A DNA stretch of 64,000 nt, taken from the NCBI GenBank assembly GCA_029960065.1, contig JASCOF010000002.1, positions 186,001 to 250,000 on the forward strand. The letters are read 5' to 3'. This document shows, piece after piece, positions 1 to 64,000 of the stretch (positions within the stretch are counted from its first letter, which is position 1; the number at the start of each line of letters is the position of its first letter). A model generated the notes under the pieces. It made no database searches. It had not been told where the DNA came from and saw only the letters and a list, made by a program, of their open reading frames with translations. This DNA comes from Flavobacteriaceae bacterium PS02336 (lineage in GTDB: Bacteria > Bacteroidota > Bacteroidia > Flavobacteriales > Flavobacteriaceae). The translations under genes were made by a program, and so were the position numbers.

Positions 1-260
1 ATGAAATCACTATCAAAGATTTTGCAGAAGAAATTATAAAATTAACAGGCACGAATCAGAAAGTAGTGTATCATCCGCTACCTGTAAATGACCCTTTGCA
101 GCGTCAGCCAGATACTACAAAAGCAAAAGAATTGTTAGGCTGGGAAGCTAAAGTAAGCCGCGCTGAAGGAATGAAAATTACTTACGATTATTTTAAATCA
201 TTATCTGCAGAAGAACTATCAAAAGAAGAACACAAAGATTTTTCGAGTTATATTAAATAA
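1..260 (+). CDS. UDP-glucuronate decarboxylase-like SDR epimerase, C-terminal part
   Basis: The frame is already open at base 3 and ends at TAA 258-260, so only about 85 C-terminal residues are present and the start lies left of the window. The tail reads like the end of an extended short-chain dehydrogenase of the UDP-xylose synthase (UDP-glucuronate decarboxylase) type: an EITIKDFAEEI-like helix, then VVYHPLPVNDPLQRQPD and a KAKELLGWEAKVS segment, which is the usual closing signature of this group. The NAD-binding and catalytic Tyr-x3-Lys parts are outside. Family known: makes UDP-xylose for surface glycans. Inferred: it belongs with the polysaccharide genes that follow on the other strand. 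A dTDP-glucose dehydratase-like relative cannot be excluded from the tail alone. Confidence 0.8.
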   Translation, partial: EITIKDFAEEIIKLTGTNQKVVYHPLPVNDPLQRQPDTTKAKELLGWEAKVSRAEGMKITYDYFKSLSAEELSKEEHKDFSSYIK

Positions 261-261
261 T

Positions 262-303
262 AAAAAAAGGGAAAATATACGGCAGTATTTTCCCTTTTTT
301 ATT
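262..303. terminator. Bidirectional intrinsic terminator
   Basis: Arms of about 15 bases (A-run, GGGAAAATA and its complement) close over an 8-base loop and are flanked by A and T runs on both sides. It lies between two convergent genes, ending at 260 and 318, and can serve both. Confidence 0.8.
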
Positions 304-317
304 TTAATGAAAGTGAT

Positions 318-1505
318 TTAAAAAGCATCATCTTCAATTAGTTGTTTCATTTGCTGATCCAGATTAAAATTTTGTTTGGCATGAAGAAAAATTGTTTTCT
401 TCATGGTTTGGATTTCATTTTTATCCATTTGAGAAATCTGTTTTAAAGTACTATTTAAACCTTTAAAATCTTCAACAGGAACAACCCAGCCTAGATTATT
501 TTCTTCAACAATATTTTCCCCTTCGCCACCGCCAAAATACAAAACAGGAAATCCTAAAGCACTGTATTCAAATATTTTTGAAGGCACAGAACCATAAATC
601 CTTGTTTTTAACGGAACAAGAGCAATATCTAAATTTATCAATTTTTCATGCAGAATATTACGATCTAACATTCCGTGAAAAATAATTTTCTGCATCGGAT
701 TTTGATTCATATAATTTACGATTTGAGCTTTCTCGGCGCCATCTCCAAAAATGTGTAATTCGACATTGAGGTTTTCTAAATTCAATTGCTGAATAAGTTC
801 AAAAACGCCTTGTGCAACGCCTAATAATCCAGCATAAAACAACTTTACAGATTCGTTGGAATTTTCATTTTCAGCAATACTATTTTCTACAAAATGATCT
901 GGATAATTGCGATATAAAAAACATTTCTTTTCAGGAAAAATAGAATGAATATGATTTATAATTTCATTTGATTGACCGAAAATATGCGTTGCTTTTTTAT
1001 AAATGAAACGTTCTATAAAAAGCAGCATATTATGAGAAATACTTTTTTTCTTTAAAACACCAAGTTCAATTGCTGCAGTAGGCCAAAGATCTGAAACGTT
1101 CAAAATTATTTTTTTTCTTTTAATCCAAAGAGCAAAAACTGAGACAAAAGACAATAATAATGGCGGTGATTGTACAATTACCTTTTTGGGTGTTTTAGCA
1201 AATAACAAATAAAAAAACAAAACACTTGAGAATGAAAACGTCGAAACAATTCTTTTAAAAATATTAGAACTGTTGCTCGGATAAATCCAAAGACGCTTCA
1301 AAGTAATATTCTTAATTTTCTCGGTTACCGAAAAACGACCTTTATATTCTGAGAAAATTTCTCCTTTTGGATAATTCGGAAGCGGAGAAATTACCGAAAC
1401 TTTATATCCGTTTTGGTTTAATTTCAAAGCCAATTGCTCAATTCGATTGGCAGCCGCACCTTTTTCTGGCGGATAATAATTGGATATAATTAAAATGTCT
1501 TTCAT
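318..1505 (-). CDS. Glycosyltransferase family 4 (WbuB-like)
   Basis: A 395-residue GT-B glycosyltransferase that should transfer a sugar from a nucleotide-sugar donor to a growing surface glycan at the cytoplasmic membrane face. The N-terminus ISNYYPPEKGAAANRI matches GT4 enzymes of the WbuB group, which often act on amino sugars. The C-terminal half has HIFGDGAEKAQI and the donor-binding stretch with FEYSALGFPVL followed by acidic residues (GT4 E-x7-E region). A hydrophobic segment at about 95-130 suggests membrane association. Its ATG shares one base with the stop of the 2-epimerase gene upstream (TAATG), so the two are translationally coupled. Donor and acceptor cannot be told from sequence. 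Confidence 0.85.
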   Translation of the reverse strand: MKDILIISNYYPPEKGAAANRIEQLALKLNQNGYKVSVISPLPNYPKGEIFSEYKGRFSVTEKIKNITLKRLWIYPSNSSNIFKRIVSTFSFSSVLFFYLLFAKTPKKVIVQSPPLLLSFVSVFALWIKRKKIILNVSDLWPTAAIELGVLKKKSISHNMLLFIERFIYKKATHIFGQSNEIINHIHSIFPEKKCFLYRNYPDHFVENSIAENENSNESVKLFYAGLLGVAQGVFELIQQLNLENLNVELHIFGDGAEKAQIVNYMNQNPMQKIIFHGMLDRNILHEKLINLDIALVPLKTRIYGSVPSKIFEYSALGFPVLYFGGGEGENIVEENNLGWVVPVEDFKGLNSTLKQISQMDKNEIQTMKKTIFLHAKQNFNLDQQMKQLIEDDAF

Positions 1506-2590
1506 TATTTATCCAATAAAGTTGAAATAATTCTTTCCGATGCTTTTCCATCCCATAAATCTGGAATACCGCTTTTTCTGGCGCCATTTAGTAAAAATGA
1601 GTTAAATACTTTTTTCAAATTTTCTAATGATGTTCCCACAATTGTATTAGATCCAATGGTTTCTGTTTCAGGTCTTTCGGTATTATCTCGCATGGTAAAA
1701 CATGGAATTCCCAGAACAGTTGTTTCTTCAGAAATTCCGCCGCTGTCTGTAATAACTGCAAAACTATTTTTTATTAAATACATGAAATTTAAATAACCTT
1801 GAGGCAAAACAAAAATGATATTTTTAAACTCAATTTTGCTTTCGCTTAAAATTGCTTGCGTTCTTGGGTGAATAGGGAAAATTATTTTTTTATCATTTAC
1901 TAAAGAATCAATTCCGTGAAGTAAATTGATAAGAGAAGAAACTTCGTCAACATTTGCTGGACGATGTAACGTTAGAATAATATAGTTTTTTTCTTTTAAT
2001 CGGTGCTCTTTCCAAAAATCTGGTGCAGAACTTCTATCGATATTCTGGTATAAAGTATCGATCATAACATTCCCCACAAAATGAACATTTTCTGGATCTG
2101 AGCCTAATTTTAGCAAATTTTCTGAAGCCGATGTTGAGGTTGTAAAAAAGTAATCAGTTATACTGTCCGTCAGCATTCTATTAATTTCTTCTGGCATTGT
2201 TAAATCTCCAGAACGAATTCCGGCTTCAACATGCGCGACTTTTGTATGGCATTTTTTAGCGACAATAGAGCATGCCATTGTGGAGTTAACATCGCCAACA
2301 ACCAAAACCAAATCGCACGGATTTTGAAGTAATTCTTTTTCAAAAGCAATCATAATTGCAGCAGTTTGTTCTGCCTGAGAACCACTTTTTACTTCCAAAT
2401 TTACATCTGGTTGCGGAATATTTAATTCCTCAAAAAAAGTATCGCTTAAGTTTTTATCATAATGCTGACCTGTATGCACCAAACGAAATGAAACATCAAA
2501 ACCTTCATTTTGCTTGCTTTTGATAGCATTAATAATAGGCGCTATTTTTATAAAGTTTGGTCTTGCACCTGCAATTATGGTAATTTTCAT
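1505..2590 (-). CDS. wecB: UDP-N-acetylglucosamine 2-epimerase (non-hydrolysing)
   Basis: A 361-residue cytoplasmic enzyme interconverting UDP-GlcNAc and UDP-ManNAc (or an analogue such as a fucosamine precursor). Family landmarks are present: GARPNFIK at residues 8-15, HTGQHYD at 39-45, HVEAGIRSGD near 121-130, TLHRPANVD near 208-216, and the UDP-binding SGGISEETT near 283. Full length for the family. It is the first gene of a two-gene leftward operon with the GT4 gene. A -7 box (TACTTTTG on the minus strand) sits about 27 bases before the ATG. The WecB name is for the reaction; the exact product could be a 2-epimerised modified sugar. Confidence 0.92.
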   Translation of the reverse strand: MKITIIAGARPNFIKIAPIINAIKSKQNEGFDVSFRLVHTGQHYDKNLSDTFFEELNIPQPDVNLEVKSGSQAEQTAAIMIAFEKELLQNPCDLVLVVGDVNSTMACSIVAKKCHTKVAHVEAGIRSGDLTMPEEINRMLTDSITDYFFTTSTSASENLLKLGSDPENVHFVGNVMIDTLYQNIDRSSAPDFWKEHRLKEKNYIILTLHRPANVDEVSSLINLLHGIDSLVNDKKIIFPIHPRTQAILSESKIEFKNIIFVLPQGYLNFMYLIKNSFAVITDSGGISEETTVLGIPCFTMRDNTERPETETIGSNTIVGTSLENLKKVFNSFLLNGARKSGIPDLWDGKASERIISTLLDK

Positions 2591-2616
2591 AGATTCTTTC
2601 TAAAAACTTTCTTTGG

Positions 2617-2624
2617 CAAAAGTA
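2617..2624 (-). promoter_or_regulatory. -7 promoter box for the wecB/GT4 operon
   Basis: Minus strand reads TACTTTTG, an exact TAnnTTTG Bacteroidota -7 element, 27 bases before the start codon. No clear TTG -33 element was found at 17-23 bases. Confidence 0.5.
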
Positions 2625-2719
2625 AAGTTTAAATTGGAATCTCGATAAATTGGAAGATTTAGTTATGTTTAAAATTTAAGTTTTGAAGAGGATTATGAAA
2701 GAAATCTTATTGAGATTGG

Positions 2720-2777
2720 AGGTCGCAATTTGCGACCTTAAATAATTGAATCATTTCAAGGTCACAATTTGTGACCT
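2720..2777. repeat. Two related 19-bp palindromes after the ORF6N gene
   Basis: AGGTCGCAATTTGCGACCT at 2720-2738 and AGGTCACAATTTGTGACCT at 2759-2777 are dyads with 9-base arms around one central base, 39 bases apart, each followed by TTAAA. They differ only by a compensated G/A change in the arms. They lie between the stop of the ORF6N gene (2793) and wecB. A third copy of the core is found inside the ORF6N coding region at 3086-3116. Confidence 0.85.
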
Positions 2778-2792
2778 TAAAGATTTAGAAAG

Positions 2793-3314
2793 TTATTTTT
2801 TATAACCAATCTTAACTCTTTCAGATTCGTTTTCTTTTTTCTCCGTTAACTCATCCAAATAAGAAAAAACCAATTCAATATTTTTATCATGATTTTCTAA
2901 CTTCTTTTGAATCTGAAGAATATCAACCTTAATTTCGGTTGTATCCAAAAGCATTTGTCTCACTTTCGTAAAAATCCTCATAATTTGAATATTGGTTTGA
3001 ATGGCTTTGTCGCTTTTTAAGACACTTGAAAGCATTAGTACACCATGTTCTGTAAAAACAGAAGGTAGTTTTCGAATTCCTCCCCAACTTGATATCACAA
3101 ATTGTGATTTCAAGTTTGCAAATTCACTTTGGGATAATTCAAACATGAAATCTTCAGGAAATCTTGAAATGTTTCTTTTTACTGCCTGTTTTAAAACTCG
3201 TGTTTCAATTTCATAGAGCTCTGCTAAATCAATGTCAAGCATCACTTTTTGACCACGAATAAAGTATATTTTATTAGAAATTGTTTCTTCAGAAAGTAAA
3301 GATTGATCTTCCAT
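2793..3314 (-). CDS. ORF6N (KilA-N-like) domain protein
   Basis: A 173-residue protein with an ORF6N DNA-binding-like domain, recognisable by IYFIRGQKVMLDIDLAELY at about 16-34, then VKRNISRFPEDFMFEL and a LPSVFTEHGVLMLSSVL segment. The C-terminal 50 residues look like a coiled coil (VDILQIQKKLENHDKN). ORF6N domains are known from phage proteins and from many Bacteroidota chromosomes, where their role is unclear. It stands alone, between polysaccharide genes, and has palindromes downstream and one within its own coding sequence. This suggests self-regulation or a small mobile unit, which is inference. Function otherwise unknown. Confidence 0.85.
   Translation of the reverse strand: MEDQSLLSEETISNKIYFIRGQKVMLDIDLAELYEIETRVLKQAVKRNISRFPEDFMFELSQSEFANLKSQFVISSWGGIRKLPSVFTEHGVLMLSSVLKSDKAIQTNIQIMRIFTKVRQMLLDTTEIKVDILQIQKKLENHDKNIELVFSYLDELTEKKENESERVKIGYKK
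3086..3116. repeat. Near-perfect 31-bp palindrome inside the ORF6N gene
   Basis: The 31 bases starting AACTTGATATCACAA are an inverted repeat with only one mismatched pair besides the centre. The inner 13 bases, TCACAAATTGTGA, equal the core of the downstream palindrome at 2759-2777 (there in the other orientation). It encodes the LKSQFVISS part of the protein. Confidence 0.75.
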
Positions 3315-3358
3315 AAGTTTTTAATTAGAAAAAAACAAATGTAAGATTTTATTTATAT

Positions 3359-4690
3359 TTATAAATACGATTTAAACTGTTTTAGTTTTCCGCGTTTGGT
3401 TCTTTCTAAAATAGTTTTTCGTGTAAAAGTGAAGTGTAAATTGGGTTCCAAATATAAAGCGATGGCTTCTTTTATTTTTTGAATTTGTTCTGAAACTAAT
3501 GCTGTCTCAGCAACATATTCAATTTCAAAAGTATCTAATTGTGTTTGTTTGATGATAAATTCTTTTACATTTCCATCATCTTCAATGATGCTTTTGGTTA
3601 CATAATAGAATGTCAAACCTGGCGATTTTTTCCCGCTTGGAAGAATCGCAACGTCGTTGGTTCTTCCAATTAATTTTTTAAGAATTGGTTTTTGTGGCGT
3701 GCTTTTTTCGTCTAAAATACCAATATCGCCAATTTCATATCGGATAAAAGGATTTGCTTTGTTGAATAACGATGTAATCACAATTTTTCCTTCTGTTCCA
3801 TGTGGAACAGGAATATTGTTTTCGTCTAAAATCTCAACAAAAAGAGTTTCGGCATTTATCTGCCATTCGCCTTTCGGATTTTCAAAAGCAATCAAATCCA
3901 ATTCAGATGCGCCATATTCGCTAATAATTGGAATACCGAATTGTTTTTCCAGCAATATTTTATCTGTTTCAAAAAGCATTTCCGAAGTAACAAAACAAGC
4001 TTTTAAAGTCGGACAGATTTCATTTAATATAATACTTTTCTGTTCTAAAAATTTGGCAAATAAAACAATAGAACTTGTATAACCGTTGATGTAATCGAAT
4101 TTTTTAGTTTTGAATTTCTTCAGAAATTTTTCAAGAATTTCATCCGATAAATCAAAAACAGGAAAACGAAAACGATGCGTTAAAAAATCTTTGAAACGTT
4201 CTTTTTGATATCCAATAAAATCCATCGGAATGCCGTAAAAACGCGCTTGATACGAATGATTAAAATCAATACCAAACCAGCCAAAGCGCATAATATTTGA
4301 AGCCCAGGTTAAGGCGTGCGAATATTTATCTTTGGCAAAAACAAAAGGAGTTCCGCTTGATCCAGAGGTTTTGTTGAGGTAAATATTGGCTTTTGAATAC
4401 CCTCTTGAAAGTCTTTCTTCAAGAGGTTTTTGTAAATTTTGTTTGTTTAATATTGGAAGATTTTCCCAGTTTTCAGCATTTTTATCTCCAACTAAATCTT
4501 TGTAAAAGGAATTATGGTTAAGATGAAAATCAACGATTTCTCTCTTTTTGTTTTCAAGAAAAGTGACATATTCCTCTTCAGAAAAACGTACAATTTTATC
4601 CAATTCGGCTTTTGCTTTCTTTATCTGAAAACCATTTAATTGAAGTGAAAGATCAAAAAGACGAATCATTTTTCGGAATATTTTCATCAA
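3359..4690 (-). CDS. CapK-like adenylate-forming enzyme (phenylacetate-CoA ligase family)
   Basis: A 443-residue member of the PaaK/F390-synthetase/CapK branch of adenylate-forming enzymes, expected to activate a carboxylate as an adenylate in the cytoplasm. The phosphate-binding loop SGSSGTP is at 109-115, SEYGASELDLIAFE lies near 257, and RYEIGDIGILD and GRTNDVAILPSGKK occur in the C-terminal half. CapK-type members are known from capsule loci and the neighbours are glycan genes, so a role in modifying a surface polysaccharide is likely. It reads toward ORF6N from a start at 4690, about 110 bases from the divergent purD start. The substrate is not predictable. Confidence 0.82.
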   Translation of the reverse strand: MMKIFRKMIRLFDLSLQLNGFQIKKAKAELDKIVRFSEEEYVTFLENKKREIVDFHLNHNSFYKDLVGDKNAENWENLPILNKQNLQKPLEERLSRGYSKANIYLNKTSGSSGTPFVFAKDKYSHALTWASNIMRFGWFGIDFNHSYQARFYGIPMDFIGYQKERFKDFLTHRFRFPVFDLSDEILEKFLKKFKTKKFDYINGYTSSIVLFAKFLEQKSIILNEICPTLKACFVTSEMLFETDKILLEKQFGIPIISEYGASELDLIAFENPKGEWQINAETLFVEILDENNIPVPHGTEGKIVITSLFNKANPFIRYEIGDIGILDEKSTPQKPILKKLIGRTNDVAILPSGKKSPGLTFYYVTKSIIEDDGNVKEFIIKQTQLDTFEIEYVAETALVSEQIQKIKEAIALYLEPNLHFTFTRKTILERTKRGKLKQFKSYL

Positions 4691-4769
4691 AAATAATATT
4701 TACCAATTACTAACAACCAAGAATCAGCAAGTTTTTAAGATTTAATTATTTTTTAAGTTCAAAAGCAAT

Positions 4770-4777
4770 TATTTTTG
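4770..4777 (+). promoter_or_regulatory. -7 promoter box for purD
   Basis: TATTTTTG fits TAnnTTTG and lies 25 bases before the purD ATG. No convincing -33 TTG at the right distance. Confidence 0.5.
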
Positions 4778-4802
4778 CACCACAACTAAATACAACTACA
4801 CC

Positions 4803-6077
4803 ATGACAATTTTATTATTGGGATCAGGCGGAAGAGAGCATGCATTTGCATGGAAAATGACTCAGAGTCCGCTTTGCGAAAAACTTTTTGTAGTACCTGG
4901 AAATGCAGGAACGGCGGCAATTGCTGAAAATGTGGCAATATCTGCGACAGATTTTGAAGCCGTAAAAGCTTTAGTACTTAAAGAAAATATAAGTTTAGTA
5001 GTCGTAGGACCTGAAGATCCATTGGTAAAAGGTATTTACGATTATTTCAAAAACGACGAAAGTTTAAAACATATTCCAGTTATCGGGCCATCTAAATTAG
5101 GTGCACAATTAGAAGGAAGTAAAGAATTTGCGAAAGAATTCTTGATGAAACATAATATTCCAACAGCTGCTTACGACAGTTTTACTGCTGAAACAGTTGA
5201 AAAAGGATGTGAGTTTTTAGAAACACTGCAGCCTCCTTACGTTCTAAAAGCAGACGGATTAGCTGCAGGAAAAGGAGTTTTGATTATTCAAGATCTTGAA
5301 GAAGCAAAAACGGAATTACGTAATATGCTTGTTCACGCTAAATTTGGAACAGCGAGTGCAAAAGTTGTTATTGAAGAATTTCTAGACGGAATCGAATTAA
5401 GCTGTTTCGTTTTAACAGACGGAAAAAATTATAAAATTCTTCCAACGGCAAAAGATTACAAACGAATTGGAGAAGGCGATACAGGTTTAAATACAGGTGG
5501 AATGGGAGCAGTTTCTCCAGTTCCTTATGTTGATGCGGTTTTGATGGAAAAAATTGAAACACGTATTGTAAAACCAACAATCGAAGGTTTCCAAAAAGAC
5601 GGAATCGAATATAAAGGTTTTGTATTTATTGGTTTAATCAACGTTAAAAATGAACCAATCGTTATTGAATACAATGTGAGAATGGGAGATCCTGAGACTG
5701 AAGTGGTAGTTCCGAGATTGAAATCAGATTTGGTTGAATTATTCTTATCTGTTGCAGATCAAAAATTAGGAGACTTTAATTTAGAAGTTGATCCAAGAAG
5801 CGCAACGACTGTTATGGTAGTTTCTGGCGGATATCCAGAAGATTTCGAAAAAGGAAAAGTAATTTCTGGATTAGAAACTATTGAAGATTCTATTGTTTTT
5901 CACGCAGGAACAAAATTAGATAACGGAAATGTCGTTACTAATGGAGGTCGTGTAATTGCTGTAACATCTTATGGAGATAATTTCCAAGAAGCCATAAAAA
6001 AATCTTATCAAAACGTAGATAAACTAAGCTTTGATAAGATGTATTTTAGAAAAGATATCGGCTTCGATTTAATTTAA
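4803..6077 (+). CDS. purD: Phosphoribosylamine--glycine ligase
   Basis: GAR synthetase, second step of de novo purine synthesis: phosphoribosylamine + glycine + ATP to glycinamide ribonucleotide, cytosolic. 424 residues, normal length. The N-terminal LLLGSGGREHAFAWK, the ATP-grasp glycine-rich loop VLKADGLAAGKGVLI at about 146-160, the NTGGMGAVSPVP segment and the metal-binding NVRMGDPETEVVVPRL are all intact. It is a single gene bounded by its own -7 box and a terminator at 6089-6120. Confidence 0.97.
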   Translation: MTILLLGSGGREHAFAWKMTQSPLCEKLFVVPGNAGTAAIAENVAISATDFEAVKALVLKENISLVVVGPEDPLVKGIYDYFKNDESLKHIPVIGPSKLGAQLEGSKEFAKEFLMKHNIPTAAYDSFTAETVEKGCEFLETLQPPYVLKADGLAAGKGVLIIQDLEEAKTELRNMLVHAKFGTASAKVVIEEFLDGIELSCFVLTDGKNYKILPTAKDYKRIGEGDTGLNTGGMGAVSPVPYVDAVLMEKIETRIVKPTIEGFQKDGIEYKGFVFIGLINVKNEPIVIEYNVRMGDPETEVVVPRLKSDLVELFLSVADQKLGDFNLEVDPRSATTVMVVSGGYPEDFEKGKVISGLETIEDSIVFHAGTKLDNGNVVTNGGRVIAVTSYGDNFQEAIKKSYQNVDKLSFDKMYFRKDIGFDLI

Positions 6078-6088
6078 AATAATTTGAG

Positions 6089-6120
6089 AACTAACCCTTT
6101 AAATTAAGGGTTTAGTTTTT
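6089..6120. terminator. Intrinsic terminator after purD
   Basis: AACTAACCCTT pairs with AAGGGTTTAGTT over a short AT loop, followed by a T run. It ends at the stop codon of the convergent DUF6341 gene and may act in both directions. Confidence 0.75.
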
Positions 6121-6349
6121 ATTTTAAAAATGAATGAGCTGTTGTATCTTGGTTTTCTGTTCCAGCTTCATCAAAAATGCGTAATTGTTTAATCCAATAA
6201 ACGATTGCCACAGAGCAGATGATCATGAAAATCCAGTTAATAGTGTTTGCACCAAACCATGTAATTAATTCCAAACGACGTAAAAAGTCAAGAGGAGCAA
6301 ACAAAATGTTAACGAATAAGTATTGTATTCCTTCAAAAAAAGCTGTCAT
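6119..6349 (-). CDS. DUF6341 small membrane protein
   Basis: A 76-residue protein with one or two membrane segments (about 5-25 and 36-53, NTINWIFMIICSVAIVYW) and an acidic polar tail ending AHSFLK. It resembles the conserved flavobacterial DUF6341 family, which has no known function. A very good minus-strand promoter at 6471-6500 would give it a leader of about 115 bases that also covers the start of the divergent DUF6427 gene. Conserved position near upp and DUF6427 is typical of Flavobacterium. Confidence 0.75.
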   Translation of the reverse strand: MTAFFEGIQYLFVNILFAPLDFLRRLELITWFGANTINWIFMIICSVAIVYWIKQLRIFDEAGTENQDTTAHSFLK

Positions 6350-6470
6350 AATTCTTTAAAATTATATGTTATTTATTGTTGTGTAATGCTTTGAAGATAA
6401 AATTCAGTTAATTGAATCTTTTTTCAACTTGTTCCGTTTTCCTTTTAAACAAGTATTATCTTTACAATCA

Positions 6471-6500
6471 CAAAAGTATAAAATATCCTTATGATAACAA
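6471..6500 (-). promoter_or_regulatory. Promoter for the DUF6341 gene (TTG-N19-TACTTTTG)
   Basis: On the minus strand TTG (6500-6498), a 19-base spacer and TACTTTTG (6478-6471) give a full Bacteroidota promoter match. It overlaps the first codons of the divergent gene starting at 6491. The predicted transcript starts near 6466, about 117 bases before the DUF6341 start codon. Confidence 0.6.
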
Positions 6501-7420
6501 GTGTTTTTAAAAAATCTACACCATTAAATTATTCATTGGTCGTAATTTTGATACTGGTTTTCTTTTTTATGTTCCAAATTAAAGACCCAACTTGGGTTTC
6601 TTCTTATTTTTTGGCCTTCCAAAAATTGAGTTTATTATGCTTTATTTTGGCTTCATTTTTTATGATTAATTTCATTGTAAAAAAGAATGGACTCAGTAAA
6701 GACAATGGTTACGCGATATTTTTTTACTTATTATTTCTTTTATTTTTCCCCACCATATTTAACAATCCAAATGTTATTTATGCGAACTTCTTTATTTTAT
6801 TGGCACTGCGAAGATTAATTTCGCTGCAATCTCTTAAAGCCTCCAAAGAAAAAATATTCGATGCCTCTTTTTGGATTTTTGTAGCTTCTTTATTTCAATT
6901 TTGGAGCGTGCTTTTCTTAGTATTGGTTTTTATCTCAATTATTTTTCACGTTTCTAGAGACTATAGAAACTGGGTTTTACCATTTATTGCATTTTTAGCG
7001 GTAGCAATTTTATTCTACATGGCATCATTAATTTTTAATATAGATGTCGCAACATTTTTTAACGAAAGAGCTGTAATCGATTTTAGAATTGATTATTTTA
7101 AGAATAATTACGAAAATGGAGCACTTTCAATTTACACTGCTGTTGCTTTGTTTTTTGTAACTTCAATGTTGATGACATTATCAAATAGACCGCAGATTGT
7201 ACATTCTTCGTATAAAAAAATTGTAGCATACTTTTTTATAGCCGCTTTTGTTTATATGATTTCGCCAAACAAAAGCAATGATTTATTACTATTTAGCATT
7301 GCGCCATTAACAATTATGGCAACAAGTCATGTAGAATACACGCAGCAAAAATTGAATAACGAAATTGTATTTTATGTATTGATTGCCTGCAGTTTATTTA
7401 CATTTTTCTCCCAATTATAA
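6491..7420 (+). CDS. DUF6427 multi-spanning membrane protein
   Basis: A 309-residue, strongly hydrophobic protein with about nine or ten predicted membrane helices and few polar loops (for example KKNGLSKDNG near 64-73 and FFNERAVIDFRIDYF near 189-203). It matches the conserved flavobacterial DUF6427 family; no function is established. Its 3' end overlaps the 3' end of the convergent upp gene by six bases. The neighbourhood with upp recalls a transport role, but nothing in the protein shows that. Confidence 0.75.
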   Translation: MITSVFKKSTPLNYSLVVILILVFFFMFQIKDPTWVSSYFLAFQKLSLLCFILASFFMINFIVKKNGLSKDNGYAIFFYLLFLLFFPTIFNNPNVIYANFFILLALRRLISLQSLKASKEKIFDASFWIFVASLFQFWSVLFLVLVFISIIFHVSRDYRNWVLPFIAFLAVAILFYMASLIFNIDVATFFNERAVIDFRIDYFKNNYENGALSIYTAVALFFVTSMLMTLSNRPQIVHSSYKKIVAYFFIAAFVYMISPNKSNDLLLFSIAPLTIMATSHVEYTQQKLNNEIVFYVLIACSLFTFFSQL

Positions 7421-8068
7421 TTTACTTCCATAAGCAAGATCCCCAGCATCGCCAAGACCAGGCACAATGTAGTTTTTCTCGTTTAATTTTTCGTCTAAGG
7501 AAGCAACCCATAAGTGACAGTTTTCAGGTAGATTTTCTTCTAAATGAGCAATTCCTTCTGGAGCCGCAATAACTACCACAATATGAAATTCTGTTGGAGC
7601 AGCGTTCTCCATTAATTTTTTGTGAACCGCTACAATAGATTGTCCTGTTGCCAGCATTGGGTCAAGAAGCAGAACAGTTTTATTATTTAAATTTGAAATG
7701 GCTTGATATTCAACTAAAATTTCAAATTCGTCATCGTTATTTGGATGATGTCTGCAAGCCGAAACAAAACTATTTTCTGCATGGTCAAAGTAATTTAAAA
7801 AGCCATTGTGAAGCGGTAAACCAGCTCGTAAAATGGGACATAAAACTAAATCAGTATCTATTTCGGTGGTTTTTTTAATGCCAAGCGGAGTCTGAATTTC
7901 AACATTTTTATAAGGTAAAATTTTGCTCAATTCGTACGCCATAATTTCACCAATACGTTCAATATTTCTTCTAAAACGCATGCTGTCGTTCTGCACATTA
8001 ACATTTCTAATTTGTCCTAGAAAATGATTTAAAACACTGTTGTTTTCAGATATATAATGAATTTTCAT
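7415..8068 (-). CDS. upp: Uracil phosphoribosyltransferase
   Basis: Pyrimidine salvage enzyme: uracil + PRPP to UMP and pyrophosphate, cytosolic. 217 residues. The RAGLPLHNGF segment is at 81-90, the PRPP-binding loop VLLLDPMLATGQS at 132-144, and the uracil-binding GLGDAGDLAYG at the C-terminus. All family motifs are intact. It is monocistronic and converges on the DUF6427 gene. Confidence 0.95.
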   Translation of the reverse strand: MKIHYISENNSVLNHFLGQIRNVNVQNDSMRFRRNIERIGEIMAYELSKILPYKNVEIQTPLGIKKTTEIDTDLVLCPILRAGLPLHNGFLNYFDHAENSFVSACRHHPNNDDEFEILVEYQAISNLNNKTVLLLDPMLATGQSIVAVHKKLMENAAPTEFHIVVVIAAPEGIAHLEENLPENCHLWVASLDEKLNEKNYIVPGLGDAGDLAYGSKL

Positions 8069-8149
8069 GATGAAATTTTAACCAATTTAAGAATATAATT
8101 ATGAATCGAAAAATAATTTCTTTTCTTCGCAGCATAAAAGTATAAAAAG

Positions 8150-8157
8150 TATCTTTG
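8150..8157 (+). promoter_or_regulatory. -7 promoter box for the DUF4254/GT9 operon
   Basis: TATCTTTG fits TAnnTTTG and lies 22 bases before the ATG at 8179. Confidence 0.5.
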
Positions 8158-8178
8158 TATATCTAAAAAAATAAAAAC

Positions 8179-8784
8179 ATGTTTTCAAAATTAGCATATT
8201 CTGTTTTCGAGCAAAGTATCAAAGATTATCACCAGTTTGATAATGTAGACCAGCCGATTAATAATCCTTATCCAAAAGACAAGTTTGAGCATTTATTATA
8301 TCTAAAAAATTGGATTGATACTGTTCAATGGCATTTTGAAGATATTATTCGTGATCCGCAGATTGATCCGGTTGCGGCTCTGACCTTAAAAAGAAGAATT
8401 GATGCATCTAATCAGGAACGTACTGATATGGTGGAATATATCGACAGCTATTTTTTACAAAAATACAGTGATGTAAAAGTAAAAGACGGAGCAAAAATCA
8501 ATTCTGAAAGTCCAGCATGGGCATTTGACAGATTGTCTATTTTGGCTTTAAAAATTTATCATATGCATGAAGAAGCGACACGTGCAGAAGCTTCACAAGA
8601 ACACAGAGATAAATGTCAGGAAAAATTAAACATTCTTTTAGAACAAAGAACAGATTTATCTACAGCAATTGAAGAATTATTGACAGATATCGAAAATGGA
8701 GATAAATTCATGAAAGTGTACAAACAAATGAAAATGTACAACGACGATGAATTGAACCCGGTTTTATATCAAAATAAAAAATAA
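8179..8784 (+). CDS. DUF4254 domain protein
   Basis: A 201-residue soluble, helical, charged protein matching DUF4254: FHQFDN-like N-terminus, HLLYLKNWIDTVQWHFEDIIRDPQID at about 38-63, and a conserved SPAWAFDRLSILALKIYHMHEEATR segment around 115-140. No known enzyme motif. Such proteins are commonly encoded directly before a GT9 heptosyltransferase, as here with a one-base gap, which suggests a role in lipopolysaccharide core or surface glycan assembly. That is inference from context only. Confidence 0.8.
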   Translation: MFSKLAYSVFEQSIKDYHQFDNVDQPINNPYPKDKFEHLLYLKNWIDTVQWHFEDIIRDPQIDPVAALTLKRRIDASNQERTDMVEYIDSYFLQKYSDVKVKDGAKINSESPAWAFDRLSILALKIYHMHEEATRAEASQEHRDKCQEKLNILLEQRTDLSTAIEELLTDIENGDKFMKVYKQMKMYNDDELNPVLYQNKK

Positions 8785-8785
8785 T

Positions 8786-9832
8786 TTGGCAGACTTGTCT
8801 AGCAAAATTAAGCATATAGCCGTCATGAGACTATCCGCAATGGGAGATGTCGCCATGACGGTTCCTGTTTTACGCGCTTTTGTAAAACAATATCCGACAG
8901 TGAAATTAACGGTTATTTCTCGTCCGTTTTTTAAACCTTTTTTTGATGGAATTCCGAATCTGGAATTTTTTGCTTTTGACGAAAAAGAAAGACACAAGGG
9001 ATTTCCTGGACTTTTGCGCTTATTTAAAGACTTGAAAAAACTGAATATCGATGCTTTTGCAGATCTTCATAATGTTTTACGATCTAAAGTTGTGAGTTTA
9101 CTTTTCGCTTTAAGCGGAAAAAAAAGAGCAACGGTTGATAAAGGAAGAGACGGAAAAAAAGAATTGACAAGAAGTGAAAACAAGATTTTCAAACAGTTGC
9201 CAACAATGTTCGAAAGACATACAAAAGTGTTTTTAGAACTTGGTTTTCAGTTAAATTTATCGAACCCAGTTTTTCCCGAAAAAGCAGTTTTAAGTTCTGA
9301 TATTTTAGAAATTATTGGAAATTACAATTCGAAATTAATCGGAATCGCACCTTTTGCTCAATACGATTCTAAAGTTTATCCTTTAGATTTAATGAAAGAA
9401 GTTGTTGCAAAATTGGCTGAAAATCCATCGCATAAAATTTTACTGTTTGGTGGAGGAAAAAAAGAAATCGAAATTTTAGATACTCTCTCTCAGCCATTTG
9501 AAAATGTATTTAATGTTGCTGGAAAAATTAAATTCCAGCAGGAATTACAGCTAATCAGCAATCTTGATATTATGATTTCTATGGATTCTGGAAATGCACA
9601 TATCGCAGCGATGCTTGGTGTAAAAGTCGTAACACTTTGGGGAGCGACTCATCCATACGCAGGATTTTTACCTTTTAACCAAAAGCTGGAAAATGCATTG
9701 ACTTCAGACAGAAATCAATATCCAAAACTGCCAACATCTGTTTATGGAAATAAAATTGTTGAAGGTTATCAAGATGCAATGCGGACAATTTTACCGCAGC
9801 AGGTTGTAGACAAAGTTGTAGAGCAGCTTTAA
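8786..9832 (+). CDS. Glycosyltransferase family 9 (heptosyltransferase-like)
   Basis: A 348-residue GT-B enzyme of the ADP-heptose:LPS heptosyltransferase family, adding a sugar to the lipid A core on the inner face of the membrane. MRLSAMGDVAMTVPVL near the N-terminus is the family acceptor-side loop. ISMDSGNAHIAAMLG at about 264-278 and TLWGATHPYAGF at 283-294 form the donor site. The start is TTG at 8786, one base after the DUF4254 stop; an internal ATG at residue 14 would remove the first beta strand and is less likely. The real donor may be another sugar, since many Bacteroidota use GT9 enzymes loosely. Confidence 0.88.
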   Translation: MADLSSKIKHIAVMRLSAMGDVAMTVPVLRAFVKQYPTVKLTVISRPFFKPFFDGIPNLEFFAFDEKERHKGFPGLLRLFKDLKKLNIDAFADLHNVLRSKVVSLLFALSGKKRATVDKGRDGKKELTRSENKIFKQLPTMFERHTKVFLELGFQLNLSNPVFPEKAVLSSDILEIIGNYNSKLIGIAPFAQYDSKVYPLDLMKEVVAKLAENPSHKILLFGGGKKEIEILDTLSQPFENVFNVAGKIKFQQELQLISNLDIMISMDSGNAHIAAMLGVKVVTLWGATHPYAGFLPFNQKLENALTSDRNQYPKLPTSVYGNKIVEGYQDAMRTILPQQVVDKVVEQL

Positions 9833-9835
9833 TCT

Positions 9836-10270
9836 TTAGGCAATATTTTTACTTAAATCATATTCTTCATTAGAATTCAGAAAAGAATATCCTATTGTTT
9901 TTTTTCTTTTTTTGTTTACTATAATTGTGACAAAGTTATTTTTGTCTTCGGTTGATAATAGAATATGTTCGAATTTTTCTGACGAGTCTCTGTAAATTTT
10001 ATAAATTAAGTCGTGATCTTTAATTTTTTTAGATATAATTTTAGCAGATTTTAATTTACTAACATAAGGCCAAATATTAAAAATATTCGAATCAGTCATT
10101 TTTACTTCTACCATTTTTTCGGTCATAGTTGAATTGTATTTTTCTCTTTCAAGTAACTTAGGACCTTTTTTATTTTTCATTTTTATAATAACTGCCAGAA
10201 CGCATAGCGAAGCAGTTACAAGCAGCATAATAAGTAGAGATAGATGAAAGTGGTGTACGTGAGCTGTCAT
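9836..10270 (-). CDS. Hypothetical single-span membrane protein
   Basis: I do not recognise a family. From the ATG at 10270 the product is 144 residues: a short His-rich start (MTAHVHHFHL), one membrane helix at about 8-28 (SLLIMLLVTASLCVLAVIIK), a basic stretch, then a soluble domain of about 100 residues rich in Lys and beta-forming residues. A GTG at 10312 would add 14 residues before the helix, but the ATG is the better start. The soluble part resembles a small PH-like or profilin-like sheet in composition only. It converges with the GT9 gene with a three-base gap. Function unknown. Confidence 0.55.
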   Translation of the reverse strand: MTAHVHHFHLSLLIMLLVTASLCVLAVIIKMKNKKGPKLLEREKYNSTMTEKMVEVKMTDSNIFNIWPYVSKLKSAKIISKKIKDHDLIYKIYRDSSEKFEHILLSTEDKNNFVTIIVNKKRKKTIGYSFLNSNEEYDLSKNIA

Positions 10271-10419
10271 GATATTTAATGTTTTAAATGTTTTGACAAA
10301 TTTGATTAGCACTACAAAACTGCATAAAACTATGAGATTGCGATTGCTTTAATTTTACCCCTAATATAATAAAAAATCGGCAATATTTCTACGAAATTTT
10401 GCTTTTATTGCAATTTGAA

Positions 10420-10728
10420 TTAAAGCCAAATCTTTTCGTCTTTACATCGATTATAAATGTAACTTTTAAGATTAGAAATAGTAGATTGATAATCGGGCAT
10501 TTCATAACCAAACCGTTCGTGCTCCATTTGTTCTTTTTCTAGAGCTTCGCAGCCTTTTATAACTTCTTTGATCATATCGAGCATTGCCAACTCTTTATTG
10601 TTAGTTTTTTGAAATTTAAACTCAACAATTTCATCTTGAAGTTCTTCGCAATAATCAATTAGTTTCTCCACTTCAGGTTCTTCTAAAAGATATTCTTTAT
10701 TTCTAAAAATTTCTCGTACCGATTTCAT
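10420..10728 (-). CDS. Small hypothetical helical protein
   Basis: A 102-residue acidic protein, almost wholly helical by composition (EPEVEKLIDYCEELQDEIVEF, then MLDMIKEVIKGCEALEKEQ), with no signal peptide or membrane segment. The ATG at 10728 is preferred over a TTG two codons upstream. The codon usage and charge pattern are those of a real gene, but no family is recognised. It stands alone between two intergenic stretches of 100-150 bases, the one to its right holding the terminator for the reductase gene. Confidence 0.55.
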   Translation of the reverse strand: MKSVREIFRNKEYLLEEPEVEKLIDYCEELQDEIVEFKFQKTNNKELAMLDMIKEVIKGCEALEKEQMEHERFGYEMPDYQSTISNLKSYIYNRCKDEKIWL

Positions 10729-10831
10729 AAACAATTAATTTTCAATTTTTAAATTCTAAATTCCAATTCAGAGAAGATATAATTGGAGTTTAAAACTTTG
10801 ACAAAGATTATAAATAAGAATGAGACAAAAA

Positions 10832-10871
10832 AAATTCCAAATTCCAATCGAAAAGTTGGAATTTGGAATTT
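10832..10871 (-). terminator. Intrinsic terminator after the FNR-type reductase gene
   Basis: Perfect 16-bp arms (AAATTCCAAATTCCAA and complement) around an 8-base loop. On the minus strand the hairpin is followed by a run of T, 21 bases after the stop at 10892. Confidence 0.75.
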
Positions 10872-10891
10872 AAAATATTCTAATTTAAAGA

Positions 10892-11944
10892 TTAGACGTC
10901 GTCGTAATCAACATAAATAGTATCAGATGTTGGATGTGCCTGGCAGGTTAAAATTAATCCTTCTGCAATTTCACTATCCGTTAAAATAGAGTTTTTCGTC
11001 ATTTCGGCAGTTCCTGTGGTAACACGTCCTAAGCAGCTGCTGCAAATGCCGCCTTGACAAGAATAAGGAGCATCAACGCCTTGTTTTAGAGCAGCGTCAA
11101 GAATTGTTTGTTTTTTAGACATTTCAAACGTAGTTTCTTCATCATCAACTAGAACCGTAATTTTTGTATGTCCTTCTTGTGAACCTTGAATTTCATGTTC
11201 TTCAGAAGAAGAAGTAAAAAGCTCAAACTTAATGGCTGATTCTTTTACATTTTTCTCTTTCAAAATATCAGAAACAGTGTTGATCATTTCCTCTGGTCCG
11301 CACAAATAGAATTTGTCAAACTGTAATTCTTTGTGTTTGTTATTTAAAACAAAATTCACTGCCGATTTTTCGATTCTTCCAAACAAAGCATTTTCAGCTT
11401 TTGCCTGACTAAATACATAGTGAACAAAAAATCTGCCTACATACTGCAATTGTAAATCATGAAGCTCTTGGTGAAAAATAGTATTTTCAGGAGTTTTGTT
11501 TCCGTAAACTAATACAAAAGAACTCTTAGGTTCATTTTTTAAAACCGATTTTATAATAGAAAGAACAGGAGTAATACCGCTACCTGCAACAAATGCGGCA
11601 TAGTTTCTTTGTCTTTCTGCATCTGGTTCAAAAGTAAATTTACCTTCTGGCTGACCTACTTCAAGAACATCTCCTGCTTTCAGTTTTGTATTGGCAAACT
11701 GAGAAAAAAGACCATTTTTTACAGCTTTAACAGCAATTCTTAATTCACCGCTATCCGGAGCAGAACAAATGGAATAGGCACGTCTTATTTCTTGATTATC
11801 AAGAGTTAGTTTTAAATTAATATATTGACCAGCTATAAATTTATAGTCTGATTTTAGTTCTTCAGGAACATTAAAAAGTATCGAAACAGCATCTGCAGTT
11901 TCGCGTTTAACCTCTTTAATTATAAGTTTTAAGAATGAAGGCAT
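10892..11944 (-). CDS. PaaE-like FAD/NAD(P)/[2Fe-2S] oxidoreductase
   Basis: A three-domain electron-transfer flavoprotein: FAD domain with RRAYSICSAP (FAD-binding RxYS), an NAD(P)-binding domain (FVAGSGITPVLSII, later YLCGPEEMI), and a C-terminal plant-type ferredoxin domain whose cluster ligands are the Cys of SCQGGICSSC and of ILTCQAHP. It passes electrons from NAD(P)H through FAD to the [2Fe-2S] centre and on to a partner oxygenase or desaturase. It resembles the phenylacetyl-CoA epoxidase reductase PaaE, but no other paa genes are near, so a fatty-acid desaturase or hydroxylase may be the partner. The ATG at 11944 (350 residues) is chosen because the -7 box at 11960-11967 lies inside the longer alternative. 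Confidence 0.88.
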   Translation of the reverse strand: MPSFLKLIIKEVKRETADAVSILFNVPEELKSDYKFIAGQYINLKLTLDNQEIRRAYSICSAPDSGELRIAVKAVKNGLFSQFANTKLKAGDVLEVGQPEGKFTFEPDAERQRNYAAFVAGSGITPVLSIIKSVLKNEPKSSFVLVYGNKTPENTIFHQELHDLQLQYVGRFFVHYVFSQAKAENALFGRIEKSAVNFVLNNKHKELQFDKFYLCGPEEMINTVSDILKEKNVKESAIKFELFTSSSEEHEIQGSQEGHTKITVLVDDEETTFEMSKKQTILDAALKQGVDAPYSCQGGICSSCLGRVTTGTAEMTKNSILTDSEIAEGLILTCQAHPTSDTIYVDYDDV

Positions 11945-11959
11945 GATCGAATTTTTCTG

Positions 11960-11967
11960 CAAAAGTA
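11960..11967 (-). promoter_or_regulatory. -7 promoter box for the reductase gene
   Basis: Minus strand TACTTTTG, exact TAnnTTTG, 16 bases before the ATG at 11944. Its position decides the start codon: a start at 11971 would lie upstream of the predicted transcript. Confidence 0.55.
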
Positions 11968-12030
11968 GCAAACCACTATTAAAAGATTGGTACTAAATTA
12001 TTTTTTTTAACTTTTTTTGTAACGTTTTCC

Positions 12031-12038
12031 TACATTTG
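12031..12038 (+). promoter_or_regulatory. -7 promoter box for the DUF5687 gene
   Basis: TACATTTG fits TAnnTTTG, 35 bases before the ATG at 12073. A TTG at 12017-12019 is too close to be the -33 element. Confidence 0.45.
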
Positions 12039-12072
12039 GTCTCTTACTACAAAAATACTAAAACCATAAACC

Positions 12073-13533
12073 ATGATTAAGAAGTTTATTTACCTAGAAT
12101 GGAAGGCGTTCATTAGATCTGCATCTTTTGGTAAAAACCTGACAATGAAAATCATAATAGGTTTCTTTATGATCTATTTTTCTTTGATTTTTATCGGAAT
12201 GGGAGTTGGAGCATTTTATGTTCTTAAAGACATGAAACTGGAACCGCTGGTAACAGTCAACAAATTTTTAATTTACTATTTTCTTTTTGATTTAGTAATT
12301 AGATTGTTATTGCAGTCGATACCCGTTTTAAATATTAAACCGCTTTTGGTTCTGCCATTTAAAAAAACAATAATTGTTCATTTTTCGTTGGGAAAAACAG
12401 CTTTATCTTTTTTCAACTGGATACACGCTTTATTTTTTATTCCGTTTTCAGTTGTGTTAATCTTAAATGGATACGATGTTGTCGAAATTGTTTTTTGGCA
12501 TTTAGGAATTATGGCGATGATTTACATCAATAATTTTCTGAATATTATTCTAAGCAATATTGATAAATTATTTGTTGTTTTTGCGCTGGCTATTATAGCT
12601 TTAGCAGGAGCTCATTATTATAAACTATTTGACATTACTTTATTTACAACACCAATTTTTCAGAGCTTTTATGATATTGATGGTGTCTTTTTAATTCCAA
12701 TTTTGGTATTGGCTGGCTTGTATGCTTTTACTTTTAAATATTTTAAAAATAATTTATATCTGGATGCAGGACTTTCTGTAAAACAAGATATTGCTTCGAC
12801 AGAAAACCTTTCGTGGCTGAATCAATTTGGAACTTTAGGAACATTTCTTAAAAATGACATTAAGCTGATTAAAAGAAATAAGAGATCCAAAACCACTATT
12901 TTCATGAGTATTCTCTTTTTATTCTACGGACTTATCTTTTTTGGAAATTCGCATCAGCCGGCAGTGATGCACATTTTTGCAGGGATATTTGTTTCAGGCG
13001 GATTTCTATTTGTTTTCGGTCAGTTTGTACCGAGCTGGGATAGTTCTTATTATCAATTATTGATGACACAAAATGTTCCTTACCGAAATTATATCACTTC
13101 AAAATGGTGGCTGATCGTTATTGCTACTTTCGCCTCCACGATTTTAGCTTCATTTTATCTTTTTTACGGATGGGAAGTTTACTTGACCATTGTAGCTGGA
13201 GCAATTTATAATATTGGAGTCAATTCGCATTTAGTTCTTTTAGGCGGTGCATTTACTAAGACACCAATTGATTTGAGTAATGCCGGAGGGGCGTTTGGTG
13301 ATAAAAAAGCTTTTAATGTTAATGCGATGCTGCTTTCTTTACCAAAAATTGTTTTACCTCTTTTATTGTATTGGCTTGGACTTCATTTTGGAAGTAAACC
13401 AATCGGATTGGCTTTGGTTGCTGGAGCTGGAGTTCTTGGATTTATATTTAAAGAAAAAGTGTTTTCATTAATTGAAAAAAGATACAAAATCGAAAAATAC
13501 AGCACCATAAGTGCTTACAAACAAAAGAATTAA
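12073..13533 (+). CDS. DUF5687 ABC-type permease
   Basis: A 486-residue integral membrane protein with about 12 hydrophobic segments matching DUF5687, a Bacteroidota family thought to be the membrane half of an ABC transporter. The N-terminus FIYLEWKAFIRSASFGKNL and the central HDIKLIKRNKRSK-like basic loop (about 264-276) are typical of ABC-2-like exporters that bind their ATPase through cytosolic loops. The ATPase gene follows 87 bases downstream on the same strand, so the two most likely form one exporter. The cargo is unknown. Confidence 0.8.
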   Translation: MIKKFIYLEWKAFIRSASFGKNLTMKIIIGFFMIYFSLIFIGMGVGAFYVLKDMKLEPLVTVNKFLIYYFLFDLVIRLLLQSIPVLNIKPLLVLPFKKTIIVHFSLGKTALSFFNWIHALFFIPFSVVLILNGYDVVEIVFWHLGIMAMIYINNFLNIILSNIDKLFVVFALAIIALAGAHYYKLFDITLFTTPIFQSFYDIDGVFLIPILVLAGLYAFTFKYFKNNLYLDAGLSVKQDIASTENLSWLNQFGTLGTFLKNDIKLIKRNKRSKTTIFMSILFLFYGLIFFGNSHQPAVMHIFAGIFVSGGFLFVFGQFVPSWDSSYYQLLMTQNVPYRNYITSKWWLIVIATFASTILASFYLFYGWEVYLTIVAGAIYNIGVNSHLVLLGGAFTKTPIDLSNAGGAFGDKKAFNVNAMLLSLPKIVLPLLLYWLGLHFGSKPIGLALVAGAGVLGFIFKEKVFSLIEKRYKIEKYSTISAYKQKN

Positions 13534-13586
13534 TTAGATCATTAGAAAAGGAGTCAATTTCATAATTAAACTAAATCTGAAATCAA

Positions 13587-13602
13587 TCCCGAGACTTCGG
13601 GA
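13587..13602. repeat. Short hairpin with CCCGA arms
   Basis: TCCCGA-GACT-TCGGGA in the gap between the DUF5687 and ATPase genes. The same CCCGA/TCGGG arms recur at 49690-49707. Confidence 0.5.
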
Positions 13603-13620
13603 CTAAAATTTACAATTACC

Positions 13621-14316
13621 ATGATACAAGTAAATCAACTTACAAAAACATATAACGGAACAACAGTTTTAAATATAGAAAATCTTGAAATTCCAAAAGG
13701 TCAGAGTTTCGGGTTAGTAGGAAATAATGGGGCTGGAAAAACCACTTTTTTCAGCTTGCTTTTGGATTTAATTCAGCCGTCAAAAGGAAATGTTTTAAAT
13801 AATAACATTCAGGTTAATACGAGTGAAAACTGGAAATCTTTTACAGGCTCATTCTTAGATGAAAGTTTCCTGATTGGTTATTTAACTCCAGAAGAATATT
13901 TCTATTTTATTGGAGATTTAAGAAACCAAAACAAAGCAGATGTTGATGCTTTATTGGCACAGCACGAAGAATTTTTTAATGGAGAAATTTTAAACAACAA
14001 AAAATACTTAAGAGATTTATCAAAAGGAAACCAGAAGAAAGTTGGAATTATTGCTACACTTATTGGTAATCCAGAAGTTGTAATTTTAGATGAACCATTT
14101 GCAAACTTAGATCCAACAACGGTTAGCCGATTAAAAAAAATCATCAAAGATTTGGCCGAGAATCCAAATGTAACCGTCTTGGTTTCAAGCCATGATTTAC
14201 AGCATACAGTCGAGGTTTGCGATCGAATAGTTGCACTTAACAAGGGCGAAATTGTAAAAGATATTCAGACCTCAAAAGAGACCTTGCAGGAACTGGAATT
14301 GTTTTTTGCAGTTTAA
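13621..14316 (+). CDS. ABC transporter ATP-binding protein
   Basis: A 231-residue ABC ATPase, partner of the DUF5687 permease just upstream. Walker A GNNGAGKT at 34-41, signature LSKGNQKK at 133-140, Walker B VVILDEPF at 153-160 with the D-loop NLD, and the switch His in SSHDLQH near 190. The signature reads LSKGN rather than LSGGQ, a common variant. It drives export or extraction of an unknown substrate by ATP hydrolysis. Confidence 0.92.
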   Translation: MIQVNQLTKTYNGTTVLNIENLEIPKGQSFGLVGNNGAGKTTFFSLLLDLIQPSKGNVLNNNIQVNTSENWKSFTGSFLDESFLIGYLTPEEYFYFIGDLRNQNKADVDALLAQHEEFFNGEILNNKKYLRDLSKGNQKKVGIIATLIGNPEVVILDEPFANLDPTTVSRLKKIIKDLAENPNVTVLVSSHDLQHTVEVCDRIVALNKGEIVKDIQTSKETLQELELFFAV

Positions 14317-14405
14317 ATTTCTGTCATTACAAAAAGAAGCGTATTTTTACAAGTCAATATACTAAAATTGAATTTTATCAGTTATCAGTTTTAAACTCTT
14401 TTCTA

Positions 14406-17024
14406 TTGAAAAAGAATACTCTCAAATATAGTTTTATTCTCCTTTTTTTATTCTTTTTGATAGCCTGTTCTACCAAAAAAAATACTTTTTTAGCTAGAGC
14501 TTCTCACTCTATTGGTACTGAATATAATATTTTGTACAATGGAGGAATTGGTCTTGAAAAAGGTCTTCAATCTATTCAAGCGAACAATGAAGATAATTTT
14601 TGGAAAATACTGCCGATAGAGAAAATGCAGTTTGATGAAAATTTTTCTGAAGGAGAAAAAGCTAAAAATCCTGATTTTGAAAAAGCAGAAACAAAAGCGA
14701 CCAAAGCCATTCAGAAACATTCCATGAATATTGGAGGAAGAGAGAGAAACTGGCAGATTGACGAAGCGTATCTTATGCTGGGGAAAGCAAGATATTACGA
14801 TCAGCGTTTTATTCCAGCAATTGAGGCTTTCAATTATATTTTGTACAAATATCCAGAAAGCAATAATATTTATACCGCAAAAATCTGGCGTGAAAAGACC
14901 AATATGCGCTTAGGAAACGATGCAATTGCTCTTAAAAACATTAAAATTTTACTTAAAAAAACAGATTTAGACAAACAGACTTTTGCTGATGCGAATGCTC
15001 TTTTGGCCGAAGCATTTTTGAACTTAGAAGAAAAAGACAGTGCCGTTTCCAGACTTAGAATTGCGGAGCAGTTTACCAGAAAGAATGAAGAACGTGCCAG
15101 ATATCGTTTCATTCTAGGACAGATGTATCAAGAACAAGAAAAACGTGACAGTGCAATTTATTTTTATGATGGCGTAATTGATTTAAATAGAAAAGCCGAT
15201 CGTAAATATATGATGCATGCATACGCAAAAAAAGCGCAGCTGTTTGATTATGGAAGAGATAATGACACCATTTTTTTAAAGACATTTAATAAATTAACGA
15301 CTGATCGTGAAAATCGACCTTATTATGATTTTCTTTTTTACGAAATGGGAGTTTATTACGATAAAAAGAAAGATAAGGAAAATGCTTTGAAATTTTACAA
15401 CAAATCTTTAGGAAGAAAATCTAAAGATCCTTATTTAATGGCGTCAGCATATCGAAACATTGGAGATATGTATTTTAAAAATACAGATTATTCGATGGCT
15501 GCAAAATATTATGACAGTACACTTGTAAAGCTGGATCCTAAAACAAGAGAGTATGCTTTTATAGAAAAAAACAGAAAAAATCTGGATAATGTCATTAAAT
15601 ACGAAGCAGTTGCAAAACGCAATGATAGTATTATTAAGGTGTACAATCTGCCGGCAACCGAGAAAAAGATTTACTTCGAAAATTATATCGCAGAGCTTAA
15701 AAAGAAAGATGAAGCCAAACGTATCTTAGATGAAAAAGAGAAAGAAAGATTAGCCAATATTGATTTAAATTCCAGAGGAGAAAATTCAGGAAATGCTGCT
15801 GTGAATCCTAATTCTTTAGGTAAACCTGCAGAACTGGAAGGGGCAGGAGTAGGAATGCCTCCAGGAATGAATGAATCCGCCAGCACATTTTATTTTTTTA
15901 ATCCAACAACGGTTGCTTATGGAAAACTCCAATTTAAAAAAATGTGGGGCAACAGAACATTGGGCGGAAATTGGAGATTGGCAGGAATAAAATCTGCTAA
16001 CGACTTGGCGATGAACGATACAATTAGTGATAAAGAAGTTGCTAATGCGCTGAAAGACACTATAGTTCAAGAAAAATATACTGTGGCATTTTATACCAAA
16101 CAGCTTCCAACTTCAGAGACAGCAATGGACAGTATTGGTAAAGAACGCAATTTTGCTTATTATCAATTAGGACTTATATACAAGGAGAAGTTTAAAGAGT
16201 ATAACTTAGCCAGCGACAAACTGGAACAATTATTACGTAACAATCCAGAAGAAAAGCTGGTATTGCCATCCATGTATAATTTGTATAAAATTTACCAAAT
16301 TACGAATCCGCAAAAAGCAGAAGCGATAAAAGCGGAGATTTCATCTAAGTATCCTACTTCAAGATATGCACAGATATTAAACAACAAATCTGATGACCCG
16401 AGTTCCAGCCCAGATGCTGAATATAAAAAATGGTATAAACTTTTTGAAGAAGAAAAATTCGAAGAAGTCTTAGCCAATATTGACAATCTAATCAACCAAT
16501 ATTCTGGTGAAGATATTGTTTCGAAATACGAATTGTTAAAAGCTAATACTTTAGGAAAAGTAAACGGCTTAGAAGCGTATAAAAAAGGTATGGAAAACGT
16601 GGCAGATAATTATCCGAATAGTGAAGAGGGTAAAAATGCCAGAGAAATTTTGGAGAAACAAATTCCAATTCTAGAAAGACTAAATTTTACAACAGCTGAT
16701 AATAAAAGCTGGAAAATTTTATATGCCGTTTCGAATACAGATACCAAAACGGTTAAGCAAATCGAAGAAGCTATTAGAGTATTTTTATTGGTTGAAAACT
16801 TTGAGCGATTAACGACATCTTTCGATAAATACAATTTGACTGAAAGTTTTGTAATCATTCATGGTTTAAAATCTGAAGCTTATGCTAGAGATGTTGCGGG
16901 AGTTTTTAGAGATGATAAAAAGTACAAAATTGCACACCCTGCAGTTATTATATCTACAGATAATTATAAAGTGGTTCAGATTAAAAAGAACCTAGACGCC
17001 TACTTGACCCCAAAAACCCCATAA
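14406..17024 (+). CDS. sprE: Type IX secretion / gliding motility lipoprotein PorW/SprE
   Basis: An 872-residue lipoprotein with TPR repeats matching SprE of F. johnsoniae and PorW of Porphyromonas, needed for type IX secretion of adhesins and hence for gliding. A lipoprotein signal ends at LIAC with Cys21, followed by the family start FLARASHSIGTEYNILYNGG. TPR-like helices fill about 120-400 (for example AYLMLGKARYYDQRFIPAIEAF), a linker rich in Gly, Asn and Pro lies near 455-490, and a second repeat region follows from about 580. The start is TTG at 14406, fixed by the signal peptide that begins at once. The next gene (bactofilin) starts two bases after the stop, so they are cotranscribed, leading into the ATP synthase region. 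Confidence 0.9.
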   Translation: MKKNTLKYSFILLFLFFLIACSTKKNTFLARASHSIGTEYNILYNGGIGLEKGLQSIQANNEDNFWKILPIEKMQFDENFSEGEKAKNPDFEKAETKATKAIQKHSMNIGGRERNWQIDEAYLMLGKARYYDQRFIPAIEAFNYILYKYPESNNIYTAKIWREKTNMRLGNDAIALKNIKILLKKTDLDKQTFADANALLAEAFLNLEEKDSAVSRLRIAEQFTRKNEERARYRFILGQMYQEQEKRDSAIYFYDGVIDLNRKADRKYMMHAYAKKAQLFDYGRDNDTIFLKTFNKLTTDRENRPYYDFLFYEMGVYYDKKKDKENALKFYNKSLGRKSKDPYLMASAYRNIGDMYFKNTDYSMAAKYYDSTLVKLDPKTREYAFIEKNRKNLDNVIKYEAVAKRNDSIIKVYNLPATEKKIYFENYIAELKKKDEAKRILDEKEKERLANIDLNSRGENSGNAAVNPNSLGKPAELEGAGVGMPPGMNESASTFYFFNPTTVAYGKLQFKKMWGNRTLGGNWRLAGIKSANDLAMNDTISDKEVANALKDTIVQEKYTVAFYTKQLPTSETAMDSIGKERNFAYYQLGLIYKEKFKEYNLASDKLEQLLRNNPEEKLVLPSMYNLYKIYQITNPQKAEAIKAEISSKYPTSRYAQILNNKSDDPSSSPDAEYKKWYKLFEEEKFEEVLANIDNLINQYSGEDIVSKYELLKANTLGKVNGLEAYKKGMENVADNYPNSEEGKNAREILEKQIPILERLNFTTADNKSWKILYAVSNTDTKTVKQIEEAIRVFLLVENFERLTTSFDKYNLTESFVIIHGLKSEAYARDVAGVFRDDKKYKIAHPAVIISTDNYKVVQIKKNLDAYLTPKTP

Positions 17025-17026
17025 TA

Positions 17027-17425
17027 ATGTTTGAAAAAGTAAAAAAAAACGGAACAGAACAATTAGGAAAAACGAACCGAATAGTAGAAGGAACATCAAT
17101 AGTTGGAGACATCGTTTCAAAAGCTGATTTTAGATTGGACGGCGAATTGATAGGAAATTTTACTTCACAAGGAAAAATTGTAATAGGTGCCAAAGGATCA
17201 GTCAAAGGAGAAATTATCTGTAACAATGCTGATATAGAAGGAGTATTTCATGGAAAAATAAAAGTTTTAGAAATCCTCAATATTAAATCGACTGCAGAAA
17301 TTCATGGAGAAGTAGCAGTAGGAAAACTTTCGATAGAACCCGGAGCCAATTTCACAGCAACCTGCACGATGCTGTCTCACACAAATCCGGTAATCATGTT
17401 AGAAGATGGAAAAGGAACCGAATAA
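17027..17425 (+). CDS. Bactofilin (polymer-forming cytoskeletal protein)
   Basis: A 132-residue bactofilin: a short flexible N-terminus, then a core of hexapeptide-like beta repeats (GTSIVGDIVSKADFRLDGELIG, GAKGSVKGEIICNNADIEG) forming the right-handed beta helix that polymerises without nucleotide, ending with a short tail. Bactofilins anchor cell-wall or envelope machines at the inner membrane. It follows sprE by two bases, and its 3' end overlaps the AtpZ-like gene by 20 bases. Inferred: it may scaffold envelope proteins such as the motility machinery, but this is from position alone. Confidence 0.93.
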   Translation: MFEKVKKNGTEQLGKTNRIVEGTSIVGDIVSKADFRLDGELIGNFTSQGKIVIGAKGSVKGEIICNNADIEGVFHGKIKVLEILNIKSTAEIHGEVAVGKLSIEPGANFTATCTMLSHTNPVIMLEDGKGTE

Positions 17426-17633
17426 TAATAAAAGAAATAAATGGATTGCACTCATTAATATTCCGATACAAATGGGTGTGATCATTTTTTTATTTTCTTA
17501 TCTGGGAACCTGGCTAGATGAAAATCATCCAAGTGAAAAAGTTTATTACCATAAAATCCTAATTATGGTAGGAGTTGCTTTAGCACTTTATAATGTATTC
17601 CGTCAGGTAAACGAAATCAATAAAACAAAGTAA
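17406..17633 (+). CDS. AtpZ/AtpI-like membrane protein
   Basis: A 75-residue protein with two membrane helices (about 13-35 and 50-70) of the AtpI/AtpZ type, with LGTWLDENHP between them. AtpI and AtpZ proteins are known to help assemble the c-ring of F-type ATP synthase or move Mg/Ca. It starts within the bactofilin coding end (20-base overlap) and lies some 570 bases before atpB, fitting an assembly factor for the synthase encoded downstream. Confidence 0.85.
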   Translation: MEKEPNNNKRNKWIALINIPIQMGVIIFLFSYLGTWLDENHPSEKVYYHKILIMVGVALALYNVFRQVNEINKTK

Positions 17634-17692
17634 TCCTCGTTTTAAAACAGCATTAAATAAATGTTGCATCTTTGCAGAAAAAATTATTTAAG

Positions 17693-18085
17693 ATGTTTTT
17701 AAAAAAATACGGACTTATTCTTTACCTATATATAATAGCGGTCGCTTCTTATATAATTCATAAAGGTTTTTTTTTAATTCTCAAGATAGAAGATCAGAAT
17801 TTCTACTTTAGTTTAGAAATATTGTATCTGATCTTTTTATTTTTTTCTATATTATTATTCATAGCTCTTTTAAAGTTCAGGGAAAATAAATTTGACAGCA
17901 TCGGAATGCTATTCATGTTAGGAACTTTTATTCAAATGTTTTTGTATTACGGATTTCTCCGATTAATTTTAGCAAACAACATTCGGACTGTTGCTGTTGA
18001 AAAAAACAACTTTTTTCTAACATTTCTTCTATTTTTGTTATTTCAGACGATTTTAACTGCCCGATTATTAAATGAAAAGCCTTAA
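17693..18085 (+). CDS. DUF6168 four-helix membrane protein
   Basis: A 130-residue hydrophobic protein with four membrane helices (roughly 7-27, 40-60, 70-95, 105-125), matching the flavobacterial family DUF6168 that is regularly found between the atpZ-like gene and atpB. It is often compared with AtpI, but nothing is proven. The ATG at 17693 is chosen because a TTG at 17672 overlaps a near-consensus -7 box (CATCTTTG, 17667-17674). Confidence 0.7.
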   Translation: MFLKKYGLILYLYIIAVASYIIHKGFFLILKIEDQNFYFSLEILYLIFLFFSILLFIALLKFRENKFDSIGMLFMLGTFIQMFLYYGFLRLILANNIRTVAVEKNNFFLTFLLFLLFQTILTARLLNEKP

Positions 18086-18133
18086 AATAACAATTCTTTA
18101 AAACTAGGTTTAAAAATAATTTTTCATATCCTT

Positions 18134-18161
18134 TTGAATATTAATAAAAAATGTACCTTTG
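18134..18161 (+). promoter_or_regulatory. Promoter of the atp operon (TTG-N17-TACCTTTG)
   Basis: TTG at 18134-18136, a 17-base spacer and TACCTTTG at 18154-18161 give a full match to the Bacteroidota promoter. The leader before atpB would be about 37 bases. Confidence 0.7.
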
Positions 18162-18203
18162 CACCAAATTTTAGAAACGTAAAAAATAAGATTTTCCACA
18201 GAT

Positions 18204-19355
18204 ATGGTGATTTCAAACAAACCACTCAGATTTATTCTTGCAGCTTTAGTAGCTTGTCTTCCACTAATGAGTTTTTCAAATACTGAAAAAGACTCGACGC
18301 ATGTTCAAACTGAAGCAGCTCACGAAGCGACTTCCGCAGAGCATCATGCAGAGCCAACAGATGTTAAATCTAAGATTAAAGCATTTATTGGTCATCACGT
18401 TTTAGACTCTCATGATTTTACATTAACACAAGATGATGAGACAGGTAAATATTATGGTTTTCCACTACCAGTAATTCTTTGGGATAATGGACTGCATATT
18501 TTTTCTTCTTCTAAATTTCACCACGGTCATGAAGTAGCGGAGTCAAATGGTAACTATTATATGATTAATCATCATGATGGTAAAATTTACAGAACAGATG
18601 CAAAAGGTACAATTACCGAAGATGAGAAAACAGGTCACCCAACAAATGTTCGTCCGTTAGATTTCTCAATTACAAAAACTGTAGTTTCTATTTTTGCTGC
18701 AGCATTATTAATGTTCTGGTTATTTACAAGCTTGGCAAAATCTTATGCTAAAAATGGAGGAATTGCTTCTGGAGTTGGAAGAATTTTCGAACCATTAGTA
18801 GTTTATATTCGTGACGAAGTTGCTATTCCAAATATTGGAGAAAAGCATTATAAAAAATACATGAGTTATTTATTGACAATCTTTTTCTTTGTATTGTTTT
18901 TAAATATCTTCGGATTAACACCACTAGGAATTAATGCTACTGGTAATTTGACAATTACATTCTCTTTAGCAATCCTTACTTTCCTGATTACAAATCTTAC
19001 AGCAAATAAAAATTACTGGGGTCACATTTTTTGGATGCCGGGAGTACCAAAACCAATGAGAATTATTTTGGCTCCAATCGAATTGTTAGGTGTTTTTATC
19101 AAACCATTCTCATTAATGATTCGTTTGTATGCAAACATTTTCGCTGGTCACATCGTATTAATGAGTATTATTGGATTAATGTTTATCTTTAAAAGCTGGA
19201 TTGGAAGCAGTTTATCTTTCGGATTATCATTTGTACTTTCTATACTAGAGATTTTAGTAGCATTTTTACAAGCCTATATTTTTACAATGCTGTCTGCACT
19301 TTATTTTGGTTCAGCAGTAGAAGAGCACCACCACGAAGAAGAGGGGCACCACTAA
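18204..19355 (+). CDS. atpB: F-type ATP synthase subunit a
   Basis: Subunit a of the membrane Fo sector, forming the proton half-channels against the c-ring. 383 residues, longer than the usual 250-290 because of an N-terminal extension: a cleavable signal peptide (about 1-25) and a His/Glu-rich periplasmic stretch, typical of Bacteroidota. The essential arginine is in FSLMIRLYANIFAGH. The C-terminus ends in an unusual His-rich tail (EEHHHEEEGHH). First gene of the atpBEFHAG operon with its own promoter at 18134-18161. Confidence 0.96.
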   Translation: MVISNKPLRFILAALVACLPLMSFSNTEKDSTHVQTEAAHEATSAEHHAEPTDVKSKIKAFIGHHVLDSHDFTLTQDDETGKYYGFPLPVILWDNGLHIFSSSKFHHGHEVAESNGNYYMINHHDGKIYRTDAKGTITEDEKTGHPTNVRPLDFSITKTVVSIFAAALLMFWLFTSLAKSYAKNGGIASGVGRIFEPLVVYIRDEVAIPNIGEKHYKKYMSYLLTIFFFVLFLNIFGLTPLGINATGNLTITFSLAILTFLITNLTANKNYWGHIFWMPGVPKPMRIILAPIELLGVFIKPFSLMIRLYANIFAGHIVLMSIIGLMFIFKSWIGSSLSFGLSFVLSILEILVAFLQAYIFTMLSALYFGSAVEEHHHEEEGHH

Positions 19356-19357
19356 AA

Positions 19358-19424
19358 TTTAGATTTCAGAGTTTAGATTTCAGATTTACAGCAATCTAAA
19401 ATCTACATTCGAAAATCTAAAATC
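19358..19424. repeat. Inverted and direct TTTAGATTT repeats before atpE
   Basis: TTTAGATTTCAGA occurs twice (19358-19370 and 19372-19384), and the inverse AATCTAAAATC also twice (near 19393 and 19414), so the atpB-atpE spacer can fold into alternative AU-rich hairpins just before the atpE leader. Confidence 0.6.
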
Positions 19425-19457
19425 AAAATTGAATGTTTAATTTTTAATTTATATATT

Positions 19458-19649
19458 ATGGAAATTCCAAATATCATTGGAGCTGGATTAATCGTAATCG
19501 GAGCAGCATTAGGAATTGGTAGAATCGGTGGTTCAGCAATGGACGCTATCGCTCGTCAACCAGAAGCTTCTGGAAAAATCCAAACAGCTATGCTTATCGC
19601 TGCTGCACTTATTGAAGGTATTGGTTTCGCTGCGTTATTCGCATCTTAA
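19458..19649 (+). CDS. atpE: F-type ATP synthase subunit c
   Basis: Proteolipid of the rotating c-ring. 63 residues, slightly short. Two helices joined by the polar loop AIARQPEA. The proton-carrying carboxylate is Glu53 (AALIEGIGF). The residues around it lack the Ser/Thr-Tyr pattern of sodium-coupled rings, so a proton-driven enzyme is expected. It is flanked by hairpins on both sides (19358-19424 and 19661-19699), as fits a subunit needed in many copies. Confidence 0.97.
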   Translation: MEIPNIIGAGLIVIGAALGIGRIGGSAMDAIARQPEASGKIQTAMLIAAALIEGIGFAALFAS

Positions 19650-19660
19650 TTAAAACACAA

Positions 19661-19699
19661 AAAACAATAGTTGCAACGGTTGGTTGTAACTATTGTTTT
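19661..19699 (+). terminator. Strong hairpin with T run after atpE (attenuator or mRNA stabiliser)
   Basis: A 17-bp stem (left arm 19661-19677, right arm 19683-19699, one G-T wobble) over a 5-base loop, with TTTT ending the right arm, starts 12 bases after the atpE stop. It looks like an intrinsic terminator but lies inside the operon, so partial termination or protection of the atpE message is likely. Confidence 0.75.
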
Positions 19700-19774
19700 A
19701 AAATTAAAACATTAAAAATTGCTTTTATAAATGCAATTTAAAAAGACATAAATTAAAATTTATAATCAGATATA

Positions 19775-20275
19775 ATGGATAAGTTAATAAATCAGTTTGA
19801 GTTCGGTTTGTTCTTTTGGCAAATAGTAATATTTGTTGGATTAATACTTTTGTTGAAAAAATTTGCTTGGAAGCCAATTTTAGATGCAGTTAATGATAGA
19901 GAGCAAGGTATTAAAGATGCATTACTTTCTGCTGAAAATGCAAGACAAGAAATGCAAAATCTTCAAGCAGATAACCAAAGAATTTTGAATGAAGCTCGTG
20001 CAGAACGTGACGCAATGTTGAAAGAAGCTCGCGAAATGAAAGAGAAAATGATTACTGATTCTAAAAACGAAGCACAGGCGCAAGGTCAAAAAATGATCGA
20101 GCAAGCTAAAGCGGCTATCGAAAGCGAAAAAAATGCTGCTATGGCTGAATTGAAATCACAAGTTTCAACTTTATCATTAAGCATTGCTGAGAAATTATTG
20201 AAAGAAGAATTATCTAACAAAGAATCTCAAACTAAATTAGTAGAGAAAATGTTAGGTGACGTAAAGTTAAACTAA
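19775..20275 (+). CDS. atpF: F-type ATP synthase subunit b
   Basis: Peripheral stalk subunit linking Fo to F1. 166 residues: one N-terminal membrane helix (about 8-28, FGLFFWQIVIFVGLILLLKKF) and a long charged coiled coil rich in Ala, Glu, Lys and Gln to the C-terminus, which binds delta. Standard length. Four bases separate it from atpH. Confidence 0.96.
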   Translation: MDKLINQFEFGLFFWQIVIFVGLILLLKKFAWKPILDAVNDREQGIKDALLSAENARQEMQNLQADNQRILNEARAERDAMLKEAREMKEKMITDSKNEAQAQGQKMIEQAKAAIESEKNAAMAELKSQVSTLSLSIAEKLLKEELSNKESQTKLVEKMLGDVKLN

Positions 20276-20279
20276 TATT

Positions 20280-20813
20280 ATGGCAAGTACGAGAGCAGCA
20301 ATTCGTTATGCAAAAGCAATTCTAGACTTAGCAAACTCTAAAGGTGTTGCCGAAGCTGTAAATAACGATATGAAATCAATTGCAGCAGCAATTGAGACTA
20401 ATTCAGAATTGAGTACCTTTATTCAAAACCCAACAACAAAAGTTGAAGTTAAAGAAAGTGCTCTTTTAGAAGTTTTCGCAGATGTAAATGGTGTAACTAA
20501 AGGTTTATTTCATTTATTATTTGAAAACAAAAGATTCGAAATTCTAGATGCAATTGCAGTGGAATATAGTAAAGTATTTGATCAAAGCAACGGAATTGAA
20601 GTAGCAAAAGTTACAACAGCTATTCCGATGGATGCAGAATTAGAGGCTAAAGTTTTGGCTAAAATTGCAACTTTATCAGATAAAAAAATTACAATTGAAA
20701 ATATCGTAGATCCTTCAATTATTGGTGGATTTATTTTGAGAATAGGAGATAATCAATACAATGCTTCTGTTGCAAACAGATTACAAGTATTAAAAAGAGA
20801 GTTAAGTAATTAG
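20280..20813 (+). CDS. atpH: F-type ATP synthase subunit delta
   Basis: 177-residue OSCP/delta subunit joining the b stalk to the top of the alpha3-beta3 head. Starts with the family RAAIRYAKAILDLA helix and ends with the conserved sheet containing VDPSIIGGFILRIGDNQYNASV and a final RLQVLKREL helix. Intact and of normal length. Confidence 0.96.
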   Translation: MASTRAAIRYAKAILDLANSKGVAEAVNNDMKSIAAAIETNSELSTFIQNPTTKVEVKESALLEVFADVNGVTKGLFHLLFENKRFEILDAIAVEYSKVFDQSNGIEVAKVTTAIPMDAELEAKVLAKIATLSDKKITIENIVDPSIIGGFILRIGDNQYNASVANRLQVLKRELSN

Positions 20814-20851
20814 TTTTTATAACACAAAAAGTGTCTAAATTATAAATTAAG

Positions 20852-22429
20852 ATGGCGGAAATCAAACCTGCTGAAATTTCAGCAATATTAAGAAAGCAAG
20901 TAGAAGGTTTTGAATCTGGTGCTACGCTAGAGGAAGTAGGAACAGTACTTCAAGTTGGAGACGGTATTGCTCGTGTTTACGGGCTATCTAATGTACAATA
21001 TGGAGAGTTAGTAGAATTTGATAACGGTATGGAAGGTATCGTATTGAATCTTGAAGAGGATAATGTTGGGGTTGTACTTTTAGGACCATCAACTGGACTT
21101 AAAGAAGGATCTACTGCAAAAAGAACTCAACGTATTGCTTCTCTTAAAGTAGGTGAGCAAATGGTAGGACGTGTTGTTAACACACTTGGTTTTCCAATTG
21201 ATGGAAAAGGACCAATCGGTGGAGACTTATACGAAATGCCTTTGGAAAGAAAAGCACCTGGTGTTATCTTCCGTCAGCCAGTAACTGAGCCATTACAAAC
21301 AGGTGTAAAAGCAGTTGATGCTATGATCCCAGTTGGTCGTGGACAGCGTGAGCTTGTTATTGGTGACCGTCAAACAGGTAAATCAACTGTTTGTATCGAT
21401 ACAATCTTAAATCAAAAAGAATTTTACGATGCAGGAAAACCTGTATTCTGTATATATGTTGCAATTGGACAAAAAGCTTCAACTGTAGCAGGAATCGCTA
21501 AAATGTTAGAAGAGAAAGGTGCAATGGCTTATACAGTTATCGTTGCTGCTAATGCTTCTGATCCAGCTCCAATGCAAGTTTATGCTCCATTCGCTGGTGC
21601 TGCAATTGGTGAGTACTTTAGAGATTCTGGTCGTCCAGCTCTTATCGTTTATGATGATTTATCTAAACAAGCTGTTGCTTACCGTGAGGTTTCTCTTTTA
21701 TTAAGAAGACCACCGGGACGTGAGGCTTACCCTGGAGACGTTTTCTACTTACACTCTCGTTTATTAGAGCGTGCTTGTAAAGTAATTGCTGATGATGGTA
21801 TCGCTAAAAACATGAACGATTTACCAGATTCTATCAAATCTATCGTAAAAGGTGGTGGTTCATTAACTGCATTGCCAATTATCGAAACTCAAGCTGGTGA
21901 CGTTTCTGCATATATCCCAACAAACGTAATCTCGATTACAGATGGTCAGATTTTCCTTGATGGAGATTTGTTCAACTCTGGGGTTCGTCCTGCGATTAAC
22001 GTAGGTATCTCTGTATCTCGTGTTGGAGGTAATGCTCAAATTAAATCTATGAAGAAAGTTTCTGGAACTTTAAAATTAGATCAAGCTCAATTCCGTGAAT
22101 TAGAAGCTTTCGCTAAATTTGGTTCTGACTTAGATTCTGTTACTTTAAACGTAATTGAAAAAGGTAAAAGAAACGTTGAGATCTTGAAACAAGGTTTAAA
22201 TGATCCTTATACAGTTGAAAACCAAGTAGCAATTATCTACGCTGGTTCTAAAAACTTATTAAGAAACGTTCCTGTAGAAAAAGTAAAAGAATTTGAAGCT
22301 GATTTCTTAGCTTACTTAAACAGTAAACATAAAGATACGCTTAACGCGTTGAAAGCTGGTAAATTAGATGACACAATTACTGATGTTATCGAAAAAGCAG
22401 CAAAAGAAATTTCAGCAAAATATAACTAA
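20852..22429 (+). CDS. atpA: F-type ATP synthase subunit alpha
   Basis: 525-residue non-catalytic nucleotide-binding subunit of the F1 head. N-terminal beta barrel, P-loop GDRQTGKST near 172-180, [31 protein letters not shown]-type region near 270-298 (split here for brevity), and the C-terminal helical domain. Family arginine is present in the SVSRVGG segment. Full length. Its partner beta subunit (atpD) is not in the window, which is normal for Bacteroidota, where atpDC sits elsewhere. Confidence 0.98.
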
Positions 22430-22442
22430 TTAGATAATTCGT

Positions 22443-22491
22443 AAATTAGATAATTAGATAATGGTTTAACATTATTCTAATTATCTAATTT
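22443..22491. repeat. Long hairpin between atpA and atpG
   Basis: Arms 22443-22463 and 22470-22491, built of ATTAGATAATTAGA and its complement with a one-base bulge, close over a 6-base loop. No T run follows, so it is more likely an mRNA-processing or stability element than a terminator. Confidence 0.7.
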
Positions 22492-22519
22492 GCAGATTGT
22501 CACATTTTCTAATTAATAG

Positions 22520-23380
22520 ATGGCAAATTTAAAGGAAATCCGTAATAGAATTACTTCCGTTTCATCGACGATGCAGATTACATCGGCTATGAAAATGGTT
22601 TCTGCTGCAAAGCTGAAGAAAGCACAAGATGCAATCACTGCAATGCGTCCTTATGCCGAGAAATTAACGGAGTTATTGCAAGATCTATCTGCATCACTTG
22701 AAGGTGAAGTAGGAGGAGATTACACTACACAACGTGAAGTAAAAAAAGTATTGCTTGTTGCTATAACTTCTAATAGAGGTTTATGTGGCGCTTTCAATTC
22801 AAATGTTATTAAAGAGATTAAAAATCGTACAGCTTTTTACCAAGGAAAACAAGTAGATGTTTTTGCTATTGGTAAAAAAGGGAATGATGCTTTAAGCAAA
22901 ACTCATAAAGTACACGGTCATCATAATGCTATTTTTGATCATTTAACTTTTGAAAATGTTGCAGGAATCGCAGATAATCTTACAGAGAAATTTTTGTCTG
23001 GAGAATACGATAGAATTGAATTAATTTACAATCAATTTAAAAACGCGGCGACTCAAATTGTTCAAACAGAGCAGTTTTTACCGTTAGCACCTATTAAATC
23101 TGATGCAGCTGCTTCTACTGGAGATTATATTTATGAGCCTTCAAAAGAAGAAATTGTTTTGACTTTAATTCCTAAGTCATTAAAAACGCAATTGTATAAA
23201 GGTATTCGTGATTCATTTGCTTCTGAGCATGGAGCACGTATGACAGCTATGCATAAAGCAACAGATAACGCAACTGAATTAAGAAACCAATTGAAATTGA
23301 CTTATAATAAAGCGCGTCAAGCTGCTATTACAAGTGAAATTTTGGAAATTGTTGGTGGAGCAGAAGCTTTAAATGGATAA
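22520..23380 (+). CDS. atpG: F-type ATP synthase subunit gamma
   Basis: 286-residue central rotor shaft. N-terminal helix ITSVSSTMQITSAMKMVSAAKL and the C-terminal helix with ARMTAMHKATDNATELRNQL are the coiled-coil shaft, and SNRGLCGAFN marks the Rossmann-like middle. Last gene of the operon: a strong terminator follows within 25 bases and no atpD or atpC follows. Confidence 0.97.
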   Translation: MANLKEIRNRITSVSSTMQITSAMKMVSAAKLKKAQDAITAMRPYAEKLTELLQDLSASLEGEVGGDYTTQREVKKVLLVAITSNRGLCGAFNSNVIKEIKNRTAFYQGKQVDVFAIGKKGNDALSKTHKVHGHHNAIFDHLTFENVAGIADNLTEKFLSGEYDRIELIYNQFKNAATQIVQTEQFLPLAPIKSDAAASTGDYIYEPSKEEIVLTLIPKSLKTQLYKGIRDSFASEHGARMTAMHKATDNATELRNQLKLTYNKARQAAITSEILEIVGGAEALNG

Positions 23381-23400
23381 TTTATTCCAAAACATATAAT

Positions 23401-23437
23401 AAAAGAAAAGCCAGCATTTGCTGGCTTTTCTTTTATT
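23401..23437 (+). terminator. Intrinsic terminator of the atp operon
   Basis: Perfect 16-bp arms (AAAAGAAAAGCCAGCA and complement) with a 2-base loop, the right arm ending in TTTT, 20 bases after atpG. Confidence 0.9.
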
Positions 23438-23466
23438 GGAAGTTCTATTCTTTTTTAAAAATAATC

Positions 23467-23525
23467 TTTATAAAATGGTGATTCTCAAATTATATTTAAA
23501 TTGAGAATCACTACCATTTTATAAA
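23467..23525. repeat. Long hairpin with 22-base arms downstream of the atp terminator
   Basis: Left arm 23467-23488 and right arm 23501-23525 match over 22 bases with a 3-base bulge (CTA) in the right arm and a 12-base AT loop. Both ends read TTTATAAA or its complement. It is separate from the terminator and has no gene on either side to terminate, so it may be a small palindromic mobile element or the end of an unknown transcript. Confidence 0.65.
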
Positions 23526-23546
23526 AAATTGACAGATAAACTCTGC

Positions 23547-23813
23547 TGTGCTTTGTCTTTTATGGGAACAAACTAGCTTTATTAATCCCAATGCTCTGTT
23601 TTTTTAAGGGTTACAATACAGCAGAATCAATCCCTTGTGCTTTGTCTTTTATGGGAACAAACAAGCTTTATTAGTCCCAGGGCTCTGTTTTTATTAGGGT
23701 TACAATACAGCTGAATCAATCCCTTATGCTTTGTCTTTTATGGGAACAAACAAGCTTTATTAGTCCCAGTGCTTCCTTTTTTATAAGGGTTGTATCTAGC
23801 TTTCTCAATCCCT
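23547..23813. repeat. Tandem array of three 89-bp units, each two related half-units
   Basis: Three head-to-tail copies at 23547-23635, 23636-23724 and 23725-23813, period exactly 89. Copies one and two differ at about seven positions; the second half of copy three is the most diverged. Each unit consists of two half-units of 44-45 bases sharing the plan CTnTGTnTTTT, GGG, about 20 bases, CCC. So there are six GGG...CCC blocks (GGG at 23564, 23608, 23653, 23697, 23742, 23787), each able to form a small stem. 89 is not a multiple of three and no frame stays open, so it is not coding. Confidence 0.9.
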
Positions 23814-23929
23814 GTGAAACAAATTTAGGAAAAGACTGTCTAAAAAAAGTTACATAATTTTCATGTCTGATTTATATATTTCACATGTCTTTGATTTTTA
23901 ATTATATAACTCTTAACGTAAAGTTTAAT

Positions 23930-23937
23930 TATTTTTG
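23930..23937 (+). promoter_or_regulatory. -7 promoter box for the GNAT gene
   Basis: TATTTTTG fits TAnnTTTG, 22 bases before the ATG at 23960; no good -33 element. Confidence 0.4.
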
Positions 23938-23959
23938 ATTATATTTTAACTTAAAATTT

Positions 23960-24406
23960 ATGAATCTTTCTATAAAAGAACTACTTACAGTTCCAGAAAT
24001 GCTAGCTCAAATTGAAATGATTAGGCATTTATATCCTAAACTAAGCTTAGAGAAATATGAGAACTATCTTCAAGAAATGGTGCCTCATAACTATACTCAA
24101 ATTGCAATTTTTGAAAATAATAGTTGTCTCGGCTTAACAGGATGCTGGTCGGCAACAAAATTATGGACAGGTAAATACCTCGAAATAGACAATTTTGTGG
24201 TTAATCCAGAATTTCGATCTAAAGGAATAGGAAAAATGCTTACCGATTATGTAGAGAAAAAAGCAATAGAACTAAATTGCAGCAGTATCGTTCTCGATGC
24301 TTTTACTGGAAATTTTGGTGCACATCGATTTTATTATAATCAAGGTTATGCGCCAAGAGGTTTTCATTTTGTAAAAATCTTAGACGAAACAAAAATGACG
24401 GTTTAA
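23960..24406 (+). CDS. GNAT family N-acetyltransferase
   Basis: A 148-residue GCN5-related acetyltransferase using acetyl-CoA. Motif A lies at about 74-93 (LEIDNFVVNPEFRSKGIGKM), with the pyrophosphate-binding RSKGIG at 86-91, and the later GNFGAHRFYYNQGYAPRGFHF is the usual motif B with Tyr. The acceptor cannot be told. It is monocistronic, following the repeat-filled gap, and the next gene has its own -7 box. Confidence 0.88.
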   Translation: MNLSIKELLTVPEMLAQIEMIRHLYPKLSLEKYENYLQEMVPHNYTQIAIFENNSCLGLTGCWSATKLWTGKYLEIDNFVVNPEFRSKGIGKMLTDYVEKKAIELNCSSIVLDAFTGNFGAHRFYYNQGYAPRGFHFVKILDETKMTV

Positions 24407-24463
24407 AAAAAAAGAACTTTCTTTATTGCATCAACAAAAACGCCATTAAACAAAAGAAATGGT

Positions 24464-24471
24464 TATTTTTG
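24464..24471 (+). promoter_or_regulatory. -7 promoter box for the flippase gene
   Basis: TATTTTTG fits TAnnTTTG. It overlaps an ATG at 24459, so translation must begin further on; the TTG at 24501 is 30 bases downstream. Confidence 0.5.
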
Positions 24472-24500
24472 TCCTACAAACATCATTACAATTATATATT

Positions 24501-25961
24501 TTGGGATTATATAAAAATCTATTCAAGCAAACAGCAATTTACGGACTGGCTACAGTTTTACCGCGAATGCTCAGTTTTTTATTAGTGAGATTATATACAG
24601 GAATTTTGCCGACTGCCGAATATGGTGAGGTTTCAATTGTATTGTCTTGGATGGTTTTCTTTAACGTGGTGCTTTCGTACGGAATGGAAACAGCATTTTT
24701 TAGATTCTACAGTGCAGAAGACGATAAGAAAAATGTAATCGCAACTTCAACAATTTCTATTTTTTGGACTTCCATTATTTTTCTCTTCGTTGCTTTAATT
24801 TTCAGAAATACATTAGCAAATTTAGCAGATGTAGATGTTCAATATATAACATATACAGTTTGGATTTTAGTGCTAGATGCATTGGTTTTAATACCTTTTT
24901 CTAAGTTAAGAGCCAACCAGAGACCAATGGTCTATGCTGCAATTAAGATTGGAAATGTGGTCATAAACTTATTACTGAATATTTTCTTTTTGATGTATTT
25001 ACCAAAATTAGCAGAATCAAATCCAAATTCTGTTTGGGATAATTTATATGTAGAGAATTTTCAGATTGCCTATATTTTTATTGCAAACTTATTGGCAAGT
25101 TTGGCTACATTTATTGTTCTTTCGCCTAACTATCTTTCGCTTGGAAGAAAATTTGATCCAGAACTTTGGAGAAGAATGATGAAGTACGGGCTTCCTATTT
25201 TGGTGGCTGGATTAGCTTTTGCAGTCAACGAACATTTTGATAAAATCCTTTTAGGTTATTTACTTCCAGAAAATTTAGCAAAATCTGAGGTTGGAGCTTA
25301 TTCTGCCTGCTATAAATTAGGATTGTTTATGGTGCTTTTTGCAACAGCTTTTAGATTAGGAATCGAACCTTTCTTTTTCAGCCATGCTAAAAATGAAAAT
25401 GCGCCTCAGACTTATGCGGTAATTACTAAATATTTTGTAATTCTAGGTTCTCTAATTTTATTGGGAGTAATTGTATTTGCCGATGTTTTAAAATATTTGT
25501 TACTTGATAATAAATCTTATTGGGAGGCCATGAAAGTGGTGCCGCTTATTATTTTGGCCAATTTCTTTTTAGGGATTTATAATAACTTATCGGTTTGGTA
25601 TAAACTGACCGACAAAACAAAAATTGGGGCTTACATTTCTATTGTCGGAGCTATTGTTACTTTGGTTTTAAATTATCTTTTGATTCCAAAATACAGTTAT
25701 TATGGATCTGCAATTGCGACTATTTCTGCTTACGGAAGCATGATGCTTATTTCTTATATTTTAGGAAATAAATACTACCCAATTCCTTACGACATGAACA
25801 AAATTGGTGCTTATTTAGGTGTTTCAATATTATTTTCGATTATTTCTTTTTATGGATTTAGAGAAAAATATTATGTTGGAATTCCGCTTCTTTTAGCTTT
25901 TATGTATCTCGTTTACCATTTTGAAAAAGATACTATAAAAGGAATACTAAAAAGAAAATAA
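24501..25961 (+). CDS. Oligosaccharide flippase family protein (Wzx-like)
   Basis: A polytopic membrane protein of about 486 residues with 12-14 helices of the MOP/polysaccharide-export superfamily, expected to flip a lipid-linked saccharide across the inner membrane. The N-terminus [23 protein letters not shown] is the usual flavobacterial form. The TTG at 24501 is chosen because a -7 box covers the earlier ATG at 24459 and the extra 14 residues do not fit the family. It is followed by dut and a sugar nucleotidyltransferase on the same strand, a common grouping in Flavobacterium. Confidence 0.88.
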
Positions 25962-25989
25962 GACACCTTTAATAATTTTATATTTAAAA

Positions 25990-26424
25990 ATGAAAATTCA
26001 AATTATCAATAAATCACAGCACGATTTACCAAATTACGAAACAATTGCTTCGGCAGGAATGGATTTACGTGCCAATATTTCAGAATCAATTACGTTAAAA
26101 CCTTTAGAGAGAGCTATTGTGAAAACAGGACTATTTATAGAGTTACCAATTGGTTACGAAGCACAGGTAAGACCTAGAAGTGGTTTAGCAGCAAAAAAAG
26201 GAGTTACAGTTTTGAATTCTCCAGGAACTATCGATGCAGATTATAGAGGAGAAATAGGAGTAATTTTAGTAAATTTATCTAATGACGATTTTATAATCGA
26301 AAATGGAGAAAGAATTGCGCAGCTGATTATTGCTAAACATGAAAGAGCCGAGTGGATCGAAGTTGAAACACTTTCTGAAACATCGAGAGGTGAAGGAGGC
26401 TTTGGAAGTACTGGAGTGAAATAA
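25990..26424 (+). CDS. dut: dUTP diphosphatase
   Basis: 144-residue trimeric dUTPase, hydrolysing dUTP to dUMP and pyrophosphate to keep uracil out of DNA. All five motifs are present in order: [17 protein letters not shown], the Tyr/Asp loop [22 protein letters not shown], and the C-terminal GEGGFGSTG. Starts 28 bases after the flippase stop. Confidence 0.97.
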
Positions 26425-26511
26425 TTTTGTAAGCAGCAAAAATATTTAAAAAAAGAAAGACCAAACCCAATGAAGATTTTTTCAAATCTTCCCATAAAAT
26501 CAAATTAAAAA

Positions 26512-27528
26512 ATGAAAATAATTGTGCCAATGGCAGGCCGTGGATCGAGATTAAGGCCTCATACGTTAACAGTGCCAAAACCGTTAATTCCAGTTGCTGG
26601 TAAATCAATTGTACACCGTTTAGTTGAAGATATTGCCAAAATATTAAAAGAACCAATTGAAGAAGTGGCTTTTATTTTAGGAGATGAAGCATTTTTTGGT
26701 GATGATGTTGTAACAAGTCTAAAAGATTTAGCAAAAGGATTAGGAGCTAAAGCTTCAATTTACCGTCAAGATCAGCCTTTAGGAACTGGACACGCAATTA
26801 TGTGTGCAAAAGATTCTTTGTCTGGACCAGCTGTTATAGCTTATGCCGATACATTAATAAGAGCAGATTTTGAATTAGATCCAGAAGCCGATGCAGTAAT
26901 CTGGGTAAAACAAGTAGAGCAACCAGAAGCTTTTGGTGTGGTAAAACTAAATCAAAATAATGAAATTGTTGAATTGGTTGAAAAGCCAAAAGAATTTGTA
27001 AGTGACTTAGCCGTAATCGGAATTTATTATTTTAAAGAAGTTGGAGTTTTAAGAAATGAGCTTCAAAGTGTTTTAGATAATAACATTCAAAATGGTGGAG
27101 AATACCAAATTAATGATGGTATTAAAGCCATGATGGCAAACGGAAAAGTTTTTAAAACTGGAAGTGTTGACGAATGGATGGACTGCGGAAACAAAGATGT
27201 TACCGTAGAAACCAACACAAGAATGCTAGGTTTTCTTCATAACGACGGAGAACATTTAGTAGATTATGATGTAAAATTGGAGAATTCTACAATTATTCCA
27301 CCTTGTTATATTGGAGAAAATGTTGTTTTGAAAAACACGACAATCGGACCAAATGTTTCGGTTGGAAAAGGTTGTCATGTAACCGATAGTGTTATTAAAA
27401 ATAGTTTAATTCAAACCTATTCTCAAATTAAAAATGCTAACTTAGATAACGCAATGATTGGAAATCATGTAAGTTATGATGGTAAATTTACTAGTGTAAG
27501 TATTGGAGATTATTCGGTTTTGGAATAA
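26512..27528 (+). CDS. Sugar-1-phosphate nucleotidyltransferase with C-terminal left-handed beta helix
   Basis: A 338-residue enzyme making a nucleotide sugar (NTP + sugar-1-phosphate). The N-terminal nucleotide loop GRGSRLRPHTLTVPKPLIPV is a full match to the RmlA/GlmU family. The metal and sugar sites include AYADTLIRADF and VEKPKEFVSDLAVIGIYYF. The last 90 residues are hexapeptide-like repeats (IPPCYIGENVVLKNTTIGPN). It resembles the long glucose-1-phosphate thymidylyltransferase-like proteins; the real sugar is uncertain. Likely cotranscribed with dut and the TPR gene. Confidence 0.88.
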   Translation: MKIIVPMAGRGSRLRPHTLTVPKPLIPVAGKSIVHRLVEDIAKILKEPIEEVAFILGDEAFFGDDVVTSLKDLAKGLGAKASIYRQDQPLGTGHAIMCAKDSLSGPAVIAYADTLIRADFELDPEADAVIWVKQVEQPEAFGVVKLNQNNEIVELVEKPKEFVSDLAVIGIYYFKEVGVLRNELQSVLDNNIQNGGEYQINDGIKAMMANGKVFKTGSVDEWMDCGNKDVTVETNTRMLGFLHNDGEHLVDYDVKLENSTIIPPCYIGENVVLKNTTIGPNVSVGKGCHVTDSVIKNSLIQTYSQIKNANLDNAMIGNHVSYDGKFTSVSIGDYSVLE

Positions 27529-27570
27529 ATTAAAAAAGTTTCGTTTTTGTTTAAAATGTAAATTTTTAAA

Positions 27571-28923
27571 ATGGTCAAAAAAAGAGTTTTTACAGTTTTG
27601 TTTCTTGCTTTATTCAGCGCATCGTTTTCGGTTTTTGGACAAACAGAACCCGAAGATATTGCTATGGCAACAGACGAATATCAAGATGCTTTTTATGAAT
27701 CATTGAAACAAAAAGGAATTGAAAATTATGATAAAGCTATTGTGTCATTGGAAAAATGTATAAAACTAAAACCCAATGACGCTGTAGCTTATTTTGAATT
27801 AGGAAAAAATTATCTGTCACTAAAAGAGTATCAAAATGCTCAAAACAATTTTGAAAAAGCGACGCAGTTAGACCCTAAAAACAAATGGTTTTGGCTCGGA
27901 ATTTACGATGTAAGTTTTGAGACAAAAAACTATCCGCTGGCAATTGAAACGATTCAAAAAATAATTGTTTTTGACGAAGAATACAAAGACGATTTGATTT
28001 CACTGTACATGATTACCAATCAGTACGATAAAGCTTTGACAGCGATAAATGAAATGAACGATAAGTTCGGGAAATCATCCGATCGTGAAATTTACAAAGC
28101 GCAGATTTTATCTCAGGGAAAATATCAAAATGCTGAAATTGATAATCTGATTCAGCAGATTAAAAAAGACCCAAAAGAAGAATCCAATTATTTGAATCTG
28201 ATTCTCTTGTATTCAAAAAATAATGAAAATGAGAAATCACTAGAGGTTGCGAAACAATTAGCGAAAGAAATTCCAAATTCAGAATGGTCACAGGTTAGTT
28301 TGTTTAAAACCTATTTAGATGCCAATCAAGCAGATAAAGCTATTAAGTCGATGAATGTGATTTTGGCAAGTTCAAAAATCGATTCAAAAATCAAACATAG
28401 AACTTTGAATGAATTTTTGATTTATGTAAATAAAAATCCACAGTATGCTGCCGATTTAGAAAAAGCGATTGCCTATTTTGATAACGATAAAGAAGTCGAT
28501 GTTGCAAAAGAAATAGGAAAATTTTATCATAGTAAAGGCCAGTTTGAGAATGCAGTTAAATATTATGAAAAAGATTTAAAGGCAAATTCAGATACTGATC
28601 TTGAAACCAATATGCTGTTGCTTGAAGCTTATTCGCAGACGAAGCAGTTTGAACCAATGACAAAAAGAGCCATGATGCTGATCGAGGTATATCCAAGTCA
28701 GGCTCAATTTTATTATTTTGCAGGATTAGGAAGTAATCAGCAGAAACAATTTAAGAATGCAAAAACCGTTTTAGAAATGGGTCTTGATTATGTTGTTGAT
28801 GATGTGAAATTAGAATCCAATTTTAATATTCAATTAGGAGAAGCATACAATGGATTAGGAGACGCCAAGAAAAAAGAGGAATACTTTTTGAAGGCAAATG
28901 AATTATTAAAGAAAAAAAAATAA
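27571..28923 (+). CDS. Periplasmic TPR-repeat protein
   Basis: A 450-residue protein with a signal peptide (about 1-23, cut after VFGQ or nearby) and TPR repeats through most of its length, for example NDAVAYFELGKNYLSLKEYQ around 69-88 and a final pair near 370-445. TPR proteins are scaffolds; no enzyme motif is seen. The gene lies directly before a DUF4292 lipoprotein (13-base gap) and an EnvC-like factor, in a three-gene envelope group also known from other Flavobacterium genomes, which suggests envelope assembly. Confidence 0.85.
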   Translation: MVKKRVFTVLFLALFSASFSVFGQTEPEDIAMATDEYQDAFYESLKQKGIENYDKAIVSLEKCIKLKPNDAVAYFELGKNYLSLKEYQNAQNNFEKATQLDPKNKWFWLGIYDVSFETKNYPLAIETIQKIIVFDEEYKDDLISLYMITNQYDKALTAINEMNDKFGKSSDREIYKAQILSQGKYQNAEIDNLIQQIKKDPKEESNYLNLILLYSKNNENEKSLEVAKQLAKEIPNSEWSQVSLFKTYLDANQADKAIKSMNVILASSKIDSKIKHRTLNEFLIYVNKNPQYAADLEKAIAYFDNDKEVDVAKEIGKFYHSKGQFENAVKYYEKDLKANSDTDLETNMLLLEAYSQTKQFEPMTKRAMMLIEVYPSQAQFYYFAGLGSNQQKQFKNAKTVLEMGLDYVVDDVKLESNFNIQLGEAYNGLGDAKKKEEYFLKANELLKKKK

Positions 28924-28936
28924 AGGAGGAAACTCA

Positions 28937-29716
28937 ATGAAAAAATATATTTCAATAGTACTACTTTCTATTGCTGTAGTTTCGTGTAAAACGAAAGCTG
29001 TTGCAGTACAAAGTAATACAAGCCAAACCGTTGCGCCGAAAGAAGACAAAAAAGTAATCGAAAAGCATTACGATAATAAACTAGATTTTTCTACTTTATA
29101 TATTAAAGCCAGCGCAAAATATGTAGATGAAAAACAAAGCCAGAATGTTACTGCCGAAATTAGAATCGAAAAAGACAAACAGATTTTAATAAGCGTGCGG
29201 TTTTTAGGAATTACAATGGCAAAAGCTTTAATAACACCTTCTACAGTAAGTTATTACGAGAAAATAAACAGTACTTACTACGAAGGAGATTTTACCAGTC
29301 TAAGTAAATGGCTGGGAACAGATTTAGATTATAGTAAAGTTCAAAATCTATTAGTTGGTGAAGCTTTTGATGATTTAAGAAAAGGAAAATACACACAGAC
29401 AATTGTAGATAATCTTTTTAGATTGGATGAAGAAAAAGAGGCTAATTTGAAAAAAACGTTTTTCTTAGATGCTGAAAAATATTTAATTCAGAAAGAAGAA
29501 ATTTCACAGCCGTCAGAAAACAGAAGTTTACAGATTGCTTATTCAGACAGCAAAACTTTTAATCAAGGAACACTTCCAACAAGTATCGAAATAAATGCGT
29601 TACAGCCAAAAGGGAAAACTAGTATTAATTTGAATTACAACAATATTTCATTTAACGAAGAACTTTCTTTTCCATACAGCGTTCCAAGCGGTTATAAAAA
29701 AATTACAATTCAGTAA
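28937..29716 (+). CDS. DUF4292 lipoprotein (LolB-like fold suspected)
   Basis: A 259-residue lipoprotein: signal peptide with Cys17 (AVVSC), then a Gln/Lys linker and a beta-rich domain matching DUF4292, with the conserved ISVRFLGITMAKALITPSTV near 90-110 and YYEGDFTSLSKWLG. The beta fold around a hydrophobic groove resembles LolA/LolB-type lipoprotein carriers; Bacteroidota lack a recognisable LolB, so this family has been considered a candidate. That is inference. A purine-rich AAAGGAGGAAA stretch before the ATG is an unusually good ribosome site for this phylum. Confidence 0.8.
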   Translation: MKKYISIVLLSIAVVSCKTKAVAVQSNTSQTVAPKEDKKVIEKHYDNKLDFSTLYIKASAKYVDEKQSQNVTAEIRIEKDKQILISVRFLGITMAKALITPSTVSYYEKINSTYYEGDFTSLSKWLGTDLDYSKVQNLLVGEAFDDLRKGKYTQTIVDNLFRLDEEKEANLKKTFFLDAEKYLIQKEEISQPSENRSLQIAYSDSKTFNQGTLPTSIEINALQPKGKTSINLNYNNISFNEELSFPYSVPSGYKKITIQ

Positions 29717-29740
29717 ATTTGCAAAAATAAAAATAGAAAC

Positions 29741-30994
29741 ATGCCAAAATTTCTCCTAAGTCTAGTTTTAATTTGTGCCACTACTTTTGTATGGGCACAG
29801 GATTCTCAGCAAGAAAAACTGGAGCAGCGTAAAGCTCAAATTCAACAGGAAATCAAAGACAATGAAAAAATGCTTCAGTCTGTTCGAAAAAAAGAGAAAT
29901 CTGCTGTGAATGAATATTTAATTCAAGCCAATAAGATCAAACTAAAAGAGAAATTAATCAATACTACTGCAAAACAGGAAAGACTGATTAGTAATGATAT
30001 GTATATTAATCAAGTTCAGGTTAATAAACTTAAGAAAGAATTAAAAGTCCTAAAAGAAGATTATGCAGAGATGATTTTAAAATCATACAAAAGCCGATCT
30101 GAACAAAGCCGAGCGATGTTTATATTATCATCTGAAAGTTTTTTGCAGGCGTATAAAAGAGCTCAATATCTAAAACAATACACTAATTTTAGAAAAAATC
30201 AAGGACTTGAGATTCAGTCTAAAACTGCACAGTTGGTTGATTTTAATGCAAAGCTGGACGGACAAAGACAAGTGAAAAAGAAGATTATTTCTGAAAACCA
30301 AAAAGAAAAAGTTACTCTTGAAGCTGAGAAAAAAGAGCAGCAAAAATTGGTTAATGCGCTTAAGAAAGATAAAAATAAAATTGCTTCAGATATTAGATCC
30401 AAACAAAGTGAAGCAAAACGAATTGACAGACAAATTGATCGTTTAATTCGTGAAGCGATTGCCGAAGCCAATAGAAAAGCAGCTGCCGAAAGAGCAAAAG
30501 CAAACCCAGGTTCAAGTGAGGCAAAAGCTCCTGTTTCTTCTTCTAAAATTGCGTTGACACCAGAGGACAAAATTTTGGCTGCCGATTTTAAAGCTAATAG
30601 AGGAAGATTGCCTTGGCCTGTAGAAAAAGGATTTATTTCCCTAGGATACGGAGATCAGCCTCACCCGCTGCATCCTTCAATTACAGTTCACAATTCTGGA
30701 GTTGAGATTACAACAGAAGATGGTGCCAGCGCTAGAGCAGTATTTGCAGGAGAAGTTTCTAAGGTTATTGTTTTATCACCAGTAAACAAAGCAGTTGTAA
30801 TTCAGCATGGAGATTTCTTTACAGTATATCAAAACTTAAGTTCTGTTTCTGTTAGTCAAGGAGATAAAGTAACAATTAAGCAGAATATTGGAAAAGTGAG
30901 AACAAGCGGAGATACAGGAAAAACAATCATCAAATTCCTGATTCTTCAAAATACTTCAAACAACAATCCAGAAGGATGGTTACAAAGCAGATAA
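29741..30994 (+). CDS. EnvC-like murein hydrolase activator (degenerate LytM)
   Basis: A 417-residue periplasmic protein: signal peptide 1-19, a long coiled coil at about 20-250, and a C-terminal M23/LytM domain. The active-site residues are not conserved: where M23 has HxGxD there is HNSGVEI, and the HxH motif is replaced by IIKFLIL. This matches EnvC-type factors, which lack peptidase activity and instead activate amidases at the division site. It is the last gene before a strong terminator and the third of an envelope gene group. A -7-like box TAAATTTG at 29714-29721 may add a local promoter. Confidence 0.88.
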   Translation: MPKFLLSLVLICATTFVWAQDSQQEKLEQRKAQIQQEIKDNEKMLQSVRKKEKSAVNEYLIQANKIKLKEKLINTTAKQERLISNDMYINQVQVNKLKKELKVLKEDYAEMILKSYKSRSEQSRAMFILSSESFLQAYKRAQYLKQYTNFRKNQGLEIQSKTAQLVDFNAKLDGQRQVKKKIISENQKEKVTLEAEKKEQQKLVNALKKDKNKIASDIRSKQSEAKRIDRQIDRLIREAIAEANRKAAAERAKANPGSSEAKAPVSSSKIALTPEDKILAADFKANRGRLPWPVEKGFISLGYGDQPHPLHPSITVHNSGVEITTEDGASARAVFAGEVSKVIVLSPVNKAVVIQHGDFFTVYQNLSSVSVSQGDKVTIKQNIGKVRTSGDTGKTIIKFLILQNTSNNNPEGWLQSR

Positions 30995-31000
30995 AAATTT

Positions 31001-31027
31001 AAGGGAGCCAATTGGCTCCCTTTTTTT
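31001..31027. terminator. Bidirectional intrinsic terminator
   Basis: AAGGGAGCCAATTGGCTCCCTT is a perfect palindrome in its first 22 bases followed by T7. It lies between the convergent EnvC-like and CBS genes. Confidence 0.9.
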
Positions 31028-31028
31028 A

Positions 31029-31448
31029 TTAATCATATTGTTCTAAAAAATATTTAATAACATCTGTTGTCGTTACAATTCCTTTTAATTCTCCATTATC
31101 TACAACAGGCAATGCATGAAATTCTTCTTTAACAAAAGTCGCTGCTAGATCTTTGATAATCGTTTCAGACGATAGCGTCTTCGGTTTTGATGTCATAACC
31201 TGAGGAATAGTCAACATATCTAAAATAGCTTCATCCACACCTTCCTGCCCGTCAAACAAAGCGCCGAAAGTTAAGCGGTTAATATCTGTACGGCTTATTA
31301 TGCCAACAACTTCTTTGCCGTTGACAACCGGGATATGACGAATAGAATTCGATTTTAATTTTTCAATAACTTTTCTTAAATCGTCATTTTGACTTACTGT
31401 AATTACAGCTTTGGTCATAATATGACTAATTGGTTCTCTTCTTTTCAT
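31029..31448 (-). CDS. CBS-pair domain protein
   Basis: A 139-residue soluble protein made of two CBS domains: first with MTKAVITVSQNDDLRKVIEKLKSN (about 11-34) and HIPVVNGKEVVGIISRTDI, second with VMTSKPKTLSSETIIKDLAA and FHALPVVDNGELKGIVTTTDVI. CBS pairs bind adenosine nucleotides and act as energy sensors; a stand-alone pair likely regulates a partner. No partner is apparent here. Confidence 0.9.
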   Translation of the reverse strand: MKRREPISHIMTKAVITVSQNDDLRKVIEKLKSNSIRHIPVVNGKEVVGIISRTDINRLTFGALFDGQEGVDEAILDMLTIPQVMTSKPKTLSSETIIKDLAATFVKEEFHALPVVDNGELKGIVTTTDVIKYFLEQYD

Positions 31449-31560
31449 AACAGCTTAGTTTAATATTTATATCAAATATGTAGAATAATTCTTTCAAAAC
31501 ACATGATCTTTATCAGTTTTTAAAACAATTAAAAGAAGAAATAATACCACTAAATTTTAG

Positions 31561-31568
31561 TATTTTTG
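31561..31568 (+). promoter_or_regulatory. -7 promoter box for rbfA, very close to the start codon
   Basis: TATTTTTG fits TAnnTTTG and ends only four bases before the rbfA ATG at 31573. With the usual distance from box to start of transcription, the rbfA message would be leaderless or nearly so. Confidence 0.45.
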
Positions 31569-31572
31569 CAGT

Positions 31573-31965
31573 ATGGAAACAAATAGACAGAAAAAAATAG
31601 GCGGTGTGCTCCAGAAAGATCTGGTTGATATATTGCAAGGTGAAGTGAGAAAAAACGGAATTACAAATTTGGTAATTTCAGTATCCAAAGTTAGTGTAAC
31701 TACAGATTTGTCTGTAGCAACAGTATATTTAAGTATTTTTCCACAAGAAAAAGCAAAAGAAACTTTAGAGGCAATAAAAACAAATACGACTTTAATCAAA
31801 CATGATTTGTCACAACGTGTTCGTTTGCAGTTGCGTCGCGTTCCAAATTTAGTATTCTTCATTGATGACTCTTTAGATTACATTGAGAAAATTGACAATG
31901 CACTTTCAGGAAAAGAAAACCCAATAGAAAATCGTGACCTTTTAGAAAAAAGAAGAAAGTCGTAA
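31573..31965 (+). CDS. rbfA: 30S ribosome-binding factor A
   Basis: 130-residue KH-type factor that binds the 30S subunit and helps 16S rRNA 5'-end maturation. Family start RQKKIGGVLQKDLVDIL and the conserved SVSKVSVTTDLSVATVYLSIF and VRLQLRRVPNLVFFIDDSLDY are intact. One base separates its stop from the permease gene, so the two form an operon, a pairing common in Flavobacterium. Confidence 0.95.
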   Translation: METNRQKKIGGVLQKDLVDILQGEVRKNGITNLVISVSKVSVTTDLSVATVYLSIFPQEKAKETLEAIKTNTTLIKHDLSQRVRLQLRRVPNLVFFIDDSLDYIEKIDNALSGKENPIENRDLLEKRRKS

Positions 31966-31966
31966 T

Positions 31967-33166
31967 TTGAATTTCCCGTTATACATAGCCAAACGTTATA
32001 TTTTTAGCAGCAGTAAAAACAATGCTATCAATATTATTAATCGAATTGCCAGCATGGGAATCATTGTTGGTACGATGGCTTTGTTTGTGGTTTTATCCGT
32101 CTTCAGCGGATTAAAAGTTTTTAGTCTATCGTTTACAAACGAAATTGATCCTGATTTAAAATTGGCGAGTACATACGGAAAATCATTTTTAATTACACCC
32201 GATCAGGAAATGCAAATCAAGAAAATTGATGGCGTTGCTTTTTATACCAAAATTATTGAAGAACGTGTTTTGTTTTTGTTTAAAGACAAACAGCAGGTTA
32301 CTTACTTAAAAGGAGTTGACAGCACTTATGCGGTAGTAAATGATATTAAGAAAAAACTCTTTAACGGACAATGGCTTAGACAGGATAGTTTTCAGGTTGT
32401 AATAGGTTACGGATTGGCTCAGAACTTTTCTATGGGAATTATGGATTTTGAAAATCCGTTGCAGATTTTTGCACCAAAACCAGGAAAAGGAGCGATCGAA
32501 AACCCAGAAGAAGCTTTTAATAAAACAGATGTTCTGCCTGTTGGAATTTATTCTATCAGTGAAGAATTAGATTCGAAATATGTATTTGCAGATTTAGGTC
32601 TTACACAGGAATTGTTAATGTACAAGCCGAATCAAATCTCTGGAATTGAATTTAAGTTGAAAGAGAACGCAGATGAAAATGTAGTTAAATCCAAGCTTAA
32701 TTCGATTTTTAAAAATAAGATTACCCTAAAAAACAGAGCACAGTTAAACGAGTCTTTGTACAAAATGCTGAATACCGAAAATATCGTGGTTTACCTTATT
32801 TTTACTTTGGTAATTATTGTGGCACTTTTTAATTTGGTTGGTGCTTTAATTATGATGATTTTAGAGAAAAGAGGAAATCTTAAAACCCTTTTTAATCTAG
32901 GGGCAGAAGTAGGATATCTTAGAAGAATCTTTTTGCTTCAAGGTACTTTACTCAGTTTTTTTGGTGGCTTAATCGGACTTGTTTTAGGCGTAATATTGGT
33001 AATATTACAACAGCAATACGAGCTGATAATGATCACACCAACATTGGCTTATCCAGTTGTTTTTTCAGTAGAAAATGTTCTAATTGTAATGACAACTATT
33101 GTCACACTTGGTTTTACAGCTTCACTAATAGCGAGTAGCCGCGTGAGCAAAAAATTACTGGATTAA
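31967..33166 (+). CDS. LolC/LolE-type ABC permease (FtsX family)
   Basis: A 399-residue inner-membrane protein with one N-terminal membrane helix (about 26-48), a large periplasmic MacB-like domain (about 50-265), and three C-terminal helices. The N-terminus FPLYIAKRYIFSSSKNNAINIINRIA is the LolC/LolE pattern, so a role in extracting lipoproteins from the inner membrane is likely. Start is TTG at 31967, one base after the rbfA stop, fixed by that N-terminus. The ATPase (LolD) is not nearby. Confidence 0.85.
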   Translation: MNFPLYIAKRYIFSSSKNNAINIINRIASMGIIVGTMALFVVLSVFSGLKVFSLSFTNEIDPDLKLASTYGKSFLITPDQEMQIKKIDGVAFYTKIIEERVLFLFKDKQQVTYLKGVDSTYAVVNDIKKKLFNGQWLRQDSFQVVIGYGLAQNFSMGIMDFENPLQIFAPKPGKGAIENPEEAFNKTDVLPVGIYSISEELDSKYVFADLGLTQELLMYKPNQISGIEFKLKENADENVVKSKLNSIFKNKITLKNRAQLNESLYKMLNTENIVVYLIFTLVIIVALFNLVGALIMMILEKRGNLKTLFNLGAEVGYLRRIFLLQGTLLSFFGGLIGLVLGVILVILQQQYELIMITPTLAYPVVFSVENVLIVMTTIVTLGFTASLIASSRVSKKLLD

Positions 33167-33337
33167 TTTCTTCCTAAAAAATATTACTTATATTTACGGC
33201 CTTGAAAATCTACAGCATATGATTGTTTCTGCCTAATCCTATTTTATTTTTTAGAATAATTAGGATACTTAAGTTTTTACTTTTTGAAGTTCAGATTTAT
33301 ACATCTGGGCCAATTTTATTATTTATCCTAATATATC

Positions 33338-34765
33338 ATGACAGAAACAGCAATAAAGAAAAGTTTTATTTCTAAAATTTTTACCACAACAAAACAAGCC
33401 TTAAAAGGCGACGAATCTTTTGATTATACTTCTGGAAGTATTAAAAAAGCAGTCATTCTATTGGCCATTCCAATGGTTTTAGAAATGATGATGGAATCGG
33501 TTTTTGCATTAGTCGATTTGTATTTTGTAGGCCATTTAGAACACAGTAGTTTTGCGATCCAGACCGTTGGTTTAACAGAATCTGTACTAACCGTAATATA
33601 TTCACTTGCTATTGGAATGAGTATGGCGGCAACAGCTGTTGTAGCACGCCGTATTGGTGAAAAGGATCCAATCGCTGCAGCAAAGGCGGGAATGCAGGCA
33701 ATTATTATTGCATTTGCGATTAATAGTTTACTAAGTATTTTAGGGATTATTTATGCGAAAGATATTTTGATTTTAATGGGTTCTTCAATTGAATCAGCAG
33801 AACATGGTTATCGATTTACACAAATCATGATTGGTTCCAGTTTATGCATTATGCTTTTGTTTTTGATTAATGGAATTTTTCGCGGAGCGGGAAATGCAGC
33901 AATCGCAATGAAAAGTCTTTGGATCGCCAATATCTGCAACATCATTTTATGTCCAATTTTAATTAATGGTTTAGGACCAGTTCCTGCTTTCGGGTTAATT
34001 GGTGCAGCTTTGGCAACCACTATAGGAAGAAGCATTGGAGTTTTATATCAGGTTTATCATTTATTTTTTGGAAATGGAATTTTGAAAATCAAGGTTTCTT
34101 ATTTCACTCCCGATTTTGCACAAATAAAAGTTTTAATAAAAATTGCGGCTCCTGGAATTTTGCAATTTGTAATTGCATCATGCAGTTGGATTTTTCTCGC
34201 AAAATTAGTTGCAACAACTGGAGGAGATCACGGTTCTGCAGGGTATCAAACCGCATTAAGAATTATGATGTTTTTTATACTTCCAGCTTGGGGATTAAGC
34301 AATGCAGCAGCAACTTTGGTAGGACAAAATTTAGGAGCAAAGCAAATCGAACGTGCAGAAAAATCAGTTATGACAACGGCAAGATATAATGTAATTTTCA
34401 TGGCTTCAATCATGATTATCACACTAGTTTTGGGAAAATACATTATTTCATTTTTCACCAATGACGAAGCTGTAAAAGTTATCGCTGTCGAGGCTTTACA
34501 AATCATGAGTATTGGTTTCATTTTCTACGGAATCGGAATGGTTTTAATCAATACTTTCAATGGAGCAGGAGATACCTGGACACCAACAGGAATTAACTTT
34601 TTCGGGTTTTGGCTTTTTCAGATTCCGCTTGCTTATGTATTGGCAAAACATTTTAATATGGGACCAACAGGAGTTTTTATCGCCATTCCTGTAGCTGAAA
34701 CTGCGATTACTTTGGCAGGAATCTTCTTTTATAAGAGAGGAAAATGGAAACGAGTTCAAGTTTAG
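33338..34765 (+). CDS. MATE family efflux transporter
   Basis: A 475-residue, 12-helix multidrug and toxin extrusion exporter using an Na+ or H+ gradient. Two homologous six-helix halves; conserved FALVDLYFVGHLEHSSFAIQ-like first-half segment near 51-70 and NTFNGAGDTWTPTGINFFGFW in the second half. The 170-base region upstream shows no clear promoter or terminator apart from a weak TACATCTG box. Substrate unknown. Confidence 0.92.
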   Translation: MTETAIKKSFISKIFTTTKQALKGDESFDYTSGSIKKAVILLAIPMVLEMMMESVFALVDLYFVGHLEHSSFAIQTVGLTESVLTVIYSLAIGMSMAATAVVARRIGEKDPIAAAKAGMQAIIIAFAINSLLSILGIIYAKDILILMGSSIESAEHGYRFTQIMIGSSLCIMLLFLINGIFRGAGNAAIAMKSLWIANICNIILCPILINGLGPVPAFGLIGAALATTIGRSIGVLYQVYHLFFGNGILKIKVSYFTPDFAQIKVLIKIAAPGILQFVIASCSWIFLAKLVATTGGDHGSAGYQTALRIMMFFILPAWGLSNAAATLVGQNLGAKQIERAEKSVMTTARYNVIFMASIMIITLVLGKYIISFFTNDEAVKVIAVEALQIMSIGFIFYGIGMVLINTFNGAGDTWTPTGINFFGFWLFQIPLAYVLAKHFNMGPTGVFIAIPVAETAITLAGIFFYKRGKWKRVQV

Positions 34766-34825
34766 ATTCTGTACAATATTTCTTAAAAATTTTCGTTGAA
34801 TTTATTTAACCAAAAAAGTAGATTT

Positions 34826-35428
34826 ATGAAAACCAAAATTAAATTTTTAGCCATTGTATGTTTGGCTGTATTCGGATTTATGGCCTTTAAACCAGTAAAC
34901 AAAAAAGTGATTTTAATTGATGCAGGTCATGGAGGTTATGATGTTGGGAAAGATCTGTATGGCTTCGAAGAAAAAGCAATTACAGAAACAGTAGCAACAA
35001 AAATAAAAGAACAAAACAAGGATGTAAATATTAAAATTGTTTTGATTCGTGATGGAGATACAAGTATGGATCTCAAAGAAAGAGTTTCTATAATCAATAA
35101 CTTGAAACCAGATCTGGTACTTTCACTGCATGTTAATTCAAACTCAAACATGGAAGCGAATGGGGTTGATGCTTATATTTCTTCAAAGAAAACCTTTTAT
35201 GATCAATCAAAAGAAATCGCTGAAATTCTAGTTAATAAGATTACGGCAACAGGAAACCTAAAAAAAAGGCGTATAAGTGAGGCACCATTTTATATTTTGA
35301 AAAATGCAGAATGTTCAACGGTGCATTTAGAGCTAGGATTTTTATCTAATGAAAATGACCGAAATTATATTACCAGCGATAAAGGACAAACTGAAATTGC
35401 TGAGAAAATTTTAGAATCTATAAAATAA
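34826..35428 (+). CDS. N-acetylmuramoyl-L-alanine amidase (Amidase_3)
   Basis: A 200-residue exported zinc amidase cutting the bond between MurNAc and the stem peptide. Signal peptide about 1-22, then LIDAGHGGYDVG (first zinc His), EEKAIT (zinc Glu), LVLSLHVNSN (second zinc His) and the catalytic Glu in STVHLELGFLSN. The ATG at 34826 is chosen over a TTG at 34796 because the signal peptide starts there. The family is activated by EnvC-like factors such as the one at 29741-30994, a plausible partner by function. Confidence 0.9.
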   Translation: MKTKIKFLAIVCLAVFGFMAFKPVNKKVILIDAGHGGYDVGKDLYGFEEKAITETVATKIKEQNKDVNIKIVLIRDGDTSMDLKERVSIINNLKPDLVLSLHVNSNSNMEANGVDAYISSKKTFYDQSKEIAEILVNKITATGNLKKRRISEAPFYILKNAECSTVHLELGFLSNENDRNYITSDKGQTEIAEKILESIK

Positions 35429-35431
35429 AAC

Positions 35432-35469
35432 AAAAAAAAGACCTTCAGATTTTTGAAGGTCTTTTTTTT
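35432..35469. terminator. Intrinsic terminator after the amidase gene
   Basis: A8-GACCTTCA pairs with TGAAGGTC-T8 over a 6-base loop. The flanking A and T runs make it usable in both directions, also for the convergent dus gene, which has a second small hairpin at 35476-35500. Confidence 0.88.
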
Positions 35470-35515
35470 GTTTTCTTATCAAAGTCCAAAACTTTGATAA
35501 AGATTAATTTATATT

Positions 35516-36508
35516 TTAAACAAACTCATATCCTGCATAAACCTCTTCAATCTCCTTCATAATAGCAAATAAATCTTCAGGTCCATCTGTTGTAACTAAT
35601 TTTTGTTTGAATTCCTTGAAAGAATGAATTCCTTTGAAATAATTGGTATAATGACGACGCATTTCTACAATTCCTAAACGTTCCCCTTTCCATTCCATAG
35701 ACCATTTTAAATGATTTCTGGCAGCTTCAACACGATCAATAACTGTTGGAGCAGGTAAGTGTTCACCTGTTTTAAAGAAATGTTTGATTTCATTAAAAAT
35801 CCACGGATAACCAATAGCGGCGCGGCCAATCATGATTCCGTCAATTCCGTATTCGTTTTTATATTTTAATGCTTTTTCTGGACTGTCGATATCTCCGTTT
35901 CCGAAAATCGGCATTGTAATTCTTGGGGTATTTTTTACACGTGCAATGTGCGACCAATCAGAATGACCCTTGTACATTTGAGCACGTGTTCTAGCGTGAA
36001 TTGTTAAAGCTTGAACACCAATATCCTGAAGTCTTTCTGCAACTTCATCAATATTAATAGAATTTTCGTCCCAGCCTAAACGGGTTTTTACTGTAACAGG
36101 TAAATCAGTTCCTTTGATAACTGCTTTAGTTAAACGAACCATCAAATCAACATCTTTCAAAACTCCTGCACCGGCTCCTCTGCAAACTACTTTTTTTACT
36201 GGGCATCCAAAATTGATATCTACTAAATCTGGTTTTACAGTAGAAACAATTTTAGATGACATTTCCATTGCTTCTTCATCACCACCAAAAATCTGAATGC
36301 CGACAGGACGTTCGTAATCAAAAATATCCAGCTTCATACGGCTTTTTATAGCGTCACGAATTAATCCTTCCGACGAAATAAATTCAGAATACATCATATC
36401 AGCGCCGTGCGTTTTGCATAATCTGCGAAACGGCGGATCACTAACGTCTTCCATCGGTGCGAGTAATAAAGGAAATTCGGGTAATTCTATGTTGCCAATC
36501 TTGACCAT
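35516..36508 (-). CDS. tRNA-dihydrouridine synthase (DusB-like)
   Basis: About 330 residues from the ATG at 36508. An FMN enzyme reducing uridine to dihydrouridine in tRNA D-loops. LLAPMEDVSDPPFRRLC at the N-terminus binds FMN, the catalytic Cys is in KKVVCRGAGAGVL, and VKTRLGWD, TIHARTRAQMYKG and GNGDI are all conserved. A longer frame from 36592 exists, but the promoter at 36524-36556 lies in it, so 36508 is the start. Which tRNA position is modified cannot be told. Confidence 0.94.
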   Translation of the reverse strand: MVKIGNIELPEFPLLLAPMEDVSDPPFRRLCKTHGADMMYSEFISSEGLIRDAIKSRMKLDIFDYERPVGIQIFGGDEEAMEMSSKIVSTVKPDLVDINFGCPVKKVVCRGAGAGVLKDVDLMVRLTKAVIKGTDLPVTVKTRLGWDENSINIDEVAERLQDIGVQALTIHARTRAQMYKGHSDWSHIARVKNTPRITMPIFGNGDIDSPEKALKYKNEYGIDGIMIGRAAIGYPWIFNEIKHFFKTGEHLPAPTVIDRVEAARNHLKWSMEWKGERLGIVEMRRHYTNYFKGIHSFKEFKQKLVTTDGPEDLFAIMKEIEEVYAGYEFV

Positions 36509-36523
36509 CTTCGTAATTTTTTG

Positions 36524-36556
36524 CAAAATTACAACATTTAGTTCAATTTGTGTCAA
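36524..36556 (-). promoter_or_regulatory. Promoter of the dus gene (TTG-N22-TAATTTTG)
   Basis: On the minus strand TTG at 36556-36554, a 22-base spacer and TAATTTTG at 36531-36524. The box ends 15 bases before the ATG at 36508. Confidence 0.55.
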
Positions 36557-36561
36557 ATTGA

Positions 36562-36802
36562 GGTGCAAAGGTTCACAGTAACAAAGGTTCAAAGGTTTTT
36601 TAGATAAATGTGAAAACCTTTATACTGAAGTATTTGTCATTTCGACCGAAGGGAGAAATCACACAAGAAACTCCGTAAAGTATATCCAATCTTTGCCGAT
36701 TAACAAGTGTGATTTCTCCCTTCGGTCGAAATGACAAATGAGACTTATATCTGAGTCAGAATAAAAACCTTTGTTCCTCTGAACCTCTGAACCTTTGCTC
36801 CT
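36562..36802. repeat. Nested palindromic element (about 240 bp)
   Basis: Inner arms of 33 perfectly matching bases (36632-36664 and 36707-36739, containing CATTTCGACCGAAGGGAG and complement) surround a 42-base loop. Outer arms of about 40 bases (36562-36601 and 36761-36802), built from CAAAGGTTCA-type words, are also inverted copies of each other with gaps. The whole fills the space between dus and the ligase gene up to the ligase stop codon. Looks like a palindromic mobile repeat, perhaps one inserted in another. Confidence 0.85.
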
Positions 36803-38089
36803 TTAACGATAATCAAAAAATCGAATTGGCTTTCGACTCATCGGATTGAAAACGAGTGGATTTAAAACTTCTTTTGAAGCAAATTCTATTTTTGGAGTTA
36901 CTCTTAATTTCGCTCTAAAATGATCTTTTATTTCTTGTAGAAATTCTGGAGTTTGATTTTTAGAAGCAATTTTTATTAAGATTTCATCTGTCCCTAAATC
37001 GTTTGTCGAAATTTCTATAAGATGATTTTCGATAGTATCAAAACTGCTCAAAACATCATTCATCGCTGGCGGATAAAGCGTTGTTCCTTTGTATTTTATC
37101 ATCTGTTTTTTACGTCCCACAACTGGCCCGACACGCAATGTATTCCTTCCGCAGGCACAAGGTTCGTTATGAAGCTGTACAATATCTCCCGTTTTAAAAC
37201 GCAGTAATGGCATTGCTTCAATTCCTAAAGTAGTAAATGTTAACTCGCCAGTTTCGCCATTTTTAACAGGCTGATTATTTTCGTCCAAAACTTCCACAAT
37301 GATTAATTCTGGATGATGATGCCCGCCTTTTCCGTGTTCACATTCTGTAAAAGCGGTGCTCATTTCTGTCGAAGCATAAGTCGAAAACAACTTAATATTC
37401 CATTTATCCGTGATTTTTTTAGATAAAATATTCATTGAAAAATCCTGTTCTCTTAAAGATTCTCCAATGCAGATTGCACCTTTTATGCTTGAATTATTAT
37501 AATCAATTCCGTGGATTTCGGCGTATTCAATTAATTTTAAAAGGAAAGATGGTACGGTAATTAAATAACTAGGATTGTATTTTAAAATCGAATCCCACTG
37601 CATTTCTGGAATTCCAGCACCAACACGAATAACGCCGACTTTTAATTTTCTAAGACCTAAAAAATAAGCCAAACCAGCCATAAATTTTCGGTCAATTGTG
37701 GTCATTAACTGTACAACATCTCCTTCTGCAATTCCTGCACAGGCAAAAGAAATAGCTTCATTATAGGCCAATCGATCTAAGTCAGAATCGGTTAAACCAA
37801 AAGTCACAGGATCTCCTAAAGTTCCAGATGTTGAAGCGTAGTCGATAATTTTATTCTGCGGCACGCATACAAAATCATCGTTGTATTGTTGTAAATCTTC
37901 TTTAGTGGTAACAGGTAAAAATTGTAAATCTTCAAGCGTTTTCACTTTCGAAATATCAATATTTTGTCCAGCAAAAAGTCTTTTGTAAAAAGGAGAATTT
38001 TGACTGATGTAATCTAGAAGTTCAACTAATTTTTTTTCTTGAAAAATTTTAATTTCTTCTAAAGAATCTTTTTCTATTGCTGGAATCAT
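36803..38089 (-). CDS. Phenylacetate-CoA ligase-like AMP-forming enzyme of the flexirubin cluster
   Basis: A 428-residue PaaK-type adenylate-forming ligase. Phosphate loop YASTSGTLGDPVTFG near 100-114, YASTEMSTAFTEC near 239-251, a Cys-rich HNEPCACGRNTLRVGPVVGRKKQ stretch that in the family binds zinc, and a C-terminal AMP-binding_C_2 part. Expected to activate an aryl acid with ATP. In a flexirubin cluster the natural candidate is the hydroxycinnamate starter of the aryl polyene chain, which is inference. It is the last gene of the leftward operon; its start overlaps the C45 gene stop by four bases (ATGA). Confidence 0.85.
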   Translation of the reverse strand: MIPAIEKDSLEEIKIFQEKKLVELLDYISQNSPFYKRLFAGQNIDISKVKTLEDLQFLPVTTKEDLQQYNDDFVCVPQNKIIDYASTSGTLGDPVTFGLTDSDLDRLAYNEAISFACAGIAEGDVVQLMTTIDRKFMAGLAYFLGLRKLKVGVIRVGAGIPEMQWDSILKYNPSYLITVPSFLLKLIEYAEIHGIDYNNSSIKGAICIGESLREQDFSMNILSKKITDKWNIKLFSTYASTEMSTAFTECEHGKGGHHHPELIIVEVLDENNQPVKNGETGELTFTTLGIEAMPLLRFKTGDIVQLHNEPCACGRNTLRVGPVVGRKKQMIKYKGTTLYPPAMNDVLSSFDTIENHLIEISTNDLGTDEILIKIASKNQTPEFLQEIKDHFRAKLRVTPKIEFASKEVLNPLVFNPMSRKPIRFFDYR

Positions 38090-39750
38090 TGTAATTTTCT
38101 TTTGACTTTTTTTAAATATTTTTCAATCTTTTCTTTTTCAGGAACTGTAGTAATTTCATGGGTTAAAGCTTTTTCAAAATTAAGCTTTGCCTGCAGGAAT
38201 TCCTTTTTTTGGTAAAAGTACAATCCTGCCTTATAATATACAACCCAATAATCAGGGTTTAACGATTGATAATTTTGAATGAATTCTGAAGAAATCGTTT
38301 CTTTCTTATCTAAAATGGAATCTATTTTATGATCTTCCACTTTAAATTTTTTAAAATTCTGAAAAGCAGTTGTTTCCAGAAAAGGATCTCTAGCAATATT
38401 TAAATTTTGAGATTGAAAAGAAGTAATATTATTTTTGCTTTCGCCGAAAATTAAATTCAAATCGTAACAAACAAATTCTCCTAATTGAAACGGGTTTGCA
38501 GAAACCCAAACCAATTTTTCTTTTGGCTTAAAAATAATTCCGTGATGCGCTAGCAATTGATTAAGTGCTTTTTCATTCCCAAAACCTAAAGAAATGTTTT
38601 TTAAGCCTTCTTTATTTCGAAGAATTTCCGAAGCAATTTCCGGATTTACTTTAGCGTTTTCAGACAGCAATTCGTCCATTCTTTCGAACCGATATTCCGA
38701 ATGGCTGTTGGCAATTTGTTCCAGATTTCGTTTATCATACACAAAAGATTCTCCTTGAAAATGATTCGAACAAATTAATTGATCGCTGTTTGGAACATCG
38801 TAAACGTCCATTTTATTGGGAGAAACTTCAATCAAAATAGCTTTATTGTCATTGGCACTTCCAACCATAATAGATTCAGAAACAAATACTTTTCTCTTTT
38901 TTGCAATGACTACGGCTTCGTCTAAATTTTTAGCATGCTGTAAAATCTCGCGGGTTAAAATCGAAATTGGTGTTTTAGCGCTAAGCGGAATTTTAGATTT
39001 AGAAGCATTTATGGTAACAGTCAATCCTTCATAATTCATTCCCGAAACGGCACCAATCATTCCCGGCCAAGTTACCATCATAAAAGGATAGCCTTCTTTA
39101 GGTTTTATAAAAGCAGCTATTTTATTTTCCGCGAAAGCGTCATTCACATAAAAATCAAAATTTCGGGCGAGAATTAAATTTCCATCTTCCGATTTTTCAT
39201 TCCAAGCCGCAAAAGAAGAACAGCCTACTAATGCCAAATCTTGCAAAGCATGTCCAATATCATGTGCGCCATGCAGATAAAGACCACGCTGATATTTAGG
39301 CGCGATGTTGTTAAATTCATCTGAACTATATTCTGAAACCCCAAAAATTTCGGTTTGATATTCATCGGGAACATTCAAATATAACTTGCGATTGTACCAT
39401 TTTAAAAAGCCTCTCAATAATTTCTGCTGAAATTTGGACGGAATAAAATCGGTTATTTTAGAGAAAAAAATACGCTGCTGTTTTTGTAAAAGAGAATCGG
39501 TTAAAGCACCAGTTGTCAAACCAATTTCAAGCGGATCACCTTCGACATATAATTCCCAAAGGCCTTGTTTATTTTTTAAAAGTGAATTTTTTCCAGAAGT
39601 AAACACGCTGTCTGAAATTTTAGTAACGACAGGTTTTGAATTATTAAAAGCAGTAAGATTGGGTTTATGATTTTTTGATTTGGATGTACCGCAGGAAGCC
39701 AGCAAACTGAAAAAACCGATAAGGAAGAAATAAGTAACTCGGCTTTTCAT
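38086..39750 (-). CDS. C45-family Ntn-hydrolase lipoprotein
   Basis: A 554-residue lipoprotein: signal peptide with Cys20 (LLASC), then a domain like peptidase family C45 / acyl-CoA:6-APA acyltransferase and phospholipase B-like proteins. The likely N-terminal nucleophile after self-cleavage is Cys177 in LVGCSSFAAW, followed by the family NLILARNFDFYVNDAF. Known members are amide or ester hydrolases or acyltransferases. A C-terminal helical stretch (about 490-550) looks TPR-like. In this cluster it may act on the pigment ester or its lipid part in the periplasm; the true reaction is unknown. Confidence 0.8.
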   Translation of the reverse strand: MKSRVTYFFLIGFFSLLASCGTSKSKNHKPNLTAFNNSKPVVTKISDSVFTSGKNSLLKNKQGLWELYVEGDPLEIGLTTGALTDSLLQKQQRIFFSKITDFIPSKFQQKLLRGFLKWYNRKLYLNVPDEYQTEIFGVSEYSSDEFNNIAPKYQRGLYLHGAHDIGHALQDLALVGCSSFAAWNEKSEDGNLILARNFDFYVNDAFAENKIAAFIKPKEGYPFMMVTWPGMIGAVSGMNYEGLTVTINASKSKIPLSAKTPISILTREILQHAKNLDEAVVIAKKRKVFVSESIMVGSANDNKAILIEVSPNKMDVYDVPNSDQLICSNHFQGESFVYDKRNLEQIANSHSEYRFERMDELLSENAKVNPEIASEILRNKEGLKNISLGFGNEKALNQLLAHHGIIFKPKEKLVWVSANPFQLGEFVCYDLNLIFGESKNNITSFQSQNLNIARDPFLETTAFQNFKKFKVEDHKIDSILDKKETISSEFIQNYQSLNPDYWVVYYKAGLYFYQKKEFLQAKLNFEKALTHEITTVPEKEKIEKYLKKVKRKLQ

Positions 39751-39757
39751 GATTCAA

Positions 39758-41275
39758 TTATTCAGATGCTTTTTTAATTTTTTCCAGCAGATATTCTTTT
39801 CCTACAATTTCAGAGCAAGTTATAACCGCTCCAACCGTAACACCCAAGACACCATGCATGTTAATACTTTGGCCTGTAAGATACAGATTTTCCAGTTTGG
39901 TTTTTGTGGGAATTAAAGTTTTCATCGGATTATTAGAATCTTTAACATATCCGTACATATTGCCGCCGTCTCCGCCAATATAATCGCGGTAGGAAAGCGG
40001 AGTAGATGTATGAACCGATTTGATGCAATCTCTAATTCCTGGAAATTTTTTTTCGACTTCTTTTAAAAACTTTTCTGCTTTTTCTACTTTGAATTCTTCG
40101 TAACTTTTACCTCGGTCATTTTCTTCAAAAGTCGTATTAAAAGTATTTTCCCAAGTTTTTACATCATCATATTTCATGTACGTCAAAAATGTCATTCCGT
40201 CTGCCCATTCCTCGTCTTTCTTCGACGGATTCATAGAAGCCATAAAAGTTTTCGGCCATGAATTTTCATCATAATCAAAAGCAGTCCAAACATCATCAGG
40301 ACTTTTAAAATGATAGTAATTATGATTGATGTATTTGAAAGTTTTGGGTTTAAAAACAATATACAGGCTAAAAGCTGAAAGTACATTTTCCAAGTTTTGA
40401 ATTCTATTGAAAAACGGTTTTCGGAAATTTTCCTGCCCCGCCATTTTCAAAGTCGTTTTGGGTTCTATGTTCGAAATGAAATAGTTTCCAGAAACTTCGG
40501 TTCCATCTTTCATTTTAACCGAATTCACCTTTTGATTTTCGACTTCAATTTTAGTAACTTCTTTATGTTTAAAGAATTCGCCTCCGTATTTTTTAAGTTG
40601 TTTTAAAAGCTGTTTGGTAATCTGACTTCCGCCATTTACGCATCGCCAAGAACTTTCAATATAGGAATTAACCACAAGCGCATGTACATAAAAAGGCGAT
40701 TTATCTGGAATTCCGGCATAAAGAAAATTAGAACCTGCCAAAACTGCTTTCAGCTTTTCATTTTTGGTAAACGAATCGATCGTTTCTTTCGCGTTAAGCG
40801 CTAAAATCTCGTCATCATATTTTCCTTCAGATTCTAGATTGTAAAGAGGAAAGGCTTTGCAAACCGCTTTTATTTTTTGACAGTATTTAAAAAGATTTTC
40901 TTTTTCTTCAGGAAAGCAATTGGTTAGTTGTTCAATAAAATTTTCGAAACCCTGCGCATGCGGATATTCGGTTTTATCGTCTTCAAAAGAGATAATATCA
41001 AAACCATTTTCATCTAATTTTTTGAGATTTAAATGATCCATTATTCCAATATATTTGAAATATTGGTGAAGATTCTGGCCTTCGCCCAGACCTCCTATAT
41101 AATGAATTCCAGTATCAAAAATAGTTTTATCTCTTACGAAAGTCTGGAGATTTCCCCCGTACTGATTGTTTTTTTCGAGAACACAAACGCTGTAGCCTTC
41201 TTTTGCCAGAATAACAGCAGAAACCAATCCGCCTAAACCACTGCCAATTATGACTACATCGTACTGTTTTTTCAT
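39758..41275 (-). CDS. FAD-dependent oxidoreductase (CrtI/CrtISO-like)
   Basis: A 505-residue flavoprotein of the phytoene desaturase / carotenoid isomerase / retinol saturase family. FAD Rossmann motif IIGSGLGGLVSAVILAKEG at about 10-28, then LEKNNQYGGNLQTF, and the C-terminal FAD-closing YLTGQSINMHGVLGVTVGA. This family works on conjugated polyenes, so an isomerase or desaturase role on the polyene or alkyl chain of flexirubin is plausible but not shown. The ATG shares its neighbour's stop region (one-base overlap, TAATG) with the MMPL gene. Confidence 0.85.
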   Translation of the reverse strand: MKKQYDVVIIGSGLGGLVSAVILAKEGYSVCVLEKNNQYGGNLQTFVRDKTIFDTGIHYIGGLGEGQNLHQYFKYIGIMDHLNLKKLDENGFDIISFEDDKTEYPHAQGFENFIEQLTNCFPEEKENLFKYCQKIKAVCKAFPLYNLESEGKYDDEILALNAKETIDSFTKNEKLKAVLAGSNFLYAGIPDKSPFYVHALVVNSYIESSWRCVNGGSQITKQLLKQLKKYGGEFFKHKEVTKIEVENQKVNSVKMKDGTEVSGNYFISNIEPKTTLKMAGQENFRKPFFNRIQNLENVLSAFSLYIVFKPKTFKYINHNYYHFKSPDDVWTAFDYDENSWPKTFMASMNPSKKDEEWADGMTFLTYMKYDDVKTWENTFNTTFEENDRGKSYEEFKVEKAEKFLKEVEKKFPGIRDCIKSVHTSTPLSYRDYIGGDGGNMYGYVKDSNNPMKTLIPTKTKLENLYLTGQSINMHGVLGVTVGAVITCSEIVGKEYLLEKIKKASE

Positions 41276-44200
41276 TACTTTTTCTTTAAAACGACTAAAG
41301 CATTTTCTGCAGTAATAATTTCGAAACTAGAATCAAACTGATTTTTCAAATTCGAACAATTTACTAAAATTACAAAAGAAACATTTGAAGTGATTTTTTT
41401 TAAATCACTTTGATAACTTTCATCAGAAATTAACAGAACATCAAACTCGTTTTCAAATGCCGATTCTAATTTGTCTACATAAACGATTTTTCTCTTTTTA
41501 AGAAAATAATTCGTTTGGGCAACCAGTAATTTTTCTTCATCATTTATAAAAGAAACAATTTTTCGCTGTGGTTCTTGCAACGCTAATAAAACATCCAATT
41601 GTCCGTAATCATTTCCTAAATGAAGGATTTTCGCTTTTGGCTGAATGTGTTTATTTAAATTATAATAGGTTTCTAGATTTTGCTTCAGATCTTTTTTGAC
41701 GTTATTTCCGACTTCAATTTCTTTATAATCGTAACTATTAATGAGCATCGTTTTGAAATAATCTGGACCTTCAAGCTGTTGGCGAATTTTACGATATTCT
41801 GCTTTAAAGAACGCACTAATTTGTTTGGTTCTTTCGGCATAATTATTTCCATACGAAAGATTTTCAGGACTTATTCTTTCTAAAATAGAAACCGTTAGCG
41901 AGCTTTTGTGAATCACAAAATCGCCTTTCGGAATTGCTTCTGAAGCACCGTGAATTACTACTGGAATAATATCCAATTTAAATTCTTCTGCCAAAAAGAA
42001 AGCTCCTTTATGAAATCTTTTAATAACATTATTTTCTGAGCGAGTTCCTTCTGGGAAAACCATTAACGAATATCCTTCGTTTACTTTTTTACGCAAATGT
42101 TCAACGCCGCCTTCTATTCCTTCTGAAACGGGATAAAAACCTGCTTTTCTAACAATTCCACCAAAAATAGGAGAATTGTAAACCCAATCACTTACTAGAA
42201 AAATGATTTTTGGGCTCAAGCTTCCAATTACTAAAATGTCGATAAAAGAAGAATGATTGGCAATAATCACGGCTGGTTTTTGGAAAGTTTCATTAAAATT
42301 ATTGACTATTTTTTTACGAATAAACGGATTAGAGTACAAAACCGATTTCATCAATTTTGAAACCACATATCTAAATCCTTTCATTTTTGTTTTCGCTTTA
42401 AGCGGAATAATCGGCATTAATGTAAAACTGAAAACAGACATTACAATGCCTCCTAAACCATAATAAGCAAATGAGATTACACCATGAATAAATGTGCGTA
42501 ATTGAAAAGGCGGATTTCCTTTTTTTGGACGATTTGACAGAAATACTTTGAATAAAATCGGATAAAAAATAAACGTAATAATCAACGCTGCAAAAACTCC
42601 AATTAGGGAAACAGACGAAATAGAAGTCAATGCAGGATGTTTGGCAAATATCATTGCGCCAATTCCTAAAATCGTTGTAATAACTGCAAGGATTATTGAA
42701 GTTCTGTAAACTGCAATTTCGTTAACTCCAGTCGAATATTCTTTTTGTAATGCACTCGTCATGAAAATGCTGAAATCGACTCCGTGACCAAAAATCAAAG
42801 TACAGACAATCATGCTGAAAATATTCATTTGAATTCCAAAAATGCCCATAATTCCTGCCGTTACAATTCCCGTTAAAGCAATTGGAATACAGCTGATAAT
42901 GACCAATTCGATTCTTCTGAAAAAGAAAAACAGAATTAAAATTACGGCAACAAAAGAATAATTTACAAGAGAATTAAAATCGGTTTTTAAAGTGCTGAAA
43001 AAGGTTTCGTTCATCTGCTGACGATCGATTGCAATTATATTTTCTTTTGCAGAAGCCGATTTTACAAAAGCATCACGTTGTTCCGGCGTCACTTTTACCA
43101 AAGTCGAAACGGTGTAAAAACCATTTTTCTCTGTGATGAATTCTTGCAATTGCAGTGCTTTGATTTTTAAATAATCAGCTGCTGTAATGGGCTTGAAATC
43201 AAAATCTAAATGATCAAAAAATAAATTATAGGTTGTTGGCTTAAAGCCGAGTTTTGAGCCTTCAGCAATTAATTCTGATTTTATGAATTGTTTTTTTTGT
43301 GAAGTCCAAAATGAATTCCACTTCTTAATTTTTTCGATTTGTGCTGCCTGAGAAAGTACAATACCGCCAACCGAACTAAAGTTTAGAATTTTATCATTTT
43401 GTCTGGCTGTAGATAAATCGCCAAAGAGTTTAGTATTATGCTGTAAAGCTTCTTCGATAGTTTTTCCGTATGAAGCAACATAAATAGTTTTAGAAGTTAG
43501 ACTCGTACTTTCTTCGAGTTGTTTTTCGGCAGCTTTAATTTCTTTCGGAATAAAATTCAGCTGTGATAAATCGTTATTAAAACCCACATCATTATAGGTA
43601 AAACAACAAATGATTGTTATGATAACACAAAGTCCGATTAAGATTTTATTATTGTGAAAAGAAAAATGGGCCATTTTATCGATCACATTTTTTTTGTGCT
43701 CTGCCGGATTTTCTTTCGGTTTATATAAATGGGGCACAATTAAAAGAGAGAAAACTCCGGTTGCCATAACAATAACAGCGGCAAAAATTCCAAGATCATT
43801 CAACGCATCAGATTTTACAAAAAGCAGACATAAAAAGGCAACGGCGGTTGTAGAACTGCTCATAATAACCGGCATTGTAATGTCTTTGTAAAGAGTTTTT
43901 ACATCGCTGTTGTGTTTGTAATGCGTCAGAATATGAATGGAATAATCGATCGTAATTCCCAATAAAATAGAACCAATTCCTAATGAGATTGCTGAAATCT
44001 GTTCTCTTACAAAATACAAAAATGCCACTGCAAACAAACCTCCAAAAACGGTCGGCAGAAAAATAATCAGCGGAATTAAAATTTTACGGTAGAATAAAAT
44101 CAGAATCAGCATTAAAGTAAACATCGCGATTGATGTTGTCAAAATAATATCGCCTTTAATTTGGTTCGCATTTGCAACAGCAATCAATGCAGAACCAAAA

Positions 44201-44952
44201 TAACTTATTGAGGTTTTGTCTTTAAATTTAGTATTTAGATTTTCTTGAATCGATTTCAGTTTTTCGGCAAAAATGGTGTTTTTTTCTGTTTCGCTCGAAG
44301 GAATATTTGAGGTGATAAAAAGCAGTAATTTCTTTTTGTCTCTGGTCATTACAAAACCATTTTCAAGCGTAAAATCATCACCAATATTTAACTGCTGTAA
44401 TTTTTTTAAAGCGATAAAAGAAATCCCAAACGGATCCTGCAGAATAAAATCTTTGGTTATAAATCCTGAAGGAGAAATAATCGATTTGTAATTTCCTTGA
44501 ACAGTTTCGGCAATGCTGTCTTTTTGGAGTTTATTTTCAATAGAAGCATAGTCTTTATCATCTAGAAAAAGAGGCAGATTATTGTAAACAAAATCAATAG
44601 TTTCCTGAATATTTTCTTCATCAACTTTTCCCTGAATTCCAGTTACGAAAGGTTTACAGGATTTAGAAACGCTGTCTGAAAAAGCAGTCGCCATTTCTTT
44701 CAAATCTTCGGCTGAACCATTTTTTTCGAGTTTGAAAATAACAGTGGTTTTATCGGCAAAGTTTAATTGTTTGAGCACTTTTGCCGTAACATCGGTTTTG
44801 TCGTTTGCGGGGATAAGTTTGGTAATATCTTCTTCAAACTTTAATCTTGAGGCAAAGAATCCAAAAATAAGAAGCATCAAAACAGCCAAAAAAACCGAAA
44901 GAGATTTTCTTCGATTTACAAATAAATGAATGGCGTAGAAGTATTGATGCAT
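41275..44952 (-). CDS. MMPL/RND transporter fused to PlsC acyltransferase and a methyltransferase-like tail
   Basis: A 1225-residue fusion. Residues about 1-805 form an MMPL/RND exporter with 11-12 membrane helices in two clusters (near 265-410 and 665-800) and two periplasmic domains. After extra helices (820-850) comes a PlsC-type acyltransferase at about 880-1060 with NHSSFID (His900, Asp905) and FPEGTRS (966-972). The last 140 residues resemble a Rossmann methyltransferase, with HLGNDYGQLDVLL at 1111-1123, but lack clear catalytic motifs. In aryl polyene clusters an MMPL exporter and acyltransferases occur as separate genes. Here one protein could acylate and move the pigment precursor across the inner membrane, which is inference. 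Confidence 0.88.
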   Translation of the reverse strand: MHQYFYAIHLFVNRRKSLSVFLAVLMLLIFGFFASRLKFEEDITKLIPANDKTDVTAKVLKQLNFADKTTVIFKLEKNGSAEDLKEMATAFSDSVSKSCKPFVTGIQGKVDEENIQETIDFVYNNLPLFLDDKDYASIENKLQKDSIAETVQGNYKSIISPSGFITKDFILQDPFGISFIALKKLQQLNIGDDFTLENGFVMTRDKKKLLLFITSNIPSSETEKNTIFAEKLKSIQENLNTKFKDKTSISYFGSALIAVANANQIKGDIILTTSIAMFTLMLILILFYRKILIPLIIFLPTVFGGLFAVAFLYFVREQISAISLGIGSILLGITIDYSIHILTHYKHNSDVKTLYKDITMPVIMSSSTTAVAFLCLLFVKSDALNDLGIFAAVIVMATGVFSLLIVPHLYKPKENPAEHKKNVIDKMAHFSFHNNKILIGLCVIITIICCFTYNDVGFNNDLSQLNFIPKEIKAAEKQLEESTSLTSKTIYVASYGKTIEEALQHNTKLFGDLSTARQNDKILNFSSVGGIVLSQAAQIEKIKKWNSFWTSQKKQFIKSELIAEGSKLGFKPTTYNLFFDHLDFDFKPITAADYLKIKALQLQEFITEKNGFYTVSTLVKVTPEQRDAFVKSASAKENIIAIDRQQMNETFFSTLKTDFNSLVNYSFVAVILILFFFFRRIELVIISCIPIALTGIVTAGIMGIFGIQMNIFSMIVCTLIFGHGVDFSIFMTSALQKEYSTGVNEIAVYRTSIILAVITTILGIGAMIFAKHPALTSISSVSLIGVFAALIITFIFYPILFKVFLSNRPKKGNPPFQLRTFIHGVISFAYYGLGGIVMSVFSFTLMPIIPLKAKTKMKGFRYVVSKLMKSVLYSNPFIRKKIVNNFNETFQKPAVIIANHSSFIDILVIGSLSPKIIFLVSDWVYNSPIFGGIVRKAGFYPVSEGIEGGVEHLRKKVNEGYSLMVFPEGTRSENNVIKRFHKGAFFLAEEFKLDIIPVVIHGASEAIPKGDFVIHKSSLTVSILERISPENLSYGNNYAERTKQISAFFKAEYRKIRQQLEGPDYFKTMLINSYDYKEIEVGNNVKKDLKQNLETYYNLNKHIQPKAKILHLGNDYGQLDVLLALQEPQRKIVSFINDEEKLLVAQTNYFLKKRKIVYVDKLESAFENEFDVLLISDESYQSDLKKITSNVSFVILVNCSNLKNQFDSSFEIITAENALVVLKKK

Positions 44953-44971
44953 GATTTAGGTTTAAAATTTT

Positions 44972-45117
44972 TTTGCCACAGTTTAAAGTGATTCGAACAG
45001 ATTTTTTTTCGCCACGAATTTCACTAATTTCCACAAATTAATTCGTGAAAATTAGTGAAATTCGTGGCAAACAGATAAACCGTTAAAATCATCTTTATAC
45101 TTTTAATCTGTGGCAAA
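44972..45117. repeat. Nested palindrome with GCCACGAATTTCAC arms
   Basis: Inner 24-base arms (45011-45034 and 45045-45068, one mismatch) close over a 10-base loop; TTTGCCACAG at 44972-44981 pairs with CTGTGGCAAA at 45108-45117 outside. It fills the gap between the GT2 and MMPL genes. Confidence 0.85.
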
Positions 45118-45123
45118 CTTAAC

Positions 45124-46299
45124 TTAAATATTCGTTTTATTCTTAGAACTAAAAGCTGTTAAAAGTAAATAACTTATAAGACCAACTGATAGCGCTGAAA
45201 CGGTTGCTAAAATAAGACTTCCCACGATATATTGAGCAGCATTTTTCTGAATATCATCTAATGTTATGGAACTATCCAAAACCAATGGAGCATCGGTCGA
45301 AACAAAATAACTTCCCATTTTTAAAGAACCATAAATAATAAACGGAATAAAAGGCGGGAAACTAACATTAGAAGTCAAATAAGCAATGACTTTATTTAAT
45401 CGAAAAATAGCAGCAAAAGTAAAAAGTAATATGGTTTGAAATCCCCAAAACGGCGAAAGGCCGATAAAAACTCCCAGAGCAATAGCCGCTGATTTTTTAA
45501 AATTAGAGTCTGAGCTTTCTAAAATATCTTCTAGAAAGAATTTTTTAAAACCTTTTTTTTTTGCCCGGCGAAAGAAATCCCGAGGTTTTATATACAATAA
45601 AGCATTGGTTACCAAAACTGTATTTAGAATACTGATTCTGGTAAAATCTTGAAACGGACGAAAATGCGAAACTCTTTCAGCAGGATCATACAAAACCTGA
45701 ATCGGAATGTTTTTAACCACAATTCCTTTCCACGCGGCACGAACAATTACTTCGATTTCAAATTCAAATTTATTGGTGTAAAAACGTTTTGGCAATAATC
45801 GAAGTGGATACAATCTAAAACCAGATTGCGTATCGTCTAGCTTAATTCCAGTTTCAAACTTGAACCAAAAATTAGAAAATTTATTTCCGAAACTGCTTTT
45901 CTTCGGAACGTTTTCCTGCGTCATATTGCGGCTTCCAATTAAAAGTGAATTAGGCTCATTCTGAATTGCTTCAATAAAAATTGGAATATCTGCCGCGAAA
46001 TGCTGTCCGTCAGAATCGATTGTAATGGCGTATTCAAAATCCAATTCCAACGCTTTTCTAAAACCGTTTCTGAGTGCACGGCCTTTTCCCAAATTTTTAG
46101 GATGATGAATCTGCGTCAGCTGCGAAAATTGCTTTAGAATTTCGCTAGTTGAATCGGTTGAACCGTCGTTGACAATAATGACATTTGAGGTGAAATCTAA
46201 AATAGAATCCAGTACTTTTTTCAGCGTTTTTTGGTTATTATAAGTGGGTACAATAATGCAAAAGTTGGTCGAATTAAGTAATTCATGCTGTGATTTCAT
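45124..46299 (-). CDS. Glycosyltransferase family 2 with C-terminal DUF2062
   Basis: A 391-residue protein. N-terminal GT-A glycosyltransferase like dolichyl-phosphate mannose synthase: CIIVPTYNNQKTLKKVL, IIVNDGSTDSTSE, and the metal-binding ITIDSDGQHFAAD near 92-104, then LIGSRNM and DDTQSGFRLYPL. The C-terminal third is a membrane DUF2062 domain (IALGVFIGLSPFWGFQTILL and two more helices). It would use an NDP-sugar at the membrane. Such genes are regular members of flexirubin and aryl polyene clusters, but no sugar is known in flexirubin itself. Confidence 0.87.
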   Translation of the reverse strand: MKSQHELLNSTNFCIIVPTYNNQKTLKKVLDSILDFTSNVIIVNDGSTDSTSEILKQFSQLTQIHHPKNLGKGRALRNGFRKALELDFEYAITIDSDGQHFAADIPIFIEAIQNEPNSLLIGSRNMTQENVPKKSSFGNKFSNFWFKFETGIKLDDTQSGFRLYPLRLLPKRFYTNKFEFEIEVIVRAAWKGIVVKNIPIQVLYDPAERVSHFRPFQDFTRISILNTVLVTNALLYIKPRDFFRRAKKKGFKKFFLEDILESSDSNFKKSAAIALGVFIGLSPFWGFQTILLFTFAAIFRLNKVIAYLTSNVSFPPFIPFIIYGSLKMGSYFVSTDAPLVLDSSITLDDIQKNAAQYIVGSLILATVSALSVGLISYLLLTAFSSKNKTNI

Positions 46300-46315
46300 G
46301 AGGTATTTTTTGAGT

Positions 46316-46801
46316 TTACTTCACGAATTGTTTCTCTTTTGCAGAGAAACTTTTAGACTGCATAACAAAATCTTTTAAATACTCTTTTAGAGCAGCATTT
46401 TGTTCTGCATAATGTGCCGTAATAAATTTTTTATCCTCTTTAATGTTTTTCTTATAGCCCGTTATTCCAGGAACATTTTCCTGAATACTAAGACGAATCA
46501 TTCTGATTTCGATATTGTTTGGATCGCTGTCAATAACCGATTCCAGAAGTTTTGCACCTTCTTTGAAACGATCAATTTTTTCGCCTAATTTTTTCTCAAA
46601 TTTAGAATCCAATAAAATTGAAGCCGCTTTGTAAGCCACTAAAATTTTATCATCGCTATTGGAAACACCCGAAAGTTTTTCTACAAAATTTTTAGCATTA
46701 TTCTCTGATTTTGTAACATCCGTATACATTTTACGAATAGAGGCTAAATCTGGCGTACTCGCAAAATTTACCCATAAAAGTAATGTCAATAATAGTTTCA
46801 T
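46316..46801 (-). CDS. Exported helical protein, unknown function
   Basis: A 161-residue protein with a short signal peptide (about 1-18, MKLLLTLLLWVNFASTP) and an all-helical, TPR-like body (KILVAYKAASILLDSKFEKKLGEKIDRFKEG; then DPNNIEIRMIRLSIQENVPGI). No family recognised beyond its regular place in flexirubin clusters next to the FabZ-like gene, from which it is separated by two bases. Probably periplasmic. Confidence 0.75.
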   Translation of the reverse strand: MKLLLTLLLWVNFASTPDLASIRKMYTDVTKSENNAKNFVEKLSGVSNSDDKILVAYKAASILLDSKFEKKLGEKIDRFKEGAKLLESVIDSDPNNIEIRMIRLSIQENVPGITGYKKNIKEDKKFITAHYAEQNAALKEYLKDFVMQSKSFSAKEKQFVK

Positions 46802-46803
46802 AA

Positions 46804-47175
46804 TTATATTTTTTTGTACACATTGCTCAATTTTAGAGCAGTAGTGTCGTTAAAGTAAGTCGTGTTTTTCACTTTTACCAAACCGTCTTCAGTAGTTGTA
46901 ACATCAAGCTCTAATCGTAATTCTGGAGTAACTTCAGGATTAATCAGCGCCATGAATTTTACATTTGCCAAAGACTGAATCATCAACGAACTTTTAGTAA
47001 TCGATTCTGTAAGTTCCTTGATAATTTGAATCATGCAAACACCAGGCATAATTGGATTTCCCGGGAAATGCCCCTTAAAAACCTCATGTTTTTCATTGAC
47101 TAAAATCGTAATATTATATTTTGAATCGGAGATTTTTTCTTCCGACAACACTTTGTAAAAATCTTTTAAAACCAT
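46804..47175 (-). CDS. FabZ-like hotdog protein with altered catalytic residue
   Basis: A 123-residue single hotdog domain. The FabZ motif GHFPGNPIMPGV (about 36-47) is perfect and keeps the catalytic His, but the usual Glu 14 residues later (in LxxEAMAQ) reads Gln here (GVCMIQIIKE). Either it is a dehydratase with changed chemistry, or it has become an ACP-bound acyl-binding partner for another dehydratase. Two further hotdog genes at 60041 and 60512 belong to another subfamily. Part of the operon with tight spacing to both neighbours. Confidence 0.83.
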   Translation of the reverse strand: MVLKDFYKVLSEEKISDSKYNITILVNEKHEVFKGHFPGNPIMPGVCMIQIIKELTESITKSSLMIQSLANVKFMALINPEVTPELRLELDVTTTEDGLVKVKNTTYFNDTTALKLSNVYKKI

Positions 47176-47181
47176 ATTTTT

Positions 47182-47793
47182 TTATTTTCCAAACGAATAG
47201 GAAACCCCTAACTGAAAATTGATATTTGTATTATAATCTCCAAATAAATAATAGTTATTGGAGTCATTTTGATAATAATCACTGCTCAAAACGTCAAGCA
47301 GACCTTTTTTAAATCGAGCTTCAAATGTCAAACCTGAAGGCAGGGCATAAGCAACACCCAAAACTAAACCAAGATCATTCTGTGCTTTTCTAACTGCAAG
47401 ATTGTCATTCATCAAAATGTCTAAAGTTGGTCCCGCCTGAAACTGAATTCCTTGTGGCAGAGTAAATTTATTCATTACCGAAAGTGATAAATAATTTATT
47501 TCAAGATCTAGATATTCAACTCTATCAGTCTGCGTGTTTTGATCATAATATTTTCTCGAAACATTATTAGAACCTTGTCTGCTGTAATTAATTTCCGGCT
47601 GTAATGCATACAGTTTTGTAATCTTGATTTCGGCAAAACCACCAGCATAAAAATCAGTTTTATAATCGGCATGCATTTCAGAAATGGTCGAAAAACTAAA
47701 TCCGCCTCTTAAACCTGGTTTAACGCTCATTTGGGCTTGTATATTAAAGACTGCAAAAAAAACAGCAATTAAAAGAACGTATTTCTTACTCAT
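47182..47793 (-). CDS. Outer-membrane beta-barrel protein (PorT/OMP_b-brl_2 family), copy 1
   Basis: A 203-residue protein with a signal peptide (about 1-20) and an eight-strand-like barrel: alternating hydrophobic strands with YALQPEINYSRQGSNN, FQAGPTLDILMND and a C-terminal LGVSYSFGK ending in an aromatic-Gly pattern. It is a clear paralogue of the next gene upstream (48392-47796). Both share the RGGFSFSTI / RGGLNISTL opening. Probably in the outer membrane, where flexirubin accumulates, so a role in housing or inserting the pigment is possible but unproven. Confidence 0.85.
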   Translation of the reverse strand: MSKKYVLLIAVFFAVFNIQAQMSVKPGLRGGFSFSTISEMHADYKTDFYAGGFAEIKITKLYALQPEINYSRQGSNNVSRKYYDQNTQTDRVEYLDLEINYLSLSVMNKFTLPQGIQFQAGPTLDILMNDNLAVRKAQNDLGLVLGVAYALPSGLTFEARFKKGLLDVLSSDYYQNDSNNYYLFGDYNTNINFQLGVSYSFGK

Positions 47794-47795
47794 GT

Positions 47796-48392
47796 CTATT
47801 TCGTTTTAAAGGTATAACTGATTCCAATTTGAAAAACCTGATTTAAAATCACATCCTCATAATAGTAATCGTTATCGAATCCGTCATAACCATAAATATC
47901 AACCAATCCTTGTTTGATCCTGGCTTCAAAAGTCAGACCGTTAGGCAATGTATATCCAATACCTCCAACAATAGACAGATCATAATCTTCTGGCTTAGTA
48001 TTGATATAATTATCATCAATTTTTAAGTCCAATGAAGGTCCTGCTAAAACGTGAAAACCACCACCATTAAAGTTAAATTTAGCAACAGCTCCAAGCGTTA
48101 TATAATTTAATTCATAATTTACATAACGATACTGATTACTGTTTTCCAAATATTCCCTTCCTTTATCACCTTGTCTAGAGTATGTTATCTCTGGCTGCAG
48201 CGAGAAAAATTTGTTGAACTTAATATTAACTAATCCTCCAACATAGAAATCTGATTTTGACTCATTGTAATCTATATTGGTTAAAGTCGAAATATTTAAA
48301 CCGCCTCGAAGTCCAGGACTAACTTTTACCTGTGCTTTAGATGATAGAATGCCGATAAATAAAACGAATGCAATTAAAGTGATTTTTTTCAT
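47796..48392 (-). CDS. Outer-membrane beta-barrel protein, copy 2
   Basis: A 198-residue paralogue of the protein encoded at 47182-47793, two bases away. Signal peptide about 1-20 (LFIGILSSKAQ), then VSPGLRGGLNISTLTNI, FFSLQPEITYSRQGDKG, FHVLAGPSLDLKI and a final FQIGISYTF. The pair shares length, strand order and motifs, showing a local tandem duplication that has diverged well. Confidence 0.85.
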   Translation of the reverse strand: MKKITLIAFVLFIGILSSKAQVKVSPGLRGGLNISTLTNIDYNESKSDFYVGGLVNIKFNKFFSLQPEITYSRQGDKGREYLENSNQYRYVNYELNYITLGAVAKFNFNGGGFHVLAGPSLDLKIDDNYINTKPEDYDLSIVGGIGYTLPNGLTFEARIKQGLVDIYGYDGFDNDYYYEDVILNQVFQIGISYTFKTK

Positions 48393-48429
48393 CTTTGGAT
48401 TAGTTTAGTTTTATGATTAGTTTAATTTT

Positions 48430-49065
48430 CTATTCTGATTTAAAATAATTCAGCTCAATTTTAAGTTTAATATTTTGATGAATTATTTGAATCTTCTCAG
48501 CAAAAATATTGTTTTCTGAATTGAAAAACAGCGTAAATTTTTCTTTTGTTTTAGAAGCGTGAACGATCTTTTCTAATTTTTGATCTTTTTTGGAGATAAA
48601 AATATAATTGTCTCGTTTACCATCTTTTGATTTATAAATTTCACTCGATTCGTTTTCAAATTGTTCCTCTATCGAATATTGTTTCTTTAAAAGAAGACGA
48701 AAATCTTCTTTCAAAGTATTGATCAAAATTTTTCGATCTAATTCCGACACTATTGAATTGACTTTAAAATCTGTTTCAGAAATTTCAAAATCCATTAATT
48801 TATTCCCGAATTCGGTTGTAAAAACAATTCGGTGCGTTGTGTCATTTATTTTTTTGGCAATGAAAATTCCCGACAATTCATTTCCGTAAACACTGATATT
48901 AGTTTTATAAACATAATCAGTTTTTGAATCAGCGAAATAGGGAACTTCTACAGCCGTTTTGTCTAATTTTTTTGGCGTGTAGTTTTTTGTAACCGAGCCG
49001 CAAGAAACCATAACAATCGCCAGAAAGCAATTAATTAGTAAAAACTGAATCGTCGATTTTTGCAT
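48430..49065 (-). CDS. Lipoprotein of the flexirubin cluster (next to LolA)
   Basis: A 211-residue lipoprotein: Cys22 in VMVSC after a hydrophobic signal, then a charged mixed alpha/beta domain (DKTAVEVPYFADSKTDYVYKT; HRIVFTTEFGNKLMDFEI). No known family recognised with confidence. Its start lies 35 bases inside the end of the lolA gene, so they are coupled. By position and size it may be the outer-membrane receptor or partner of the LolA-like carrier, i.e. a functional LolB analogue; this is inference. Confidence 0.72.
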   Translation of the reverse strand: MQKSTIQFLLINCFLAIVMVSCGSVTKNYTPKKLDKTAVEVPYFADSKTDYVYKTNISVYGNELSGIFIAKKINDTTHRIVFTTEFGNKLMDFEISETDFKVNSIVSELDRKILINTLKEDFRLLLKKQYSIEEQFENESSEIYKSKDGKRDNYIFISKKDQKLEKIVHASKTKEKFTLFFNSENNIFAEKIQIIHQNIKLKIELNYFKSE

Positions 49066-49657
49066 TGATCACTTTATTTTTAAGTACAATTCTAGTATAA
49101 TCCTCAGATGATTCTAATAATTTTACCTGAACCACAGTTGCTTCTTCTTTATCAAAAGTCAGTTCAATTTGTTTGATGTATTTTTTCAGCGTCGCATCTT
49201 TCGGAACAAATTTCACCAGATTTTGACCTTTCAATTTAAAATACGAAATCGCAAATTCTTTGTCATCAAACATATTTCCGCTAACGCTTCCTACTATTAA
49301 TTTATTGATTCTCGCAAAAATTTTACTATTGCCAATATCAACGGCACTTTTCTTTCCTTCATCATTAATCAGAATTTTTCCGTTTTTAAAAGTAATGCTA
49401 TAATTATAAGGTTTTTTATATTGCCATTGAAGTAAAGCAGGTTCTTTAAAAACCATTTTCCCCGAAGTTTCAATATCTTTTGATAAAAAATCCAAATGTT
49501 TGTATTGAACAAAATCGGTACTTAAAGTTTTGATTTTTTTGGCCACCACATTTACGTCTTCTTTAAATTGCGCAACTTCCGCATTCGTCATTTTTTGTTC
49601 CTGAGCAAACAAACTGCCTGAAATAAAAAGAATTAGTAGAGCTATTTTAGTTTTCAT
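49031..49657 (-). CDS. LolA-like outer-membrane lipoprotein carrier
   Basis: A 208-residue periplasmic LolA-family protein: signal peptide about 1-18 (ISGSLFAQ), then AKKIKTLSTDFVQYKHLDFLSKDIETSGKMVF, the LLQWQYKKPYNYSITFKNGKIL sheet, and the second half of the half-barrel. LolA carries lipoproteins across the periplasm. A cluster-specific copy next to a lipoprotein, as in aryl polyene clusters, suggests a dedicated carrier for the pigment or its lipid precursor. Confidence 0.87.
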   Translation of the reverse strand: MKTKIALLILFISGSLFAQEQKMTNAEVAQFKEDVNVVAKKIKTLSTDFVQYKHLDFLSKDIETSGKMVFKEPALLQWQYKKPYNYSITFKNGKILINDEGKKSAVDIGNSKIFARINKLIVGSVSGNMFDDKEFAISYFKLKGQNLVKFVPKDATLKKYIKQIELTFDKEEATVVQVKLLESSEDYTRIVLKNKVINAKIDDSVFTN

Positions 49658-49689
49658 AATTTTTAAAAATTGTGCTTTTTTTTTGCCAC

Positions 49690-49707
49690 TCCCGATAGCT
49701 ATCGGGA
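49690..49707. repeat. Perfect 18-bp palindrome TCCCGATAGCTATCGGGA
   Basis: Perfect palindrome in the lolA-deacetylase gap, next to TTTGCCACT and GATTCACAGATTAAAAGG words also related to the 44972-45117 repeat. Such words look like dispersed flavobacterial intergenic repeats. Confidence 0.75.
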
Positions 49708-49770
49708 TTCACAGATTAAAAGGATTATAAAATCCGCTTTTATCCGCGTCTTCGCGTTAGCGAATCTGTT

Positions 49771-50556
49771 TTATCCGCGTTCAATTTCATAAGCATTAAG
49801 ATTCAGTAATTCTTCAATCGAAATCACTTCATAATTATTTTGCTGTAAAAATTGCAAAAACTGTTCCAAGACCAAAACAGAGTGTTTGCCAGTATCATGC
49901 AAAAGTACGATTCCGCCGGGAGAAACCCTTTTAATAATTCGATTGAGAATTAATTCTTGATTTTTTGTTCCTCCGTCAAGCGAACGAATATTCCAGCCAA
50001 TAACTTTCTGATTTGTTTTTTTTAATGCTCTTCGAATCGAAGGCGTTGTAACTCCATATGGCGGACGAAAAAAGTTTATTTTTTTAGAAGTGAATTTTTG
50101 CAAAAGCGCATCCGTTTTCTCAATTTCCTCTCGTATTTGTTTTGCATTATAAAAATCAAAAAACTTCGAATGTGAATAAGAATGATTTCCCACCAAATGC
50201 CCTTCGGTAATAATTTGTTTTACAATTTCTGGATGCTTTTCAATGTTTTTTCCAATGCAGAAAAAAGTTGCTTTGGCATTGTATTTTTTGAGAAGTTCTA
50301 AAACTTCCAAAGTAAATTCACTTGGACCATCATCAAAAGTTAAGGCAATTTTTTTCTCAGTTTCAAGCGGATTATTACAGAAAGCTTTTACATGATAATT
50401 AGAAGAAATTCTAGAAGAACCAACAGCATTTATTCCGATCCAAAGAAAAATAACAGCAAGATAAAACCCTATATTTATTGCCATAATAAAGTTTGCGAGA
50501 AACATTAAAAGCAATAAAAGAATAAAAAATATCGAGATGTTTTTATGCGTTATCAT
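49771..50556 (-). CDS. Polysaccharide deacetylase (NodB-like, CE4)
   Basis: A 261-residue carbohydrate esterase family 4 protein with two N-terminal hydrophobic segments (about 8-25 and 30-45), so membrane anchored. Metal-binding triad: Asp in LTFDDGPSEFT and the two His of NHSYSHSKF; then FFRPPYG and VLLHDTG motifs. Family enzymes remove N-acetyl groups from polysaccharides; in this cluster it may hydrolyse an ester or amide in pigment assembly, but the substrate is unknown. Its stop overlaps the next gene's start region. Confidence 0.87.
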   Translation of the reverse strand: MITHKNISIFFILLLLLMFLANFIMAINIGFYLAVIFLWIGINAVGSSRISSNYHVKAFCNNPLETEKKIALTFDDGPSEFTLEVLELLKKYNAKATFFCIGKNIEKHPEIVKQIITEGHLVGNHSYSHSKFFDFYNAKQIREEIEKTDALLQKFTSKKINFFRPPYGVTTPSIRRALKKTNQKVIGWNIRSLDGGTKNQELILNRIIKRVSPGGIVLLHDTGKHSVLVLEQFLQFLQQNNYEVISIEELLNLNAYEIERG

Positions 50557-51614
50557 TTTGACAGTAACGTAAAACTATGATTTTTGCCGCTTAATTGATT
50601 GTACAATAAAATGGTTTTGTAAGCTGGTTTTGCGACTTGATTTACTTTTACAATTTCTGGAATTTCCTGCGTTTTTAAAATTTTAGAAGCCATCCAAAAA
50701 GCAAAAGCCGAAGCCGTATCATATTCACCGCTCAAATGTTTGTAATACAGAACCGGAGTTTTTGCGAAAGTATTTTCAGTTAAATTACTATAATAATTTT
50801 CGAAAGAAGCATTTCCGTCATAACCTAAAACCAAAGCATCGATATCTGAAATTTCTAAGTTATTAGATTTTAGGAAAGAACTAATTGCTGCTTCAACTTC
50901 ATTTACTTCCATTGTATTTATAATTGAAATATCTAAAAGTTCAGCGTATGTATTGTCTTTTCTTTCATTTTCTAAAACAAAAAAACTAGCACCTTCTCCA
51001 TAAACGGCACCGCTTGTAGTAGAAGTTAAAACATCGTAAGGAGCCAAATTATCTTTTTTAATACGCCCGTTTAATTTGAAAAGGGCAGTAGTGTATTCTC
51101 CATTTTCATCAACGCCGCCAACCAAAATTGAATTCGCTTCTTCTTCTTCAATTTGCATTTTAGCATCCAAAAGTGCTGATTCAAAAGAAACTGCACCATT
51201 TACATACGTAAAATTATATCCTTTACATTGCTGTAAAAGAGCAATTTGCGCGCCAACAGTATTATGAGTTGACTGGATAAAAGAAGTCGGGGTTAAAAAT
51301 TCTTCTTTATTATCTAAAATACTTTTCAGAAATTTTTCAGAATCTTCGATGCATCCTAAACCGGTTCCCGTAATAATCGCATCGACTTTTTCGACATTTG
51401 CATCTTTCATGGCTAAAGCCGAAGCAACGATTCCGTTTTTTACGCCTTTTGCCATTCTGCGGCTTGCAGCTGGCGAAATATATTCCTTGTATGCCGGCGA
51501 AACAATTGCCAGTACATTTTCATCGTGATTCACATTGGCTTCTTCTAAAAAAACAGTATCAAATGTTTTTTGAGTCGAAATACAGCCTACTCCATTTATA
51601 TATGTTTTTTTCAT
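50553..51614 (-). CDS. Ketosynthase-like protein without active-site Cys (chain-length-factor type)
   Basis: About 353 residues from the ATG at 51614, one base after the stop of the KS gene upstream; a longer start would overlap that gene. Thiolase fold of the beta-ketoacyl synthase family, but at the nucleophile position (STACSS in the partner) it reads NGAVSFES, so no Cys, and the HGTATP His is also missing (LGYDGNASFEN); only a KHLSGEYDTAS stretch recalls the second His. This is the pattern of chain-length factors that pair with a true KS, here the KS at 51616-52812, to set polyene length. Confidence 0.83.
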   Translation of the reverse strand: MKKTYINGVGCISTQKTFDTVFLEEANVNHDENVLAIVSPAYKEYISPAASRRMAKGVKNGIVASALAMKDANVEKVDAIITGTGLGCIEDSEKFLKSILDNKEEFLTPTSFIQSTHNTVGAQIALLQQCKGYNFTYVNGAVSFESALLDAKMQIEEEEANSILVGGVDENGEYTTALFKLNGRIKKDNLAPYDVLTSTTSGAVYGEGASFFVLENERKDNTYAELLDISIINTMEVNEVEAAISSFLKSNNLEISDIDALVLGYDGNASFENYYSNLTENTFAKTPVLYYKHLSGEYDTASAFAFWMASKILKTQEIPEIVKVNQVAKPAYKTILLYNQLSGKNHSFTLLSK

Positions 51615-51615
51615 T

Positions 51616-52812
51616 TTAGCTTTTTGAAAATATAAGAGTGGAACAATTTCCTCCAAATCCAAAAGAATTAGATAAAACGTGTTCTATGTTTTTATTTTTT
51701 AAAGTAGTCTGCGGAGTCAAATCGAATTCTTCCATCTGCGTTTCAAAATTCAAATTCGGATAAACCACATTATTTTGAATTGCCAAAACACTGTAAACCG
51801 CTTCAATTGCCGCGGCCGCCGCTAAAGTATGTCCGGTAAACGGTTTTGTCGAACTAAAATCGGGAACTTTTTCTTCTTCGTAAATTCGGCGTAAAGCTCT
51901 TCCTTCAGATAAATCATTATTTGGAGTTGCAGTTCCGTGAACGTTGATGTAATCAATTTCAGAAGGTTTTAAACCCGAAACTTCAAAAGCTTTTTTCATC
52001 GCCAAATAAGCACCGTCTCCGTTTTCTGAAGAAGCCGTTTGGTGAAAAGCATCATTGGCATTTCCGTAACCCGAAACTCTTGCGAGAACTTTTTTGTTTT
52101 GTTTTTCAACAATTTCATCCGATTCTAAAACCAAAAAAGCTGCGGCTTCTCCAAGATTTAATCCTTTTCTATTATTGTCAAAAGGTTTGTTATAATCGTC
52201 AGATAAAATCATCAAAGTTTTAAATCCGTTGATGGTGAATTTTGCCAAAGCATCGGCTCCGCCAACAATTACACGATCTAATTTTCCTGTTTTAATTAAT
52301 CTTGCCCCCAGCATAATTGAATTTGCCGCAGAAGAACAAGCCGTACTGATTGTTGAAACCATTCCTTTTAAACCCAATTCTTCGGCAATCTTTTCGGCAA
52401 CATCACCGCCATCATGGCAAGTGATATATTTAACCAATTCTGGTTTTTCGAAATAATCGTAATAATGTTTCTCTGTCATATCCATTCCGCCCACACTTGT
52501 AGCCGAAATAAGTCCGGTTCTAAATTCGTTGATTGAGGTTATGCCGGCATTTTCGACAGCTTGTTTTGCTGCCAAAGTACCAATCATAGCGGTTCTCGAA
52601 AAATTATTATCGCTGTTTAATTCCAGTTCGCTGATCAATTCATCGTTGGTTTTTTTAATTTCACCCACTTTGATTACATCTGCATGAACTGTAGAAATAT
52701 TAGAGATACGGGAAATCCCGATTTTATTTTCGATTAATGAATGGTAATTTTCCTCAACCGAATTCCCGATTGCAGAGATAATTCCCATTCCCGTTATTGC
52801 AACACCTTTCAT
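51616..52812 (-). CDS. Beta-ketoacyl-ACP synthase II-type (KS-alpha)
   Basis: A 398-residue elongating ketosynthase with the full catalytic triad: Cys159 in STACSS, His292 in VHGTATPNND, His328 in GHTLAAAAA. It condenses an acyl chain with malonyl-ACP. Directly followed by the Cys-less partner gene, so the two should form a KS/CLF dimer as in aryl polyene and type II polyketide systems, extending the aryl starter into the polyene chain. The 140-base gap to the ACP gene upstream holds a repeat block. Confidence 0.92.
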   Translation of the reverse strand: MKGVAITGMGIISAIGNSVEENYHSLIENKIGISRISNISTVHADVIKVGEIKKTNDELISELELNSDNNFSRTAMIGTLAAKQAVENAGITSINEFRTGLISATSVGGMDMTEKHYYDYFEKPELVKYITCHDGGDVAEKIAEELGLKGMVSTISTACSSAANSIMLGARLIKTGKLDRVIVGGADALAKFTINGFKTLMILSDDYNKPFDNNRKGLNLGEAAAFLVLESDEIVEKQNKKVLARVSGYGNANDAFHQTASSENGDGAYLAMKKAFEVSGLKPSEIDYINVHGTATPNNDLSEGRALRRIYEEEKVPDFSSTKPFTGHTLAAAAAIEAVYSVLAIQNNVVYPNLNFETQMEEFDLTPQTTLKNKNIEHVLSNSFGFGGNCSTLIFSKS

Positions 52813-52816
52813 TTTA

Positions 52817-52925
52817 GACTTCTTAGATTTATAGACTTGCTTAGACTTCTTAGATTTTTTTAGACTGGCTTAGAATTTTAGATATTAGACTTCTTAGATT
52901 TTTGGAAAGCATTCTCTAAGAAGTC
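52817..52925. repeat. GACTTCTTAGA repeats, direct and inverted
   Basis: GACTTCTTAGA occurs at 52817-52827, 52844-52854 and 52888-52898, with the exact inverse TCTAAGAAGTC at 52915-52925. They make a foldable AT-rich block in the ACP-KS gap that may process or attenuate the transcript. Confidence 0.75.
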
Positions 52926-52952
52926 TAAAAATCTAAGCCAGTGTAAGAAGTC

Positions 52953-53210
52953 TTATTTCGTTCTGTTAGCACTAATATATGCCGCCATAGTTTCGATAGA
53001 CTGGAAAATTGTTTTTCCTTCTTTCGGATCTACTAATTTAATTCCGTAATCTTTATCTAAAATCACGATCAATTCAAGCGCATCAATCGAGTCTAAACCT
53101 AAACCATCTCCAAACAAAGGATCGTTATCAGCAATGTCTTCAATTGTGATATCTTCAAGGTTTAAAGTTGTAATGATTTTATTTTTTAATTCTTCTTTTA
53201 ATGCTTCCAT
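52953..53210 (-). CDS. Acyl carrier protein
   Basis: An 85-residue ACP. The phosphopantetheine attachment serine is Ser41 in GLDSIDALEL; the helix pattern and acidic character are normal. It carries the growing chain for the ketosynthases on either side. No second ACP was found in the window. It lies two bases after the short ketosynthase-like gene. Confidence 0.95.
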   Translation of the reverse strand: MEALKEELKNKIITTLNLEDITIEDIADNDPLFGDGLGLDSIDALELIVILDKDYGIKLVDPKEGKTIFQSIETMAAYISANRTK

Positions 53211-53212
53211 GA

Positions 53213-53830
53213 TTATTTATTATATAATGTATTGATAGTTTCGTTTGTATATTTTTCGTTTTTCTCCTTGCTTATAAGGCAAAGAAAAGCTTTATAATTG
53301 TCATTAAAAAATTCTACCCAGCCGCAAAGAACTGTATCAGCTTTATTTGTGTTTAATAAAATCTCTGAATAGTTCCACAAAAATTCTGAATTGAAAGCAT
53401 CAAATATAAAGAAAGAATTTTCACTTTTCAGCTGATGACGGATACTTATTTCGCCCAAACAAATATTTGGCAGTGTATAAACAAAAACCGCCGGACTCGG
53501 AAAATAGTTTTCTTTGTCTGAAATGGATTCCTGATATTTTACATCGGTATCTAAACTTGACGATTTATTAGCCAAAACCAAAGCGATATTATGCTCTTTT
53601 TCTTCTGAAGTTATCGGACTCAATAGCAATTCTGATCCTAAAAAAGCCAGTTTACTCAAAGCATCCATTTTGAAAAACTTTGGATATTGCATTTCAAAAT
53701 TACGATAGGCTTGTTTGGAGAAATCTGCAAAATCTGTTGGTTCAATTTTAAATACAGAAGTTCCGTTCAAAACAATTTCGTTGTTTTGGATGGTGATGTA
53801 GGATTGTATGTAGGTTTTGTTTTGAGTCAT
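53213..53830 (-). CDS. Short ketosynthase-like protein (3-oxoacyl-ACP synthase N-terminal type)
   Basis: About 205 residues from the ATG at 53830. It resembles the short 3-oxoacyl-ACP synthase proteins seen in flexirubin clusters: one thiolase-like half with IALVLANKSSSLDTDVKYQ and VFVYTLPNICLGEISIRHQLKSE, the last Cys being at the position where a KS nucleophile could lie but in a different context. No His motifs follow, so it cannot be a complete enzyme alone; it may bind ACP or help a full KS. The opposite-strand promoter at 53816-53847 overlaps its start codon. Confidence 0.75.
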   Translation of the reverse strand: MTQNKTYIQSYITIQNNEIVLNGTSVFKIEPTDFADFSKQAYRNFEMQYPKFFKMDALSKLAFLGSELLLSPITSEEKEHNIALVLANKSSSLDTDVKYQESISDKENYFPSPAVFVYTLPNICLGEISIRHQLKSENSFFIFDAFNSEFLWNYSEILLNTNKADTVLCGWVEFFNDNYKAFLCLISKEKNEKYTNETINTLYNK

Positions 53831-53847
53831 TGTTTTTTGTAACTTTG
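53816..53847 (+). promoter_or_regulatory. Promoter facing right inside the flexirubin operon (TTTG-N20-TAACTTTG)
   Basis: TTTG at 53816-53819, a 20-base spacer and TAACTTTG at 53840-53847 give a full Bacteroidota promoter on the plus strand, in a block otherwise wholly minus-strand. It ends seven bases before the ATG of the 61-codon gene, so the leader would be only two to four bases. Confidence 0.65.
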
Positions 53848-53854
53848 TCAAGTT

Positions 53855-54040
53855 ATGAAATTCTACGAAAAATATCCGCAATTAAAAAACAAGAGCTTTT
53901 TATCAAAAGTTCTTGCTGATACTGTATTTTCTACAATGTCTTTAGAAGATCAGCATGTTTCTAAAAGCAAAGTTGTCAAAATTGTTGATGCCATTTTAAA
54001 GGATAAAGAATTAAAAGGAAATCAATTCTTCACTAATTAA
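53855..54040 (+). CDS. Small protein facing the Fic gene; candidate Fic antitoxin
   Basis: A 61-residue, helical, charged protein (pI near neutral to basic). It is the only plus-strand gene in the last 27 kb, has its own good promoter (53816-53847), and its last 30 bases overlap the 3' end of the convergent fic gene. Residues 27-32 read TMSLED, close to the inhibitory (S/T)xxxE(G/N) motif of Fic antitoxins such as VbhA, though D replaces G/N; a VVKIVDAIL helix follows as in those proteins. Seen: frame, promoter, motif. Inferred: antitoxin. It might instead be a chance frame or an unrelated small protein. Confidence 0.6.
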   Translation: MKFYEKYPQLKNKSFLSKVLADTVFSTMSLEDQHVSKSKVVKIVDAILKDKELKGNQFFTN

Positions 54041-54592
54041 TTGATTTAATAATTTATAATCTCCATTGTCAGCAGCTTTCATTGCGCTAATATAAAATTT
54101 TCTGCTTTCGCCTTCTCTGTGATATAATTCTAAAGGTTGATATCCAAACTTTAATGCGATAAGATTCATCAAAATTCTTCCAGTCCTTCCATTTCCATTA
54201 TTGAAAGGATGAATTTTTATAAATTCATAATGTGCATAGACTAAGCACTCAACATGATCTTCTAAAGTTTTAGAAATGGAAATTTTAAAATTAAGATTAT
54301 CTAGAAACTGATACATGGCATGTAAAACCATTACTGGTTTTGGTGGAATTAGTTGTCCAACAGAAACTTCTGTTGTTCTCCATTTTCCAGCCCAATCGTA
54401 AAGTTGTTCAAATGCAATTTTATGAATTTCTAAAACAAGTGTTGTTGAAATATCAACATCAGTTTCTAGTTCAAAAGTAAAAAGCTCTGCTTTAGCAATT
54501 CCAGATGCTTCAAATTCATTTATTTGATTTTTATCAGTCAAACCAAGTAAATTATCATCAGGAAAAGGTGTCCAATTAGTTTGATTTTCCAT
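54011..54592 (-). CDS. Fic family protein (AMPylase-type)
   Basis: A 193-residue Fic-domain protein with the complete catalytic motif HPFNNGNGRTGR at 128-139 (catalytic His128). The N-terminal half has ELETDVDISTTLVLEIHKIAFEQLYDWAGKWR, the usual Fic start. Fic enzymes transfer AMP or other phosphates to target proteins and are often toxins held by an antitoxin. I see no convincing inhibitory (S/T)xxxE(G/N) in this protein itself (TFELET at 39-44 lacks the final G/N). It is fitted into the pigment operon three bases after a KS gene, with a 180-base gap after it holding the opposing small gene. Confidence 0.92.
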   Translation of the reverse strand: MENQTNWTPFPDDNLLGLTDKNQINEFEASGIAKAELFTFELETDVDISTTLVLEIHKIAFEQLYDWAGKWRTTEVSVGQLIPPKPVMVLHAMYQFLDNLNFKISISKTLEDHVECLVYAHYEFIKIHPFNNGNGRTGRILMNLIALKFGYQPLELYHREGESRKFYISAMKAADNGDYKLLNQLISEELISF

Positions 54593-54595
54593 ATC

Positions 54596-55735
54596 TCATT
54601 TTATCTTTTCAAAAACCATAGCCGTATTACAACCTCCAAATCCAGAAGCCGTTTTCAAAAAATACTCAATATTCTTTTCTTCATTTTTCTCAATAACATT
54701 TATTCTTTCACTAACACCAATTTCATCAAAACCTTTTGATTCAAAAAGTAAATTTTGATTCGCAGATTCTATTGCAATTACCGTTTCCAATAATCCCGAA
54801 GCGCCTAATGTATGACCGTAAAATCCTTTTAAACTATTTACTGGAACATTTTGCAACCCTAAACGATTTAAAGCAATCGCTTCCATTTCGTCGTTAAACG
54901 GAGTTGCGGTTCCGTGTGCTGAAATATAATCTAATTTATTGGCTTCAATTTGAGCTTCTTTTAAAGCATTTTGAATACTTCTGAACAAACCTTCACCCGT
55001 TCTTGACGGTCCAGAAATATGATTCGCATCGTTTATCGAACTGTCACCAATCACTTTTATTTTAGCGTTTTTGGCTTCCGCCGAAATTAAAACCGCTGTT
55101 GTTGCTTCGCCTAAACTTACTCCGGTTCTGTTTTTAGAATACGGTTTACAAGGCAGATCGCTCATGGCTTGAAATGCATTAAATCCAGATAAAACAAATT
55201 CTGAAACTTCATCGCCAGCAACAACAAAAATATTATCGTAAAGTTCAGATTGAATCATTCTTTTGGAAATTGAAACTGCTAAAATTCCAGAAACGCAGGC
55301 ATTTGAAACTACAATTGGCTGTGTTTGAAATTTGAAGAAATCGGCAACGTTTTTTGCTAAAACATCTAAATGTGCGTTGTTGAAATTTTCCTCAGAATTA
55401 TTTTTTAAAGCCGTAACATTTCCTTTTGTGGTAGAAAGTATAAAAGCGGTTTTTGAGTTTAATTCAACTCCAGAATTTTTGACAATCGGCTCTAAAGCCA
55501 GAATCATCATTTTCTCTAAGCGAGAATATTTGGTTTCAGTGCTGATTTTTGCAAAAGCACTGTTTATTTTTTCATTTGAAATAATTGAAGCATAAAAGGA
55601 ATTAGGCATTAAAGAAATGTCATTATGAAGCTGAATGCCCGAATCACTGCGAAGAATTGCTTCAACATTTGATTCGACATCAAAACCTAAAGGCGTGATA
55701 CAATTGGTTTCTGTAATGTATATTTCTCTTATCAT
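54596..55735 (-). CDS. Beta-ketoacyl-ACP synthase (second complete KS)
   Basis: About 379 residues from the ATG at 55735 (two codons inside a TTG-started frame). Complete active site: Cys149 in SNACVSG, His276 in AHGTATPFND, His310 in GHTLGASG (numbered in the 381-residue frame). It differs clearly from the KS at 51616, so it may start or finish a different chain, e.g. an alkyl branch of the resorcinol. Followed after three bases by fic. Confidence 0.9.
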   Translation of the reverse strand: MIREIYITETNCITPLGFDVESNVEAILRSDSGIQLHNDISLMPNSFYASIISNEKINSAFAKISTETKYSRLEKMMILALEPIVKNSGVELNSKTAFILSTTKGNVTALKNNSEENFNNAHLDVLAKNVADFFKFQTQPIVVSNACVSGILAVSISKRMIQSELYDNIFVVAGDEVSEFVLSGFNAFQAMSDLPCKPYSKNRTGVSLGEATTAVLISAEAKNAKIKVIGDSSINDANHISGPSRTGEGLFRSIQNALKEAQIEANKLDYISAHGTATPFNDEMEAIALNRLGLQNVPVNSLKGFYGHTLGASGLLETVIAIESANQNLLFESKGFDEIGVSERINVIEKNEEKNIEYFLKTASGFGGCNTAMVFEKIK

Positions 55736-55864
55736 TTTCAATTTTAATTTCGTGAAATTTTGCTCGCAGATCTGGCAGATTGAGCAGATTACACCAATTT
55801 TAATTTTTGGTAATTCGTGAATTGCTTCGCCTGTTCGCTATCGCTCGGGTTGTGGCTAAAAACA

Positions 55865-56314
55865 CTATTTCAACAAGCCGACTTTTCGTTTCCATTCTTC
55901 ATAAAAAGGCGGATTGGTCAGCATTAAATTTCCTGCTGCATCTAAAAAAACCTGAACGGTTTCGCCAGTGCAGGCAACTTCTCCTTTATCATCAATAATT
56001 TTAAAACGGTAAATCATTTTTGCAGCGGGCGTATCTACAACCGTTGTTTCAATTGTAACCACATCTCCATAACGTAACGACAATTTATGCTCGCATTTTG
56101 ATTTAACAATTGGTGTTGTATAACCAGTTGCCGCAATATCTAAATAGGTAAGTCCATGTTCACGGCCAAATGCTTCACGTCCATCTTCAAAATAAGTTAT
56201 ATAATTGCCGTGCCAAACGATTCCAAGCGGATCCGTTTCGTTAAAACGAATTCTGATTTCGTGGGTAACGGTCAGGTTTGTAGCTTCGTTAAACTGCTCT
56301 TTTCTTTTTATCAT
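55865..56314 (-). CDS. Acyl-CoA/ACP thioesterase (4HBT-like hotdog)
   Basis: A 149-residue hotdog thioesterase. The 4-hydroxybenzoyl-CoA-thioesterase-like active site lies in FNETDPLGIVWHGNYITYFEDGREAF (about 25-50), with the catalytic Asp of ETDPLGIV. It should release the chain from ACP or CoA, or edit stalled chains. Its start overlaps the ABC permease gene by 26 bases; 120 bases with repeat-like words separate it from the KS gene downstream. Confidence 0.88.
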   Translation of the reverse strand: MIKRKEQFNEATNLTVTHEIRIRFNETDPLGIVWHGNYITYFEDGREAFGREHGLTYLDIAATGYTTPIVKSKCEHKLSLRYGDVVTIETTVVDTPAAKMIYRFKIIDDKGEVACTGETVQVFLDAAGNLMLTNPPFYEEWKRKVGLLK

Positions 56315-57569
56315 AAAATAATGCGATGGCTGTTGTAAGAATGAAAAACAAAAATAATAAACTTATTTCTGGGATGATTTCCAGTAAAGAAACGTTGCGT
56401 AAAAGCACGTCATAAAAAGCATCTAATCCCCAGTTCATTGGAGACGATTTAGCAATAATCTGCATGATTTTCGGCATCGCAAAAACGGGAACCCAGATAC
56501 CGCCAATTGCAGCTAGAATGATAACACTTGTTGCGCCAAACGGAGCCGATTGTTCTTGCGTACTTGCAATTGTTCCTAATAAAATTCCGAATCCAATTGC
56601 TGCAAAACCTGAAAATAAAGCTACGACACTCATCAATGCTAAATGTCCTTCAATATTTAAAGATGGCAATCCGATGGATGGAAATAGAAAAACGGCAACG
56701 GCAACCATCATATAAAACTGAATCATACAAATGACAGAATACGTGATCGTTTTGCCAATAATCACGACTAAACTAGAAACTGGATTGGTTCTTAATCGAA
56801 CAAAAGTTCCCTGCGATTTTTCTTTTACAATATTAATAGATAACGGAATTACGATAAAAAATATCGCAAAAAGTGTCCACGCCGGAACATTATGCTGCAC
56901 CGAATTTGGACGCACTTCTTTGTTATTAATTTTCGGAATTATTTCTTTAAATGAAATGAAACTTTTCTGTTCAAAATCGGTACTTCCTTCTCCTAATTGT
57001 TTTTCGAAAGTGGTGTAAATCGATTTGGTTTCGATCTGCGAAATCATTTTGTCGATTGAACTCATGACTGCATTTTTGAAACTCATCTGCACCGCTGGAT
57101 CAAAATATAGTTTTACTTCTTTTTCTTTTATTATTCGCTGCGGTTCGGTCGCAGTACTATCTGTCAAACCTAAACTGCTGACAATTTTTTCGACGTTTTG
57201 ATCTACTTTGGCTTGTAAATCAGAACTTAAATTTTGTGGAATTATAATCGCCAACTGAAATTTACCTTTGAAAACATTTTCTCGGGCAACTTCTTCGGTA
57301 ATCGTTTTATTGTCAATTTGTGTTACAACGCTAAACAGATTACTTTTTTCTAAATTCTCAAAAACGGTTTTTGAAACCGAACCTTTATCATTATCAACCA
57401 ATAAAATCGGAATTTTAGAATCGCTTACGGTTTTAAAAGTGCTGTCCTGAATTAGTGTAACGGTAATGACCAAAACTAATGGCATTATAAACAGAATAAT
57501 TAAGCCGCCTAAATCACGTTTAAGCAGTAAAAATTCTTTTACTATAGACATCCAAATTTTATATAGCAT
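56289..57569 (-). CDS. ABC-2 type permease
   Basis: A 426-residue exporter subunit: one N-terminal membrane helix (about 20-45), a long extracytoplasmic domain (about 50-240), and five C-terminal helices (from about 243). The family motif SFVRLRTNPVSSLVVIIGKTI-like coupling region is at about 264-285. Pairs with the ATPase at 57559-58311 (11-base overlap) and should export a hydrophobic pigment or lipid precursor. Confidence 0.9.
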   Translation of the reverse strand: MLYKIWMSIVKEFLLLKRDLGGLIILFIMPLVLVITVTLIQDSTFKTVSDSKIPILLVDNDKGSVSKTVFENLEKSNLFSVVTQIDNKTITEEVARENVFKGKFQLAIIIPQNLSSDLQAKVDQNVEKIVSSLGLTDSTATEPQRIIKEKEVKLYFDPAVQMSFKNAVMSSIDKMISQIETKSIYTTFEKQLGEGSTDFEQKSFISFKEIIPKINNKEVRPNSVQHNVPAWTLFAIFFIVIPLSINIVKEKSQGTFVRLRTNPVSSLVVIIGKTITYSVICMIQFYMMVAVAVFLFPSIGLPSLNIEGHLALMSVVALFSGFAAIGFGILLGTIASTQEQSAPFGATSVIILAAIGGIWVPVFAMPKIMQIIAKSSPMNWGLDAFYDVLLRNVSLLEIIPEISLLFLFFILTTAIALFYDKKKRAV

Positions 57570-58311
57570 CTCTCAAGTCTTTACCAGTTAATGAAATAAA
57601 AACGTCTTCGAGATTTCGGGCGTCTTCAACAGAATTAATTAAAGTTGAAGGAGTTCCTTTAGTATAAATCTGGCCTCTGTCTATGATCGCAATGGTGCTG
57701 CAGAAATCTTCGGCTTCAGCCAAATGATGCGAAGTATAAATAATAGATGTTCCGTTTTGGTTTAACACTTTTAGATAATCTATAATGGCATTTTTAGACT
57801 GTACATCAACACCAACGGTTGGTTCGTCTAAAAATAAAACTTTTGGCTGGTGCAGAATTCCGGCAATTAAATTGACACGGCGTTTCATTCCGCCAGAAAA
57901 AGTTCCAACAGATTTGTCGGCAAATTTTAAAAGCCCTAAAAGATCTAAAGTTTCGATTACTTTATCTTTTAAATCAGAACCTTTTAAACCGTACATACTT
58001 CCAAAATAATGCAGGTTTTCTCTAGCTGTAAGAGTAGGATATAAGGCATATTCCTGTGGAACAACGCCTATAATTTTTTTAATTTTAGAAGAATGATGCT
58101 GATAGTCTAAACCATCAATTGTGAAATGTCCCGAAGTTGGTTTTACCAATCCGCAGAGCATTGAAATCAAGGTTGTTTTTCCAGCTCCGTTTGGACCTAA
58201 TAAACCAAAAATTTCTCCTTCATTTATATCTAGCGAAACATTGTTCAAAGAAAATTGGTCTGCTTCTTTGTACTTTTTCGAAAGGGATTCTATTTTAATT
58301 ATGGATTGCAA
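57559..58311 (-). CDS. ABC transporter ATP-binding protein
   Basis: A 250-residue ABC ATPase: Walker A GPNGAGKT at 39-46, signature TFSGGMKRRVNL near 138-149, Walker B VLFLDEPTVGVD, switch His in YTSHHLAEAED. Energises the ABC-2 permease encoded next; together they are the cluster's ABC exporter. Four bases from the BtrH-like gene. Confidence 0.95.
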   Translation of the reverse strand: MQSIIKIESLSKKYKEADQFSLNNVSLDINEGEIFGLLGPNGAGKTTLISMLCGLVKPTSGHFTIDGLDYQHHSSKIKKIIGVVPQEYALYPTLTARENLHYFGSMYGLKGSDLKDKVIETLDLLGLLKFADKSVGTFSGGMKRRVNLIAGILHQPKVLFLDEPTVGVDVQSKNAIIDYLKVLNQNGTSIIYTSHHLAEAEDFCSTIAIIDRGQIYTKGTPSTLINSVEDARNLEDVFISLTGKDLRDAI

Positions 58312-58315
58312 AATA

Positions 58316-59314
58316 TTAGCTGATGGCTTTTTTTAATTTTTTAAAAAAGATTTCTTCTCTGTTGGCAATGTCCAAAAGTTCATCGGCAATAGTATTGTAA
58401 GCGTCTTCTTTGGCACTCCTGTTTTTATAAATTCGTGAAGCTTCAACAGCAAAATCGCGCCATGAATCACCAATTTTTGTCATTTCTTTCGAAAGTTCTT
58501 TCAATTCTTCATTACTTAAAATAACCGAAGCTTCTTGTAAAAATGCGGCATAAATAAAACGGAAACCACCGCCTCCAGTTCCAATTTCTTCCTGCATACG
58601 AACCATTTGCGCTAAATAATGATTGGCTTTTTTGGTTCCGTGTTTTATCGGCCATTTTCTAATTTGCTTAGAAACAAATTTGATGCCGCGAACGCCTACA
58701 ATTGGCATTGGCGCAAGCATATCGCGGCACGTATTTTTTATTCCTTTAATGATCGCACTTTTTAAATCGACATCTTTTGGAACTTGAATTGGATAATACA
58801 TTTGTCCGCGCGGCGCAAAAGCTCCTTTAGCAAAACGAACTTTGTCTAATTCTTCGTGTGTTAAAGTGGTAACGGTTTCCATTACAGGATCGCTCACTAA
58901 ATAATCGGTTTCGGTTTTTCCGTAAACGACTAAATTGTGTGCGTTGAAATGAAAACGGTATTCGTCTGGAAAATAACTTAAATTGTAAACTCCAACTTGT
59001 AATCCGGTTGGAATATTATTTTTTAAATTTTCATCTAAAGCTTTATTGGCATTTGAAACGGATGAAAATTTTTGTCTTTTTATTTTTAAATTTAGTCGAT
59101 TGGCAACTTTATTAAAAATCTGTCCAGGCAAAGTTCTGTAACTAATTGCCGGAGCATAATTGACTTTTATAAAAGGCAGATATACAAAAAACAATCCTGA
59201 GCCAATACCAAAAACCATCGGTTCGCTGATGTTTAGTCCGCTGTTTTTTAGCAGATTCGACGCTACTCCATTCTCGCAATGAGCAGACTGATGATGTGTG
59301 AAAGTTAATTCCAT
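58316..59314 (-). CDS. BtrH-like acyltransferase (BtrH_N / DUF4872)
   Basis: A 332-residue protein whose N-terminus FTHHQSAHCENGVASNLL (about 5-22) has the conserved His and Cys13 of BtrH-type proteins. BtrH of butirosin synthesis transfers an acyl chain from an ACP to an amine; the family uses a papain-like Cys-His pair. In flexirubin, the polyene acid must be joined by an ester to the dialkylresorcinol, and this ACP-dependent acyl transfer would suit that step. That link is inference. Overlaps the next gene by one base. Confidence 0.85.
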   Translation of the reverse strand: MELTFTHHQSAHCENGVASNLLKNSGLNISEPMVFGIGSGLFFVYLPFIKVNYAPAISYRTLPGQIFNKVANRLNLKIKRQKFSSVSNANKALDENLKNNIPTGLQVGVYNLSYFPDEYRFHFNAHNLVVYGKTETDYLVSDPVMETVTTLTHEELDKVRFAKGAFAPRGQMYYPIQVPKDVDLKSAIIKGIKNTCRDMLAPMPIVGVRGIKFVSKQIRKWPIKHGTKKANHYLAQMVRMQEEIGTGGGGFRFIYAAFLQEASVILSNEELKELSKEMTKIGDSWRDFAVEASRIYKNRSAKEDAYNTIADELLDIANREEIFFKKLKKAIS

Positions 59315-59718
59315 TATTTGGTAATGCTGTTTTTTAATTCTTCAATTGAAATTTCAAAAGTGTCGGCATATTTCTGCAAAATTTTATCGCTTAATGTTGC
59401 AAAAACACTTGGTTTAAAATGTCTTTTTACACGCCATTTCCAGAAACCTACATAACTGGATAAAATCGTAAGATCCATTTTGTTGACTTCCATAAAATAC
59501 ACAATCGGACTTGCTTCGCCATTTAAAACTTGTTGTCTGGCGTCGGCAATACGTTCGTTTATTTCATCAATAGAATTTGTAAGTGCTATTGTTTTCGGTT
59601 CCCAGCCTGTGCTTAAAGTTGTGGTATAATTGCCGTTTTCATCAGTTGCATATAAAAGCTCTTTTACGTTGTTTTTCGTTAAGTTGCTTTGATCCTGAGG
59701 TACTTTATCTTTTTCCAT
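59314..59718 (-). CDS. Conserved flexirubin-cluster protein of unknown function
   Basis: A 134-residue soluble protein with no recognised family. Distinct segments: a polar N-terminus, ELLYATDENGNYTTTLSTGWEP near 20-41, a helical NSIDEINERIADARQQVLNGE, then YFMEVNKMDLTILSSYVGFWKWRVKRHFKP and a helical C-terminus. Its ATG overlaps no gene but its stop shares the first base of the BtrH-like gene, so it is translated with it. Such proteins are seen in the same place in other flexirubin clusters. Confidence 0.75.
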   Translation of the reverse strand: MEKDKVPQDQSNLTKNNVKELLYATDENGNYTTTLSTGWEPKTIALTNSIDEINERIADARQQVLNGEASPIVYFMEVNKMDLTILSSYVGFWKWRVKRHFKPSVFATLSDKILQKYADTFEISIEELKNSITK

Positions 59719-59727
59719 ATTGCTAAT

Positions 59728-60048
59728 TTAATTTATTAGAAACATACAGACTGAAACTATACATAAACTAATGATTAAAAATCCAAGATTTGCGAAAGCT
59801 AAAATTCGCTGTTTCTTCACAAATAAATAAATCATTTCTATTAATAATCCAAAATAAAACATTTGGGTTATCAAAAACATAAGAATAAAAAAACCTAAAC
59901 CGCCATCGACATGTTTGTGTCCGTTTTCGTCGCAGAATTTATGAGGATCATAGGTGAAATGCCAAAATAAGAAAACCAGTCCAAGTAATAAAACCAAAAT
60001 TCCAATTCGGATTACCAGATGTAAAATGATTTTTTTTGAATTACCCAA
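59728..60048 (-). CDS. Small membrane protein of the cluster
   Basis: A 106-residue protein with three membrane helices (about 8-28, 46-70 and 80-103) and a short charged loop YDPHKFCDENGHKHVDGG at about 33-50 that is rich in His, Asp and Cys and might bind metal. No family recognised. It overlaps the dehydratase gene upstream by eight bases. Confidence 0.72.
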   Translation of the reverse strand: MGNSKKIILHLVIRIGILVLLLGLVFLFWHFTYDPHKFCDENGHKHVDGGLGFFILMFLITQMFYFGLLIEMIYLFVKKQRILAFANLGFLIISLCIVSVCMFLIN

Positions 60049-60508
60049 CCGAAACCGTTTTTTGAATAAACAAGTTAATTTCGCATTCTAAAAGAATTTG
60101 GTCTTCGACTGAGCTTTGACAGCTCATCGTGCATAAGGTGTAATCGTCGCCTGCGAATTTTGAAACTAAATCTGCTTTGGTAATTATAGTATCGCCGACT
60201 TTTGGCAGCGAATGAATTTTTACATTTTTTAAGGCACTAATAAATCCAATTACATTTACGTTCTCATTTTCTGTTCCGTTTTCGTCAAAAAAATATTTTT
60301 TTCCAACAATAGACGAACAAGTCTGCGCCGTATTTTCAATTAAACCTGCTTCGATAAAAACATTATTTTGTACAAAAATATTGTCTTCTTTTATCAAAAA
60401 GATGGTTTCTACAAAGTTGGCATCAATATCCAAAATCAAATCGACCATAAGCATTGGCGCTCGGTGCGGTAAATAATTTTGTATGTCAACTCCCGTATTC
60501 AAAATCAT
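60041..60508 (-). CDS. ApeP-like hotdog dehydratase 1
   Basis: A 155-residue hotdog protein of the ApeP/FabZ-like type seen in aryl polyene clusters. LPHRAPMLMVDLI at about 14-26 is the family opening, and the catalytic Glu is in EAGLIENTAQT; the FabZ HFPG His is absent, as in that subfamily. It should dehydrate 3-hydroxyacyl-ACP to make the double bonds of the polyene. Related to the gene at 60512, so they may work as a heterodimer. Confidence 0.82.
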   Translation of the reverse strand: MILNTGVDIQNYLPHRAPMLMVDLILDIDANFVETIFLIKEDNIFVQNNVFIEAGLIENTAQTCSSIVGKKYFFDENGTENENVNVIGFISALKNVKIHSLPKVGDTIITKADLVSKFAGDDYTLCTMSCQSSVEDQILLECEINLFIQKTVSVG

Positions 60509-60511
60509 ATA

Positions 60512-60943
60512 TTATTTGGCTAAAACGGTTTTCATTTGTCCGTTTGCAATTTCTTCGTTGTTTAATGTTGTCACGATATTCACCAAAGTAATTCCTGCAA
60601 ATTCCTGCAAAATAGTTACTTCAGACTGAATATTGTCGTTTAATTGCGGCAGTTTTTTTATTTCAATTTCTTTAATAGAACCAATATAGCCCGTTGGAGC
60701 AATTTCATTTCTTAAAAAATATTGATATCCCGTATGCAACGCAACAGACTGAGCCATGTGTTCGATTAAACCTGCTTCTAGAAAAATATCGTTTTTTACG
60801 AAAATATTATCCTGCTGAATTTTTAAACCAGAAACCAAAGAAGTTTCGGTATAAGAATGCATAGCGTCTACCATTACAAAAGGAAACTTTTGCGGCAGTA
60901 AATTTTCGACCATTTCTTTTTCTAAAAGCGCCATTGTTTCCAT
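60512..60943 (-). CDS. ApeP-like hotdog dehydratase 2
   Basis: About 143 residues from the ATG at 60943, which overlaps the darB stop by one base (TAATG); a TTG at 60949 is less likely. Opens with ENLLPQKFPFVMVDAMHSY and carries the Glu motif EAGLIEHMAQS, closely related to the neighbour at 60041 but with LPQK in place of LPHR. A heterodimer of two ApeP-like halves would be reasonable. Confidence 0.83.
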   Translation of the reverse strand: METMALLEKEMVENLLPQKFPFVMVDAMHSYTETSLVSGLKIQQDNIFVKNDIFLEAGLIEHMAQSVALHTGYQYFLRNEIAPTGYIGSIKEIEIKKLPQLNDNIQSEVTILQEFAGITLVNIVTTLNNEEIANGQMKTVLAK

Positions 60944-62076
60944 TAGCAAACTGTTAAATAGGCATATGCGAAAGAAAATCTTCCACTTTCAGGAACTGAT
61001 AAAAGAATTTTATCACCTTTTTTCAAGTTCCCTGAATTCATTAATTCTTCTAAAGCTAAATAAATTGATGCAGAACCAACATTTCCAACTCTTGAAAGGT
61101 TCATGAACCATTTGTCATCGCTCATTCCGATTCCTTTTTCGGTTAATCCTTTTTTCAGTCCTTCCACAAAAAAGTTAGAAGAAACGTGAGGAATAAAATA
61201 AGTAATATCGTCAGATGTGACGTTATTTTTATCCATAGCGTCTTTCATGCTTTCAGCACCTTTTGACAGGATAAATTCATCCAAAAGTTTAACATCTTGT
61301 TTAATGGAGAAAACAGATTCGTTCAACCATTGTTCTGGTGCATAATCGCTCCATGATTTTATTTCGCCATTTTCCAATTTATCACCTCCAGCATACATGC
61401 AGGTTTCTAATTCGTATGCATACGAAAAAGCTTCCATCCATTCTATTTTAAGAGAAATAGGTCCGCGTGGTTTATTTTCTAATAAAAAGGCACCAGCGCC
61501 GTCAGATAACATCCAGCGTAAAAAATCTTTTTTGAAAGCAATAATCGGCTGTTCTTCCAGACTTTTTAAATTATCAGCTTCGTGATTGTATTTTTGAGCA
61601 TTCAGCCAAGTCGAAACTTTTTCAGAACCTGTGCAGATTGCATTTTGTGAATTTCCAGAACGCACCGAAAGAAAACCAAATTTAAGAGAGTTCATTCCGG
61701 CACAGCAAACTCCTGTTGAAGAGTTTAATTCTACCGATTTATTTTTTAACAGACCATGAACCATCGCAGCGTGCGAAGGCAGAAAAATATCCGGAGTTGA
61801 AGTTCCGCAAGAAAGTACTTCTAAATCTTGAGGCGTAAAATTTTCGTCGAATAACGGCAAAATAGCATTTCTTGTTAATTCGGCGTTGCTGTGAGTGCTT
61901 TTTCCGTCTTTATCAACGGCATAATATCGGCTTGTAATTTTATTATTGCGCAAAATAATACGTCTTGCTTTAGAAGCAGTATCGTTGATAAGACCTAAAT
62001 AGGCTTCCATTTCATCATTAGAAACAGCTTCATTTGGCAAATATTTTGCAGCTTTTGTAATATATACTTCAAACAT
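60943..62076 (-). CDS. darB: KAS III-type dialkylresorcinol-forming ketosynthase DarB
   Basis: A 377-residue KAS III-fold enzyme matching DarB, which condenses two beta-ketoacyl units into the cyclohexanedione precursor of dialkylresorcinols. The nucleophile is Cys125 in TGVCCAGMNS, followed by the His of FIPHVSSNFF and the Asn of NLSRVGNVGSAS. It lies 17 bases downstream of darA on the same strand, the usual darAB order. Confidence 0.93.
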   Translation of the reverse strand: MFEVYITKAAKYLPNEAVSNDEMEAYLGLINDTASKARRIILRNNKITSRYYAVDKDGKSTHSNAELTRNAILPLFDENFTPQDLEVLSCGTSTPDIFLPSHAAMVHGLLKNKSVELNSSTGVCCAGMNSLKFGFLSVRSGNSQNAICTGSEKVSTWLNAQKYNHEADNLKSLEEQPIIAFKKDFLRWMLSDGAGAFLLENKPRGPISLKIEWMEAFSYAYELETCMYAGGDKLENGEIKSWSDYAPEQWLNESVFSIKQDVKLLDEFILSKGAESMKDAMDKNNVTSDDITYFIPHVSSNFFVEGLKKGLTEKGIGMSDDKWFMNLSRVGNVGSASIYLALEELMNSGNLKKGDKILLSVPESGRFSFAYAYLTVC

Positions 62077-62093
62077 AATCTAAATTTCGTCTT

Positions 62094-62996
62094 CTAAACT
62101 CCCTGATAATATTGAGTTTGCTTTTTTATAGTTTTTAACTTAAGCGGATAGGTAATAAGGTGCAATATATACACTATTGGTGAAATTAACCATATCGCAA
62201 GGAATAAATAAACATTAAATACTTTAAGCAGCTGTTTTCGGTTTTTTTGATTTTTATAAATGATGTTTGACCATTTATTGAAAATTTTATTGGCCGTTTT
62301 GTCAACAGTCACTAAATATGAACTTATTTTTACAGCTCCCGCATTTACTAATTTGGGTTGTAAATCGGTTAAATTATTTTGGTTAAAAGAATCCAGCATA
62401 ATTTCTCCAAACTGGCTTGATTCTTCTATGTCTTTATCTGAAACTCCTGGAAGCGGAAAAATACCTAAATACTTTTTCTTAACTCCAGAAAACATCCATT
62501 CTACAATTGTAATAACGCTGATTAAATTTCCAACGCGGTCTACCAAAGCTACATTTCCAACCAAATTTGCATTGGCTTTTCGCAATAAAACTTTGATTTT
62601 TTCCTGGGCCATAATCCACATGTTTCTCGAACCGCTGATTGTGATAACTGGAGTATTGTTCAAAATTTTCTTGGCATCTTCACTTTTCAAAAATGAATTA
62701 ATTGGAATTGAAGGCGATAAATACCAAACTTGATAATGGAAAAGAACCAAGTCAAATTTTGTATTTAAAATTTCTTCAGGAACTGGTTTTAATGCGGTCG
62801 GAATCTGTAAAAAAGATTCTGGAAAAGCATCAAAAAAAGAGTCCTTATTCCATGGAAAAGGAAATGGCTTTTCTAATTGTATTTCGTGAAAAGTTACCTT
62901 TATATTCTCTTCATTTAAAAACGGTTTTGCAATTTGTTTTGCAATAGTTTCTAACTGTCCTGATTGAGAATAATAAATAACGAGAACATTTTTCAT
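62094..62996 (-). CDS. darA: Dialkylresorcinol-forming enzyme DarA (aromatase)
   Basis: A 300-residue protein with a flavodoxin-like start NVLVIYYSQSGQLETIAKQI (FMN-binding loop at about 9-14) and a C-terminal membrane helix (about 255-285). Matches DarA, the aromatase that oxidises the DarB product to a 2,5-dialkylresorcinol, which is then esterified to the polyene acid. First gene after a 200-base gap; a -7 box (63023-63030) lies 27 bases upstream. Confidence 0.93.
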   Translation of the reverse strand: MKNVLVIYYSQSGQLETIAKQIAKPFLNEENIKVTFHEIQLEKPFPFPWNKDSFFDAFPESFLQIPTALKPVPEEILNTKFDLVLFHYQVWYLSPSIPINSFLKSEDAKKILNNTPVITISGSRNMWIMAQEKIKVLLRKANANLVGNVALVDRVGNLISVITIVEWMFSGVKKKYLGIFPLPGVSDKDIEESSQFGEIMLDSFNQNNLTDLQPKLVNAGAVKISSYLVTVDKTANKIFNKWSNIIYKNQKNRKQLLKVFNVYLFLAIWLISPIVYILHLITYPLKLKTIKKQTQYYQGV

Positions 62997-63022
62997 TATG
63001 GTTTACTTGCTTTGGTTGCGGA

Positions 63023-63030
63023 CAAAAGTA
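63023..63030 (-). promoter_or_regulatory. -7 promoter box before darA
   Basis: Minus strand TACTTTTG, exact TAnnTTTG, 27 bases before the darA ATG; no clear -33 TTG. Most likely the start of the darAB-led flexirubin transcript. The rest of the 200-base gap 62997-63197 shows nothing else clear. Confidence 0.5.
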
Positions 63031-63197
63031 AGTAAATTTATTTAAACGAATTTTCTTGTTTAATTGATTGAGATTTTGGCTTTGTCTCTAGAAATTGTAT
63101 TCTTTTAAATTTTTCAAGATGCAATTAAAAAATGATTTATGAAAAGTGTTTTTTTTACGATATAATTAACGAAACCATCATAATTTGTATAAAAAAA

Positions 63198-64000
63198 TTA
63201 TCCTTTTAAATAGTTCCAAAAGTCAAAATAGTTAAACCATTGTAAAGGATATTGCTTTAGAATGCTTTCCACGCTTTTTACATATTCTTTCAAAAGACCT
63301 TTTTCATCGCGGTGTTTTACCTCGGCTTCTCTGGCGTACAAATGATAATGAAGATTTGGTTCTTTCATTACATAAACGAAAACGACAGGAACTTTTAATC
63401 TTGAAGCAATTAAAAATGGCCCTGCAGGAAAGTTGGCTTCTTTACCTAAAAGATTTTCAGAAAGGGATTTTGTCCCTTCAAAATAACGATCACCCGTAAA
63501 ACAGATTAATTCGTTATTCGCCAATGCCGCATTGATTTCAAATATATGCGACAAGTCTTCTTTGATAATGATAAATTTTACGGTTGGTTTTTGCGTAACA
63601 CTTTCTAAGTAATTTTTTATAGCAGAATGTTCTAAATCTGTTGTAACGAGATTGATTTGGAAATTAAGATCAATATCTCCCAAAAAATGTTCGGCAATTT
63701 CAAAATTACCAACATGCGCGCTGATTAAGACACCGCCTTTTTTTTCTGCGAGTAATTTTTTGAGCGTTTCAATTCCGTCAAATTCATAGGTGAATTTATT
63801 TCGCATTCCAGCAGAAATGGAAATCTTATCAATAATAGTCTGTCCAAAAGTATAGTAACTTTTGAAAACCATTTTTTTAGATTTGAAATAGGAAAACTGC
63901 AGTCTTTCTTTAAAATAATAAAAGATAGTGCGATTGCTTTTTCTTAAAAATAGAAAATAGTAAGAAGCAACAAAGTAAAGTAATCCATAAGCAGCTTTAA
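63198..64000 (-). CDS. LpxL/HtrB-like lipid acyltransferase, 5' end outside the window
   Basis: The frame stays open to the window end: beyond the Met at 63872 it continues upstream with FYYFKERLQFSYFKSKK and an earlier hydrophobic YGLLYFVASYYFLFLRK, so the true start lies right of 64000. Lipid A biosynthesis acyltransferase family: GVLISAHVGNFEIAEHFLG with the HX4(D/E) pair, FTGDRYFEGTKSL and FPAGPFLIASRLKVPVVFVYV. In flexirubin clusters such a gene is a candidate for moving an acyl group to the pigment or to a lipid acceptor; the housekeeping LpxL role is the alternative. Confidence 0.88.
   Translation of the reverse strand, partial: KAAYGLLYFVASYYFLFLRKSNRTIFYYFKERLQFSYFKSKKMVFKSYYTFGQTIIDKISISAGMRNKFTYEFDGIETLKKLLAEKKGGVLISAHVGNFEIAEHFLGDIDLNFQINLVTTDLEHSAIKNYLESVTQKPTVKFIIIKEDLSHIFEINAALANNELICFTGDRYFEGTKSLSENLLGKEANFPAGPFLIASRLKVPVVFVYVMKEPNLHYHLYAREAEVKHRDEKGLLKEYVKSVESILKQYPLQWFNYFDFWNYLKG

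Follow-up and report, generated by a model that had tools for sequence, protein, structure and literature searches.

Why does a flexirubin-type pigment operon carry a fic gene, and does the 61-codon gene that meets it tail to tail encode its antitoxin? The question arose in the window, by which we mean the whole 64,000-nt stretch of Flavobacteriaceae bacterium PS02336 that was analysed (assembly GCA_029960065.1, contig JASCOF010000002.1, positions 186,001-250,000, forward strand). The operon is of the dialkylresorcinol/flexirubin type, with DarB and DarH matched above their curated cut-offs. As the first-pass annotation of this DNA had stated, the ATG of fic lies 3 nt behind the stop codon of a ketosynthase gene, on the same strand, and a plus-strand gene of 61 codons ends 30 bases inside fic; both placements were confirmed. 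In window coordinates, the features are as follows.

53213-53833, minus strand: following gene of the operon, unmatched by any family above cut-off, with a start region that extends into the -33 region of the small gene
53816-53847, plus strand: promoter-like TTTG-N20-TAACTTTG before the small gene, with the -7 box at 53840-53847
53855-54040, plus strand: small gene, 61 aa, likely Fic antitoxin supplying an inhibitory helix (conservation; profile match to the MmyA C-terminal segment, TIGR02612)
53933-53947, plus strand: T27-x3-E31 motif of the small protein (AF2 model and alignment)
54011-54040, both strands: tail-to-tail overlap of the small gene and fic, 30 bp
54011-54592, minus strand: fic, 193 aa, likely toxin of the HPFNNGNGRTGR subfamily (PF02661; AF2 model matches FICD, VbhT and EcFicT)
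54176-54211, minus strand: FIC motif H128-R139, with N132 at the Mg2+-ligand position
54596-55735, minus strand: dialkylresorcinol/flexirubin operon gene for a ketosynthase, immediately upstream of fic

Our preferred reading, which we hold to be probable from the sequence comparisons below, takes the locus for a mobile module of two genes, a Fic toxin and its antitoxin, built tail to tail and with a class-I-like function. This reading and the alternatives weighed below are not mutually exclusive.

The small gene and its pairing with fic

The 61-codon gene is real and conserved. Full-length copies numbered 42, including that of the window, and came from Bacteroidota and Ignavibacteriota. They belong to 43 loci (41 from the scan of species genomes, the window and L010), from which L059, with a frame broken after 21 codons, was excluded for full-length counts and for the small-gene tree. 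The 41 species-scan loci included representatives of Flavobacterium, Mucilaginibacter, Larkinella, Cyclobacteriaceae, Chitinophagaceae and an Ignavibacteriales MAG. A scan of the genus found the gene in 10 of 249 genomes at E ≤ 3.2e-13; an eleventh match (L011, E 0.003, internal stop) was left out, and genus loci L002-L009, which duplicate named loci, were counted once. The family-wide sample of 349 genomes contained no convincing further copy. Its four matches were the window and three weak ones, L060 and L061 (internal stops) and L062 (inside a 712-aa frame), which were dropped as doubtful.

Residues T27, M28, L30, E31 and Q33 were invariant in all 42 full-length proteins. The resemblance of the window's TMSLED to the inhibitory motif (S/T)xxxE(G/N), pointed out in the first-pass annotation, is present and conserved up to the glutamate: (S/T)xxxE occurred in 42/42 proteins, and position 32 was D in 22, N in 19 and E in one, the window's own D being outside E(G/N). 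Purifying selection acted on the small gene and fic alike. For codons 1-52 of the small gene, which lie outside the overlap with fic, the median dN/dS was 0.10 among the ten operon copies paired with fic; it was 0.07 for the operon copies of fic, where selection is strong.

The association of the two genes was also observed in scans in which the small gene did not serve as bait. At E ≤ 1e-30, fic was found in 7 of 249 genus genomes, with a convergent small gene at 7/7. The pair is rare in the phylum (8 of 395 genomes), where the eight fic matches were the window, six further intact genes (L124-L129) and a broken one (L130) beside an intact small gene; all six intact fics faced a convergent ORF bearing [STN]-M-x-[LI]-E-x-Q. 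Plasmid-borne fics of Hymenobacter and Pontibacter, at 42-43% identity, had the convergent small gene in 3/3 cases. In total, every intact fic found bait-free (16/16, down to 42% Fic identity) had at its 3' end a convergent small gene bearing this kind of motif, and the small frame was intact at all 16. The refuting condition named in the first-pass annotation, a small frame broken or unconserved in relatives that keep fic, was therefore looked for and did not turn up. The motif was present in 9/9 distant partners, of which those of L127 and L129 (TMYIEEQ), like the fic of L128 (HPYTNGNGR), were identified by reading the ORFs. Spacing in the distant loci varied, with an overlap of 4 bp in L127 and a separation of 3 nt, hence no overlap, in L129. 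In L124-L126 (53-55% identity), fic is extended at its C terminus and shares 96-117 bp with the convergent small gene. Among viral contigs, the peptide patterns used revealed no relative of the small protein or of Fic.

A fic ORF was present at 25 of the 43 small-gene loci and was intact at 24, L056, in which fic is cut by a stop, being excluded from the intact-pair counts and from the Mantel test. The phase of the fic stop was identical in 24/24 intact pairs, the overlap measuring 30 bp in 15 of them and 39 bp in nine. The two proteins also diverged together, with a Mantel r of 0.944 over the 24 intact pairs (0/9999 permutations) and of 0.49 within the ten operon copies (82/4999 permutations). 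The proposal of a convergent Fic pair is borne out by the bait-free co-occurrence and the constant phase. It is scarcely credible that the small ORF is unrelated to fic and shares its spot by chance; the small protein had no Pfam or NCBIfam match above cut-off and no PADLOC model match, as such a chance frame might, but the 16/16 co-occurrence, the r of 0.944 and the phase kept in 24/24 pairs speak against it.

The Fic active site and the putative inhibitory helix

The window Fic matched PF02661 with 75.2 bits and, across residues 13-190, the PADLOC model PDLC04839 (PDC-S04) with 143 bits. Its AF2 model (pLDDT 87.5) was closest to FICD (Z 20.0), followed by VbhT (19.5), EcFicT (18.7) and Fic-1 (18.5). 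The motif (S/T)xxxE(G/N) was found within the chain of 0/25 fic ORFs, and therefore no class II or class III motif is present in cis.

The active site had been described as intact, which did not hold in full: HPFNNGNGRTGR departs at its fifth position, N132, from the canonical HxFx(D/E)GNGRxxR (PMC3667792, available part), and the equivalent residue was N in 25/25 fic ORFs. As the D/E ligand of Mg2+ is replaced by an invariant asparagine, AMP transfer by this Fic cannot be assumed. The remaining signature residues H128, G133, N134, R136 and R139 were invariant in the 28-row Fic alignment. Four aligned MmyB Fics (L067, L079, L080 and L081) also have N in place of D/E, so that a whole Fic branch may have a different metal site or chemistry. 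Stanger et al., in the available part of their paper, describe the residue as poorly conserved in one FicT subgroup and bring up the matter of its magnesium requirement (PMC5033356). That Fic is a dead or altered enzyme, and the conserved pair a binding module such as an operon regulator, seems to us quite unlikely; the asparagine of all 25 ORFs and the four MmyB proteins, along with the poor conservation in that FicT subgroup, would suit such a module, but the five invariant residues and the dN/dS of 0.07 fit an enzyme.

We also considered that the pair might be a signalling enzyme with a switch subunit, the small protein toggling Fic between modifying and demodifying activities so that the pair regulates a house protein. 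This agrees with the closeness of the model to FICD, for which the sources available in part report both AMPylation and deAMPylation, and with the Fic-1-AntF complex, described in the available part of PMC13327609 as a deAMPylase. Nevertheless, the patchy distribution (7/249 genus genomes), the plasmid copies, and the cassette-like array and repeated fic loss described below fit a mobile selfish module better, and we regard a signalling role as unlikely.

In the AF2 model of the small protein (37 sequences, pLDDT 88, pTM 0.71), a helix of residues 13-30 was followed by a loop and a second helix of residues 37-53, with the T27-E31 motif ending the first long helix. EcFicA likewise has its SRRLEG motif at the end of the first helix, and both S and E of the motif are in contact with the second FIC-motif Arg, according to the available part of PMC5033356. 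The equivalent second Arg in our family is R139, which is invariant in the 28 aligned Fics and is a candidate partner of E31. In the toxin-antitoxin reading, the 61-aa protein would supply an inhibitory helix, residues 13-30, ending in T27-x3-E31; this motif would occupy the nucleotide site of Fic, with E31 against R139, and the predicted binding would inhibit the enzyme. Fold searches with the small-protein model returned common helical arrangements alone (Z ≤ 5.5; Foldseek E ≥ 3.6), and VbhA and FicA were not among the matches listed. A search of PDB sequences with the small-protein profile did not retrieve VbhA or EcFicA; its sole match, a ribosomal protein S3 chain (E 0.003), was taken as chance.

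The nearest relative identified was found among the 'mobile mystery' proteins. In NCBIfam, the small protein only weakly matched TIGR02612 ('mobile mystery protein A'), in its C-terminal part (E 0.075), and direct comparison of the small-family and MmyA profiles with hhalign gave a probability of 92%, E 6e-7 and a score of 40.5, spanning MmyA residues 107-139. In the controls, 100 column shuffles of each profile reached at most 20.6 and 20.9, and the reversed profile 11.1. The MmyA alignment comprised 17 proteins out of 20 phylum loci, and M-x-L-E-x-Q near the C terminus was invariant across all 17. The N-terminal part of MmyA is an XRE-type helix-turn-helix (HTH). MmyB, a Fic protein, stands directly downstream of MmyA on the same strand at 18 of the 20 loci (partial in two of the 18); none was found next to MmyA in L063 and L071. 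Judging from the profiles, the small protein and the C-terminal segment of MmyA are homologous, but the HTH is absent from the small protein, and its closest identified kin would therefore be a part of an HTH protein encoded in tandem with a Fic protein.

Promoter-like boxes, the operon slot and small genes without fic

The first-pass annotation had assigned to the small gene a full TTTG-N20-TAACTTTG promoter with almost no leader. The -7 box stood the test: TAnnTTTG occurred 4-10 nt before the ATG of the small gene at 39 of the 43 loci, against 0.53 on average and 3 at most in 300 shuffles, and 3-10 nt before just one of the 193 further ORFs with ≥ 100 aa at those loci. The full pattern did not. 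In the window, it ends 7 nt before the ATG, and it is non-significant alone, being found seven times against 5.6 expected and as often in 28/100 shuffles; a significant full promoter from the window sequence alone was rejected on this near-expected count. A TTTG or TTG 17-22 nt from the box (-33 element) was present at merely 12/43 loci. In Bacteroidota promoters, a distance this short between box and ATG makes an almost leaderless message.

The related claim, an own promoter for the small gene and none for the operon fic, agrees with the distribution of the box before fic. Outside the pigment operon, the same kind of box lies 4 nt before the fic ATG at 8/15 loci (shuffles: mean 0.07, maximum 1); inside the operon, it was found in 0/10 copies. 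The module thus often seems to have a promoter-like box at each outer end, with the operon copies of fic lacking theirs. Each gene probably had its own promoter at its outer end at first. The fic of the flexirubin operon, without a promoter, is presumably read from the operon, whereas the antitoxin would keep its own almost leaderless promoter. Read-through would then express the putatively toxic Fic, and the operon message could act as antisense to that of the antitoxin.

The place where the pair resides is a variable slot, the gap between the ketosynthase gene and the next operon gene (window 53834-54595). The ketosynthase was present in 46 of 121 genus genomes. Among the best 30 ketosynthase loci (L085-L114), 28 showed both neighbours; in six, the gap was 0-82 bp, and in 22 it was filled. 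The cargo consisted of fic with the small gene (two), the small gene with an SMI1-like gene (one), or SMI1-like, lipoprotein-like, RhuM or unknown genes, where the SMI1 label refers to matches below the Pfam cut-off and 'lipoprotein' was assigned by eye. The main cargo ORFs other than the small gene point in the direction of the operon. RhuM-family genes (PF13310, PADLOC PDC-S05) occupy the slot at L021:3506-4510 and L090:495-1496, and in L021 the gene stands between the ketosynthase and a broken fic, the small gene being intact.

As 15/25 fic ORFs lie outside the pigment operon, coupling to pigment production, one of the roles first suggested, is not the general role of the pair. The array of F. 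lotistagni (L033) lies outside the operon; it is cassette-like, as is that of L034, with genes on one strand and ~140-nt repeats between them, and the pair forms one unit of it. The repeats flanking it (2822-2962 and 3795-3934) fold better than 200 shuffles (z -4.8 and -3.3) and resemble attC hairpins, but they end in a GTTGGC-type sequence and not in GTTRRRY. A strict integron cassette was rejected, since a narrow search of 20 loci for the attC pattern had no match and since, in L034 (z 0.04) and L031 (z -1.05), the right-hand repeats folded no better than shuffles. The MAG of L030 encodes, at L115:1450-2646, an integron-integrase-like protein with 237.6 bits to TIGR02249, below the cut-off of 265. 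Recombinases of several other pair-bearing genomes match TIGR02249 with a gap at about positions 180-238.

The small gene often occurs without its partner. Seventeen of the 42 full-length copies had no intact fic, which fits an antitoxin, as this could stand alone; 12 of them occupy this same position in the flexirubin operon, and the other five lie elsewhere. At the pigment-operon site itself, 12 of the 22 full-length small genes lacked an intact fic. The idea that losing the pigment operon or fic would be costly is consequently unsupported, and addiction of the operon was rejected, because fic is frequently missing at this site while the small gene persists. Remnants of fic were found in L021, L030 and L052. 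In L035 and L037, the ATGGAA of a fic start was seen by eye behind the ketosynthase stop; the other members of their clade bore no trace.

A single clade (support 100/97) unites 11 operon orphans on the small-gene tree, where the presence of fic requires at least seven changes. Selection within the orphan clade was purifying, with a pN/pS of 0.26 for three pairs on separate paths (Fisher p 5e-8) and of 0.23 for two pairs deep inside (p 7e-6); over all rows, the median dN/dS was 0.22. The T-x3-E motif was intact in 11/11. No other fic with more than 33% identity to the window Fic was found at E ≤ 1e-6 in the 11 orphan genomes. On a quick ketosynthase tree of 50 rows, many of its branches weak, the 13 small-only rows (the 11 clade orphans, L021 and the decayed L059) need 12 changes. 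Recombination thus seems to carry the orphan allele from one species to another, and the allele seems to be retained for the protein that it encodes. Several separate losses of fic may also have occurred inside the clade.

It is possible, if on the doubtful side, that the small gene today often serves for anti-addiction or immunity, protecting against an incoming module or related Fic elements, which would be compatible with the main reading. The single clade of 11 operon orphans, both pN/pS values, the motif kept in all 11, the 12 changes among small-only rows and the lack of a close fic in the 11 genomes all point this way. On the other hand, such a role accounts for the orphans and not for the 24 intact pairs, the slot copy of L059 has decayed, and separate fic losses inside the clade are possible, given the fic-start traces of L035 and L037, though the others have none. 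The apparent movement and retention of the orphan allele is the strongest sign of an anti-addiction role, and equally the strongest sign that the toxin-antitoxin reading may be incomplete: with 11 of them under purifying selection and no close fic in the genome, the orphan protein may have another role.

Returning to the two-gene toxin-antitoxin module, we offer a more far-reaching version of it as speculative and rather doubtful. The pair would represent an undescribed Fic toxin-antitoxin lineage whose gene pairs all converge, whose genes are both almost leaderless and whose FIC site is of the N type. Regulation would lie in the geometry itself: whenever the surrounding operon or array is transcribed in the direction of fic, toxin would be made and the antitoxin gene would be traversed in antisense. 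In at least 11 Flavobacterium species, the antitoxin would also have escaped as a free, recombining anti-addiction gene within the pigment operon.

If our main reading is true, it adds a convergent, HTH-free branch to the Fic toxin-antitoxin family, ties the 'mobile mystery' proteins to Fic inhibition through the shared M-x-L-E-x-Q, and describes a Fic subfamily without the Mg2+ ligand, yet conserved with its partner. The paired, toxin-lost and empty sites in close species make a natural experiment on orphan antitoxins as anti-addiction genes.

Comparison with known systems

The locus was filed as neither canonical class I FicTA nor MmyAB, because it departs from them in its FIC signature and gene order and stays below the curated cut-offs. 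In the open-licence literature, the titles and abstract beginnings covered mentioned no convergent Fic pair. The available text there named 'mobile mystery protein B' but contained nothing joining mobile mystery proteins with Fic, and nothing was found in that literature that joins flexirubin, operon and Fic.

With the class I FicTA systems (VbhA-VbhT, EcFicA-EcFicT and AntF-Fic-1), the pair shares a single-domain Fic without an inhibitory motif in cis, the Fic fold (Z of 19.5, 18.7 and 18.5 to VbhT, EcFicT and Fic-1, as above), and a separate helical partner of ~60 aa with S/T-x3-E at a helix end. It differs in being convergent, whereas the FicTA antitoxin is encoded directly upstream in an operon (PMC5033356 and PMC3667792, available parts). 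Moreover, the last motif residue is mostly D/N in our family (E once) as opposed to G/N, N132 stands in place of D/E, and the PDB sequence search detected no homology of the small protein to VbhA or FicA.

Sofic-AS1 also combines a Fic with a small antitoxic protein encoded downstream; however, AS1 has 47 aa and Sofic bears an inhibitory helix of its own (PMC12249575, available part). PADLOC PDC-S04, a candidate defence label, is matched by fic but not by the small protein.

MmyA-MmyB (TIGR02612/TIGR02613) is alike in both components: the small protein matches the C-terminal segment of MmyA, including the invariant M-x-L-E-x-Q, and Fic has the same N-type motif as the four aligned MmyB proteins, to which it is 26-30% identical. 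In contrast, MmyA has an N-terminal HTH-type segment that is absent from the 61-aa protein, and the A-B order is tandem in 18/20 loci, while the window pair is convergent. Both window proteins score below the curated cut-offs, with 85.7 against 124.4 bits for Fic (TIGR02613) and 12.9 against 122.6 bits for the small protein (TIGR02612).
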